A DNA stretch of 64,000 nucleotides from Tetrapyrgos nigripes. Taxonomy: Eukaryota > Basidiomycota > Agaricomycetes > Agaricales > Campanellaceae. Positions 1-64,000 of this stretch are shown in pieces. Position 1 is the stretch's first letter; each line of letters opens with the position of its first letter. A program made the position numbers and the translations under genes. The notes under the pieces are model-generated. The model worked only from the letters and a program-made list of their open reading frames with translations, did not search any database and had not been told where the DNA came from. Location of the stretch: NCBI GenBank assembly GCA_013368315.1, contig JAACJM010000079.1, positions 287,717-351,716 of the forward strand, read 5' to 3'.

Positions 1-1070
1 CAACAAGGAAAAGAAAGAGAATACACTCACGATATACTGCTGCCCTGGACCTTGATACAGCACTGTAACGAAACTCTCCAACAGGAAAATCCCGTGAGAA
101 TGGCGACGAGAACGAGGACAAAGCCCAGGACGACAGGAACAGAGGCTAAAATTCGCAGTTCGCGTTGATACCATTTCATCCCTGGGGTGTGTTCATGTCG
201 GGATTTTTCTATAATCATGAAGGTGGGTATAAGAAAGAGAGAGAAAGAATAGAAGAATGAGCACCTGCAGACCTCCATCCTCCTAACCCTCCTGCTGCCC
301 CTGCTGATTCTTCAGCAAGCGCAAACCTCACAGCAAGCAACCTCTCCCTTATCCTCCACCACTCCACAAAGGCGACACTCCACAACGCGATGAGTAAAGA
401 GTAAGAAGGCGAATACGGCATGGAGAAGAAGTAGAACAATACACCGATGATAGAGGGTATGAACAGGGCTCTGGTGTATGAGAATAAAAAGGCAAAGTAT
501 AGGGCTATAGAGTCGCCGAACTAGACCATAGGATAGGAGCATTAGCATGAGCTTGAGCTTCATGGAAAGAAACCCTACCTGCTCTCTAACCCTCTCCTCA
601 CTAACACTCGAAACCCTAGTCGTCGTCCACGCATGTATCCACTCCTTATTAAACTCCTTGTCATGCAGACAAAACACCGATTCCACCAAATCCCAGTCTG
701 GTGCTTCTGGAGCAATACCCAATCCACCGTCAGCAGATAGAGAAGTGACAAATTCGTAGACGAGGCGAACGCGTTCCGCAGGGGATAATTTCAATTTCAA
801 GTCCTCCGAGTTGTTGTTACCTCTCTCCCTGGCAACCAGCCCCTTCAACACGCCCTCTGGGCACCACACAAAAACGAGTAGATGCCCCAAACTCTCACCC
901 CTCCTCCCAACAGCCTTGAGTCCACTTTTATGAAGCGTAGAGAGGAGACGGGAGTATTGCAGTTGGGCTTTGAGGGATTCTTGTTTGCGAGTAGAAGCGT
1001 CTTTGTGGGTTGGGCGTTTTGGAGACGCGCGGAACTCGACGATGATGTCGACTGGGATGACGGAAGCCAT
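1..1070 (-). CDS. Anoctamin (TMEM16/Ist2-like) membrane protein, 5' part, runs off left edge
   Basis: Three exons are visible on the minus strand: 1070-579 (164 codons), 520-265 and 208-31, with 58 and 56 bp GT-AG introns. A third intron starts at 30. The spliced product begins MASVIPVDIIVEFRAS and contains WSVAFVEWWRIRERLLAVR, the conserved stretch entering the first membrane segments of fungal anoctamins. The N-terminal domain is followed by at least two hydrophobic segments. Family members are phospholipid scramblases, ion channels or, for yeast Ist2, ER-plasma-membrane tethers; which activity applies here is not decidable from this part. The ATG at 1070 is chosen because family similarity starts there; an open frame continues upstream to about 1235 but looks unlike the family. 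Family reading continues past positions 91-93 only if one base is added to the CCC run, so an apparent 1-nt deletion lies in exon 3. Confidence 0.88.
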
Positions 1071-1487
1071 CGTTGACGACGTTGGGGGGACAGGAGAGAG
1101 AAGTGGACGACAGCGGGAAGGTTGGTGGAAACGTTGACGTGACGTCATCCAGCGCCCACTTATACACATGTATCCTTTTTTGCCATACTTCGTAGTTTCA
1201 TGGCAGAGCTTCAAGTCGGACCTGTACTTCATCACCAGCTTTCAATGAGGCTGCGATGTGTTACTGGCAACAATGTGCTAACGGTAAGTGCTCTTCTAGT
1301 AAATGCGATGAACCTTCATTTATCCTGCAACACGCTATCGAGTGCGCAGGGTTGAATTTATCAAGAAAAAGAGATTGAAACAGGACAATTCCGAGAGCGA
1401 TAAGACTTCGATAAAATTGCAGTTATGCTTGAGTATTTATTCTTCAGTCTAAGTCAATCTGTTTACGTATTATGGCCTATCCTCCTC
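1071..1487. other. Intergenic gap between two minus-strand genes
   Basis: About 417 bp between the anoctamin start and the carbonic anhydrase stop, so it holds the anoctamin promoter and the 3' end of the next gene. No ORF, repeat or clear TATA element stands out. Confidence 0.6.
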
Positions 1488-2315
1488 CTACGCGACCTGA
1501 CGAATCTGCAACTCAAGTCAGTACAAAGTTAAAAGATGACATTATAACCAGAATGGCTCACCTTCCCAGTTCTATCATCAAAAGCCCATCCCGTAACCTT
1601 CGTGTCGGGATAAATCAAAGGACTCTCCCTCAAATACTCCACATCTCGCAAAACAAACTTATCAATACTCAATTTGGGTGAATCGTCCCCAATCTTGTCT
1701 GCCACAGCATCGATAGCATTTGGGTCTTTAGCGTGAGCTTTAAAGCCCTTGATGATCTCGGTTTTCGTAGTGTTGAAGTAGCCACAATCAGTATGTTTGA
1801 TCAAGACGAAGTGACGAGTTCCGAAGTTCTGGGTGATGAGGATGCTTCGGATGAGTTCGTGACTGCCAGGAAAGTCGGTTTTCAGTCATAAATACTAGTG
1901 AGCAAAAGTTGGATTGCGCGGAACTTACACTGAACCACCCCCGTTGCGGATGATCGTTGTATCAGAGTCGGCGAGACCAAGTTGTTTCTGTGGGCTAGCA
2001 TCCATGTCAGCCATTCGACGACGACAACGACGATTCAACCCATATTCATACTCACTGGAGGCGACAATCCATACACGTAACTGTCAAAGCAAATTTCGAG
2101 AACAATTAAGATCAGGATTTAGTACCAGAAGCAAACCAGAAAACTTGAGAGGAGACGCAATTGTTGAAAAGGGACGTACTAATCGCAGTCTTCGGAAAAT
2201 GTCCCCAATTCTCTTCACCAACCTTCCCTTTGTGGTTCTCGGCGTACTTGAGGTTCCGATCGAGCAATTCCTGGCTTGGAATGGCTGGAGAGGTTTCGTA
2301 GGTAGTAGTAGACAT
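1488..2315 (-). CDS. Small beta-class carbonic anhydrase (181 aa)
   Basis: Five exons on the minus strand: 2315-2180, 2080-2056, 1994-1929, 1862-1562 and 1505-1488, separated by 99, 61, 66 and 56 bp GT-AG introns. All junctions keep phase and the product ends in KIRQVA. It reversibly hydrates CO2 to bicarbonate. The zinc site is visible: the CxDxR motif (ITCMDCRLHP, about residues 46-55) supplies Cys and the Asp-Arg dyad, and HTDCG (about 104-108) supplies His and the second Cys. IIRNGGGSV precedes it, as in the family. The length fits the small, single-domain cab-like or fungal beta-CA group rather than the roughly 280-aa plant type. No targeting peptide is evident, so a cytosolic location is inferred. 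The assignment rests on the complete active site. Confidence 0.93.
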
Positions 2316-3637
2316 GACTCAAGTTGGTTGAACTCGTGCCAGTGGTACCGGTGTACAGAGAAAAGGTATTGGGATTAATGTTCTTGGCATGGGCATTCCC
2401 AGTTTTTAAAGCACGATTTCGAGAGTACTCGGAGTCGCCTGGGGTAACGGTCACGACACCGTCGTAGTAAGGCGTCCTTGTTTGAAGCAACAAGCTTTCC
2501 AACCAAGTCATGTAAGTGTACAGTAATGGCCGAAGCTAAGACTCGGGGTGTATGTGTTAAATCTAAATTACAAAAAAAGAAGATTACCTGGAGTGCATAT
2601 GCTGAGGGAGGTATCAGTATGTATGCCGCATGATGCCAAATTGCGTGCGACAGAACTGGAAGGGGTTGGAGGCCCAAGGCTCGGGCATGACATATACTGA
2701 CAGGTGAGCGTACTCACAAACATGGGACCCAGTTGGGATGCTGAGAAATATGTGTATAGCCAGTGGTAAGTTGACAAAGCCAGTAAGCCAAAGTAGGTCA
2801 CGGTGGAGTTTTGAATTTAGCAGGCTCGGGCATGCGGCGGATTTGCCGAAGGCACGTAAGTTGTCGCTTAGGGTTAGGGGTTCGACACGAACTTTTTCTG
2901 AATCTCGAGCTTTGAATCAGTACGTTCGGTCGTGTTCGTGTGCGTCTATCAGCCTGACTTACTTGCCCTTACATCGCAATATCTGGCTCTACAAATCTCG
3001 TTAGCAACTTCATCGTTGAATTCCCAAGTCCAGCAAGTCTTAAAGGTCTCTATCTGACGATACTCTGACCCTACACCGTGACGAGAGGGTTGGCTGGGTT
3101 ACGATGCGAATACGTGAGCTCTGCCCGTTATCTGAAAATAAAGGCGTCGCCGACTAATCCCGCAATTCCCCTACAGGCAGGACTGTAATACGATTGGACA
3201 TGCTTCTCTTGATGAAAATGGCCGTTCGGTACAGTCTAATGTAAGGGCGGTGGGCGTCTGCCATAAATAGGCAGCAGGGTAAAGTGCTCACGGAATACCT
3301 TGAAACTGTGCCATCTACATAGATCTTCACGATGATTGATGTGCATTTTAAGAAACAGATTCTGGAGACATTCGAGTTATGGTGAGACCTTCCATCCTAC
3401 TACTCGAGTGCTCATTTTGATGGTTTGTCGAGCAGTGTTCACAGGTTCTCTCATCCAACGGTGCCCGCGCTTGGGCTATAATGGCCAAGTCTTCCATAGT
3501 CAAGAAAAATGCATAAGTAACAAAATGAAGACAGGAGCTTATCGAGCAACGCCTTTGAGCACCGGCGAGCGTCCGCAGCTGTAATGCACACGCGAATGTA
3601 CGAGTTGCAGTCCGTTTCGAGCGCAACAGGCTTCCGA
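2316..3637. other. Intergenic region upstream of carbonic anhydrase
   Basis: No convincing gene. ORFs of 60-107 codons on both strands have no recognisable motif. A 13-mer AGGCTCGGGCATG occurs twice (near 2672 and 2820). A two-unit telomere-like stretch, TTAGGGTTAGGGG, lies at 2868-2880; it is too short to mean a telomere. Confidence 0.5.
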
Positions 3638-3955
3638 CCAACTTCACCCTGTCCAGTATATGTAAGTACATTCTAATATAGCCTGTATAACGACAAGTTT
3701 TACGATCCTTTGCCTACAGCCAACTGTAAGCAAGTTCTTGGTGGAAAGAACACAAAAACTCGCGGATTCCTTTTCGCCAACTTCACCCTACACGTTATAT
3801 GTAAGTATATTCTAGTATAGCCCGTATAACCGATTTTTACGATCCTTTGCTTACAGCCAAATGGAAGCAAGTTATTGAAAAGACACAAGAACTGGCCGAT
3901 TCAACGGAAGTTGAACTACTATTAGCGCAGGTGTCATACCCATTGTACTCGAAAT
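3638..3955 (+). repeat. Tandem pair of an intron-bearing repeat of about 139 bp
   Basis: Two diverged copies start at about 3638 (ACCAACTTCACCCT) and 3777 (GCCAACTTCACCCT). Each holds an intron-like block, GTAAGTA to TTACAG or CTACAG, followed by an AAG-CAA-GTT exon-like piece. In the second copy the splice joins FTLHVIS to KWKQVIEKTQELADSTEVE and reads on to a TAA at about 3953-3955, so it looks like the end of a coding gene. The first copy is stopped just after its intron. A third copy lies at 38772-38926. I do not recognise the protein. Confidence 0.6.
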
Positions 3956-4132
3956 AAATCGTCTTACCGTGTGCCCACCACGCTCACTCTCCGACTCGGA
4001 CGCATGATGAATCATACGTCGTAATGCTCGCCTACAAAGTGATGTAGAAGGGTTATAAAACGGTTGATCATCACGGCCTAGCCCCTCAAGTTTTCAGGTC
4101 GTTCAGTTGACACCAAACCACTACCTGCTGCG

Positions 4133-6557
4133 ATGTCTGCTACTCAACGCACCCCCGTCCCAGTGTATCCATCCCTCGAAAACCTCTCTACTCAACTCTC
4201 CTTACCTCAACTACTAGACTTTCAGCTAGAGCATAATCCAGACTTTCCTCTCTACGTTTTCGCCAACCATGAAAGCGATCCCGACAGACTGACGGAAATC
4301 TCGATGCTCGAATACATTCGGGCAGCTCATAGAGCTGGAAGTGCCATCGTCAATGGCAATGGCATTCGTGATACGAATACAAGTGCAGATGCGGGACCTC
4401 GACCTGGAGAAATCGTCGCTATCGTCGCTGTTCTTGACTCTATTGTTTATTCCGCTTTAATCGCCGGAATGATCAAGGTTGGATTGGTGGTGAGTGTTCC
4501 AGCGTTCCGACTACTTTTTTCAATGGAATCTCAGGTCTTAAACTTGTAATACTCTGACTTGTTTTGGCAATTCCCAGCCATTCCCAATCTCCACCTTCCT
4601 CCCACCAGATACAATCGCCCAACTCATCCAAGGGAACAACATCCATCGCATCATCACCACCGACGCCACCCTGCACAGCTTCCTTGCTAGTATCCGAGAG
4701 AGCCTCGATCCTACATATCGTGCCGAGTGTGTATTCGAGGAAGCTCCCAGCCTCTCGATTCTCTACCCAAAGTTGGGGAGAGAAACGTCTCAAGACGACT
4801 TTTCTCCACTATCGAATACATTTGTTCCCACAGACGAAGGGAAAGATCTAGCGTTGTGCATGCATTCATCAGGATCTACCGGAGTACCCAAGACGATCCG
4901 ATTCACACATCGTGCGTTCAAGTCTTTTGCACTGTTCTCAGGTTCGTATCCTCATTAAAAGCCCTGTTGCATCTTCATTCTTGTCTACTGCATCTGATGT
5001 ACTTACGTGCCTTCTTCAATTTGCAGATATGATCGACCAAACCCGTAAATCTCGTATGACCAGCCTGAGTGGCAAACCCATCAGACTAGCGGGTTTCGGC
5101 TTCCTCTTTTTCCACGCTTCAGCAGTTGTTATCTTGATCGGTTCAGCATTATACGGACCTCTTACTATGGCTGTCTTTCCTCCTGCGATAACGCAACCGG
5201 GCGCTCTGCCAGTGACGGCTACTCCTGAAAACACCATCGATCACCTGAAACGCACAAAAGCGACAGCAATGCTTTCTTTACCGCATTTTATTAGTACGTT
5301 CGCGAGAGATGAGAAGGCGATTGAGGTTTTGAGAGGGTTGGATTATGTGGTGAGTCTCAGTACTTATGACACTAGTACTTGGCACGCGCTGCCTCGAGCT
5401 TTCAGCTGATACGAAGGTACATCAAATTCTTATAGATCACCGGAGGGGCTTCATACCTACCAACGCCGGCGACCAACTCGTCTCTCGTGGAGTCCGTTTA
5501 CGTATTATATGGGCATCGACAGAGTGTGGTGCTCCAACCTTGATTTCGACTGAAGACCTGGATCCAGAAGACTGGAGTGCATTTGCATTTTCTAAACGAG
5601 TGAAGGTTAGATGGATTCCTTACGAAGGAGGACTGTTTAGATGCCAATTTCTGGTGCGTATTTCCTTTCCTTTGAAGTTATATTTTCAATCTCATGACGA
5701 TCAACTGGTAATCCGATGCACTGGCTGGCTCTCAGGCAACGGACACCTTCCAACCCTCCGTCGAGAACATACCACCCAATGATTCCGGTGAGAGAGGATT
5801 TGAAGTGAACGATCTTTTCGAGCCACATCCTACCAAAGAAGGCTTTTGGAGAATGTAAGATACTCAACCATTCTGACTCTACATACACACTCATAATGTT
5901 TCATATGCATAGTGTCGGCCGTATCGACGACGTAATAATTCAAGCCAACGGACAAAAGACATTACCAGGCCCGATAGAGGACGCTGTTCTGGCTAGTGAA
6001 TTGTAAGTCGTAGCAGTCACTGAGCTTGTTCTTTATCATGATTTTCATCTGATTCTGCTCTTCTTATGCCTAGAGTAAAAGGCGCTGTCATATTCGGTCA
6101 TCAACACATCCATATCGGTGTCTTGGTCGAGCTCTTCCCGGGACATGAGATTGATGTGAGTCATCAGAGTCAGGTTGAGGGAATTCGGGATCAAATTTGG
6201 TGAGTAGTAGTACTAGCATTACTAGCCATTCCAGAATCCACTGACATACGCACGTACATACATGTTCTTATAATACTCTCAATCTCCACGTATAGGCCCA
6301 TCCTCGAAGAAACAAACAAAACTCTCCCTCAATACAGTCAAATTCGTAAACAGATGATCCTCATCGCTTCCAAGGACAAACCACTTCCAAGAGCCACGAA
6401 GGGGACAGTAAACAAAGCAGCTTCCGTGAAATTGTACGGAAGTGAAATTGAGGAAATGTGAGTTATCAGCCTGGCGTTCGATGTGGTGCCCTTTCTTTGC
6501 TTGACCGAGTCATTCTGATTAACACTGGCCAGATACGAAACAGCGAACCTTGACTAG
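4133..6557 (+). CDS. Stand-alone adenylation-domain protein (AMP-binding, NRPS-like or adenylate-forming-reductase type)
   Basis: Nine exons: 4133-4489, 4578-4941, 5027-5349, 5436-5653, 5736-5854, 5913-6002, 6074-6199, 6296-6457 and 6533-6557. The ATP-binding A3 loop is MHSSGSTGVPKTIRFTH (exon 2). The A5 region reads WASTECGAP, the A8 hinge is GRIDDVIIQANGQKT, and the A10 region PLPRATKGTVNKAAS carries the expected catalytic Lys. The enzyme should activate a carboxylic acid as its acyl-AMP. Fungal relatives continue into a carrier protein and a NAD(P)-binding reductase; here a stop follows YETANLD directly, so those parts are absent. The frame breaks once: exon 4 opens in one frame (ITGGASYLP) and continues in another (NAGDQLVSRG), which one extra base near 5461-5463 would reconcile. 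The substrate is unknown. A 266 bp non-coding gap follows before the Ngaro element. Confidence 0.85.
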
Positions 6558-6823
6558 GTTTTTAGCACCCCACTAGTACTGGACTGGCAGCCTTCATCTT
6601 TCAATTTCTCCAGGATGTCCGGAGACTCAAGAAGTCAAGTCAGTGTCCGAGTCAGCCCTGCAGTAAAAACTTAGAATACTTATCATCGTACACCTTGTTC
6701 CATATATAGTGAAATGATATGTGACTCGGACAGGACGTGTTGAGCTCGTCTGAAGTGTCTGTGAACCACTATCGAGTTCACTTATTGTAAAGTACGCGGA
6801 TGACAACTTTCGCTGGTCAAAGA

Positions 6824-7186
6824 TTGACATAGCGGCATGACGCTCTGGAGACCTCTGAATTCGGATATACGTGATACTTCCGCCTCTTCCGACTCGAATC
6901 AACAATCGGATTATTAATTCGATCGTTGACCCGCCGTCCAGACAATTAGGAGTATGTCCAAGAGTGCTGAAGTTTCAGCAGATACTCCTGGAACATAAGA
7001 ACCCTCCGAGTCGTCACTGACAGGTCTAGAACCCGTCTTGCCTATCTGCCAGCCTGCCTCGCATCCGAAATTTTTCGAAACATTCGTAATCTTTACCTGA
7101 CAGTATATCAACTGTCCGTCTCTGCCCTTTCACGAATTTTTCTGAGCTTTACAGCCTTCTCTCAACTCATCTCCTCCTTTCTTTGA
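6824..7186 (+). repeat. Ngaro left direct repeat A1 (intronless form)
   Basis: Matches A2 at 11718-12184 from TTGACATAGCGG to CTCCTTTCTTTGA. It lacks two blocks present in A2, both starting with GT and ending with AG, and is joined precisely at the places where splicing would join them. It lies upstream of ORF1 and should contain the element's promoter and leader. Confidence 0.9.
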
Positions 7187-7239
7187 TACTCCCTCTTCGA
7201 GTCATCTTCTATATCATCTTTGTCTTCGGATCCTAGTCG

Positions 7240-8691
7240 ATGTCAGAGACCGCTCATGCTGCCGTTAATGAGGCTACAGAAGATCATGGGAATGAAGTAC
7301 CTTCTCGGGAAGGAAGCGTTGACAACGGGACTGAAATTCCTACGGACGAGGAACAAGAAGAACTACGGGCAATTGCCGAAGCGTGCGACTCGCTTGTTGA
7401 CGACTATCAAGCTCGTAAGATCACCCGTGGTTATCTGGAAGAAAGTCTTCATGTTACCGGAGCCAGTGACGATGCCATCAAGGACTATCTTCGAGATGTT
7501 GATTCCCACTTTCCCGCCGGTCGAGATGGACTTCGCAAGTATGTCAGAGGGGAGATTGATGAAAGAAGTGATGGAGATGATAGAGGAGAGGAATTGGGAT
7601 TGGACAGAGAGAAGGTCAAGCGAGCGTTTGCTGCGGCTGCCAACGCTGTGGAGAAAGGCGAGGCTTATATCAGAGCTAGGAGAGAGAGAGAACAAAGGGA
7701 AACTAGAAACGATGCGAGCATCACCGCCGAGCAATTTATTAATGATGCTCTTGGTGGATCCCGAATTCAACGTCCCACTGTCCCTGAAGTTTCAACGAGT
7801 CGTACCTCCACTTCCGAAGGACTTTCAGCCTCTCTCCTTACCGCGGCACCCCATCTTGGGGATTTGTTGTCCTTGTCCAAAGACCAACATCTTCGAGAAA
7901 CTCAGAATATCCGTATCGCCGTCTCCAAAGAGTCGAGCCTCAAAACCCTCGTTCAAATACTCGAATTCATGCCCCTCAAAGAACCAATCTCTCGCGGCAC
8001 TTGGGAGAAGATCATCAAAGACGAGTACGTCGACTTCGAGAAACTTCACGCCTCTTCGGATCCCTCCTATGACAGGTCTGACGAGTCTAAGGAGATTGTA
8101 CCTGGTTTCTTCATCTCTCGAAAAGATACAGCTACGAAGAAGAAGATTAGAACAGAGGCAGAGTGGTACAGGGTCTATGAGCAGTGGTCAGCAGGAGTGG
8201 AAGCGGTGTACAAACACAGAGCAGACGAACTCAGAGAATACAGATCTCTCATTTCGGAAATGTTCAAAGACTATCCTGATCACATTGACGTCGTCATCGC
8301 CGTTGATGCACACACAAGATTCCAGTATTCAAAGAAACCTTGCCATCTTGACGACAACCAACGTCTTGAACGTTTCCTCCATTCGAAGCTCAGTCAAACA
8401 AAGTCCTCGGGCCAATCCTCACTCACTACGTCATCCTCTAAACGCACGAACACTTCCGAATCGAATCCACGACCCACGAAGCAACGGCAATACGAGATCT
8501 GCCTCAACTGGAATAGGGGTGCTTGCGAGCAGACTCCTTGCGGTGTTGGGCGTAGGCACGGTGTCTGCAGCATTTGTGGAGGAGGACACAGGGCCAAGGA
8601 CCAGCCAGATTGCCTCAGCGAATATAATGCCAGAAGACAGCGAGCTCTCGCTAATAGACAAGCGAGTGCAGCTAGCACTAGGAGGGCCTAG
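7240..8691 (+). CDS. Ngaro ORF1, Gag-like protein with C-terminal Cys/His cluster (483 aa)
   Basis: Starts at the ATG 7240 (MSETAHAAVNEATEDHGNE). The product is strongly acidic at the N-terminus, then charged and alpha-helical in composition. A Cys/His-rich cluster near residues 420-465 (CLNWNRGACEQTPCG, then CSICGGGHRAKDQPDC) resembles the nucleic-acid-binding knuckle at the end of DIRS/Ngaro Gag-like ORFs. It is presumed to package element RNA. It is uninterrupted and overlaps ORF2 by 65 bp in another frame. The frame in which ORF2 is read is also open across all of ORF1 (from 7220), which I take as chance because that translation shows no family features. Confidence 0.8.
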   Translation: MSETAHAAVNEATEDHGNEVPSREGSVDNGTEIPTDEEQEELRAIAEACDSLVDDYQARKITRGYLEESLHVTGASDDAIKDYLRDVDSHFPAGRDGLRKYVRGEIDERSDGDDRGEELGLDREKVKRAFAAAANAVEKGEAYIRARREREQRETRNDASITAEQFINDALGGSRIQRPTVPEVSTSRTSTSEGLSASLLTAAPHLGDLLSLSKDQHLRETQNIRIAVSKESSLKTLVQILEFMPLKEPISRGTWEKIIKDEYVDFEKLHASSDPSYDRSDESKEIVPGFFISRKDTATKKKIRTEAEWYRVYEQWSAGVEAVYKHRADELREYRSLISEMFKDYPDHIDVVIAVDAHTRFQYSKKPCHLDDNQRLERFLHSKLSQTKSSGQSSLTTSSSKRTNTSESNPRPTKQRQYEICLNWNRGACEQTPCGVGRRHGVCSICGGGHRAKDQPDCLSEYNARRQRALANRQASAASTRRA

Positions 8692-10552
8692 GCGTGTATC
8701 TGATAATACCGCAAGTGGTGTTAAACGTAAAGCGCCACAGTCTTCACACCCCCGTTTTCGTCGAAACTTCGTCTGGTACGATTCAGAAGACGAGGTTGTT
8801 TCTCCTTCAGTCATCTTCTCTGAAACAGCGCCCCCTCTCCCATCTGTACCTGATAAACTACTCACAGATCCCGAGGTCGTTGCCGCACTTCACGCCCAAA
8901 GAGACTTTATTCAAGTAACTACTCCTTACAACGTGGATCGTTTAAGGAATTTGCTTTCACTACACCCTAACCAACCATTCGTGGAGTCAGTATTGAAGGG
9001 ATTAGTTGTGGGGTTTTGGCCATGTCATTCAGGAGAGTGGGAGGAAGGTTTTGACGCATTGATGGAAAACTACCACATGGAGGAACCAGATCTTAATGTT
9101 GTGAGGGCCTACAGAGATAAAGAAGTTGCCGAGGGGAGATGGTCACCCGCTATCCGTTCCTTTGAAAAAGGGATGAAGAGCTCACCCATGTTCGTAGTCT
9201 GGCAGGGAGAGCAGCGTGCCAAAGGTCGGGTTATCACCGACTTCACTGGTTCAGGAATCAATGCGGGTATCTCTCGGGAAGAAGCACACGTCAAATATGA
9301 TGACATGCGTTCTTTCGGTCTTGCGTTGCGACAAGCCAGGCTATCTCATCCAGGGAAAGAATTAATTCTCTTCAAAGACGATATCAAAGGGGCTTTTCCG
9401 ACTTTACCGGCTCATCCCATCTGGCAGCTTCGTCAGGTTGTGACGGTGGACGATGATCTTCATATTGTCAGGAGAATGGTCTTCGGAGGACGTTCCACCC
9501 CTCGTATATGGTGTGCTCTTTCTAGCTTGATATGCTGGATAGCTGTCAGACGTTTCGGGATACGAGGTCTTCATGTTTACATGGATGACTTCTTCGGATG
9601 GGATTTAGCAAGTAACTTGCTATATTTTCGGGGACGTCTGCGGCCTCAAAAACAAGTCCTTTTGCTCATCATTTGGGAATTCATCTCGTGCCCATTTGAA
9701 GACGAGAAACAGGATCATGGTCCCATGCTGAAGATCATCGGCTTTTGGGTAGACATCAATAAAGGCGTTCTCTCCCTGTCCCCATCATCCATCAAAGACT
9801 TAATAGCCAGAGTCTCTGAATTCTTATCGACCGAAGACCGCAAACATCCGCTCCGTTCCTGGTGGCGTCTCTCGGGACATCTGAATTGGTCACTGAACGT
9901 ATTGCCCTGGGCTAGACCCGCTCTTTCGGCACTATACGAGAAGATGCGTGGCAAATCTATTCCCCAAGCCAGCATTCCTATCAACGCCGCTGTTCGAGAA
10001 TCCCTCGAATGGTATCTATCCATTCTTCCATCAGCAATAGGGGTTAAATTCTTTGATGAGGGTACCTGGAGGGATGAAGAAGCCGATATGATATTCTGGA
10101 CCGATTCCTCACTGACCATCGCACTATCTTTCGTATTTGCGGGACACGGATACGTATACGAAATCAGACCACCCCCTTCCACAGTCAAAATCGACATCTT
10201 CTTTCTGGAATTAATCGCTATTCTATCAGCAATTGATTTCGCAGTCTCTCGACCCTCACCCCCTAAACGGATTCTGATTTGGTCTGACAGCCTAAATTCA
10301 GTATCGGCTTTCGATTCTCTTGGAACATCGGAACACATTCATACATGTGTGATGCTCGCCGTAGCAGGTCTGATCATTAGATCTGGAATCGACGTACGAG
10401 TACGTCATATTCCAGGCAAGGAGAACATCCGTGCCGACCTTCTCTCCCGGTTGCTGCTTAACGACTTCCATCGTCAATTTCCCGCATATCAAATCCACAC
10501 CTTCGAGCCTCCTCGCAATCTATTACCAGTACGATGGAGAGAGTCATTTTGA
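8627..10552 (+). CDS. Ngaro ORF2, reverse transcriptase - RNase H (641 aa)
   Basis: The likely start is ATG 8627, inside the end of ORF1; the frame is open further upstream, so translation could instead reach it by frameshift. The RT core runs from GRVITDFTGSGIN, through KDDIKGAFPTLPAHP (first catalytic Asp), to LHVYMDDFFGWD with the YxDD box intact at about residues 310-325. RNase H follows: MIFWTDSSL, LELIAILSAIDF and ILIWSDSLNSV supply D-E-D, and RHIPGKENIRADLLSR supplies the last Asp. There is no internal stop or frameshift. It copies element RNA to DNA. It ends by overlapping ORF3 by 19 bp. Confidence 0.9.
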   Translation: MPEDSELSLIDKRVQLALGGPRRVSDNTASGVKRKAPQSSHPRFRRNFVWYDSEDEVVSPSVIFSETAPPLPSVPDKLLTDPEVVAALHAQRDFIQVTTPYNVDRLRNLLSLHPNQPFVESVLKGLVVGFWPCHSGEWEEGFDALMENYHMEEPDLNVVRAYRDKEVAEGRWSPAIRSFEKGMKSSPMFVVWQGEQRAKGRVITDFTGSGINAGISREEAHVKYDDMRSFGLALRQARLSHPGKELILFKDDIKGAFPTLPAHPIWQLRQVVTVDDDLHIVRRMVFGGRSTPRIWCALSSLICWIAVRRFGIRGLHVYMDDFFGWDLASNLLYFRGRLRPQKQVLLLIIWEFISCPFEDEKQDHGPMLKIIGFWVDINKGVLSLSPSSIKDLIARVSEFLSTEDRKHPLRSWWRLSGHLNWSLNVLPWARPALSALYEKMRGKSIPQASIPINAAVRESLEWYLSILPSAIGVKFFDEGTWRDEEADMIFWTDSSLTIALSFVFAGHGYVYEIRPPPSTVKIDIFFLELIAILSAIDFAVSRPSPPKRILIWSDSLNSVSAFDSLGTSEHIHTCVMLAVAGLIIRSGIDVRVRHIPGKENIRADLLSRLLLNDFHRQFPAYQIHTFEPPRNLLPVRWRESF

Positions 10553-11532
10553 TGCGTCTTGGAGGTCTAGCAAAGCCACGAGTTCCTCGTCCTATCCAGC
10601 CACTTTCACTTATCGACGAACGAGTGTCATTTCTCCAGGCACACGCTATCGAAGAGTCAACATTGGCAGGCTACAAAACTGGGGCTAGAGACTATGTGAC
10701 GTTTTGCGTTAATCATCACCTTTCCCTTGAACCAACTATTTCCACTCTTTGTCGATAAATAGCTTACACATCCCAATTCATCGCTTCTGGTCCAGACTAT
10801 CTAACAGGCGCACATCACTTCCTTAGGGAAATATACCCTGAATTTGCCTCTAATCGAGCTTCACACGCAGTTCAAGCCACCATCATCGGGTCGAGAAAAT
10901 TTCGTGCTGACGCTGTACAACGCAAACTACCCCTCCGAACATCACATCTCGATGCATTCTATGATCTATATCTCGAGAACCCCACCTATGACAACCTTCT
11001 CTTCATCACTATCCTTTCTTGTATGTTCTACGGCGTTCACAGAGCTGGCGAACTCATCGCTAAACGTCACACCAATTCTCGCAAGATCATCAAGCGGTCA
11101 TCACTGAAATTCGAGAAGGATCGAGTCTCTTACAAACTACCTTATCACAAAGGAGACCGGTTCTATCGCGGCTCAGACATCTTATTAGGGAACCACAGCT
11201 CTGCCAACCCCGTATCTCTTCTACGCACATACTCGAAAATCAGAGACAGTATACACCACCACAAATTCCCTCTCTTTCTTAGAGAAGACGGCTCTCTCCC
11301 AACTCGTTCATGGTTTGAAGGGATTTTCTTCAAGCTAGTGAATAGGGAATATGGAGGTCACTCGGTACGCGCAGGAGGCGCTACTTACTACGCGAGCCTC
11401 GGACTTTCCGAATCAATCATCCAAGCGTTGGGACGGTGGTCTTCTGACGCTTGGCGTATCTATATTCGAGACCACGCAACAGTCCGGGCCGAAATACAAC
11501 TAGCTACGATACGCCACTCAGACAACACTTGA
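10534..11532 (+). pseudogene. Ngaro ORF3, tyrosine recombinase, broken by one nonsense codon
   Basis: A 333-codon frame from ATG 10534, open except for TAA at 10756-10758. The catalytic set is present: the first Arg in FYGVHRAGELI, HxxR in GHSVRAGGATYY, GRW, and a Tyr in AWRIYIRDHATV. The enzyme would integrate the circular DNA intermediate by strand exchange. A single C-to-T change (CAA to TAA) could explain the stop. As it stands only 74 residues would be made, so this copy is not autonomous unless the stop is read through. Confidence 0.87.
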
Positions 11533-11613
11533 CCTTCATCACTCCTCTGTCCATCACTTCTCTCTCATCATCATCATCATCATCAGCTCTCTCATCATCT
11601 CTGTCTCACCATA

Positions 11614-11717
11614 TACCCTTTCTCACTCGCCTCTCTCTAATCTCATGTTCGTTTTGGGGTGAAATATCCCCGGTTAGCCTATACCCTTGGAGTGAATCGT
11701 ATGGAAGATATTGGAGG
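11614..11717 (+). repeat. Ngaro direct repeat B1
   Basis: A 104 bp block matching 12363-12466, with a single C/T difference that I can see. It abuts A2 directly, as expected for split direct repeats. An (ATC)n microsatellite lies just upstream, near 11562-11585. Confidence 0.88.
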
Positions 11718-12184
11718 TTGACATAGCGGCATGACGCTCTGGAGACCTCTGAATTCGGATATACGTGATACTTCCGCCTCTTCCGACTCGAATCAACAAT
11801 CGGATTATTAATTCGATCGTTGACCCGCCGTCCAGACAATTAGGAGTATGTCCAAGAGTGCTGAAGTTTCAGCAGATACTCCTGGAACATAAGAACCCTC
11901 CGAGTCGTCACTGACAGGTCTAGAACCCGTCTTGCCTATCTGCCAGCCTGCCTCGCATCCGAAATTTTTCGGTATGTTATACTTATCTGCCAGCCTATTC
12001 ATCATATTAATGATTTCACCCTCAGAAACATTCGTGATCTTTACCTGACAGTATATCAACTGTCCGTCTCTGCCCTTTCACGAATTTTTCTGAGGTAACT
12101 ACTTGAATCTATTACAGTATTCAAGTACTTAACGAGCCTTTTAGCTTTACAGCCTTCTCTCAACTCATCTCCTCCTTTCTTTGA
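11718..12184 (+). repeat. Ngaro direct repeat A2, carrying two introns absent from A1
   Basis: A copy of A1 interrupted by 11972-12025 (54 bp, GTATGT to CTCAG) and 12095-12144 (50 bp, GTAACT to TTTAG). Both blocks have the size, borders and branch-like TTAAT or TTAAC near the 3' end seen in host introns of this window. The flanks join to give the A1 sequence exactly. Confidence 0.92.
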
Positions 12185-12362
12185 CCCACCCATCCCTCCC
12201 CTGACTACCATGTGCCTCTGTCACTTATTATTTCGTCTCTTCACGCCAAACGAATCGATAATCATCATCATGTGTTTGGATGTCTCCATCAATAATGCCT
12301 ATGTCGACGACTTAACAATTAACTACAATTGGACATTACATAGTATATACTACTTCTCATTG

Positions 12363-12466
12363 TACCCTTTCTCACTCGCCTCTCTCTAATCTCATGTTTG
12401 TTTTGGGGTGAAATATCCCCGGTTAGCCTATACCCTTGGAGTGAATCGTATGGAAGATATTGGAGG
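12363..12466 (+). repeat. Ngaro terminal direct repeat B2
   Basis: Right end of the element, equal in length to B1. Sequence after 12466 (CTCAAGTGCC) no longer matches A2 and is taken as flank. Confidence 0.87.
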
Positions 12467-13034
12467 CTCAAGTGCCATGATAGGAGTTTAAGTCCGACAT
12501 TAAGCATAAGATACTTTAAGGATAATTCATCATTGATGCCTTCATTCCTCGTGTTCTTCTTCTACTACTGTACTACCATGAAGGGAAGTTCAGTCACGCA
12601 TCACAACGGACTTCGAACAGTTCGGTTTTCAAAGTTCGTCACACATCACATTGAAGACTGAACTGCGTGATGAACTGACCTTTTTTCAGCCAAATTCTGA
12701 GCTAAAAATAGAATTTTCGCCTCCTATAGGTCCTTTTTAATGTGTTTGGGAATAGAGAAAGTTTTTTTGGCTGTTCTGCCGATGTCTAGAGGTATTTCAG
12801 ACCCCACAGGGCGGATTCTAGTGAATTCTAAGCGAATTCGACATTGACACAGTGAAAGTATTTTCAGAAAACAAATGGTTCTACTGAACCGGGAAGGCTG
12901 GGGCTTCTTTTGAACTGCAGCTTGATTCGAGATGGTTCAAGAGCTCGTTTATTATGTACAGATTAGCTACAAACTAGGAGTAGACTGAACCAAAAGTGAA
13001 CTGAACTTTTGATGCGTCACGCATCATATCGGCC

Positions 13035-13249
13035 TGTAACGCGTAATACCTTATACGGACATAGCCGTATGATTACATAGTTAGTTCTCACGCATCTAGT
13101 ATATAAGCCACTTCAGTATTCTATTTAGAGTATCTTTAACTCTTACTCTTACCACCGCCTGTCGTGCTTGTACCTACAAAACAATATTAAAACCTGTTCT
13201 AGCTTAGGTATTGAGCATTGGGCTCGGTAAGATCCTATAACCCTTATAC
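13035..13249 (+). repeat. Outer gypsy 5' LTR
   Basis: 215 bp, with six differences from the 3' LTR by my alignment. Five of the six are CpG here and TpG or CpA in the 3' copy. TATATAAG at about 13100 is a plausible promoter TATA element. Confidence 0.9.
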
Positions 13250-13667
13250 TTTTTTAAGCTTTCAGTTATTGTTCTGAAGCTCAAGCCTGGGTCATTATCC
13301 AGAGAATTATACGACGTTTACCTTCTTACGTCGTGTACTACCACTCTCACTTTTAGAGTGTTACCTTCCTCAAATTCTGAGCATATCATTACCCAGTATG
13401 AGTACTACTAATACCATACATACCTCCACTCAAGCTCGCTTGCCTATATACGCAGAGCCAGTGGAAGAAAATCCTGCGTCTGGAAGGCCAACATTGGGGC
13501 CAGCGACGTGGACACCAGCGCGAAACGAAAATCGTCAAGCAACGGTGGCCGTAAGTACAGGTAACCAGTCAAGATTACCTAACAATCAACATGCTTTCAG
13601 TAGTACACCGCCCTCCTGCACTGATGTCGAAAGGACGTTTTGACGTCAACTTCGTGACGACATTAGG

Positions 13668-13688
13668 CTGAGGTCAATTTGACCTCAG
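13668..13688. repeat. Perfect 21 bp palindrome in outer gag
   Basis: Arms CTGAGGTCAA and TTGACCTCAG around a single T, set in a wider region rich in GACGTC and GACGTCC. The gag frame changes across this stretch, so a small hairpin insertion is possible. Confidence 0.7.
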
Positions 13689-14245
13689 ATGACGTCCGTT
13701 CGACGTCCAAGTCCCGGAATTAAAAACGCTCAGCCGATACCCATGTCCTGGAGACCTCAGCCAGGAGCTCGTAGATACATCATCCTGATATCAATGTAAT
13801 CACTTCAGAATACCTCAGAGGCTACACGGGAAGGAATTTAGACGAAATTGACAGCTACAGGGACCGTTCTAATAGACAGAATGCTAGGTCCGTAGTAGAT
13901 TCACCTCGTTTACCTGGTACATATGAAATACCAAGACAGAATGTTGAAGCTGGATCCTCTGCAAGAGTTGAAACTACTTCGCATTCAGATAATCATTCGG
14001 ATAGATCCAGAACGAAATCCAATAGATCTTCCCAACAGGAGAGATCTTCGGCTAGTAAAAGCCAAAGGAACTCGCAAAATTCTTCACAGCAAGAAGGAAC
14101 TACAGAAGATAAATCTGGAAAGAAAAATACCATTACGCAACGATCTCATGCATCGCATGAGTCTTTCTCATCTACGAAAGCAATGGAGTATCAGCGTGAA
14201 TTGCGACAGCGTGCAATATTGCAGACGCTGCGCATGTCAGACTTA

Positions 14246-14868
14246 CTTCTAGGGCTCCTAGCGGATCGGATGATCCGGCGCCATCCGAGCGATTGCTGCT
14301 TCGGATTCGGATTCGGATGGTGCTCCTCCTCCTCCTCCATCCGACGGATAGCATCCGACCGATCCGACGGTAATCCGCGGATGGAAAGCCCAACACTGGA
14401 AGTTTCAGAAGTGCTATATAGTACTATTACCAAGTAGAGAAATACACAAAAATAAATAGCAACCAGTAGTATGTGTGGCTTCAACAGACAGCATTAATCC
14501 TTCATGGCGCTGACTGGTTTGAGTGTTTCGCGAACGCGGGCGCTCCGATATTGAAGGCGTGGTGTCGGGTCTGAAACCTAGACACATACTTTTCTATTCT
14601 TTAATTTATTATCTTTTCTCTCCAGCTCATATCCTTGGTTTATTTTCTGTTACTCTTTTGCATTCATTGGCCGCCACCATGTTGTTTATCTTATCTGTAT
14701 GTCATGTGATCGTAGATATACTATATAAGGGAAGCAGAACTCATCCGGCGATCATCCGTCAGATGTTCGGATACCATCCGGCGGATGCGGATTGGGATTT
14801 GCAGACCACCCATCCGAGCGGATGGCATCCGAATCCGACACAATCCGATCTGATAGGAGCCCTACAAG
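14246..14868. mobile_element. PIF/Harbinger-like MITE (623 bp) in outer gag
   Basis: Ends are imperfect inverted repeats, CTTSTAGGGCTCCTAKCRGA, flanked by TTA at 14243-14245 and 14869-14871. A TWA target duplication is typical of PIF/Harbinger elements. Subterminal regions are dense in CATCCG/CGGATG motifs on both sides and the middle is AT-rich with no ORF. Removing the element and one TTA restores the gag reading frame (LRMSDLLQYSTSR). Confidence 0.8.
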
Positions 14869-15649
14869 TTACTTCAATACAGTACGTCTCGGATATCGAA
14901 TCAAAATGTAGTCATTGACTACATCAATGCTACGGTATGGTCTATTGAACAACCACAGATTATATTACCATACCAGTTCGTCACAGCAGCGGAAGCTGAG
15001 CCTTACCGTCGACAATATCCTGAACCTGTCTATGGTAGAGATTCAGGACAGAATCAAAACAGATTCGAGGCATTGCAGGAAGAAATTCCATTTGCACAGG
15101 AAAATCCTGAGGATCTGAGCGAACCGGATCCGAGTCACTCTAATGGTAATCATTCATCCTATCACAGTGATAAATATTCTGAGTGAACGGAAATCACCAA
15201 TCCGTTCCTGTAATAACGGATCATTGCATCACGTTAGAAACCAGAAAAAGGGCTCGTTTTGAATACAAACCTTCACAATTATCTGAAAAGGAATGTTTAG
15301 ATAATATTCTTCAAGTGTACGTTGAGCTAATCCACTACTACCTGCTGGATAAAACACCCGCTGGTAATAGTAGTACTGCTAAGACACTTCTACAATCGAT
15401 TCCGAAGCCAGATTATTACCACGGTCAGGATGACATTATAGTATTTGATGAGTGGATACGAAGCTTTATACGATGGATGAGTGTTGCAGATCAATGTGGA
15501 CCTGAATCCAGGTATAGTAGAAGTCAATGTGGATGGGTAGTGACTGCAACAGATATTACACAAGTCAATACCTTATCTGTATTTCTACGAAGCGAAGCTC
15601 GTCAGTGGTTTAATGATGAGATTGAACAAGTATCTACTTCAGCCTATTA

Positions 15650-16444
15650 TGGGGGAGACGCTCGTCCAAGCGAGGATGAAGAGGTGTAGTGGTCAAACCT
15701 CGGAGAACGAAGTAAGAGAGTAAGGGAGACGCGTCAACGTGACTAAACGTGTGTAGTAGAAAAGGAAAGGTGACTAAGGCTCAGGCTCGGGGAAGGCTCG
15801 GGGATGCTCTAGGATCAAGTAAAGGCTCGGTTTCGTTGGCTCAGGCTCGGCTTGAGTGCGGAATGACAGCAGGGAAAGAGAGATGAATTTACAATGCAGA
15901 TACAATGTACTTATACTCTTCAACCCGTCCCCAGTGCCCCAAGAGAAAACAGTAATATCACTAAATCGAGAAAATGTCTGAGTACAAGTTCTGTAAAATG
16001 ACGCAGGAATGAAGGATGGGAGGGATCGTAAGGAACTCGCAACAGATAGGGGAACGACTGAATAAGAAGAAGATGTCATAAAGGACGGCTTTGACAGCCG
16101 GGGCAAAAGAGACTGTGTGCAAAGATAAAAATACTTCCTCAAAGCCCTTTACCAGTTCACCCGTCTCCCTCTCGTCAGTGGACCATCAGACGTAGGTACA
16201 ACACATTGAGGGCCCCCAAACCCGTACACTTGCTCAAGGTGTAGATGTGAAGGACGGGATGGACAGAGAGGAATCAAGGATAGCCAGATCGGGACTAGTC
16301 GAGAAGCGAGGGAAGACGTAGATGAGAAAGAAGGGAGTTTGTACCTGGTTGGAGGTAACATGATAGAACAGAGAAGAATACATGTTAAGGGTGAAAATAA
16401 AGAAAGAGAAGGTTTCGATGGGAGGGGCAGATGTCCCTACCACA
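15650..16444 (-). repeat. Inner gypsy 3' LTR (left copy on plus strand)
   Basis: Aligned by eye to 24950-25743: 21 substitutions and one G-run indel. All 21 are transitions at CpG sites. No other type of difference was found. Confidence 0.92.
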
Positions 16445-16479
16445 GTGAGTACAATGAAATAGAGTCCGACCTCAGGCTC

Positions 16480-18366
16480 TCAATCAGAATAACTGAAACA
16501 AGGGTTTGGATAAGGAATCAGAGAAGGTAAAGTCACAGGAGGAGCAGGAAGTATAGCGCAATGGAACGGATTAAGGGAAGAGAAATAATTGAAGGGATGA
16601 AAAGAGATATCATGAAGGAAGAACGGGTCAGAGGAAGGAACGGACATGGGCACCGGGAACCTCTTCTCCCATAAGAGTCTAATCCTTCTCTCCAAGTCGA
16701 CAATCCAAAAGTACTTGAGTAGAGACCTTTCTAAGACGTGCAGGCGGAACTTTTCAAAGGGAAGATCCCAGATTCTGAAGTTGTCAATGTTGCCGGATGT
16801 GTCCCTCTCGTACTCCCTTCCAGTGATCTGGAAGTCAACTGGCCCAAACCACCACTTGATCAACTGCTTCTCCAACGCTAACCTCTCGGTACATACCGCC
16901 TTCCCACTACCTTTCTTGTACAGTGTACCTGACTCCCGATCCAACCTAAACCTTCTAACGATCGTTTCAAACCTTCCTGGCGTGAATGGTCCATCACCAG
17001 GGTTTCTGTACCGAGTCGGAATCACCAATCTCCCTTCCAATTCCCCTCTCAAATAGTTAGCTATCTCATCCCAGCTCAACTCGGCATCCCTAACCCATAA
17101 CTGTGACCATAAAGGAACCCTAAGCCCTGAATCTCCGAACTCATCTGTCGCCATCGCTCTCACTACGACCGTTCCATCAAACAGGTATGGCAAGGCCAAG
17201 TTGAACTTGAGGTACGAGGAACGAGGAGTCAGATCCACGTATCTGAAGACCTCGCCTTCGTCGATGAGATGGTGGTGGTATCTGGAAGCAGTGTTGCCGG
17301 TAAGTAGATTCGAATAGTCTTCCGAGTTGTGGAAACTGAAGACGTTAGGGACAGGGCGAAGGGCAGCATAGTTCGGCCACGTACACTTCTCGTGGAAAGG
17401 AGACAACTGGATGTTGACCCACTTAGGACCATCTGTAGTGAGGGAAATTTCAGTATGTTCCGTAAAATCGACTGGGGAATTCAGGTTAAAGGTAGAGTTA
17501 ATGGCAGTGTAAACGGGTGGATCAGTGAAAGGGATGAAATTAACACATCCGTCCTCGCGTAAGGCATGATGAAGGTGGTGATTAAGGGATCCAGGACTAT
17601 AAACCGGTCTCGCAATGTACGCGTATGAAACGGGACCCATTCGATAGAAGAACATAGCAAAAGAAACATAGAAAGGAGGAACACGAAAAGGGGAGGGAAC
17701 GTTCTGATCGACCAAATCGGCATTGTAAGAGGAGGAAGAAGATACAGTAGGGTGATGGACGCTGACGAGTATGTCAGGGTTGAAGGTGAGAACGGTAGTC
17801 GATCTAGGGACGAGGTATTCAACTTCATCCCCTCGAGCATCGGTCCAGGTGTACATGACATCATCCGCAAATGAGTTAACTATCCTGGCACCTGTAGGCA
17901 GAACTAACTCCCTAGGAACTGTTGCCTGTTCATCATCACTGTTTACTTCCACCAATGGCGGAATCGAATCGTGAGAGGAAGATAGAGAAGTCAAAGGGGA
18001 AGAAGCACGGGCAATATTATCAAGACATAGAGAAGGAAGAGGACCAGAACCATCAAGATCAGTAGAAATAGAAAGTATAGAAAACAAACTAGAGATATCA
18101 GGCCAAAAGTGACAGATAAGAGAAGCATACAAATTCCTCTCTTCCCGATTAGGGAGAGAGATGTGCAGCATGGTGAGCTCGAGTGAGGTGTTGTTGACAT
18201 TGAATTGAACGACGACTTGATTGGGCTTGCTTTGAGAGTAGACGACCACTGCGGAAATTCTATTGCCGTTAATGGAGTCAGTCTGAAGGGTAGTCATAGA
18301 GAAATGCAGAGAGGGGATAAAAGAGGATGATATGGACTCAAATGATAAAAATATAAATATGCCCAT
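16480..18366 (-). CDS. Extra ORF of inner gypsy, between integrase and 3' LTR; function unknown
   Basis: An unbroken frame of 605-628 codons. An ATG at 18366 would give an N-terminus with a hydrophobic stretch (MGIFIFLSFESISSSFIPSL); an ATG at 18297 (MTTLQTDSINGNRI) would not. It lies just downstream of integrase on the same strand and ends 36 bp before the LTR, the position occupied by env in some gypsy elements. I see no clear C-terminal membrane anchor, furin site or fusion peptide, so an envelope role is not supported. The region from WVNIQLSPFHEKCTWPNYAA to the C-terminus is rich in Trp, Tyr and Arg, with WDEIANYLRGELEGR and RFETIVRRFRLDRESG giving a folded-domain look. It is intact while the neighbouring pol is full of stops. 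Not recognised. Confidence 0.55.
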   Translation of the reverse strand: MGIFIFLSFESISSSFIPSLHFSMTTLQTDSINGNRISAVVVYSQSKPNQVVVQFNVNNTSLELTMLHISLPNREERNLYASLICHFWPDISSLFSILSISTDLDGSGPLPSLCLDNIARASSPLTSLSSSHDSIPPLVEVNSDDEQATVPRELVLPTGARIVNSFADDVMYTWTDARGDEVEYLVPRSTTVLTFNPDILVSVHHPTVSSSSSYNADLVDQNVPSPFRVPPFYVSFAMFFYRMGPVSYAYIARPVYSPGSLNHHLHHALREDGCVNFIPFTDPPVYTAINSTFNLNSPVDFTEHTEISLTTDGPKWVNIQLSPFHEKCTWPNYAALRPVPNVFSFHNSEDYSNLLTGNTASRYHHHLIDEGEVFRYVDLTPRSSYLKFNLALPYLFDGTVVVRAMATDEFGDSGLRVPLWSQLWVRDAELSWDEIANYLRGELEGRLVIPTRYRNPGDGPFTPGRFETIVRRFRLDRESGTLYKKGSGKAVCTERLALEKQLIKWWFGPVDFQITGREYERDTSGNIDNFRIWDLPFEKFRLHVLERSLLKYFWIVDLERRIRLLWEKRFPVPMSVPSSDPFFLHDISFHPFNYFSSLNPFHCAILPAPPVTLPSLIPYPNPCFSYSD

Positions 18367-18442
18367 CGGTAAGGACCACAAGAGTTGCTTAGAACTCGAT
18401 TGGAACCAAGATAGTCATAAAAGGACAGTAGAACAATAACAC

Positions 18443-20317
18443 TCAGCAGTAAGGTCTTGCATATCTTCTAGGTTCTTGAAGTGATCTTCGATACTCCTCT
18501 TTGCCACGTCGAGGCGGAAGCAAGGATTCACATTCCTGAACAGGTGCTGGAGACGAAGGTATTTGCGTCCTTAAGGTCTGGTTATCGGGTCTAAAAAAGA
18601 AGAGTTGCAGCCTCCTGACGTTAACCGCTGCATTCAACGGGGTACCATTGAGTTCCTGTAGTAAGTATGAATCGTTGGTCCTCTTGTCCTTAATGATGTA
18701 AGGTCCGCTATAAGTCCAATGGGCCTTGTCACCGAGCAGATTGTCTAGGTGTGATTCCCTGAGCCATACGTACATACCCGGCTTGAAATCTGAAAAATCG
18801 AAGTGGAAATGATGCTTTTTCGCGTAGTTCTCGATGGACTGTCATCGAGAATTCCTGAGATCTAGGCTCGCTTGTTCCAGGGCCGGGTCTCGATGTTGTA
18901 ACTGTAGAATTCTTAGTGATAGCAGATCAACTGACGAACGCACCTTATCCCAATCTAGCGTTTGCCATGTGGTTTCGAGGACGTCAAACAATAAGACTGG
19001 ATGGATACTGTAGAGTAGATAGTATGGTGAAAACCCGGTGGCTCGACTAGTAGTTATCTGTATCGCGAATAGGCCTGCGTCCAAGAAGTTAGGCCATAAA
19101 CCAGGAGAGTCACCTACCGTCTTCATTATCGCTTCTACCAGAGGTTTGTGACCTCATTCAACCACGGCATTTCCTTCTGGATGGTAAGGAGAGGAGATTA
19201 TAACCATGCACCTATATTGAGTTCTGAGAAGGTGCTGTACTTCCTTCTTGAATTCTGATCCACCATCTATGGTAATTAGCAGTATGCATCCGAAACAACA
19301 GATAAGACACTCATAAATGAACTTAGCTACCGCCGCGGCTGTGAGAGCTTGAAGCGCTTGTGCTTCAGGCCATAAGATGGTGGGTTTGATGGCGTGGATA
19401 ATGTAGTGCAAACCTCGTACTCCCTTGGGCATGTGTATAGAGTCTAGGTGGAAATGTCATAGAAGAGGGGCTTGCCACGATTCATTGTAAGGTATTACCG
19501 GGTGATTCTTGATGCTCTTCTGGCATTCCAGGCATGATTTTACGAAATAGGCCACCGAAAGGTACATGTTGGGCCAATAGAATCTGTTGACTAAATGATG
19601 GTAAGTAGCATTGTGACCACGATGGCCACAGTCGTTATGAGCCATCGTGATCAGTTCCTCCCATCGAGCCTTAAGCTCAATCACTTTATGAGGCAGCCCT
19701 CCAGCATTCCTTTTTGGTAACAACCATAGGATATTGTTCTGGAGTGTGAAACAAGAGACCTGTTTTAAGAAACGTACCTTCTCCTTTTCTGTCTCATACT
19801 TCGAAGGGATAATGTCTGAGGCCAGGAAATGATGGAATTCCTTCCACATATCTTCTTCTTCTACATCTGAGATGTGGTGAATGTGTACATCTCTTGTCTC
19901 GTCACTAGAGTATAGGTGATAAGAGTGGTCAATGGTTTCCAGGCACAAGGTCTCGTCTCCAAGAACATATAGTTCCATTGATGGAGACTCCACCTTTCGG
20001 TAGGAACTGGGATTTTGAGACGGAAAGTAATCATATCGTAAGATAGAATGGGAGAAAAGAGAATAGGAGGCAGTCGGGCCGAAAGAAGGAGGATCGATCA
20101 AGGAAGAAAGTACAGGGGAAGTCAAAGTAGAATTCTCCACTACGAGCGGATAAAGGAATGAATGAATGGGCATGGAAGTGGAGAGTCGGATAAAAAGAGA
20201 ATTAAATAAAAACTTAGCTGAATTCGTTGGAGTAACAAAATTGGTCACTTCCAGATAAGCATCTAGAAAAGCATCTTGAGACTCTTCTACGGGCTCGTCT
20301 TCAGTCTTCCTTCTTCA
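18443..20317 (-). pseudogene. Inner gypsy integrase (zinc finger, DDE core, C-terminal domain), broken by four TGA codons
   Basis: Read on the minus strand. An HHCC finger (HNDCGHRGHNATYHHLVNRF then CLECQ) sits near 19.5-19.65 kb. The core has Asp in HFHLDSIHMP, Asp in ITIDGGSEFKKE and Glu in SSPYHPEGNAVVE. The C-terminal GPYIIKDKR barrel-like region lies near 18.65-18.75 kb. TGA stops at 20315-20317, 19457-19459, 19154-19156 and 18842-18844 interrupt an otherwise continuous frame. Each falls where Arg is plausible (for example VVE-stop-GHK). It would integrate element cDNA. Dead as written. Confidence 0.85.
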
Positions 20318-22243
20318 TGAGAGTCCGTCTTCTGCTTGAAAGGATTTTGCCGGTACATGCTGTAATTCAAAATCAAATAATCGACACCAAGATACCCACC
20401 ACAGCATCGGAGCATTAGAAACATCATCTGGCTCCTTTAGCATCTTCACTAGAGACTTAGCATCATATTCGAGATGGAAATGTACCCCCACATGCGATGT
20501 CTGAGTTCTTTCAGCGCTCTATACACCCCGTATACCTCTGTCTTCAGTTGACCGTAATTTTGCTCGGTTTTGTTGAATGTACATGAACCAAATATAGCAG
20601 GGCGTTTGATCTTGTCTCTCACCTGGTATACTACCCATCCAGCACCTTCCCAAGAAGAATCTATGGCAACAACCATCAGCCCCTTGTCCGACTCTCTAGG
20701 GGGTCGCGTAATTAGCAATGCCGCCGGGTAATCGATCTTGATGAGTACCGGAGGACGAGTGATCCTGTACTTTAGTAACTCGAAAGCTTCCAGAGCTTCG
20801 GTTGAGAAAAAGAATTTAGTTTCAATGCGTAACAAAAGCGTAAACAGCTTCACTATGAGAGCGAACCCCTTGATCCACCTATGGCCTACTCCCGCCGTGC
20901 CCAAGAAACCTCGTACTTCGGAAACATTAGCTGGAATGGGCCAATCCATAATCTTACGAATCATCAACAGTTCCATAATCCATCCTTCCAACGCCACTAC
21001 TGTCCCCACAATTCGCAATCTATCTGTCATCAGAACAGCTTTTCAACCCTGAAGCAGTGATTCCAGCCTCTATCAAAGCGCCCAACACCATGTCCAACCT
21101 CTGTATGTATTCCCACACAAATCGCCTAATACGAGGATTACCCTCGATACACTCCTCCTCGTATCTCATTGGCGGTCCTCTAAGCCCACAGTCGTCCACG
21201 AAATTCTTCGCGTAGTCCTGTACAGAAATGAGTGCATGTTGCACGCACCTTTGGAATTCTTGTACCGAGTTGGTGTACCCTTGGACTAGTGTGCATTGCT
21301 GTCTGGCACCGATTTCCGTGTGGAAGGCTTGAAGAGGTCGAGAATGTGGAGCAACCCACCACGTGTTGAACCCAGAGAATAAGTCCAATAGGCCATAAAG
21401 CGAGTATCCAACGAAGTCTTTGGCAAAATTGTTTACGTTGGGGGGCAAGGCCAAGTCCTGAATAGAAACTGCATTAAGTTCTTCCAAGTTTACTACTAAC
21501 CTTACGCCTTTCTTTTTGGCTACCGCAAACATAGAGGATTGGTATGAAGAAGTCGTTGGCTCGAATCTTCCTGCCGCTTCTTCGTCCTTGATTTGCTGAA
21601 TTACTTGGTCTCTGATAGCCAGGGGTGCCTTGATCGCAGGTCGTTGCCAGGGCGTATGCTCAATCACATAGAGTTCGTAATCAGCATAATACTTATGAGA
21701 GAAACAACCCTTTTCGGCATAGACGAAGGCAAACGCCATTTCTCGTTTCACTACAACAAAACATAGTAAGTTAAGTTCATCAGGAGAGAATGCACTTTTG
21801 TCAACTTGTTCCAACATATCTTCGAGGCGTTCACGAGTTACTCTGGACCCAAATGTAAGCTGTTGGTAAGGGACAGGGTTAAGTGGTAACATCAAGGGAA
21901 TAGGGGAAGGAATCGGTTTGTATACTTGCGCTTCTGGCTTTGGCATATAGGTTGGAACAGGTCGATACTTCCTATGGACAGGCTTGTATCTTCTTTTGGT
22001 GAGGTTAACGTCGTAGATAGGCGCAAATGCTCTTTCAGTCCAAGAAGTAGAAATTATAGAGTCAGCAGATCTCATTGTACAATAGGCATAATCACGAATG
22101 AAAGGATCAAACTCGAGAGGAGGGTTGAGAGAAAGAAGTGAATCAAAATCAGAGAACTCATCATTTCCCATAAGAGCTTCTAGTGATCTTCCAAGAGTCG
22201 CTGGAGACAAGTCGAAGACCCTCGTACTCGGCTCCGCCGTCAA
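20318..22243 (-). pseudogene. Inner gypsy reverse transcriptase - RNase H, frameshifted
   Basis: RT motifs on the minus strand: RLVVNLEELNAVSIQDLALP, then LYGLLDLFSGFNTWWV (first Asp), then YAKNFVDDCGLRGP with an FVDD active site. Thumb: IMDWPIPANVSEVRGFLGTA. RNase H: VVAIDSSWEGAGWVVYQV, then QNYGQLKTEVYGVYRALKEL, ending LQHVPAKSFQAEDGLS. Two frame changes are seen: an A run near 21040 (between the RT and thumb ORFs) and a G run near 20478. The protease-RT join near 22243 also needs a -1 shift in a run of five T. Confidence 0.85.
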
Positions 22244-22998
22244 AAATCCTCGGAGTATGGAACTTCGGAATAGTCCTCAATCCTGGAAAAGTGGACATGT
22301 CTGTCGATAGACGCTGCGTTTCTCTTGTCGTCCGGATCAGTAACCATGATAGCTACCGAAGGCGGACCCTTCTTGATACCATCTTTCCATAGGTATAGCT
22401 TGGCTTTGCCGGTACGACCTCCATAGTCTAATCTTGCTGCGAAATGATGAAGGAATGGTTGTCCGAGTATGATATCCTGCTTGTCTAAGTCGTTGTTAGC
22501 AACAAAGATATGATGGGAAAACTCATGTTTCCCGATCATTAGCAGCGCATCGGTTACAACCCCCTTTAGGGGTTCAGCATTCCCATGTACCCCTCGAAGA
22601 GACCACCTGGTCCCCTCATAATCCACCGGCAAGCCCAACATCTTGGGGATTTCGTGACTCATGAGGTTGAGCTCGGATCCAGAGTCTATCATGGCTGTAA
22701 ATACTTTCCCTCCTATCGTAACCTCCATCTTTCCCGTACTCATTCCATAGAATTTCTCCTTATCCATCACCACCGCATTTGAATAATGCATAAGAAACTC
22801 TTCTAGCCTCTCGGGATTTCCAACGTGCAACGAAGAAGTAGTGGAAGGAAAGGAAGAGGAAGGCGATTGATTAACAGAGAACTCAGCTTCTTTGGTGCTA
22901 TACTCCCGTTTCGTGCATGTGCTTTCTGTGAAAATCCTCTGGAGAGCAGGGCTCGATCCAATGATCTGCCCTATAGGAAGGGACACCTCCTGGTTCAT
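22240..22998 (-). CDS. Inner gypsy aspartic protease
   Basis: An open 252-codon frame on the minus strand with the retropepsin active site MIDSGSELNLMS, a flap-like VHGNAEPLKG, and DIILGQPFLHHFAARLD with the hydrophobic-hydrophobic-Gly signature. It processes the Gag-Pol polyprotein. The apparent first residue is a non-ATG codon, so it is probably translated as part of a larger polyprotein. It ends in TTT TGA exactly where the RT frame begins one base back. Confidence 0.85.
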   Translation of the reverse strand: MNQEVSLPIGQIIGSSPALQRIFTESTCTKREYSTKEAEFSVNQSPSSSFPSTTSSLHVGNPERLEEFLMHYSNAVVMDKEKFYGMSTGKMEVTIGGKVFTAMIDSGSELNLMSHEIPKMLGLPVDYEGTRWSLRGVHGNAEPLKGVVTDALLMIGKHEFSHHIFVANNDLDKQDIILGQPFLHHFAARLDYGGRTGKAKLYLWKDGIKKGPPSVAIMVTDPDDKRNAASIDRHVHFSRIEDYSEVPYSEDF

Positions 22999-23061
22999 AA
23001 TGTAGTCGTAGATTTTCTGTAAGTCAGCCTTTTCAGAGAGAGTTGAAGTATGTCCCTCTTG

Positions 23062-24833
23062 TCAATTTACTGGATTAGTCAGAGGTTGGATTTCTACTTT
23101 CCGTTGCGGAGGAGCTTGAGGTGGTTGCCTAGCTACTTGAGGAGAAGGATCGTTGGTTTGTCGAGTAGATGGAATGTTAGGGGTCTGAGCCACTTGCAGT
23201 GGAGTCGGTCTAGGTTGTCGAGACTGCTGAGGACGAAGAATCGAGTTGGGCGAAGGGTTTTCGGGTCTTTGCGTTGGATCATAACGGTTGTTTGTCTTTT
23301 GAGACCTAGTTGTAGGGTTGGAGTACACGAAATCGTCTTCTTCTTCTTCAGGTGCCATGTAGTAAGACTTGTATTCGTCAGTTGGTCCTAAGTTCCTGAC
23401 AGCAAACGCATCGGTTAGTACATCTCTTTGATCAAATACCAAACCCATAGAGTGGCCCGATCTCGTAGCAGACATGTGAGGGGAACGTCTCTTGTCATGT
23501 TGGAGGAGGATTGCGAAGAAGTCTGTGGAAGTTTGGTAATAGATTGAAGGTAGTGAGCCACCCCTCCTTTGAATCCAGGAGGGATACGAGGAAGATTTAG
23601 TCCATCCGGGAGAAGATACCTATTCATATTGGGTTCCTGAATGATCAGATTATTGCGAAGTAATCCTGCTGTCAGAGGAAAAAATCTCGGATGCATTCTG
23701 TGCGTATTGACTTCTCCACACATGAAACACCTTTCAAGTCAGCATTTCCATCATTGGAAGAGGTCCATTGAACTTGCTCATGAACAATGTGAGATTGAGA
23801 CTCATTTCCTGGAACTGTTTCGCCAGGTTGTCCATATGTGATGTCCCAGTTCGGACCGGAGCCATTTGTCGTTGGTGTTGAGCGTTCGATTGGAGAGAAG
23901 GGTTGACAGGCAGCTGTTGTGAAGGGCCTACTCGATTTCCATCTAGATCTAGCCTTACCTGATTCTTGTATGCTTGCTCGGAAGACACCCAAGGAGTGGT
24001 ATAGAGATTGTTAGCACCAAAGCAAGTCTTAAGAATGCTTACCGATTCCGTGACTGTAGGAGCCGTCTTTGGAGTCCTCTTTGCTTCCGGAAGGGCTTCA
24101 ATGTACCAACTTTTTACTGACTTCAGAAGTCCAGCAATGAAGTAGTAGTTGCGCTGCTGTTTGGTAATAGACTGGTCAACTACAAGGGCATTAGCGAATT
24201 TTAGATAGGCAATTCGGTACTTATCAATGTCCTTAGAAGACTCGAAAGTCCCATTCTCATTGTGGTTTTGGCAGAAGTCAAGTAAGTCTTGATGAGTGAC
24301 CTTGGGCTTCGAGTCGTACTCGGAATAGATCGAGTAGAGAACTTCCTTAGCCTTGTCCCAGGTGTACTCGTCATTACCTTTCACGAATGCGTCTTCATAC
24401 CTGATGACGTCTCATACTTCAAGAGAGGAATACCTTAACACGTATGGCATCAATTTGTCGAAATTAAGAATCCCAGCGTTTCGAGCGAGTTGTTCAAGAT
24501 TATCAAGAAAAGACGAGACCTCGGTTCCATCAAATACCGGGCCCCGGCTGTGCCAGGCAAAGGCATAGGTACCAGGACAAAAGAATGAGACGAGGACATC
24601 GCAACAGATGTGTCAAGAGAGGTTCCAGATCCAGATTGCACGACGTTTACACGAGGTCCAGTACTGAAAGCAGCGGAAGATGGGTTAAAGGAAGAGGTGG
24701 AGGAGGGAGTTTGACTAGACTGGTTATCTGACCCAGCATGATCGTCGCTACCAGCAGACGGCGCAGAAGCACCACTTTCAGTATTTTGGTTGACAGAGAA
24801 GAGATTGTCGGTTTGATTGATCTGAGAACCCAT
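23062..24833 (-). pseudogene. Inner gypsy gag, broken
   Basis: ATG 24833 (MGSQINQTDNLFSVNQNTE) opens a Ser-rich N-terminus that loses frame near 24545. The capsid-like part then reads FDGTEVSSFLDNLEQLARN, a TGA at 24412-24414, then DAFVKGNDEYTWDKAKEVL through KRTPKTAPTVTESVSILKTC. A knuckle-like CFMCGEVNTHRMH is near 23.72 kb after another shift, followed by a Pro/Gln-rich linker to about 23062. The layout matches agaricomycete gypsy elements with Gag and protease in one chain. Confidence 0.75.
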
Positions 24834-24949
24834 GATATCAGATGAGGAGTGTGGTGGAGGAATAAGGAAGGGGAAGACAGAACCAGAGTAAGAATTTCAG
24901 TCCGAGATTTCGGAATACCAGATAAACCCCCTGCAGTGGTCACCAATTA

Positions 24950-25743
24950 TGGGGAGACGCTCGTCCAAGCGAGGACGAAGAGGTGTAGTGGTCGAACCTC
25001 GGAGAACAAAGTAAGAGAGTAAGGGAGACGCGTCAACGTGACTAAACGCGTGTAGTAGAAAAGGAAAGGTGACTAAGGCTCAGGCTCGGGGAAGGCTCGG
25101 GGATGCTCTAGGATCAAGTAAAGGCTCGGTTTCGTTGGCTCAGGCTCGGCTCGAGTGCGGAATGACAGCAGGGAAAGAGAGATGAATTTACAATGCAGAT
25201 ACAATGTACTTATACTCTTCAACCTGTCCCCAGTGCCCCAAGAGAAAACAGTAATATCACTAAATCGAGAAAATGTCTGAGTACAAGTTCTGTAAAATGA
25301 CGCAGGAATGAAGGATGGGAGGGATCGTAAGGAACTCGCAACAGATAGGGGAACGACTGAATAAGAAGAAGATGTCATAAAGGACGGCTTTGACAGCCAG
25401 GGCGAAAGAGACCGTGTGCAAAGATAAAAATACTTCCTCAAAGCCCTTTACCAGTTCACCCGTCTCCCTCTCGTCGGTGGACCATCAGACATAGGTACGA
25501 CACATCGAGGGCCCCCAAACCCGTACACTTGCTCAAGGTGTAGATGTGAAGGATGGGACAGACGGAGAGGAATCAAGGATAGCCGGATCGGGACTAGTCG
25601 AGAAGTGAGGGAAGACATAGACGAGAAAGAAGGGAGTTTGTACCTGGTTGGAGGTAACATGATAGAACAGAGAAGAATACATGTTAAGGGTGAAAATAAA
25701 GAAAGAGAAGGTTTCGATGGGAGGGGCAGATGTCCCTACCACA
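24950..25743 (-). repeat. Inner gypsy 5' LTR (right copy on plus strand)
   Basis: Pairs with 15650-16444. Next to it on the element's inner side the minus strand reads ATTGGTGACCACTGCAGG. This is in the primer-binding position, although a match to a specific tRNA 3' end is not asserted. Confidence 0.92.
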
Positions 25744-26854
25744 CTATGAAGATAGACCTACCTTTCTACAAGTGATTTGTGCATTATTTAAACAATTTAT
25801 ACATGAGAGATCACTTAGTACAGTAGCTGACCAGTTCAAAACGGTTGGATATGCTGAAAATCGAGGTATCAAAGGCATGTTTAGAGATCTTACTAGATTT
25901 TCTAAGTGCATGCCTAGCCCTCCTGATGTTTACTCCTTCAAACGTCAAATATTCTTCTCTGTCCCTATGTCGATGGCAAAAGAGATGACACGTACCGTTA
26001 CCGCTGAACGAAACACTGTTGACCAGATCGTAAAGGCAGGAATAGCCTATGAAAAGGGTCATAGCGCATTCAAGTATTATGAACAAGCACGTTCATCTCG
26101 AGAAAAACGTGCTGATGCAATGTCAAATAATGACCGCAGACGTCAATCACCTAGACGACTACAAAAGGTCAATGATCGACGATACAGCGTGCCTGTCCAT
26201 AATAAGGATAGACGGGGTACTCCTAAAGGCAATCACCATTCAACTAGTCAGCCAAATAAGGAAACCTCGCAGTTATCTACACACAACCAGCAAAATACTC
26301 AAAAACCGAAAGGAGTTTGTTGGGATTGTGGCAAATCTGGAGTCATGAGAGGACACCCAGGTTGTAAGAAGACTGGCCTACCTAGCACCGACCGTATTTT
26401 TCAAATGGTTGATGAAAGTGGTAGTGCCACACGAGTTCGCTTATTCCGGATCTCGGCAGAAGAAGCCATTACGGATAAGGCCGTTGCCGATGCCGGTAAT
26501 GATGTCAAAACGCCGAGTCTCCTAAATGACGCAGAGATATGGGACCGGTATGACAGTGAAGACTCTTCTAGTCAGTTTGAAGGTTCACAATATGAATCCG
26601 ATGCTGCTGATGAGGAATATTTCCAGGATGGAGCCCCAGAACATATGGGATTCATGAGAGAAAATAATGAATATGAGTTTGAATACCCTGAGAGAATGGG
26701 TATGATGCACTACGATTCAGACTTGGACTCAGTATCATCATATGATACTGCTATCGAAGACTTATCAGACTCATGCATGTCTGATGCAGAGTCAATACAC
26801 TCAGTGGACACTTTGAGTGATATTGATGAACTTGATGAACACAAAACCAGCTAA
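25744..26854 (+). CDS. Outer gypsy gag, 3' part with zinc knuckle
   Basis: Directly continues the Gag core cut at 15650: YEDRPTFLQVICALFKQFIH, then MFRDLTRFSKCMPSPPDVYS. A basic Arg/Gln-rich stretch follows, then a single Cys/His knuckle, CWDCGKSGVMRGHPGC, at about 26320-26365. The C-terminal 130 residues are very acidic (repeated Asp/Glu/Ser, MSDAESIHSVDTLSDIDELD). The stop is at 26852-26854 and the frame is open throughout. It would bind and package RNA. Confidence 0.8.
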
Positions 26855-26877
26855 ATATCAATGAATATTTGCGGTCT

Positions 26878-27361
26878 ATGACTACCACAAAAGATGGTGG
26901 ATTCAAGGCTACATTGGAAGCATCTAAAATTGAATTACCTCGAAGCAGAACGCGTCCCAAGCGTACTGTTTCGGAGAATCGATGCTTATCCGCATTTGTT
27001 GAAATAAACGGCATGCGTGCATTTGCACTATTCGGGAAGCACTGCTGACACTATAAGCCCTGATTTTGCGAGAGCTGCTGACTTAAAAGTATTTCGACTT
27101 GAAAGTCCAGTGGTATTGCAGTTAGGCACCAAGGGCAGCCGTGGAAATATATTTTATGGTTGCACATCACCATACCGGTTTGGAGATGGTGAAAATGTTG
27201 TAACCAATCGCGATTACTTTGACATTGCGAATATAGACCGGTATGATCTAGTAATTGGTACCGTGTTCATGCGTAGGCATGGAATTGCCTTGGACTTCCA
27301 GTATGATATGGTTCGCGTTTGTGGCAAACCCATTCCCACTCTTTCTGAGGGGAGGAAGTAA
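26878..27361 (+). pseudogene. Outer gypsy aspartic protease with active-site lesion
   Basis: ATG 26878 (MTTTKDGGFKATLEASKIEL) leads to LSAFVEINGMRAFALF, then the frame breaks and resumes as SGSTADTISPDFARAADLKV. In place of Asp-Ser/Thr-Gly the sequence reads TTC GGG AAGC, so the catalytic Asp codon is missing; a 5-nt loss would explain both the gap and the frame change. Downstream YDLVIGTVFMRRHGIALDF matches the second conserved protease segment. Confidence 0.78.
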
Positions 27362-27588
27362 AGGAATTAGCTCGTCGTCATTCGAAAAATGTTTCGTCTG
27401 ACATTCAATTAAAAAACGATGAGCAAATCGAGGTAAAAAGACGACCTCGTAAGTATGGTGTTGAGCAGAAGCATCATAGTACAGTAGCTGATCCAAGACA
27501 GCTCAGCAAGAAATCTTCACATTGACTAGACGGTCACAAAAATAATCTTCGATCCAATAGTGTTCAGCCACCATGGAGTCGGAGATCG

Positions 27589-30500
27589 GTGACTGTTGAA
27601 GATGTTGTAGATGAAGAAAACGAAGACTTACGCATTGGAATGAACCGTCAACTTCCTATATTATTAGGACCAGATGACGAGATAAGTGTTGATGATATTG
27701 AACATATCGTTGACGAAGTGACTTCTGGAACATTTTCTGACTCAAAACTGAATGGAAAATTGAAAGAAGTGGCTGACCTGGTAGACGAATTTTCTGTGGC
27801 AAAATTCTCAGAGAAATTTGTGAACCAGGTTGAAAGTGGTTACAGATCTAACCATTTACACCCAGTAGAAGCATTCAAAGCTGCTACTGAGAAATTTAGT
27901 GATCGTGTTGGTCATGAGTCTATTATATCTGAACAGACTTACACCACAGAAGATATACCTCGTCTTCGCCAACAGTGGTTAGACAGTTGTAAAGATATTA
28001 TGAGTGGAGTGCCCGAAACATTACCTCCCATGAGAGAAGTAAATCATACTATCCCTCTCGAAGACAAGAGCAAGAAGTATAGATATTACTTACCTCGATG
28101 CCCTGACTCACTCCGAAGTCAGTTGGCAGAGAAGATTGCTAAATATACACGTGCCGGTTGGTGGAAGCCAATGGCTGTATCAAATGCCGTTCCGATGTTA
28201 TGCATACCAAAAAAGGACGGTACGCTACGCACACCTATGGACTGTAGGGAACGTAATGCCAACACTGTAAAGGATGTTACACCTTTACCAGATCAAGATC
28301 GAGTACGTATGCAATGCGCAAGCAAGAAAATTCGATCTAAGATTGATCTGTCAGATGCATACGAGCAAATACGTATTGTTGAAGAAGACGTATGGAAAAC
28401 GGCCTTTTCAACAGTCAGTGGTACTTTTGTAAGTACTGTTATGCAGCAAGGTGACTGTAATGCACCTTCGACTTTTCAACGATTAATGAATCACATATTC
28501 AGAGATTTATTCGTATTCAGTGATTCAATCGGGGATCACGAAAAGCACTTATCTTTGGTTTTTGATAAGTTGCGAGAACAACACTTGTTCTTGAAGGCAA
28601 AGAAGGTACAACTTTACGCAGAAGTACTTGAATGCCTAGGACATGTAATAGACGACTCTGGCCTGCATGCAGATGCAGATAAGTTGGCTCAGATTCGTAA
28701 TTGGAGAACTCCTAGAAATTATGAGGATATTCAAAAATTCTTGGGACTTGTAAACTATCTGGGACATTTCCTACCTGATATAAGTGCATGGACAACACCA
28801 CTATCAGAAATGTCAAAGAATGGACAGCCTTTCTTTTGGAGAGACATTCATGATGTCTGCATGCAGAATATTAAAAACCTCTGCTGTAAAGTACCTATAC
28901 TCAAGCCAATTGACCCTAGGAATTCTGAGCCTATATGGGTAATAACTGATGCTTCAGTCACTGGGGTTGGTGGAATGTATGGTCAAGGACCTACATGGCA
29001 GACATGTCGCCCAGCAGGTTTTATGTCGAAAAAATTCACTGACGCACAGCGAAATTATCGAGTATTTGAAACTGAAATGCTTGTCATTTTAGAAGCGCTT
29101 CTAAAATGGGAAGATAAGCTGATAGGCTATCGTGTTCATGTAGTAACAGATCACGAAGCATTACAGTTTTTCCAGACTCAAAAACGACTGTCAAGTCGTC
29201 AAATGAGATGGATGGAGTATCTTGCTCGATTCGACATTGACATAACCTACATTAAAGGTGTCAATAATCGAGTAGCAGACGCATTATCGCGCTACTATGA
29301 GTCAGACACATATGATGAGCAGCACCATCCTCATGAGTATGTAAACGCTGACATTCGGCTTGATAAGTCTGGAGATGACTTACCTATTGGTCGTAAAGAT
29401 GAACTCAACACACTAGTTGAGCACATACGTGTAATGACTAGGGCTACAACTAAGCAAGCCGTTGAACCACGAGATATTGAAGCTGCAGAGATGGAAGCTT
29501 CTCGTGAGCCGGATGAACCAGATAACGGTGTTACAGCTTCATTTGAGAACCCAACAATACTTGAATCACGTAGTAGAGGAAAGGATTTACTTACCACAAT
29601 GGAAAGTTATCCAAACTTCACAGGTGAAGTGAAAAGATATTATGAAAATGATACCTTATTCTCCAAAATTTTGGAGAAGTCAGAGGATCATCCTCGATTC
29701 ACAGTTGAGGATGGTCTAATTTGGACTACTAATCGTATTGGTGAAAAGGTCCTTTGCATCCCTAATGCACCAAAAGGATTGAAATCCTTGCGCAGTTTGA
29801 TTCTTGAGCAAGGACATCAAACTGTAGGCCACTTTGGACCCCAACGTACTGCGGACTACATCCGTCGATGGTACTGGTGGCCCAGAATCTATGGGATGAC
29901 CGATGATTTTTGCAAGTCATGTGAATCCTGTCATAGCGCTAAGGGTAATTATCAGCCACCCGCCGGTAAATTACATCCGTTGCCCATTCCTACGCGTCCA
30001 TGGCAGTCAATTGGCATGGATTTCATTGGACCTTTCCCCGAAGTGAAAGGATTCAATTACTTGTGGGTAATCATATGCCGACTTACCTCTCAAGTCCATT
30101 TAATCCCTTGTAATACAAAGGATACAGCTATTGATTTATCATTGAAGTATTTACAAGAGATTGTACGTCTACATGGGTTACCAGAATCCATAGTCTCGGA
30201 CCGAGATTCAAAGTTTACTTCCACATGGTGGCGGGAACTGCATAGAATTTTGGGTGCGAAGTTATTAATGTCAACTTCATTTCATCCTCAAACCGATGGA
30301 ATTACGGAACGAGCGAACCGTTCAATTGCTCAAATTTTCCGGTCAACGATCCGAGCGGATCAAAAAGACTGGCTAACCAAAGTACCTGTGGTTGAATTTG
30401 CACTAAATTCTAGTGTCAATGAAACGACGGGATTTGCACCTTTTGAATTGAACCATGGATACATACCTTCCATGCTTCTTGACATTAAGGGGAAAAAGGA

Positions 30501-30906
30501 CGTACCTGCGGGTATTCGTGCTTATGCCATACAAGTTATGCAGAATTTATTTGATGCTCATGATGCTATCATAGCTTCACCTGTTTCTCAAACACATCAA
30601 GCAAATAAAAAACATAGGCCTGAACCTGAACTGAAAGAAGGTTCCAAGGTGTACTTATCCACAAAAAATTTGAAGCTACCGAAAGGCAGAGCCTCAAAGT
30701 TACTCCCTAAATTTGTGGGACCATATAAAATCATCAAAGCATGATCTGACTCCTCTAACTACCAATTGGAGTTACCTGACGAGCTAAAAAGCCGTCGTGT
30801 GCATGATGTTTTCCATGTCAGCTTACTGCGGCCATATGTCGAGTCCGATGCATTATTGTTTCCAGGGCGTACAGTCGTGGACAACCAAACACGACAATTT
30901 TTGTAA
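27589..30906 (+). pseudogene. Outer gypsy pol: RT - RNase H - integrase, with YxDD deleted and a late TGA
   Basis: One frame of 1051 codons. RT fingers and palm: MLCIPKKDGTLRTPMDCRER and KIDLSDAYEQIRI (first Asp). Where FVYxDDI is expected the text jumps from NHIFRD to LFVFSDSIGDHEKHL, so about a dozen residues including the catalytic Asp pair are missing without loss of frame. RNase H has WVITDASVTGVGG, FETEMLVILEAL, VVTDHEALQ and NRVADALSR. Integrase has GHFGPQRTADYIRRWYWWP then CESCH, DFIGPFPE, IVSDRDSKFTSTWW and SFHPQTDGITERANRS (D-D-E complete). A TGA at 30742-30744 stops it, after which the same frame continues as LELPDELKSRRVHDVFHVS. Confidence 0.9.
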
Positions 30907-31101
30907 TTGGTGGATCGCGGCAGATCGGCTGCATTTGAGGCGAAAATAGGAGCAGATTTGTACTCAGGGAACCGAAATACGTCGAAAAAAGCACTTCCGA
31001 GGGCTTTCCCACGGTTTTTTGGGAACGGCCAAATTTTTGGAAGATTTTCCCGAACATGTAAAGGCTGGATTCAGGTCAGATCTGGGTCAAAGTCTACGAG
31101 A

Positions 31102-33640
31102 CTAACTAACTACAGTGTCCAAATGCATCATAGCAGTGGTGGAGACCACTTGATGACCCTTCTGCTTCTGAACAGCCCATTCTGCAGCATTTCCAGTCAG
31201 TCCGAGTCTATAGGCACTCATCCACCTCCAGGAACGGTTGATAAAGCGGCGGATGACATCGGTGGGGCAGGCGTTGAGGTGCTTAAATACGGCTTTTATG
31301 GCTTCTGCGAATGTGTTGCATGGTTCTTCGCAGTAACGGTATTTGGTCCACCCCCAGTACTAAGTAACAGCAGATAAGTAGAAAGTATGTAGAGAACTTA
31401 ACCAATGACTTACCATTTCTATCGGGTTCAGCTCACAATGAAACTTAGGGAGAAAGATACAAAGATGACCTTTGCGTGTGATTAGTTCCTCAAGCATTGA
31501 GATTTGGTCAACAAAGTCATCCTGTTTACTGAGAAGACAGGCCATGCAGCATCTATTGTTTTTGAAAGGACAGACTGGTTTGCATTTGGCACGCAAACCC
31601 TCAACATCAAACCCATGCTCCCTAAGAACCTGTTCCAGACCTTTGGGAGAACCGTCAGAAAGCGTCATTTTCTGTACCTGACCATGTTTCGATGTGTCAG
31701 GACTTGACTTCGGAATGATGGTATCCTTCTGCATCCATTGCTTGCCACCATTGGATTTGTTCATCTCGAAAGCACGGAGAGCATCAGGAGCAAGAGAAGC
31801 ATGTGCAGATGATTGGTCAAAAATGAATAAAGCAACACAGTCAGGATGAGCCTCTTCAAATATTGAGATGGCCTCCTCAACCTGCTCTAGAAGCTGCTTT
31901 GTGTCCCACCAATCATCACCTCCAGAACCTGGATAAATGACACGACAAGCATCTCGAGTGATATTTCCATCCTTGTCATGACAAACCAACCGGCCAGTAA
32001 CTTGATTAATGAAGTCTGAGACATGAATCAGACGGCCACAACCTTTCTTGTGCAACATAATTTGACCAATCTTAAGCCTGAAAGCAATTGGTGAGAACGA
32101 CAGTTGAAATAAAAGATATGAGAATGCAAACCATATGGATGCCTTGAAGTCATTTACATGGAAGCCACTTTTGTCATGAAACTGCGCAATAATCTCCTTT
32201 TCTCCAGGCAGCAGGTTTGGCTCAACTCTCTGCAACTCTTCGCCTTCATACCGAGCCATGTGACGTTTCCATTTCAGCATCTCAGGAAGAAACACTTCAT
32301 TCTGATACTTAACCACATCCTCTCGCTCATGGCCATCAACATAAACACCCTTCTTCAATGTTGTTAACCTCCAGCCCAACTTGATCATCCAGCATTGAGC
32401 TGTACGTGTGTAGAGGGGAGTTTTGCATATAATACCGAGTTTAGGAAGGATGATGTCATTGAGAGTCTTACAGAAATATTTGGGAGTGACTGTACCAATC
32501 TTCTGGGAGTTTTAACCATGCTCTCGCAGCATTCTCGGTTTGTTGGTCAGATAAAAGGGATTGAGATGTGCGTAATCCTCCCTTTTTTCCTTTGGAAGTT
32601 GCTCATACACTTGATAGTGTCTGGCCAGAGAACGAACATGGCGAGCAAAATGGGTCCCATCTCCTTCATGCCACTGCAAAGCAATCTCCTGACTGGCCCG
32701 AATACGAGAGAATCCTTTCAAGCAAAGGGTAGCAAAGTTGTGAATGACAAGAAGCTGTAAATTTTGTTTTCCAGCTTGCTTCAAATCACTCTTAACCTGC
32801 TCTTGGAGCACATCCCAAGGCTGGATTTCCACCTCTTCTCGCAGACCATCAATGTCATCCATTCTTTCCTCTTCAAGCTCCTGCTCCCACACTTCTTTTT
32901 CCCCACCACCTTCATTTGTCGTTGAAGGACTCAACACATCTACGCCTGTACCACCTGTACTTTGCCCATTCACTTCAGCTGGCCATGACAAGTCTGGCTC
33001 GACAGTCTCTTCACGTATGGGAGTTGGCACACAGACAGGTTCTTCATCCCATGAAAGAACAGGCTCAACTGTCTCTTCACGTATACGAGGTAATTTGGGG
33101 ATTGAAGAGGGTGAAGAGGTGTTGTCAGTGTGGGTGGGAAGTGGTACTGGATGGTTGGAATGAGATGAGGAGGCTTTGGATTCCATTGGTTGCTTGGTGC
33201 GCAGTCCATTACTTTTCTGCTTTCCTCCACTAAAATCCATTGACAACAAGGTCTGCTGGCCTTTCATCTGCTTCTTGTGTTGACGCTGTGAACGCTTAGA
33301 CATATTTTTGAATACAGGGCCGGTGTAATAAGAAGTGGGACGTTCTGTAACAGGGTTAATAACAAAACTGTAAGTATTTTGCATGGCACACCTTTATGTT
33401 CTCTTTCTTGACATTTTCTCTTCTTCATTAGGTTTGGAGGAATCCAGTCTTCATCATAAATGTCTGCGTCCATGGCTGCTGCATATTGAATCAGCTTTTG
33501 AGTGAGTCCAGGCTTCAAATAGTCTTCTTCAGTAAACTCATCCAGCACTAATGCCTCTGCCTCTTCGTCATCTTCTCCATCAGACCCATCTCCTTCGAAG
33601 TCCTCTCCATCTGAATCCTCTCTCTCTGAGTCCCCCTCAT
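31102..33640 (-). pseudogene. DDE transposase of an agaric DNA transposon, inserted in outer gypsy
   Basis: Minus strand, from an acidic N-terminus near 33640 (EDSDGEDFEGDGSDGEDDEE). Introns by in-phase joins: 33391-33345, 32131-32078 and 31413-31360. The frame runs to a TAG at 31102-31104. Catalytic-core features: IFDQSSAHASLAPDALRAFE (Asp), FLPKFHCELNPIEM (Glu, like the NPIE of Tc1-type enzymes), then YWGWTKYRYCEEP. CPFKNNRCCMACLLSKQDDF is a Cys-rich insert typical of this basidiomycete family. One in-frame TAA at 32512-32514 breaks it. I could not find a matching pair of terminal inverted repeats; insertion edges are only bracketed (about 30.9 and 33.64 kb). Confidence 0.78.
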
Positions 33641-33650
33641 ACCCATAAAT

Positions 33651-33860
33651 GTGCCACCTGATGCTGAAGAATTTGTGCTATCAATTGAAAAGTACAAATG
33701 GGATAAAAATTCAATCCATTTTGAAGTTCATTGGGTGTTAGGAGACATCACATGGGAATCCTACAACACAGTGAAAGATCTGAAAGCCCTTGATGAATAC
33801 TTCAATCTACATGGTGTCACTCGCTGGCAAGACTTGCCTAAACTTAAGCACAGCCGTTAG
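33651..33860 (+). CDS. Chromodomain segment of outer gypsy pol
   Basis: PPDAEEFVLSIEKYKWDKNS, then WVLGDITWESYNTVKDLKAL and DEYFNLHGVTRWQDLP: the chromodomain fold order (beta strands, W-x-x-x-x-TWE, then a helix). In chromodomain-bearing gypsy elements this sits at the end of integrase and guides integration to heterochromatin. It is separated from integrase by the DDE transposon. The stop is at 33858-33860. Confidence 0.75.
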   Translation: MPPDAEEFVLSIEKYKWDKNSIHFEVHWVLGDITWESYNTVKDLKALDEYFNLHGVTRWQDLPKLKHSR

Positions 33861-34043
33861 GATTGCCAAAAAAAAAAGAAACAGTGCATGTCGCCAAGGA
33901 CTAGTGGTCACGATCATGATGACCAATAATTCCTGCTATAGAATTTTTTCTGTGGCCATATCAGCTCTATAAAAGCTGCAGCAAAGAGAAGTTCAACATA
34001 CCTCGAATTTTCTTTGCCTCTATTCACCTCAGAAGCATCTATC

Positions 34044-36303
34044 ATGTCCAATCCAAACCAAGACCGTGATGTGATGATGGCCGATGCATCTGGGTATGGT
34101 GTGTTTCATCCTGCGCCTATGCCCATGGATAGGTTTTCAGGTTATCCAATGTATGGACCTGGTCCGAATTACAGTGTGTAATTTTTTTTTGATTGATGAA
34201 CAGCCTCTGATTGGTGTTGTTACACTTTTTGAAGGGGAGGGACCTCACGGAATTTTTTATCAACCCTACAATGGGCCCCAATTCTACCCACCTTCCTACA
34301 ATCCACCTCCTTACCACATTCATCCATCCCAGATGCCAGAGAATGTTTACAGTAATGGAGAACATTCTGTATCAGTTTCTTCACAAAATACTATGCCTTC
34401 CACTGATACAGTGGTTGAGAACACCCATACTCCAGCCACAGTGCTGTTGAAACTCCTAAGCCTACCATCAGTGATAAATGGGTAGTACATCCAACTTTAT
34501 TCTCAAAAATTCATATTCATTCCAATGGATCTAGCTGTGATAGGTACATAGAACATGAACTTATTGCAGCCACAACCAATGATCCATCGTATGCTGAAGC
34601 CATATCTGTGTTTCACACCTGTGCTCAGAATCAAATTTTCCAACAGCAACGGTGCAATAAGAATAATTCTTCCACTGCTACTTCTGAACCCAAAACCAAA
34701 AAGGATAAACAGAAGGCTCGTGGTCGTGCTTATCCTTACCCAGACAATCGTGGGCAAAAGCCAAGTGTTTCAAAGTCTAATCCTAGTTCGGATTCCATGA
34801 CTCCATCAACAACTGGCAAGTTCAGCCCCAGCACCAGTTCCTACTAAACCAGTAAAAGCTGATGCGCTTTTGGTTAACCTTGACCTGGGTGCTGTTGATC
34901 CTGCTCCTGTTTCTATGGCTCTAGAACGTTTCGTTTATGGCCGTAACATTCATGCTCATGCTGATATGGGTGTGGCATTTGGGTTTCGATGGGACACCAT
35001 GAATGGTGATCTACTCGAGGCTCGGCCTAGTTCCAATTACATGGGACAGGAAACCGTGATCCCTATTGAAGTTTCTTCATTTAGGCATGGTCATTTCCAG
35101 ACTCGGTCAATCCCGACTACCATAGCCGAAGCCGAGGCAATGATTTGTTGTACTAGTCGTGTTGGTTCTCTTGTTGAGAACTATCATGCTGCTGATTTTG
35201 CACAATCTGCACATATTCATCATGCATTGGAAGCCATCACTGGATACACTACTGTCAATGCTGTCGAAGCATATGTTGCTGACACTTATGAAGTTGGTGA
35301 CTGGCTTAAGCGGACCCAGTTTCCTATTTTGGAATATTCCAAGGAATCAGTAGAAGCTTGGCTTCTGATCAATGTTCCTCAAATGGAAACAATCTCATTG
35401 GTTAATGCCCCTATCAATGACCGTATTCATTGGTTGTCTATTTATGGCAACTACATGGAGCACCCTGTTTTTTTTGTAACCAACAGTGGCACTGTCGACA
35501 CCAAGACTGTGGAAGGACTTCGTTTAATTCTTGGACTTGCCCCTGACATTGCCACTGCACTCAAACATGACAGCAAGTTCACTCGATTGTTCATGCTATT
35601 GTGTGTTATGCCTCTCATGTATGGCCAAATTGGTTCAGCATTCCCTCAAGGTTAAATCAACATTCCAACTCCATGCCATTTCTCTTCATGATTCCAACTG
35701 CTTCACTATCGTCGATGTGGCTCGCCACTTGGCCATGTGTGGCATTACTGAGGACATGGTCAACGGGATAAATCTATTTGGCAACCCCCGACAGTGATGT
35801 CATGAGGTCACGAAAAGCCAAAAGCCGATGACTCATTTCTGCAACATGTCAGACCGAGGTAACTTCCGCTTTGTCTCTGTCCTTCATGCATGTCTACCCC
35901 TCCTTCACGTGTACATCGTATGCTTCATTGCTCAGCTCGCTGGCCCCTGTACCCCAGTAGTCAGTCAATCACTCAGTTTGCAAATAACAGCTACTTTTTA
36001 TCCTGAACTATCCTGTTGGAACGTTAGTGTTTGCACAACTGAGCCTTTCTCCTTACAGTCAGCTAATGTTGGATCAGTGGACAGAACAGTGCTCAGAGAC
36101 GAGCTGAGGCACTGCAAGACCCACCCGTTGGCAATCCCAAAGGTAGACCACGCACTCAACATCTCTCAGGTCCTACTGAGGGTCCACCAAGAGGAGGAGG
36201 TGGAGGTGGTGGTGGTGGAGGAGGGTGGCGGGCAATGTTTCATTGCAGTAGCTGCGGACAACAAGGTCATCGTCGTAATTATTGCCCAAATCAAATGAAT
36301 TGA
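34044..36303 (+). pseudogene. Second gag-like ORF downstream of pol in outer gypsy, degenerate, with CCHC knuckle
   Basis: ATG 34044 opens MSNPNQDRDVMMADASGYGV. A Pro/Tyr-rich part follows, then pieces in several frames: LAPDIATALKHDSKFTRLF and the 261-codon open stretch 34870-35655, and VDVARHLAMCGITEDMVNG. The end is a Gly run and CSSCGQQGHRRNYC, a perfect CX2CX4HX4C knuckle, then NQMN stop at 36301-36303. At least four frame changes and a TGA at 35829-35831 are needed, so it is a pseudogene. It lies between the chromodomain and the 3' LTR. The function is unknown; the knuckle suggests nucleic-acid binding. Confidence 0.55.
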
Positions 36304-36406
36304 CTAGGCTGTGGTGTTTTATGTACTAGTGCTCATACTTAGTATCCCAAATGTTTGTCGATGAGATGTGTCTACAACTTCTCGTACAACCTAGTGGGCT
36401 TCCTAC

Positions 36407-37601
36407 AGTGCACGAGGAGGCTCAGGACAAAATTATTTCGCATTCGCTGTCAAATCCCTGAGTCTCGGTCCAGTCTGTGCTTCTCCCATATAATTCTACT
36501 GATTCTGTTTGGATTCTGTGGCAACTTTTAGTGCAAAAATGCCTCGGTACCCCACTATTTTAAGGTAATATCCAACAAAAATGACATATCTGTCTTTGAG
36601 ACTCTTCTGGATCCATATGTTTTCTTGTTTCCTCTCCGAAGCTTTGCATTTATGGCTCTGACTTGGGATGGATGAAGATGCCTGCCTACCCCTACGTGCC
36701 AACATAAGTATCTGGCCTTATGTTTTTTTCCGACTTCAAGAGTATCCACTGGTGAGTATCCACTGTATAAGGCTTACTGTACATAGAGCTCTCATCGCGT
36801 GCTCCACAAGGTAGTATGTATATTTTTCTTGTGTTTTTCTCATCTTTTCTTTTTCTTTCTTTCTTTTCTTTTTTGTAAGTACAAAAGTTGAGCCAACCCA
36901 GTGCAAGTTTCAAATGCAGTGGTACAGGACTCTTACGATCCTATCACTGCTCTCTGAAACTCTTCTTTGGATGGAATAGACATCCTTAATCTCATGAGTA
37001 AAATTCAGTTTACTTAAACGGAGATATATGCGAAAACCACAACACCACATATCCCCAAGGACAAGTACTTTGTGTCCGAAACAAGAGCTTATCATCTGTG
37101 GCCACAAATTGAGTGATTATTGAGTAGGGAAGCTTCAGAGAGGTCTGCGAGGGGCCTGAGGCGCAGCGTGTGCAAAGAATCTTGTCCTGACCCACTTCGT
37201 CAACCATAGTCACCAACAAGATCAGGCGAGACTTTTTGCTATTAATATTCATTATGACCTGTCACACAGCGCAAGCAGCATCACTAGGCATAAGGCCTGT
37301 TGGGGAATCAAAGCCGATTCTGTATGTGCCTCTTTACCTGTTTTGGATGATCCTGCATGCCTTTGCAAACTCGACTAGGCACTTTGCACGATATCTCTGT
37401 TATGAAGGGTGGCCAAACACATGGCGAAGCCGGCGGGTCTCCACTAAGTAGGAAGAAAACAACATAGTGTAACTCTCCAAAACATCGGCGTTGATGAGAT
37501 AAAAACCTCATCCGGCATGCATCGCCACATGGGAAGCTATGGTGATGGGCTGAGGTGTAGCAGGTGCCAAAGAATTTTGTCCTGAGCCTCCTTGTGCACT
37601 G
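36407..37601. mobile_element. TA-flanked MITE (1195 bp), Tc1/mariner-pogo-like ends
   Basis: Inverted repeats of about 37 bp beginning CAGTGCACRAGGAGGCTCAG, flanked by TA at 36405-36406 and 37602-37603. The interior has a long pyrimidine tract (36835-36875) and no coding ORF. A second, directly oriented and diverged copy of the right end sits inside at about 37145-37205, suggesting an internal duplication or an older nested copy. Confidence 0.75.
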
Positions 37602-37674
37602 TAGCTTCCCAATTTGGATATGAGTCATCAGCTTTTTGGACTCGAGCTCGACCTCATGACATCATTGTCAAGGG

Positions 37675-38085
37675 TTGCCAAATAGATTTATCCTGGTCAA
37701 CGATCTATTACAATTCGGACATCATTATTGCCATGATCGGAACTACGCTAAACCATCAGATACGTATTGGTTGGAGATACTTCGTAAATCTAATCTTCGT
37801 ATGATGCTGGTGGATTGTGTTCCTACTTCGAGCTGCACTTATGATCTACCTGCTCACTGGGACAGGAATGATCTTTTGGAATTCCGCCGCAGGTTATTAA
37901 TTGTGCATGCTCTCAAAGCGCAATGCACTATCCCTCGGGATTACAAAATGCCCATTATTATCATCCCAGTTATTCCATCTAATGATAATGCTGGTGTTGA
38001 CATTAGTGCCTTGCATGTTGCTACGAGTCATTCCTCAATCCCGTCTATGTCATCTATTGGTCGTAGTTCAGAGAACTCTGTGTAA
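37675..38085 (+). CDS. Unrecognised ORF at the 3' end of outer gypsy
   Basis: An open frame of 136 codons (first codon not ATG) with RMMLVDCVPTSSCTYDLPAH and WDRNDLLEFRRRLLIVHALK, ending 116 bp before the 3' LTR. It probably belonged to the preceding gag-like region before the 36407-37601 MITE and other lesions. No motif recognised. Confidence 0.4.
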   Translation: MPNRFILVNDLLQFGHHYCHDRNYAKPSDTYWLEILRKSNLRMMLVDCVPTSSCTYDLPAHWDRNDLLEFRRRLLIVHALKAQCTIPRDYKMPIIIIPVIPSNDNAGVDISALHVATSHSSIPSMSSIGRSSENSV

Positions 38086-38190
38086 TATGCTTGTATTTAT
38101 GTAAATAAAATATTACATATCTCTCACCTATTTACACTCTTCTGTCCACTATTTCTATTTGAGTTATCATATATTCCTTGGCGGAATCTT

Positions 38191-38201
38191 GTGGGGGAGG
38201 G
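38191..38201 (+). promoter_or_regulatory. Polypurine tract of outer gypsy
   Basis: GTGGGGGAGGG immediately before the 3' LTR start TGTAACACG; the expected priming site for plus-strand DNA synthesis. Confidence 0.75.
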
Positions 38202-38416
38202 TGTAACACGTAATACCTTATACGGACATAGCCATATGATTACATAGTTAGTTCTCATGCATCTAGTATATAAGCCACTTCAGTATTCTATTTAGAGTAT
38301 CTTTAACTCTTACTCTTACCACCACCTGTTGTGCTTGTACCTACAGAACAATATTAAAACCTGTTCTAGCTTAGGTATTGAGCATTGGGCTCGGTAAGAT
38401 CCTATAACCCTTATAC
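38202..38416 (+). repeat. Outer gypsy 3' LTR
   Basis: Pairs with 13035-13249. At all five CpG differences this copy carries the TpG or CpA form. Confidence 0.9.
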
Positions 38417-38771
38417 AGCCAGTGAACTCAGTGAACTGCACATCAAAAACATCACACCCCAAATCCACCAAACTTCCCTTCATGGTAGTACAGTACTACT
38501 AGCATTAACAACAGGCTCTTGGTCAGATCCCAAATCAACCTGGGTTCTTTCAATCTGTCCTTCAACTTTGCAAGATTCTCACACATCCAGGTGAGTATAC
38601 CCAGCATCTATAGACAGTATCAGAAATACAAAAGAGGATGATGACAGACGTCACACCCCAGCGTCAGCTTCTGGCCATTCTCTATATGACATAGAGTACA
38701 ATACTTTGCGATCCTGCCTGGAAATCCACAAACCTATCCAACAGCTCCAATTCCCCCTCTACAATCTTCAC

Positions 38772-38926
38772 AATAACTTCACCCTACACATTATGTGTAA
38801 GTACATTCTAATCTAGCCCATATGACCGATTTTTACAATCCTTTGCTTACAGCCAACTGGAAGCAAGTTGTTGAAAAGACACACAAAAACTGGTGGATTC
38901 CACAGAAGGTGAACTACTATTTAGGG
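38772..38926 (+). repeat. Third copy of the intron-bearing repeat seen near 3.7 kb
   Basis: Starts AATAACTTCACCCTACACAT, contains GTAAGTACATT and TTGCTTACAG, and ends GAACTACTATTTA, closely matching 3777-3920. After that it diverges into TTTAGGGGTCCTAGGAGATT, which resembles the end of the Harbinger-like MITE at 14246. Confidence 0.7.
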
Positions 38927-39828
38927 GTCCTAGGAGATTGGATGCTGTCCAGATGTGGATCCATCTGCTCGGATGAGTCGTTCAAGAGTGCCAATCCGCA
39001 TTGGCAGATGGGTGGCTGAAGGTGGCTGACATAGTAACAAAAAAAGTTTGAATGTAGTTATTTGTGGTTTAAGTATGTCTAAGTACAAGTACTGTGTGAT
39101 ACATGTAAAAATATCGAGCTACTCACTACTGACACAGAGTAAGTATTATGACAGGAATGGCTTTGGCCTCTCAGCCAATGGGTTTTCCTATGCAAATGTG
39201 ACGTCAAGCAAACCGCTGAGAATGATTAACACATCGTAAAAGATTTCTGTAGATATTGGTGAGTTTTTGAAACTATATAGTGCCTCAGGAAAGCCCGAGA
39301 TTGACCTAAATTGGCAACTCTGACAGATTCTCACATACTTCAGCCATCTGACAATGAACTATGGATGGACGGATGGTATCCGCTGGATGGTGCCCCTCCA
39401 GACATCCAAAAAGAAGAAAGAGGTTGGGTTGTATTTGTCTTGGTAGAGGCTTCCAAGACTACACTCATGTCAGCTACCAAGAGACTACATGTGCAGCTAA
39501 TTTCTGGGACATTAATGAGTGAGCCTCCAGAAGAATTCTAAGCCAGCTTTTGACAACTTGAGCTGGAGGCTGGAGGCAGTTATGAGCCGGGCTCAGCTTG
39601 TCGGCTAGCTGGAGCTGAGCCATGTGATTCTATGACACAGGAAAGAGAATGTATTTTTGGATTGAAAGGTCTGTCATCACAATAACGTGACCTGTCTCTT
39701 TCTTCTCTTTTGGGTCCATCTTCTCCTCAAGGATAATAATCCTTAAGTAATAGTCCTCTCAAATTTCATTGATTTCTCTAACAGCGTTTCACCTTCCTGC
39801 CTCGTGTTAACCTATCTTTGTTCATCTT
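38927..39828. other. Non-coding stretch, possibly a second diverged Harbinger-like MITE
   Basis: CGGATG and CATCC motifs occur near 38960-39015 and 39362-39400, and AGGGGTCCTAG at the left recalls the MITE family at 14246. I could not place a matching right end or TTA duplication. No gene is supported. Confidence 0.3.
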
Positions 39829-41698
39829 GATGTCTACTCTCCAAACTCCCATCCAACCTGATCCCACAGCTCACTGCCATGGCACCTGTGACCCTGATGG
39901 GTGCTTTAAGCCTAACACCATGCAGAATCTGACCCCAGCTGACCCTGTGAATGGCAATCAGGCCCAGGAACTCAGTTCGTCAAACTGATTTCACCAGTTC
40001 TTCCACCTACTCCTAGACTGAACCATGTCAATGAGCAGCCTAACCACACTGACTCGGCCAGGGCAAACCAGCCACCTCCAGCAAAGCCTCATCAATGCCC
40101 TATGGGCCAAGATGTCTCTGACAAGAGCAACTCTGATGACCCTAATGATGCCAATTCAGACAGTCACCCAAGTCAGGGTGAGGGTGACGCTACCAACCAT
40201 GGACAGGGTTCCTCAGAGCATCCCCAACAGGACCACCTGAACTGTCAGTCCTCTCCCAACCTACCTAACCATTCTGTTCTGACCTTTAACTTAGGTGGTG
40301 ACTCTTCTGGCTCTGGCTGTTCTGCCACCACAAGCGCTGGTGGAACTGCTCCTCCTCATGACCCACCTACCACTGTGCCACGTCCTTGTTCCCCTTCTCG
40401 CCTGCCAACACCTGGGCCTAGCCATCTTCCTCGCCCTCATTATCCATCTCGTCTGCCTGCACCCGGGCCTATCTGACCTCCACAGGAGAAGGAGTCCTCT
40501 GACCCTGACTTGGAGACCTCTGGATGCATTCCAGCCTCTATGTCTATCCCATCCCTGACCACTCTAACTGGGACCAGGAAGCCCTCCACCAGTGCAACTC
40601 TTGTTGTTCCCAACACAGGGAGAAGCAGAAGGCATGCAACCACCATGACAATCCCAGATCCTCTGACAACGAATCCATTCCCAGGAAGAAGAGGAAGTCC
40701 AACAAGTCCTACAAGAAGTTGAAGTCCTGTTGTAAAGGTGGCTATGACTCTGACTCTTCTTCCTCATCTTCTTCCTCCTCCTCGTTGTCTTCAGACTCTG
40801 AGTCTGAGAGGCGTCCTCTACCAAACTCAGCGTTCTTGCTCTCCACCATTGTGGCCAACAACCTCAGGGACTACTGGCATCACCACATGCCATTGACTCT
40901 GTTCAGCTCCAGACTCATGTGAGACTTTCTCACAGTCCTCAAGGCATGCACCTTCAGTCTTCCTCTTGATGGAGTCTGACCTCCCTGACATTGCCTGCAA
41001 CCTCTGGGATGCAATCTTGCACTATTACTGATACTGTCAGGGCAAGGATGTTGGAACTGGGACAGCCTGATGGGTCACTGATAAGTGGTACACGCTCATC
41101 ATGTCGATATCTGAGAGTGACACCATATTTGACAACTTCCCCACTGCCGTCTATTACCTGCAGGAAACCCTGAATGACTGGGAATCATCTCCTGAACAGT
41201 GGTTGATCTCTGTATCTACCATTTTTCAGCCAGTCTGGGATTGATACCACCAGAAAATCATCTCACAGTGCACACACTGGGCCAACATCCTTCCTTCCAG
41301 TATTAACTCATACCTTTCCATTTGGGTGCATGACAACTGTCATAACACCTACTTGCACTCCTCCTCCTCGACATCATCTTCCTCATCCTTTCATGGTGGT
41401 AGCACTGGCATCTCATCCCAACATGACCTCATGCATTGGCTGTGTGGCCTTGAACACTGTTACTGAGATCACAAAACCCAAGAATGATGACTTCCTCCAA
41501 AAGTCCAGGAACTCCTACAAGGACTTGCAGGGAGACATGTTCTGCATTGGGTATAACAGTCACAGCTGCTCCTTATCAGCCTCCTCTTGCCAGTACAAAC
41601 ACCTCTGTGGCTGCTGTGGATCTGCCAACCACACCTCCCAAAACCACCCTACCTCTGGCTCCACTTCAAAGTCAGCCTCCTCCTCTAGGAAACCATAA
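39829..41698 (+). pseudogene. DIRS-like element ORF1 (Gag-like), degenerate
   Basis: ATG 39832 (MSTLQTPIQPDPTAHCHGTC) is followed by fragments in different frames: a Ser/Pro-rich part (40102-40476), a lysine-rich part with a ten-Ser run (40524-40922), and a C-terminal Cys/His cluster MFCIGYNSHSC, CQYKHLCGCCGSANH at about 41535-41640. Such a cluster precedes RT in DIRS-like elements of basidiomycetes. Many frame changes separate the pieces. Confidence 0.5.
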
Positions 41699-42250
41699 CT
41701 TGTTTCCCATCATCACTCGCCTTCAACATGAGGCCTGGACCATACTCCTAGTGGCCACTGGTGGCTATGAGAAGTTTGTGAAGGTCCCTGAAGGTCTGCA
41801 TGACAGTTTTCCAATTGGAGTTGAGTCCTACCAACTATCACACACTTTCATACCACAAAACCACCCATCTGCTAACACCTACTCCCACATCATCATGGAC
41901 AAGTTCAGGGATGAAATTGCCAAAGGCCAGATGTCCATCAGGTTTGAGCTGACATATCTTGAGTTGTTGATCGGCCCTTTCCGTACTTCTCCCTTGGCTG
42001 TTCTGGAACAAAAGCCTGGCAAATTCAGAATCATCATCAATCATTCATACCTACACACACCTCACCTCCAGTGCCTCCTCGAAACCTCATCCAACCCCAG
42101 TGAAATCTCCACTTCCATCCCCAGTGCACCTTCTCCCATTACCATAAATCCTGAAGTCTTCTCCATCAACTCTTTGATCAATACCAACAAGTTTCAATGT
42201 GCTTGGGGCACCTTCTCAGAGTGTTGGTTACTCATTGCAAATGCACCACC

Positions 42251-42708
42251 TGTCACGAACTGCTACAGTTCTTTGTCCTCCTTCTTCCACTTCATTATCG
42301 AACCCATTTTCTGATCACTCATCTATTGCATTTCCTTGATAAACCCTTTTAAACTTTATGTTACTGACTTTGAACCTTATAAAACCTGTCAAACTTTATA
42401 ATAACTATCAATCAATCTTCCATTCGATCAATCTTATCTTTTCCTATCTTTTCCCTACGTTTCTCCATTTTCTCCCATGTTTCTCCTACCTTGTTCCTAT
42501 CACTTATTCATTGTTTTTCTATATAAACCACTTGACATTCTAGTTAGTCCTTTAGTTCATTCACTTTGTCTCCACTCGGTACTAGTACTATGCAGTGTAG
42601 AGCATAGTCAGCTTACTCTTGCTCTCTATCTATCTTTCTATTTCTCAATCAACTTTGTCTCTGTGTGACTTGGGTGGTTTGTTATTGAGTGTACCAATGA
42701 CCTTGACA
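42251..42708 (+). repeat. Solo LTR (458 bp) inside DIRS-like RT
   Basis: Begins TGTCACGAACTGC and ends CCTTGACA, with TGTCA/TGACA inverted ends. Flanks are CCACC (42246-42250) and CCACT (42709-42713), a 5 bp target duplication with one mismatch. It is the same family as 57504-57996 in the opposite orientation. There is no internal retroelement sequence, so it arose by LTR-LTR recombination. Confidence 0.85.
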
Positions 42709-43303
42709 CCACTAGGAACACAAGCATCTGTCTTCAATGTTGACACCACTTTCCATAACATCCCTATCCACCTGACAGCACATAACTTCATTTTTATGAC
42801 CTTCAACAGTCTCATGTATCTTGACCAGTGCCTCAACTTTGGCAAAGCATCATCTCCAGGCATTTGGGGACATGTTGCTGATGCAATGGTCCACATACTG
42901 CTCAACTCTGGTATGACAGATTCTTGCAACCAGAGTTATAACAACTAACAATCTAGTCCTTTCTATCACAACAGGTGTTGAAGTGCTCATCAAATGGGTC
43001 AACAATTTCATCTTCTTCCACTACCCAAAACTCTCACTTCCTGATGGCTCCTTCACCTACTCCTATGATGAAAACCTTGTCTGGTCCATCACAGAGGAAC
43101 TAGGGTGGCTGTCGCCTTTGCTGTCTTCTTCACATACATCGGTTTCTTATGGAACATCAAAAAGAAGACTGTCAAGTTACCTGAAGCCAAGAAACAAAAA
43201 TACTCGATGAAGATATCCACCTTCCTATCCAACTCTTCACACACTAAAGAAGAAGCGGCTTCCATGGTAGGCATCCTACAACATGTCACCTTAGTAGCCC
43301 CAC

Positions 43304-44227
43304 TATAGTGTTTATTCTGTTAAACAAATCATTTACTGACTTTTCACAGTCCACCTTGCACAGTCTACTTTTCATGGCCCACTTTCAAAGTTTACTGACT
43401 TTTGCAATTTCTGACTTTTGCCATATGTACGCTCTGCCACTTAGACCTTACTTGATACAAGAACTGGTGCTCAGATGGCATCAGACAGTAGTTAATAAAC
43501 ATCTGATCAAGTTGTACACACTGAAATATAACGAAAAGAAGAGAAAATGAAGCAAAGAAAATAGAAAGAACCAGATTATAGTTGCTATTATTCATGATAA
43601 CTCACAATTCTGCCAGTCTCACCTCCCATCTTTCTATTTGGTCAGAGACTGTTGCTAGTGAAGATGCAGCAAAGGAATACTTGAGTAAATACTGGAACTT
43701 GATTGGAACTTCAATAACTGCACTGAGGACCTGCAAAGGGGTATCTTGAGTGCCCAGTCTTCCAGGCAGATGTTTCAAGGTTTCTGTATACAAGTACGTT
43801 AGCCACAGAGCATTCCTGGTTCAGGAACTATGGAGGAGGAGTTCAATAAAGGCAAGAGCAACGACTCACAAGAGATGTGACGTGGCAGCCAAAGCCAAGC
43901 TGGAGTGGCAGCATGTTGACATTTCACATCACATGTTATGCATGTGGTCACACATCAGGCAAGATGCGTCTACTTCCCATTGCCCCAAACTCCCTTTTCA
44001 ACAGTTTAACAGAGTGGATTGCCTTAGAGATGTATTTAAAAGGGCTCAGGAGCCATGAAGGGCTGATTGACAATATTATTCTTGGTTTGAAGTTAGAAAG
44101 TTGGTACATGAAAAGTGGTCAATGAAAAGTGGACCTTGAAAAATCAGTGAACTGTGAAAGTGGGCCTTGAAAAATTGGTGAGACTCTGAAAAGTCAGAAA
44201 ATGATTTATTTAACACTTTGAACACCA
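43304..44227. mobile_element. Mutator-like MITE (924 bp) with long inverted repeats
   Basis: Flanked by TAGCCCCAC at 43295-43303 and 44228-44236, a 9 bp duplication as for Mutator-like elements. Ends are imperfect inverted repeats of about 110 bp; the first aligned part is TRGTGTTYAWWSTGTTAAAY. Removing it restores the RT reading TLVAPQGCTYLASLHHF. No transposase ORF inside. Confidence 0.82.
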
Positions 44228-44676
44228 TAGCCCCACAAGGTTGTACCTACCTAGCCTCACTCCACCACTTCATCTCTGGCTTCAACGACAATCACAGGCA
44301 CTTTGTTCGCCATCGTCACACAAAACCTATGGAGGATGACCTCAGATGGTGGTTAGATCAACTCCAACTCGAATTCTTGGGTCTGCAAATCACCCAACCA
44401 CCTCCACTCGATGAGTCAACCATGTTATATGTTGATGCCTCCACTTCATGGGGCATTGGTCTCATTCTCAACAACAGGTGGTTAGCATGGGAGCTCAAAC
44501 CCCATTGGACAGGCAAAGGCCATCATATAGGCTGGGCTGAAATGGTCACCATTGAACTCACCCTTCTCACTCTAGTCATGTCTCACGTCAACAACACTCA
44601 CATTCGGATCCTTTCTGATAACCAAGGTGTCGTTGGTGCTCTCAAAACTGGCTACTCTTGTGGACCCGCTCAAAAT

Positions 44677-45379
44677 CAAGGGGTAACCAGGCTGTGAATC
44701 CATTACATAGGGTCAGTTGGTTGGTGTCTCTGGTGGGGTCTTAAAAAAATTTTATACCACATTTTTCTGCTGAGGTTTCACAGGTCTCTGCTACTTCAAA
44801 TCACTCAAAACTGTCCAAGAATGCCCTCAGTGGTTTTTATAACCAATATACAAGGTGTATCATACTATTACAGTGTAAAAAGTAAACATAATGTGTCATA
44901 CACTAGAAAAATCAAATACCCAGTGGAACCTTTCATTGTCCACCTCATCACTAGCTTCATCCCTCAGCATGTTGCTGCAATGGCTAATGAGGTGAGTACT
45001 ATGTTCTGGCATGTAACGTGTCGTGTGCAAAGCACACCAGAAAGTGACTAACTTGACGGTGAGGTGCTGAAACAATACTGGACCAGTGGAGCTTGAAGAT
45101 ATGGCAGGAAGGCAGCTTGTGCATATTTGAGGTATATAGAAGTACAGATTAGTGTAGTATTGACAGTGATAGAGCCTCATAGAGCCCTTTGGCATGTGTG
45201 AGCAGCCTCACTGTGTAGTCTGCAACACCAGTGGTACAGAGAAAGGATGAGACATACACCTGTGCGACCCACCTTCCATATATGGTAGCTTAGTCAGCTG
45301 GTCAGTCGGTTGGTCTCGCAACCGATGGCTTAAAAAAATTTCGACCCAATGTAACAGGTTCAAATTCTGGGTACCCCTT
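44677..45379. mobile_element. 703 bp element with short TIRs and tRNA-like promoter boxes, in DIRS-like RNase H
   Basis: A 9 bp duplication GCTCAAAAT flanks it (44668-44676 and 45380-45388). Its ends are inverted repeats of about 38 bp starting AAGGGGTAMCCAG. Near the right end are an A-box-like TAGCTTAGTCAGCTGG (45286-45301) and a B-box-like GGTTCAAATTC (45357-45367). A related head-like stretch with CTTAAAAAAATTT also lies near the left end in direct orientation. This could be two SINE-like units or a TIR element that captured a tRNA relic; I cannot decide. Confidence 0.55.
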
Positions 45380-45598
45380 GCTCAAAATGCATCACTATGC
45401 TGCATCGTGGCTTTGATGCAAGAACATTCCATTTGGATAACTGTCAACTGGATACCTTCCACTTCCAACCAAGGCTTATTCCCCTCTCATGACACCCTTC
45501 ACCCACATCCTCCAAAACTACCTAAAGAATTATCCCCATACATATGTAAACCTGTAGATTTTCACGACCCGCGTATTACCCCAATCACAATAGACTGA

Positions 45599-48101
45599 AT
45601 AAACATTATTACTGTAACCATGTTGGAATTAGTACCTCAATCAAACACAGTTTCTCTCATACAGCAAAAAGTGTGGTGAATACTTTCCGGGCATGTGAGC
45701 CAAATCTGCGTCAGAAATTTTTGAGTATTTTCACACCAAATTAGGCACAAATACTTACGATACAAGTTTCGGCATTTCAGCGGCAAGTAAGACTAATTTT
45801 ATCTGGGAAAAAACCGTGCGAACAATTCGAGATTTAAGCCTGCTCAAAAATGGGTTGCATATACCCATCACCGCCCGCAGTGGTATCCCGACGCGTCTAA
45901 CTAACTGTTGCTCTCTATTGCTACCCGTGTGCAATGGTGCATTGCAAACTCAGGTAAACAGCTCATAAGCTCTCTGAATGATAATGAAAAATCAATATGC
46001 ACGCGTTAGGACCTTCGACGTTGAAAATGCTCGTCCCCGACGTCGTTCGGGGTTACCCGATGTCACTTCCCACGCTTCCTATGAGCCCCGCTCTCTGTTT
46101 GCCTCGACTCGGCTTGCCTCAACAAGCAGATATGTGCCTCGGAGATCAACGGAATATGCTTGAGACATGTATAGGTGTCTTGCGAATCTTTTTCACAGCC
46201 GGATCCTCGGTAATCATGAGTATATAAGTATGTTATTAAAAAAAGTTGGCCATTTTGCAGCACTCGTACTCGCTTAGAGCACTTAGCTGGGGGTTTAAAA
46301 AGCCAAAAAATATATAATAAGGTATCTGAAACCCTAAAAAGGCTATCCTGGTTGTATATGACTTTCTGGATGTGTGTAGTGAGAAATGCAGCTAATCCAA
46401 GGCGACATGCATGGGCCCGCCGACCCGCAGGTGGCCCGCACAATTCTCGCAACCGCCTCGGTACCCTCGTACTTGCGCTACAACATTGATACTTCTCCCT
46501 GATGTTGGTATTCCCAGAATACCCCTGAGTAATGGGTTTCTAGGGTTTCCCAGTGGAATCATCCCCTTAACAGCAAGGTGAATACCTTTCAAAGTGGACT
46601 TGTAAGTGCGAGTTTCCCTTGGCAGCGCTGACCGAGGCTCCGAATGCGTACAAATGAAGTGATGGATGTGTTGGCAAATCCTCGGTGCTATGCGTTCTGG
46701 AGAAAGCTATGAAGCTCCATGCTTACCTATGTACATAGTCCTACCCATTCAGTACTGTCCATACCGTATGTCAAGCAATAAGGTACTCATTTACCCTTTG
46801 ACTCACTTTCAGCCAGCGATTCCTGAGAATGATTGAAGCCCTCTTATCAACCCTGCAGATTTTTCTGAGCTTCTTATCAGGTCCAAGCTGTCAAATGCTC
46901 TGATTGTGGCAACAGCGCTCTTCAAGACATTTCCCACTGGTCTTCCCTCATTGCGCGCCAGATATCACTGTTATATAGTATCAGTACTCCATAAAGGAAA
47001 GTCTAAACCAAGTCCTACGTTAGCTCTCGTTGATGGAATACTTACTTCGTTTATTGGAGATCTTTCAAATAAAATTGTATATTTTTCAGTACTTATAGTA
47101 CCTGATAGCAATTTACTTGCAATTTGAAGATCAAAAGCCGAGGTACTTACCCGACCCTGGATTTCGGGCCGTTATCCACAACGCTCCACTGCATACAGCC
47201 CAAAAAATCATTTCCAGGTGTTGTCCTTCGGTGGGATTCCCCCACTGCCGGAGGGTTTCTGAGGTTTTCCAATAGAATTATCCCTGTCAAGGTTCCGTAT
47301 GATTTTCTACACTCGGTTCAAATCCACTGCAGTTGCTTCGTCACACTGTATACTATGTTTCATGCATTCACAAAATCACTCTGCATTGGAAAGGCTGCAG
47401 CTTCTGCTATTGTGTTCTATTGGGATCGCTGTAGATATGTACTGCTTATATGAAGATGACGACTCGTCGAGGGTCCGTCAAGAAGCCTTTGGATTTACAA
47501 GCGAGTTCGAGTTTCAGAATCTTTCTCTTTTAGGAAGTACTTGTACTTATCTCATGGCTATCTCATGGCTTTCTAGTGCTGTTACATGTCAGCCTGCATT
47601 CAGCAACGGATCATCCACCGGCAGAAACAGTAGTAGAGACACTGTTAATGTCGCTTTCTTGAATGATCTGTCTCTGAATATGGGTCGATATACACTGACA
47701 ATGCACGATTAAGCTTCAAAGAATTTTCTCTCTTTTCCCAGCCACAGCCTACAACCCAATGATATTTAAGCAGGAATCTGCAATGACTCGTTCCCAAACC
47801 CCAGCTCCAATCATGGCCTACAACTATACTCGGGATAAACGGTGAGTGTCTTGAGGTTATGTCCTCGAAAGGATCGCTCACCTTCGCCGCAGACTCTACG
47901 GTGACTCCACAGCGGGCTGTTCCCCTGCCGGACAACAGACAAATATTCAACATGTGTGCGAACCAGAATACGGGCGAGTCTCCCAATGTTAGATAGTTGA
48001 TTCCTTCAACCAATACCTCCAATTATAGGCTTACCCCAACGACCACGATCTACCCCGCTAATCCCTCTGCTAGGCAAGGACAAAGCCACCCCACCGTTCA
48101 G
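45599..48101. other. Intergenic or decayed repeats, no gene assigned
   Basis: 2.5 kb with only short ORFs. Two stretches near 46500-46570 and 47215-47290 share TTCCCA/GGTTTCC-like wording (both have GGGTTTCT or GGTTTTCCAA contexts) and may be old copies of one repeat. From 47814 a possible start (MAYNYTRDK) and the segment near 47905-48000 (LPDNRQIFNMCANQNTGES) could be upstream exons of the next gene, but I could not join them in phase. Confidence 0.4.
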
Positions 48102-48902
48102 ATGCACTGCCAAAAACCTAAAGAGTGAGCGTCTAAAACTCTCAAACTATGTCACTGATCACTCACACGGCCACTGCATTCGATGTACGCACCATATGCC
48201 TCGTAGATGGTTTTCTGGACATAACCTCTCTGCAGACGTCGACTTGATGGCTCCGAACAGCACTTCGCAACAGCATTCGGCCAATGACCCATACTACGGC
48301 AATGGAAGTCCAATTTATGGCCCTCAGAGCGCTCAATCCAAGGCTCTTCCAGATTCACGAATGTATCCGTTTGCGCCACCTTCCATGGCTTATTACTCAG
48401 ACGCACCGGCTGAGGAGACAACCTGGGTTGGAATGAACCATCATGTCGCTAGTGGTCTAAACTTCACCTCCCTTTCGCCTTGGGACTCCCCAAGCACAGA
48501 TTCCACCATCTCTACCCTCGCACGGACGACAGAATTCGGTGGCACTGCGGCTGGATATCCTCTGGTGCCTCGTGAAATCTCCAAACACCGGGTGGCTACA
48601 GACGCGGTCGAAAGAGCAGCTCGCATGAAACGGCGTGTTATTGATACCAACAAGCTCTTCAATTGCACTGTCCCAGGCTGTTCCCAAACTTTCACTGCAA
48701 GACACAACTTGAACTGTATGTTTTAAAACTGAAAACTCCGCTACTTGCTGATCTTGGCCTCCTATTAGTCCACCTTCAGTCCCATCGTGGGGTGAAAGTA
48801 AAATGCTCACAGTGTGGTAATGAGTTTGCACCGTCGTCATTGAAAAGACATCAAGACAAAAGCTGCCCTTGGCGGCGGAGTAGGGATATGGGGGAGGTCT
48901 AG
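48102..48902 (+). CDS. C2H2 zinc-finger protein, likely transcription factor (5' end uncertain)
   Basis: Modelled exons 48102-48124, 48207-48715 and 48769-48902 with 82 and 53 bp GT-AG introns. The long N-terminal part is Ser/Thr/Pro/Tyr-rich, as in activation regions. The splice at 48715/48769 completes a classical finger, CTVPGCSQTFTARHNLNFHL then QSH (CX4CX12HX3H). A second, atypical finger is CSQCGNEF...KRHQDKSC. A basic tail ends at 48902. It is probably a nuclear DNA-binding regulator; the target is unknown. An ATG at 48196 would also give an open start. Two adjacent fingers at the C-terminus are common in agaricomycete regulators. Confidence 0.72.
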
Positions 48903-49426
48903 GCCCTTGATTGGGAGCGGAGACTGCGACACGAGCTATTGGTATTCGAGTTCTTGTGAGGCTTCCCTCTTCTCAGGGCTGTGCAGCCCAAGTTGGTTTG
49001 GTTACCTGACCAACCTGAAGATGCCCACGGCGTGCAGCCGAAGTAGATGCACGTAAGTAACGTGAACCCCGCCATATCCTTATATGCCGGCTTGATCCTA
49101 TCCTTCCATCCAGTTTTGTTTGGCTTTCCACAAAATTCTCCAATCTGCCTTGAATCTGCCTACTTCCAAAAGTGTATTTTTGTAGTATCTACTACGCGTA
49201 CGGTAACTTTTTCCCGCGAAGAAAACGATAGTGCTTTGAGTTTGAGGATATCGATGCCTGAAGACGCGTCTTCATTTTACTTCTTGACCTGCAAGGTACG
49301 ACTACATCGTGAAACAGTGCCAGCCGTGATACGCACCCTTCGCGAACGTGCTCGCTGTCACTCCTGTCAGCGTCCGCTTCCCAAAAATAACGACAACATC
49401 ATTCAAGGCCAGACTCATCGGATCTA
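48903..49426. other. Downstream flank, no gene assigned
   Basis: Contains a 170-codon open frame (49047-49559) without recognisable motifs; its end lies in a MITE, so I do not call it a gene. Confidence 0.4.
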
Positions 49427-49589
49427 CAGTAAACTCCCTAGGCTTAGTGCATATCCCTCGGTCGAGGCCAAAAGCTATGCATTAAGAGAGAGGACTTTGG
49501 CAGGTAAAAGTGGGTTTCGTCGTACGAAAATCTATGCATTAAGAGGGATTATGCATTAAGTGGGGTATACATTAAGAGGGAGTTTACTG
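49427..49589. mobile_element. 163 bp pogo-like MITE with TA target
   Basis: Ends CAGTAAACTCCCT in inverted orientation, flanked by TA at 49425-49426 and 49590-49591. The interior toward the right end holds four copies of a TATGCATTAAGAGGG-like unit (near 49475, 49531, 49549 and 49567). The end sequence is of the pogo/Tigger type. Confidence 0.75.
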
Positions 49590-52500
49590 TATTGTACAGA
49601 ATGCTATTCGTTACCCGACTGCGGCTGGAGACGCTAGTGAAAGGAAAGTCCAGTTCGGTTCAGGGCCAAATTTTTTGAACACCGGACTGGACCTTCATTT
49701 GGTCTAAGTACATACAGTGTAGAGAGTTCTCTTTAGTTTTCCACTAATAGCGGACCCATCCCTGTTCTTTCGCCGTGAGACTCTACCATGTAAGGACTTC
49801 AACCTTACTTATTTGAGCAGCTCCAGGCTACTGCGCTTTCTTACGCCCTGCTCGGGAACCCGAGTCGGCCAGAGTTGGGCAGGGTTAGGGTCGGGACTCG
49901 GATTCGGCGAAAATTTGAATTGGGCTGGCTCGCGGGAAGGATTTTCTGCGGCAATTCTGCGGTCGATTCCTTGCCAAATCTGACCCTGACCTGACTCATC
50001 TCCCGAGCAGATCCTAAGTTACAGATATCCATACATGCTGTATCAGAGTGTATCAGTGATAGGGGCTTGGAGCACGCGGTCGCTTCAAGTTGACGCCCAA
50101 TTGACGCCGACTCGGAAAGTCCCAACGTTCCTAGAATCCTTCTCGTGTTAGAGCTTCCTCATGCTAGTCCAGTCACTAGTCACTCATCGCCCAGTGAAAA
50201 ATGACCATGGCGAGATCCGACTGGATATCGAAATTTCCGAGGAGATACGAGTAGTTAGTCCTGTTTTTTCGTCTAATCATCTTGCAGTGTCGTTCGAGAG
50301 AATTTCGGGACGAAGAGTATAGGGGAATCACGGGGAGCTATGCCGGTCAATCTTGGACAATATTATTTCCCGAACTTCTGGATGATTTTTTGCAGTTCCC
50401 GAACTTTCTAAGGTAATTTCTGGGTCTGCCGAACACTTTGAGCGTGATGTGTGACATGGAACTTTCAACTTCGAATCACCGAACACTTTTAGCGTGACGT
50501 GTGACATTGCCTATTTCCCCCGAACTTCTATTCCAACCCTGATTTGAAACTTGCGCGCGATGCAGTTTTCGCAAACTTTTACCTGTCTAACTGCAAAGTT
50601 GCTCCTGGAGGATTAAAGCACTGCAGCAGCTCAATTTTTTTGCTGCTTCAGATAGTTTTTCATCATATCTGTTTACCATTGCAATTATGCACCTTAGCAA
50701 TAGACCAATGAGGCTAGACAGCCAGGCCCTTAAAGGTATAGCCAGTTTGCACCATACTGGAGCAACACTTAAAGTGAAATTTGGATTCTGAACTGTAGTA
50801 TAGCATGGACACAGAGACAACTCAAACATCTAAGTTTGGAAAACATTCCCACAGATCAGCACCTAGTGGCCAAAGTGGTTGACCTACATTGCTATGAGGT
50901 CAACTGAAAATGGATTTGATTTATTATCATATATAGTTTATCTAATTGCATTTATAGCTCAAGAAGCTCTCAATGTGCAACCTTACAACCCCCAGTATAC
51001 CCACAAGCCAGCACTGATTTCAAGTCTAGAATGCTGCACACTAAGGTGCAGAGAACCACAATGGTGGATTAAAAATGAGTGAGAGTGAAATTTCTGTGTA
51101 ATAAATTCTTCATTTACACACTCATGAGTCATCATGCCCATGCTCAGACCACTGCGACCCTCAAGTGTGCAGGGGGTTGGTGTAGCTCAAAAGAAAGTAT
51201 TAGTTAGCTTTTTCAAACCAGCCCCTGATAGTGAAGTACACTCATAGGTGGGTAATTGGTATTCTGGCAGGGTTAAGGAAGTGGGTATATCTGAAACTTG
51301 ACCAAAAGTTTGTTTTCAGCCCTTGAGTCATTCCCTGAGCTGAACCAGTTATAAGAGGTTATAATTGCTACAACCTGTAACTGATCTCAGGTATAATATG
51401 TTAAGTATTTAGCTTGTTATTAACCAGTTATGACAGTATTTAATAGTATTTGGTTGGTGCCTTACTTGAGAGCTCTTTGAGATAGATAATGTTAGGATAA
51501 ACCAGTGATTGTTTAGCGCTAGAGCCTGGGTTGCATAGCCGACGTGTTCCTTGCCTGTGAATAGGGGCTTCACTTTCCCTTGAGTTGCACTGGCAGTACT
51601 AAGCGTGTTATAGTAGGAATTTGTTACAAAGTCTTTAAGATCTTTGTATAGTATATGGGGTGGATCTGCTACTATAACTGAAGCACTGTACACATTAACC
51701 ATAGAACTTAGAATAAGCATATCCTATTCATAAGTACTTAGCTTTATTGTACTGGCGCATACACTTAGTCCACTAGTGCTTTAACTAGCAGTTCAGGACT
51801 CACTCTAGTCCTTTATATACCAATTGAAGTGGTGAACCAGTTTTCTAACCACCAATTAATGTTTCTATATGCAAATTTGTATGGTGTATCATCGGGACTC
51901 ACTCTAGTCCTTTATATACCAATTGAAGTGGTGAACCAGCTTTCTAACCACCAAATAGTGTTTCTATATGTGAATTTTGTATGGCGTATCAATGTGTCAA
52001 GGTAGTGTGACTGAGGTTCCACATGGTGTGAACCTATTAATGGGAATGATCTCTATATACACAAGTGGCATTGGTTGAAGGAAACCCTGGACATATGGGT
52101 ATTGTTGGGTTTGCATGAATGAGGGGAAGGTGAGGAAAGGACTAGTTCATGACATATATGCACTTCCTTGGAATTTCCTTGAGGATTATACTCCTTGATA
52201 TCTGTGTTCTGACTCACTCCTAGAAAAATATGTCAATACATATTGCAAACAGTGAAGGGAATCAATGTACTCATTCCCGTCAAACACAATCTCAGAGATC
52301 TTGGTCCTTGGAACATAAAAGATACAGCATGAAATAGCTCACCTCACTCCTCCATGACTGTGAATACTATGTGTACCACTAGAGGACTTTCAATAGGTCT
52401 GATGACCTCTTGAGTCTGGGAATAGGGTTTGATCCTATGATGGGGTCAGGTGACCAGGCACTACTGGTATCAGGGCAGTTGAATGGATGCCCAGCTGATA

Positions 52501-52702
52501 TGATAGAGCAACAGTGGCACTGTGCAGTCTGCTAGGCTGCACAGCAGAGACTTAGGGCTTTGGGACCATTGTGGTTCAAAGCTAGTAAAGTCTTATTATG
52601 GAAGTATATACAAACAGCTATCTACAGGCCCATTTGGGCAGTACTTAAGTGGCTACAGGTACTAAGTATGTATCCATCACAATGACAATCTTCAAGTCAT
52701 GA
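49590..52702. other. Gene-poor stretch
   Basis: No supported gene. A hairpin-capable pair GTCCAGTTCGG / CCGGACTGGAC is at about 49648-49692. A roughly 30 bp unit CCGAACACTTTKAGCGTGAY occurs twice, near 50436 and 50478. The tandem repeat at 51796-51994 is listed separately. Codon-scale structure is absent on both strands. Confidence 0.45.
51796..51994. repeat. Tandem duplication, 99 bp unit, two copies
   Basis: Units start GGACTCACTCTAGTCC at 51796 and 51895. Each contains TTTATATACCAATTGAAGTG and a GTATGG(T/C)GTATC end. Few differences separate the copies, so the duplication is recent. Confidence 0.85.
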
Positions 52703-53184
52703 ATGAAATCTTCCAGTTCTCAAAGTTCTGCTACCGGTAAAATTAATAGTGATCATACTATTGATTTGTTTCGGCTCTCAAAATTGTTGGTGCATGACCT
52801 ATACACCAGGACACTGAGTTGCAAGAAGCCTTGTAAGTTTTCTTTCATTGATACAGAGCAATCCACACATGGACATTGTTCAGAGATACTGAATCATGAC
52901 CATATTGTATTTCCAGAGGAGGCAGAAGTCTTCTGGGAACTGGGATGAGATTGAAATACCTGTGCTTTGCAAAATCTCAGATGTATTATTTCAAAGCCTT
53001 TGCCAGCCAGCCTGACATTGAATACACTGTTGTATCCCATTGCCTGTACCTCCAAGTCCAGTGTGTGGTGGAAAGCCCTACAGTTTATACAGCACTCACA
53101 ATGCTACTTACTGTCAAAACATAGTCATATTTAGATAGCTAGATATATCTATCAACAAAATGTAGCTAAAATTGCAAGATATTT

Positions 53185-54956
53185 TCACTGAGCATTCTGA
53201 GCAGCCTGAATAGCATATGTAAGAGCATGGTTCCATAACAGTGCAAGCTGGTTAAAATCATGGCTATGATAGCAAGGGAGCTGTTGTAGAACATTACTGA
53301 GCTGCTCCACATTTACAGCAGGGGTAGTGGGCCCCTCTACATGGCTCATTTCATCAGGAGTTTCTGAAGTAAAAGGATTGGCACCTGTAGAATCATCAGA
53401 CAAATTATTAGCCCCATTATGATGACTTCGAATATTATTATCCTCCCATATTCCATTAATTCTTCTTTGTTAGTCACAGGATCATTAGGTGATACTGATG
53501 CAAGATGGTGAGGAAGTGCTCTGTTACCAAACTGAACAATTCCCTGCTTGTACATGTCATTTGAAGTTTTGTCGGTACCAGAATGTGTGTGATTATTCCA
53601 GATTGCAATCCAATCCTTGAGCTGCTTGTTGAGGCAGCCCAAGAATATGAAATGCAGTAACCAGACACGAGCTTCATTTTCAACATTGAAGCCACAGTTG
53701 ATCTCCAAATGCAGAAAGAACTGCTTCCAATGTCTTCCAACATGTGCAGTGACTTCCACCCATAGTCTCTCAATTTGGATATTGTGAATTGATCTGCTTG
53801 AAATTCAGAATCTGCACAAGATAAATTTCTTACAACTTACTTTCCAAAAATATAGGAGCCACGATTAGGACCCCTAACCTCAACCATTCTCTGAGCAACC
53901 ATTACATTCTCTGTTCCATAATCACCCTTGCACCTACTCAGATAACCATGCACCTGACAGCACATCACTTTCATGATCATATTTATCTGTCTACATATAT
54001 CTGAAACTAACCTGACAGATACCTTCAAAAACAGCATAGACTGTCTCAGCCCTATTGTTATCACTAGCCACCACATCCAAGACCAGCCTTGAAGCTCCAT
54101 CTATAAACCCATGAATTACAATGTGATAACAAATGAGGCCTGCAAATGAATGTTAGCCTGTGAATATAAAATATATTTGCACATACCATGCTGGCCATCA
54201 TTGTGCCACAGAGAATTAGGACCAGGAACCCAATATTGAGTACACTGGATTTGGCAGTTGGACCAAGAACACAGTTCAGGGATGCCCTGAGCTGTTCTTG
54301 TGACATGAGAGCACCATCATACATGTGCCGGCCAAAATTAGGAAAGAGCTGATGAATCTCCAAAACTTTCTGATCAAGGTTGTGATCTGAAATGTCTGAA
54401 AGATTACTAGAGTGACCAGGATAAAATGTACAGGTAACAGTCCCATCACCATTATTAATCTGATCATAGACAGGGGGTCCAGCTGGAGAGATTCTGTTGA
54501 TGACACAATATCTGTGGATTGTTTGAGAACTGCACCCAAACATTTTGCCGAGTGTTGGTGATGTGAGACTCAGATGTCAAATTTCTGAGAACATCAGGGT
54601 CCACATGTTTCTGAGGTCTCCCACATTGCCCAGTCCTTGGTTCCAGAGAAGAGAGGTTGGGAGGAGGAAAATGAGGAGGTTCAGGCTGTCACTGTGATGC
54701 CAGTGAGATCAGCCAGCATCTGCTGCGTACTTGTAATATAAGTCTGCTGATCATCAGAATCAAAGGTAATCAATACATAAAATACTGGATCCTTAATAAT
54801 GAATATTACCTGGTGTACTTGTTGGAGGAAATTCTCACATCTAGCTACAAGTGGCTGAAGTTGTCCTGGATTTCCCTGGTAGATTAAGATGGACTGAGAG
54901 ATATTGTCCTTGAGAGAGTGGAAAGTATCAGTGATTGACTGTGCAGCATATGCCAT
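53185..54956 (-). pseudogene. Integrase-core (rve) domain protein of the agaricomycete type, frameshifted multi-exon gene
   Basis: On the minus strand: N-terminal helical part from 54956, then FGCSSQTIHRY (helix-turn-helix-like), then LSDISDHNLDQKVLEIHQLF. After a frame change comes PNSLWHNDGQH (first catalytic Asp). After a 47 bp intron comes HIVIHGFIDGASRLVLD then ASDNNRAETVYAVFEGICQ. After another intron comes DYGTENVMVAQRMVEVRGPN (second Asp, then Glu region IQIERLW). The C-terminal tail ends at 53185. The domain fold is that of retroviral-type integrases, but such genes in mushrooms are not in LTR elements and their role is unclear. At least three frame changes suggest decay. Confidence 0.68.
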
Positions 54957-55040
54957 AAGGGATTTCTAGCAAGCATCAAGCTGTCACAAAGAGGTGAGTG
55001 CTTAGATAGTGATAACAAGGAGCTACAGGCTCGACTCAAC

Positions 55041-55124
55041 TAACAGACAGCAGTAAGTACTGGAACTGGTCCCAACGACGAAGAATGTATTAAATACCTA
55101 ACAGACAGCAGTAAGTACTGGAAC
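55041..55124. repeat. Short direct repeat, 58 bp apart
   Basis: TAACAGACAGCAGTAAGTAC-GGAACT type sequence occurs at 55041-55066 and 55099-55124. A related GGTCCCAAYGAYGAAGA motif occurs near 55068 and 55181. Confidence 0.7.
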
Positions 55125-57503
55125 TACAGTGTCCATCAGTAAAGGTGAAAGAAGTAATGAAAAGGGGAATACACACCTGGTCCCAATGATGAAGAGGTCG
55201 AGATGGGGAACCAGGTGTCAGGACAGGGTTTACATATGTAAAAGTAAGGAAAGTTGTAAAGAAAGCTGTAAGGGAAGCTGTCAAGAAGCTGTATTGAAGC
55301 TGTATCGGAGAAATGAAAGGTCCAGTGTGTAGCATGTGGAACAAGAGTCATATGGTGTAAAGATCTGAGGATACAGAGATAAGAAGAAATAAATAGTACC
55401 AAATATAGATGTCATGACACAAGCTTAATATTCATTCAAGTTATCCAAGGTTCTTCTGACATCAGCCACTTTCAATTCACTAATCTATTAAAGTTATTTA
55501 TTTCTCCAGTAATAACCCTAGAAATATGCTAACTTTACCTTCTGTTCCAATGACATTCATCCAAAATTCTTCCAATATCCATGATATCTATTTTGTAGAG
55601 TTGTTGATAGGATATGCCACAATTGGCAGCAATGATGTAATGATCCCCCCGATGTTCTTGAGTCCTGAACAATGATGCCAACCTCACATCAATTACCCTT
55701 GAGGCAATTTTTAACAATGCGTATATACTCCTGACACTCATTTGCAACTCACAAAGGGCAGAAGAGTTTGAAGAAACTGACGTGATGCTGCAGGTGCTGT
55801 ACCTGGAGATGGGATAGCAGATATCAACACCCAGGTCTGCAACTGGGATCTTCCTCAACCACCAACACCTGGTTGTAGCCGTCAACTTGAGTGTCTCGTG
55901 TAGAGGACCCTCAAGTCCAGCCATCTCAATGACTGGAAGTGAGGTGGATTTTTCCAGGCTTTTTGAGCATCTGTTCTTGTCCTTGGTCCCACTATACTGC
56001 TCTTACTCATATATGGGTACCTGAATCCGTTTCGTCTCACTGTGCATGCAAGTAGAATCCAAGTCTGTATTGGCCAACAATACACACGTTTCTATCACCC
56101 TGCCATTTGCAATCTCGTCACTGTGTACACCATTCTTGCAGGAACCATACAAGAATCTGGACGTGACATTGGGAGACATTTAGAGGTCATCATTTGATAG
56201 AAGGTTGTCTCGGGTTTACATTGGTATGTCTCACCAATCCCATCTATTCACTAACTCGCACTTGTACTCTTAATCAGTATTGGCATCTAGGTTTCCCCTC
56301 CTTGTCCAACCCAAATGCTTCAGTGTATGATGTGGCATGCAAATGTGAAACTGCTGTTGTTGAGCCTTACTAGGTGCATTCTCTGCATCTTTCTTCTCTA
56401 CATCAGACTAAACTCAGTCATGTTCCAGACTTCACATTAATATTTTCAATACCACAAACCAACCTGCAAACCAACAGTACACCATTCCAGAAGAGAATCC
56501 TTAGTCTTATCCATTCATGATCTGAATAATTTGTTGCTCTGATCCAGATGTTGCACCCATTTCTGATACCAGACACACTTTTCTTAGCGCTACACCTACA
56601 TCAATACCAACCCAACTCGAACTCTTCTTGACCCAACCAACACCAGAGGGAATGAGCAAATTCTGTTGCTACCCAACCACACCCTCACAACTAACGGAAC
56701 ATGTGTCAAGCACATCCTCACTGAAGATTCACATGATGTTTTTGTCTGTGCTGCCACTATCATTATTGTGGTAGTGGTAGCTATTGAAGTGGTTGACATG
56801 AGGTGGCCAGAGTGACACAATGTACATCTCAAGTACATCTCATCTTTCTCTCATCTACCCCTCCTTCAAAACTCACATCTTTCTGCTGTTTTCTCTTTCA
56901 GATACCTCCAAATCAGTGACTACACTCCAACAACCTCCCTCATTGTCCAATTATGTCCATGGCATTTGACCAACGCCAACACAACCCCACACCATTTGCA
57001 TGATCACCACAAGACACCAACACCTGGAAAACAACTTTTTATTATTGCAAGATCAACTTTACCATCAGAGGAGCTTCTCTTCTCTACTTCCACCACCTCT
57101 CTCGAAATTGATGTTGATGTCAATGCTGACCCAACCTTACCCTTGACACCATTACTGATATATTCCCTGACTACATGACACCAGCTAAGCCCTTTCATGC
57201 TCAAACCTACCACTTCATCAAGTGGGATAATACCCTCCATCAGCTTCTCCTTGCTGATTTCCTTGCCCATGATATTGATTAGTTTGCCTGCTAGCTTCTC
57301 AATATCTTCAGCAGATGCATCTTCATCTGCATTGTTGGTGATTTTGCTGTTGTTGTAGTCTATGGACATATGACTTGTGTCAGTATCACACCACCTCCCA
57401 TCACCATCACTGCCAAGGAAAAGTGTCTCAAAGGTGGCAGCCTGCACCTGATTCTTTCCTTACTGCAAAGTGCCTTGGCTACAGTGTACTCAAGTATGTA
57501 GTC
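55125..57503. other. Stretch with unassigned ORFs
   Basis: Two minus-strand frames, 55535-55924 and 57004-57447 (DADEDASAEDIEKLAGKLIN-like acidic region in the latter), look partly protein-like but carry no motif I recognise. Low confidence that either is a gene. Confidence 0.3.
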
Positions 57504-57996
57504 TGTCAAGGTTGTTGGTACACTCAAATAACCACCCAAGTCACACAATCAAAGAGCAGATACAAGATAGATAGATTGAGAGAGAGATAGATGTGGAGAA
57601 ACGAGTAAGCTGACTAGGCTCTACACTGCGTAGTAGTAGTACGGAGTGGAGATGAAGTGAACAAACTAGGGAATCAGTTACAAAAGATCTCAAGTATATA
57701 TGAGAAATGTGAAGAGATGAGAAAAGTAAGTAAAAATAGAATGGTGCCATATGGTTGAGAAAGATAGGAAGATTGAATCAATCAAGTTAAAGATAGGAAG
57801 AATAGATAAGAGATAAGAAAGATGGGAAGATTGATCGACAGTTATTATAGAGCTTGACAGGTTTTATAAGGTTCAAAGTCAGAAATATAGGGTTAAGAGG
57901 TTTATTGAGGGAACGCAATGGACGAATGATCAGAGAAAGGTTTCAATAATGAAGTAAAAGAGGAAGGAGGACAAAGAACTGTAGCAGTTCATGACA
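57504..57996 (-). repeat. Solo LTR (493 bp) with perfect 5 bp target duplication
   Basis: Reverse-complement family member of 42251-42708, ending TGTCA and TGACA. It is flanked by TAGTC at 57499-57503 and again at 57997-58001. No internal region remains. Confidence 0.9.
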
Positions 57997-59361
57997 TAGT
58001 CTTTGAGGACTCACCTGCTGCATCTGTGAGCATTGTTTCGTTTTTTACTCTGGGTTTTGTAAACTGACACTGACACTTGAATGTACTGCAGGTACATTCA
58101 GTGAAATCTTTGCCTCCATCACTGGCCTCAAATACACATAGCCTATCAGTGGAATGTCAAGTTGTAGGGGTAGAGCTGTTGTCTCTTGCTGGCTGATCTG
58201 AGACGAGAGAGTTGTAGGGAATAGACTGCGGAGATCTATAGAGAATATGGATCTAGACTGATATTGTATGTATTCAGTAATATGTAAATATAATACTTGG
58301 TGACATGAGATTGTACACCATACATATGTAGCAACTTGCTTTCTACCACCATCCAATTCCTAGAGTACCACTGACTGACTCTGGTCACTTGCCCCACTGT
58401 CTTTCCTCCCAATTCTTTGTGTCTTCTTTGCCACATTTCCCCCCTCCATTCCATCTCATGCTCACGTTTGCCCTGGGTAAATTATTTTTGTTTTTGCTGC
58501 AATCATGATATCTTTTTGGCTACACCAACATTACATATAAACAACTCATGGAATTGCTCTAACAGCCAGCAAGAGATGTAGTTTGTCCTGTGGCACCCTC
58601 TCCACAAGCTGGCATGTTTGGTTGACCCACTGTCACCAAACACCCTTCATTTTTGCAGGGTCTGGGGTTTTCCATCCCATAGTTTATCATGGCAGAATGT
58701 CAAGGTTGTGATATTAGGTGTAATGGCTTTTTTGCATCTGTTGAAGGTACTGAGATGTGTTTTTGTGGCCATCCAAGAACACAGCACTATACACCCACAT
58801 CAGCACCTCCACCTCTGGACCCTTGTATGTGTCCCAGAGATCAGACAACATGGTTTTGGCAGTGAGTATCCTAATGTCTGTTGCTGCCATACCTGTCTGA
58901 TTTGATTGGATGTCTAGGAGGACCAGTCCCAGCATGGACATACACCCTGTCAGCGCTGTGGTGCAGCATATGTTGCTCACTCTCCACCAGGAGGTACTGC
59001 TCAACAACCCACCAGAAGTGCTGCTCCTCAGCAACCCCCTGCTGCTGCACCATCTCATCATGCACCTGCACCATATGTTATGCCAGGGTCTCCAACTCCT
59101 CATTCATTTGTACCACAGACATTATCCACTCCACCTTGGTTGCAGCCACAACCATTTGCTCCATCCTTCAGTGCCAACATACCACTTCCCTTCCCTCCTC
59201 ATCTAACACCACATTTGGACCACCAGGTTCACCATTGTCATCACAGATGCCTCTGCCTCCTCCAACACAGCTGGTACCATGTGTGACACAGCCTTGTACA
59301 TTTTAGTTGCTTCACACCACTCCATATGGCCAAGTGGTGATCCCTCCTCCAATAAGCACCA
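57997..59361. other. Non-coding or decayed stretch
   Basis: Only short, overlapping ORFs of His/Ser/Pro-rich composition on both strands, typical of chance frames. No repeat edges found. Confidence 0.35.
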
Positions 59362-61588
59362 GTGTGCTCTTGCTCAGGCAGCAGGAGAAGGGCAAATGCT
59401 CCTGGTATACTGCCAGTGAAGATCAACATCGGAATTCTCACATTACCTGCTAGAGACTTTTGGGAAATCTTTCTGGATGAGCATAGAGCTCATGGAGGCT
59501 GGCGTGCTCCTAAGGAGTGTGCTGTTGAGTTTATGGCAGGTCTTGAGGTCCTAGGCCTAAAGATGACAATCAACAATATTTCTCACAGGAATGTGACTGC
59601 TGCCCCTACTATTGATAGGGTGTTGGAAACCCATATGGCTGCAAAGCACCTCCATTTCTACACTCCTGACAACCAGCCTGTTCTGACTGTCACAGACATT
59701 CATCAATGGTGCTTTCTCATTTGCTCACAAAGAAACCCTGGATCTCAAGAGATCTTAAAGTATACTGGTCAGACAAATGAGTTGACATGGGCACAAGTTC
59801 TTGGGTCAGCAGGAAAATATCAAGATGGAAACCAAAAGAAAGAGATGACTCCACTTTATGTGTTGATTGGTGAGTTGTCTTTTTCAAGGTCCTTATTACC
59901 TGCCTTAGCTCCTATTCATTATCCAATAGCAAAATGGCTTCCGGGGGACAAACAAATGCACAACAGTCTTCATTTCTGCCTAACACACAAGGCATTTGCC
60001 CTACATGATATGGATAATGAGACACCATCCATGTCTACTGCTGCACAATCATCCACTTTACCATCCACTGGTCCACAACTATCCACATCCACTAGTTCTG
60101 ATCAGTCTGCCAATGCATTTCGTGTCTGTCAGGAGTGCTGTCTCCCAGAACAAGCAGAGGATGATAACAACAGACATTGACAAAGTTACCAATGTTGTCA
60201 TTCCTGACGACACCCTCAATACCATTTCCACTCCTGCCGACACCCTCAATCCCACCCCTGACAATACTGACACCATCCCTGATGACACTGCCACCATCAC
60301 TACTGCAGAGGCTGCTGCTCATGCACAATTCCAGGTGAGCTGGATGACTCTGATAAACTTTTTCAATGTCAACACTCATACTTGCGTCCTCTGCAGCAGA
60401 CATCTCTTATCAAAATCAAAGTTAGTGGAAGACTGGTTGGAATGGGTTCACAACTTGTTGGGAAGTGATCATGCCAGGGTCTCAATTAAAAGCCTGACAG
60501 TTGAGCTCATTGCCAAGAATCTCATCACTGCGATGATTGCCCTCACAAATGGTGAAGAGATTCAATTGGAGGAAGGTGTTGAGATGGAAAACTTGGATGC
60601 AGCAGCTGCATTTGTTCCTGAGGCCTATATAGAGATTACCATGTGAGATCTCTTACCCTAATACAATATGTTTACATGGAGGCTGTGGATACTGGAGAAG
60701 GGTTATCATTGCTGCTGGTGAGGAGTTCTTCACTGGCTGGACAGGTCTCAAGAGGGTCACTTCAGCCCCTTGGTTCCAGAGATAATGTTTAACATTCCCA
60801 GTCCACTCTTTGCATTCTTTGGGGCTTTGGCCTTTTTCTACTTTTCTCCATGACCTGGGGGATTGAGGTGCTGAAGTTTTCACCAATGGTGGTTCACATG
60901 CTTCTGGGTGGGGACGTGAAGGATATTGTGAAAGACACTGCTTTCATCATGAAAGTTGCGCCAACACTGGCCAAGCATCTCAAATCATGGCCACCTATCC
61001 CTCTGGATCAGCCAACTCCTGGCCACAACTGGATTGTTCAAGATACATCTGAAGACCCTGTCTTGCTTTTGAAGGAACATTTAAACTTGATGGTAAACCA
61101 ATGGATTTATTCTCAAGCAAATCCAAAACATTACACCAGAACAAGCAGAGAGTATCAAGATACCTCTTTCTTTAGTGGTTCTTTTCAGTGTACCCTGCAG
61201 TCAGGCCAACACCTTTTCAGTCACATCACCAACCATTCAGGCTATCTTCAAAGGCTTTACAACCCCTGCCAACCTCAAAGTCATCTTCCCTGATACTATC
61301 AATGACACCAAGTTTGATAAAATCAGCCTTGTCATGGATATGTGGAGTGAGAGAAACATTTCTGAGTGGAGGGACATCTTCTGTTGCATTATCTGGGACT
61401 GGCCAGTTAGCAACAATGCCAATGAGCTACAGAAGAAATGGATTAGATGTTTTCTCAGATGGTTTTACAAAGGTGTTGGGAACTGCCAGCAATTTGTTGA
61501 GATGATTAGTGGGACCCCATACTTGCCCTCACTGTCTGAGTCGTCACAACTGTACAAAGTAAGCCAGGTTCCTGTCTGTTTTTCTTAA
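59362..61588 (+). pseudogene. Decayed multi-exon gene of unknown function
   Basis: Protein-like pieces in order: an open stretch to 60180 (FWEIFLDEHRAHGGWRAPKE, WLPGDKQMHNSLHFCLTHKA), then a Thr/Asp-rich linker. An intron-like block at about 60334-60398 follows. Next come LKFSPMVVHMLLGGDVKDIV, and from about 61078 text that reads in one sense only after a frame change (FKLDGKPMDLFSS then NITPEQAESIKIPL, TFSVTSPTIQAIFKGF, FDKISLVMDMWSERNISEWR). The consistent composition across frames suggests a real ancestor. I do not recognise the family; no catalytic motif is evident. It could be a host gene or a transposon passenger. Confidence 0.45.
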
Positions 61589-62286
61589 CCTGTATGCTTA
61601 CTCTATCATAGATTATATTTCATACAAAGGACACCCTGGCCAATCCTGATGCCTTTTGGCATACTTGTTACCAAGCGGTTGATATCTGCATGGTCTCTCA
61701 TGTTTACCTTGAAGGTGTTGATATTTGTCCCCCAGATACGTCAATTGTCACTTGGTTTGATGCCTGGTTTGATTCAGTGGTGAGTTAGTGATGTTATTGT
61801 CAGCTTTCCTTCGTCTGCTGCTTTCAGTCATGCTTTATATGCTCTCTCTCTGCCCATTCTCTCACATGCTGTATGTCTCTCTTTCATGTTATGTTATGAT
61901 TGATATTTTACATTTGCACAAATGCTCTCTGATACTTGCACAACTCTATGTTATACTTGATACTGCTCAATTGAGCACGTTTTTTTTGTTACTGTATGAT
62001 CTCTCTCCCACTTGTTATTCTCTGCCTCACGCCTTCTCTCATGTACTTGTTATGTTTTGCCTGTCAGGGCACGTAATTCCAGAATCCTCTTATTGTACAC
62101 TATTGCACACTGTTTTTTAGAATCAAGATAGATACTACCTTAAATTGTAGACTCGCACCCTTTGTACACTATTGCATGTATTATCGATTATCCCTTGTAG
62201 AACATGTAGGTACTACTATAGGTCATAGTCCAGAATTGATCATTTTGCAGTATATACTGCATAGCCCCTTCCCCTATGACATTAAG

Positions 62287-62390
62287 GTCCAAGGTAAAGA
62301 TGGAAGGTAAAGAGGTGAAGATGTGAGGTAAAGATTTGAATGTAAAGGTAAAGATTTGAAGGTAAAGGTAAAGATGTGAGGTAGAGATGT
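62287..62390. repeat. Purine-rich minisatellite-like stretch
   Basis: Irregular repeats of GGTAAAGATTTGAA and GGTAAAGATGTGAG units over about 100 bp. The 700 bp before it (61.6-62.28 kb) is pyrimidine-rich with no gene supported. Confidence 0.7.
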
Positions 62391-62702
62391 CATGGCATAT
62401 GTAGAAGATCATGCCAAGATATTTTTGTCTGGCCAGGCCCTTCATAGCTTCAGCTAACGTCAACTTCCTCCACCTTCCCTTTGCCTTGACCATTCAATCT
62501 CTATTCTTCACTTCACTTCTTTCTCTCCTTCATCCTCACCCAACTCATCTCCTCCCCATATCAAATCCCTCACAAACCTCGGCCTCATCCTCAACTTCTT
62601 CTTAAACTCCATCAAGCAAACTGTCGCACTTTGAATCACACTGGTTTGCAGTGTGTAGACCACTTCAGCACTTGGAACATATGTGGGCATTCCTACAGTA
62701 TC

Positions 62703-63911
62703 TCATGGGGGAGGAGCATTTGCCAGCATTCCAGTTCCGGCAGATGTCAGAGATGTTGAAACATTGCCATTGGTTTGGGTTGGAGCTTGTGGAAGAATTA
62801 CTAGGGAATTAGGACTGGTTATGAACAGCAGAGATTGCATTGACAATCCAGTTAAGGTAAAGTCCTTGGAATGTGTTGGTGTCTGTGAGGAGGAGATCTC
62901 AATGGCTTGCAACTCGCTGGCGAACAGCTTTGTCGTGGTTGATGACATTGATATGTTGGACTGGACCAGGGTGCGATTTGAACAAATCATTAATATGTTG
63001 TCCATAAGCTCTAACCTCTCTTTCTCTCCAAGGCAATGTGAATTTAATAACATCTTTGTACATCCCAAAAGTGATTGTCCAATCCCTGTGAGTCCTAACT
63101 TTCTTTGATGGTGTCCTTGATCCTGGGAGTCTGAACTCAGCTCCATCTCCAAGCTTGTAGGTAGGTTTATTGTTGTATTCAATGGAGCTGGAGAACAAGA
63201 GGAGGCCATCAAAGTCAATGTGCTTCCCACTGAAGAGGTTGTTCCATTTGGAGTCAGGGAATTTGATGAGGGATGGACTGGAGTAAACTGAGGCTTTGGT
63301 ACACTTGGGGTCACGGAGCCAGTTGGTGAGTGCAAGTTGAGTCTTCTCCACATTCAATTTGGTGATGAACCACTGTGGAGCTTCCTCCCCTTCTGACCAA
63401 TTGTCCACTTTTTCCAGACTAATATAGTTTGCATCATCTCTGCTCTCATCTCCTGTAAGTCCTTCTCCATCTGAGCCACTTTCATTTTCATCCTCATGAC
63501 TTCACTTCTTCGACCTGCTAGGCTGGATGATGTCTGCCTGGAGATTCCTATCAGTTTGTTCGAGGAGGTTGAAATACATTTCATATGTGCTTTTTTGCTG
63601 TCAGTTTGCATCAGGCATTGCCCTGATGATAAGCCTGTGGATACTTGTAACAGCTTCAAATTTAGTGCATTCTCCAGACTCAAAGCATTTGATTTTGGCC
63701 ATGCATTTTTTGGCGAGTTGGGTATTGGTAGTCTGACAGATAGTCCAGAAGGCTCAGAGGCACAGGATGAAGTTGTGATGTTATCAATGAACGACTGAGC
63801 TTGTGAAGTGAGGTCTTCAGTGTGAGTGATAGAAGCGTCTCCCAGACTAGTAGTACCAGGCTGATTGTTGGTATTGGGATTGGCTTCAGAAGTAGTACCA
63901 GTTTTGGCCAT
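62703..63911 (-). pseudogene. ORF1 (Gag-like) of a DIRS-like element on the minus strand
   Basis: ATG 63911 (MAKTGTTSEANPNTNNQPG) starts an acidic, Ser/Thr-rich N-terminus. A Lys/Glu-rich helical part follows with frame changes near 63700 and 63400. The conserved part reads FPDSKWNNLFSGKHIDFDGL, RTHRDWTITFGMYKDVIKF, then REVRAYGQHINDLFKSHPG and HDKAVRQRVASH. That pattern (W-N-N-L..G, DWTI, YG.HI, DKA.R.RV) is familiar to me from Gag-like ORFs next to RT in agaricomycete DIRS-like elements. The downstream RT is not in this window on this strand. The exact end is uncertain. Confidence 0.5.
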
Positions 63912-64000
63912 AAGATGGTGTGAGCAAAGTGATGTATTGGTATATAACTCGAGTAATAACTAGTACTGAGAGACTTGTGAATGAGAGTGAAAAGATGACA

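Follow-up and report, generated by a model that had tools for sequence, protein, structure and literature searches.

Ngaro retrotransposons carry split direct repeats, arranged A1-[ORFs]-B1A2B2 in the cited descriptions of fungal (PMC3783388) and flagellate (PMC8547959) elements, and the relevant section of a further account describes the A1 and A2 repeats as identical (PMC9210276). For DIRS-1, the cited portion of PMC5633606 outlines a replication model, proposed and not fully proven, in which an internal complementary region templates the missing ends. Retention of introns through RNA copying is treated as special to Penelope elements in the cited section of PMC3846280. The main text of the fungal Ngaro study (PMC3783388) contains neither 'intron' nor 'splic', and introns within Ngaro repeats, or a spliced A1, are undescribed in the portions of the literature searched, a scope outside which the original Ngaro papers by Goodwin and Poulter fall.

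Here we describe a 5.6-kb split-direct-repeat (Ngaro-type) retrotransposon in a 64,000-nucleotide stretch of the Tetrapyrgos nigripes genome, hereafter the window. Its parts follow the Ngaro order A1-ORFs-B1-A2-B2, with a 178-bp C spacer added before B2 (Table 1). The original prediction placed the element at 6824-12184; the start holds, but the match between B1 and B2 (99.0% identity over 104 bp) shows that B2 carries the element on to 12466. Six copies whose ends were compared share the termini TTGACATAG(C/T)GG...TTGGAGG, and their flank pairs are all different (6/6). No target-site duplication is visible by eye in any of the six, in keeping with the insertion without duplication that is typical of Ngaro elements. 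As expected for such elements, A1 and A2 represent a single sequence outside the introns; strict identity fails, because the A1 of the window element is intronless.

Table 1. Features of the retrotransposon, in window coordinates
Feature	Position	Strand	Evidence
Whole element, A1-ORF1-RT-YR-B1-A2-C-B2	6824..12466	+	Repeat layout and shared ends
A1 repeat, intronless	6824..7186	+	Repeat comparison with A2
Conserved short leader ORF/hairpin, exon 1, A1 copy	6954..6998	+	Alignment and folding
Exon-exon junction in A1, marking the removed intron 1	7077..7078	+	Junction 20-mer, unique exact match
Scar of removed intron 2	7146..7147	+	Junction 26-mer, sole match in genome at <=3 mismatches
ORF1, 483 aa, called gag-like from its position alone	7240..8691	+	
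Reverse transcriptase/RNase H ORF	8714..10552	+	YMDD-type motif by eye and protein relatives
Tyrosine recombinase ORF, in-frame TAA at 10756-10758	10552..11532	+	HxxR...Y by eye
B1 repeat	11614..11717	+	Repeat comparison
A2 repeat, carries both introns	11718..12184	+	Repeat comparison with A1
Conserved short leader ORF/hairpin, exon 1, A2 copy	11848..11892	+	Alignment and folding
Intron 1, GTATGT...TTAATG...CTCAG, 54 bp	11972..12025	+	
Exon-2 hairpin 5' arm, across intron 1 acceptor (12025/12026)	12020..12037	+	Folding
Exon-2 hairpin 3' arm, across intron 2 donor (12094/12095)	12078..12095	+	Folding
Intron 2, GTAACT...CTTAAC...TTTTAG, 50 bp	12095..12144	+	
C spacer, 178 bp, separating A2 from B2	12185..12362	+	97-99% alike in C231, C527 and C209
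B2 repeat	12363..12466	+	Repeat comparison

The reverse transcriptase (RT) frame has 216 protein relatives at E<=0.001, and 78 matches within its own genome. Among the best 120 of the 216 that were listed, one is labelled reverse transcriptase, one is labelled DNA/RNA polymerase and none carries a Ngaro label; the named organisms in this list, Lentinula, Mycena, Pleurotus and Tricholomella, are all basidiomycetes. The same frame gave no match to Pfam, to PDB sequences or to viral contigs. ORF1 matched no domain family above its cut-off in the Pfam and NCBIfam scans, and the tyrosine recombinase (YR) piece after the stop matches the phage integrase family of Pfam with an E value of 0.14, which falls short of the cut-off. 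The order of RT followed by YR is thus read from the YMDD and HxxR...Y motifs by eye, with no Pfam match for the RT and a sub-threshold one for the integrase. Pfam and NCBIfam reported no methyltransferase, DDE integrase or protease over the stretches scanned, in scans that also missed the RT. A minus-strand frame of 83 aa over the 54-bp block does exist as an ORF, and no sign was found that it is a gene.

The element resembles described Ngaro elements in its repeat order, in the putative order of RT before YR, in the absence of a visible target duplication and, as far as scans that missed the RT can show, in reporting no methyltransferase. It differs from them, as far as the cited descriptions go, in that two conserved introns lie within the A repeat of its family, in the C spacer and in that one copy is spliced in A1. 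Elsewhere in the window, an 802-bp direct repeat (15643-16444 and 24943-25743) is 97% identical, an inverted pair of ~500 bp (42251-42708 and 57504-57996) is 72% alike and two tandem copies of ~100 bp (51793-51991) are 92% alike.

Removal of the two blocks from A2 leaves 363 bases, of which A1 matches 362, in agreement with the original prediction that A1 equals A2 less two GT...AG blocks and is joined exactly at their borders. The sole substitution outside the introns is an A at 7088 opposite a G at 12036; the A is found in none of the other repeats compared. The borders are GTATGT...CAG for the first block (54 bp) and GTAACT...TTAG for the second (50 bp). Each gap can be placed in two or three equivalent ways, one of which gives GT-AG ends in each case. 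Across the window, 0.39% of positions have GT...AG at a spacing of 54 bp and 0.34% at a spacing of 50 bp, and the joint chance of both borders is ~8e-5 (hand arithmetic, with equivalent placements counted).

Whether introns were gained in A2 or lost from A1 is decided by the other copies in the 98.46-Mb genome. A best-candidates search found at least 28 A repeats, a lower bound, and four full-length copies were read besides that in the window: C231 and C527, which are ~98.5% identical internally to the window copy, and C21 and C42, at ~80%. In C231, YR is interrupted by a stop and RT has lost 49 bp near its end. In C527, YR is likewise interrupted by a stop and has lost 38 bp, and RT contains a TGA. 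The RT of C21 is disrupted by an insertion, and for C42 a B2 was not located. Each of the four carries intron 1 in A1 as well as in A2, and intron 2 is present in 4/4 of their A1 repeats and in the 3/3 A2 repeats that are scoreable, C42 A2 diverging before intron 2. In C231 and in C527, with introns in both repeats, A1 and A2 differ at 5/467 sites each.

Of the 28 A repeats found, 24 are scoreable and 23 of these have intron 1; the sole exception is A1 of the window element. By class, the intron is present in 4/5 A1 repeats, 6/6 A2 repeats (C78, C231, C527, C21, C42 and C136) and 13/13 solo or unplaced repeats. The four unscoreable repeats either diverge before the acceptor (L023), are unalignable there (L029) or end ahead of the intron or within it (C214 and C44). 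Among 13 aligned distant repeats (70-75% identical), 11 have intron 1 with its acceptor. In a more distant element, C19, sequence taken from where the repeats should lie contained no recognisable A repeat.

Genome scans with the spliced junction sequences agree with this count. The intron 1 junction 20-mer has no exact match in the genome except in window A1; five two-mismatch matches lie elsewhere, none of them in an A repeat. The intron 2 junction 26-mer occurs nowhere but in window A1, allowing up to three mismatches; the scans thus covered the intron 1 junction patterns and, for intron 2, the junction as it stands in the window element. Seven inexact intron 1 junction matches outside the element (in C5, C57, C140, C154 and C345, and twice in C44) were considered as spliced A repeats and rejected: their likeness to an A repeat spans at most 34 bases around the pattern, so we regard them as chance matches.

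On this comparison, the two-intron state is ancestral in both repeats, because sister copies carry the introns in A1 and A2 alike and repeats of ~70% identity carry them too. Of the repeats scored, window A1 alone is without both introns, and each is missing precisely from splice site to splice site, a pattern that argues for spliced RNA as its source. The proposal that A1 derives from spliced RNA and A2 from unspliced sequence is thereby supported. Scoring the sister copies did find introns in both repeats, but the pattern that had also been anticipated in them, an intronless A1 with an intron-bearing A2, occurs in 0 of the 4 other full-length copies. The finding is a single event, with one intronless A1 known among the repeats scored.

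Several copies depart from the full-length layout. Many stand-alone A-(C)-B copies near which no ORF was found, in C209 (L033), C89 (L036), C258 (L037) and most of L016-L027, apparently either remain from events in which A1 recombined with A2 or are short non-autonomous elements. Splicing from an A1 donor to an A2 acceptor was considered as an origin for the solo A-C-B copies and rejected, as the scoreable ones retain intron 1. In L038 (C44:63500-73400), A2 is split by ~3.4 kb of other sequence and the interior of intron 1 joins the end of B2 directly.

The blocks have the traits of spliceosomal introns: GT-AG ends, a branch-like motif, conserved signals and precise loss in a copy derived from RNA. 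Across families, the intron 1 donor is GTATGT, GTACGT, GTACAT, GTGAGT or GTGTGT, its branch-like motif is TTAAT, TTGAT or CTGAC and its acceptor is constantly CTCAG followed by AAA. Intron 2 begins with GTAACT or GTAAGA (GC in C136) and has CTTAAC, CTAAC or CTGAC as a branch-like motif. The branch-point consensus is yTnAy, with which these motifs were compared by eye. Intron 1 of the window element agrees with that of four deep copies at just 27-31 of 52-53 sites, and GT and CTCAG are present in all four. Both introns thus appear to be old and functional, their splice signals kept while the remaining sequence diverges.

The two repeats also seem to evolve in concert. The window subfamily and the C21/C42 subfamily are separated by 82 fixed differences in A that are common to A1 and A2, 28 of them within introns, and no site within A separates all A1 from all A2 repeats (C42 A2 was omitted past position 344). 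Because the subfamily differences are fixed in both repeats alike, the two evolve as a pair from end to end, in introns as well as exons, and intron-bearing sequence has therefore been exchanged between them over the long run. Upstream of the introns, the window element has two variants that are common to its own A1 and A2 and absent from the 11 other repeats of the close and 80% families. Both are CpG transitions, one recurring in L020, L024 and L029 and the other in L027, so parallel mutation is possible; the shared variants lend weak to moderate support to a refilling of the start of A1 from A2. The idea that A2 serves as template for the whole of A1 at each replication is unsupported as a rule, given that C231 A2, not C231 A1, shares two variants of C209, although this counter-evidence is weak because the sites are CpG. 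In the close family (A repeats of C78, C231, C527 and C209), 12 of 15 variant sites are C-to-T or G-to-A changes at CpG, which suggests that cytosine methylation or a RIP-like process acts on the family.

RNA folding distinguishes the two states of the leader. The unspliced leader, as in A2, is predicted to fold with a z of -5.15 (0/100 shuffles as good), whereas the spliced leader, as in A1, has no excess structure (z -0.24; 77/200 shuffles). A main part of the predicted fold is an exon-2 hairpin that pairs the intron 1 acceptor with the intron 2 donor region (Table 1). This stem alone gives z values of -6.5, -6.3, -4.4 and -4.6 in four subfamilies, with 0/200 shuffles as good in each. In 22 repeats (14 distinct rows), 95.2% of its cells are paired, compared with 25-61% in slid controls; the 95.2% may be inflated because the repeats were gathered by a motif search that fixed the outer stem letters; the 22 are all 23 intron-bearing repeats minus C42 A2, where the end of the exon is absent. 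Two-sided changes occur at 3 pairs and 6 cells, mostly among related sequences. The stem values are reached by 3/500 shuffles for cells and 3/500 for the covariation score, and by 125/500 for the pair count and 339/500 for pair types, so that covariation offers modest support for the stem.

The splice sites lie within the predicted structure of the leader. The probability of pairing at the intron 1 acceptor is 0.97-0.99 in 20/20 distinct leaders, and ranges over 0.57-0.98 at the first donor and 0.60-0.92 at the second, against a leader average of 0.53-0.58. Whole leaders have z values of -0.8 to -5.1 (60 shuffles each), the weak ones (-0.8 to -2.1) being those of five deep copies, L017, L022, L025, L026 and L027. 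Among 1054 decoy exon-like segments from the window, end pairing reaches 0.9 in 1 and 0.5 in 41, compared with 0.99 in the real segment, whose overall fold is equalled or exceeded in stability by 56 of the 1054. The A at 7088 breaks a stem pair that is G-C in 22/22 repeats, which at this one site would fit relaxed constraint.

A further hairpin in exon 1 (z -3.0, -2.6 and -4.0 in three subfamilies) overlaps a short leader ORF. This ORF is a conserved frame of 14 codons, M[ST]KSAEVSAD-like, that doubles as the hairpin and whose stop is altered in L023. Between C42 and L016, a codon change tracks the base pairs, CCAGGAG/CTCCTGG becoming CCAAGAG/CTCTTGG. Upstream AUGs in intron 1 were also considered as a rationale for splicing, an idea dropped because the deep-family introns examined have no ATG.

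We hypothesize that the exon-2 hairpin is the best candidate for keeping the RNA unspliced, and hence for splicing control. The hairpin would not account for the splicing of A1 only, because A1 and A2 both have it.

The most probable origin of this element, in our assessment, is a sense RNA that had been spliced in its 5' copy of the leader but not in its 3' copy, combined with a DIRS-1-like refill and a hairpin that normally retains the introns. The transcript would start within A1, 5' of intron 1. Both introns of the 5' leader would be removed and the same introns retained in the 3' copy, A2, and reverse transcription of this part-spliced RNA would yield an A1 without introns and an A2 with both. 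The portion of A1 that precedes the transcription start would be refilled, in the manner of the DIRS-1 model, with the B1-A2 junction inside the element as template, and the resulting circle would be inserted by the tyrosine recombinase without target duplication. The usual template would be unspliced RNA, in which the conserved hairpin would tie up the intron 1 acceptor and the intron 2 donor and so, in all likelihood, leave enough of the RNA unspliced. Introns kept in nearly all scored repeats imply either that unspliced RNA is the usual template or that A2 supplies the introns anew; the spliced A1 implies that sense RNA served as a template at least once.

Other routes to the same repeats were weighed. 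Two RNAs, one spliced for A1 and one unspliced for A2, might have been joined by template switching in one particle. Retroelements are able to switch templates, and this route leaves A2 unspliced without calling for a single partly spliced RNA, but it requires two templates plus a switch, and both nearest copies are only ~98.5% identical to the window element; we consider it unlikely. A little less plausible still is that A1 had its introns when the element inserted and only afterwards underwent conversion by the intronless cDNA of a relative, as in classical cDNA-mediated intron loss. Such conversion would likewise involve spliced RNA and leave identical junctions, and the private substitution at 7088 could be taken to favour it. 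Yet the upstream part of A1 shares the two variants with the A2 of its own element (moderate evidence, the sites being CpG), the 53 bp that follow A1 are identical to C231, an extra event is needed and the junction scans of the genome found no donor. If such conversion did occur, the intron loss would be uninformative on how a new copy is built.

Routes that dispense with splicing fare far worse. Ordinary DNA deletions, or skipping by the reverse transcriptase, have some appeal in that small deletions are known in the sisters (49 bp in C231 and 38 bp in C527) and that the hairpin could induce skipping. However, no equivalent placement of either sister deletion gives GT-AG ends, which both window blocks have, and a skip at the hairpin would take out exon 2, which remains; loss of this kind is very improbable. 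Two precise insertions in A2, that is, intron gains, had been named as the alternative in the original prediction and are consistent with the window element in isolation, but are refuted by the introns in sister A1 and A2 repeats and in repeats of ~70% identity, leaving this reading with practically no probability.

The preferred reading, a part-spliced sense RNA, has partial counterparts in other retroelements. As in the DIRS-1 model in its cited form, the B1-A2 junction could act as the internal copy from which the missing ends of the RNA are refilled; DIRS-1 differs in having inverted repeats, and no comparable intron mark was seen in the sections cited, whereas the introns of the window element mark the part of A1 that derived from RNA. 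Penelope-like elements, as described in the cited section, similarly retain introns despite RNA-based copying, but belong to another RT class and integrate differently, and the A1 described here records a sense template at least once. If the hairpin restrains splicing, the arrangement would be analogous to the retroviral balance between spliced mRNA and unspliced genome, with the difference that the introns here lie inside the repeated end sequence and their removal affects the leader only.

A broader interpretation, which we offer tentatively and hold to be possible rather than probable, is that this Ngaro lineage relies on intron-bearing RNA to replicate, with the acceptor-donor stem as a switch between mRNA and genome. 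The window element would then be a natural retrotransposition event, marked by introns, in which the switch slipped, and A1 3' of the transcription start would derive from the 5' end of the RNA rather than from A2. Were such a switch to operate, the stem would hold both introns in, unspliced RNA would be packaged and copied, and A1 and A2 would stay homogenised, introns included.

Rebuilding of the ends in retrotransposons of the DIRS-1 order is modelled rather than shown (PMC5633606, for DIRS-1, in the part cited), and the intron pair in the repeat provides a natural marker, copy by copy, of which repeat came from processed RNA. The conserved and structured intron pair in the repeats of the lineage is a broader result than the single spliced A1: in this lineage, introns appear normally to survive RNA-based copying, and their splice sites sit in a conserved predicted RNA structure that is newly described here. 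A retroelement lineage thus retains introns over deep divergence despite copying through RNA, and the candidate RNA structure could explain how.
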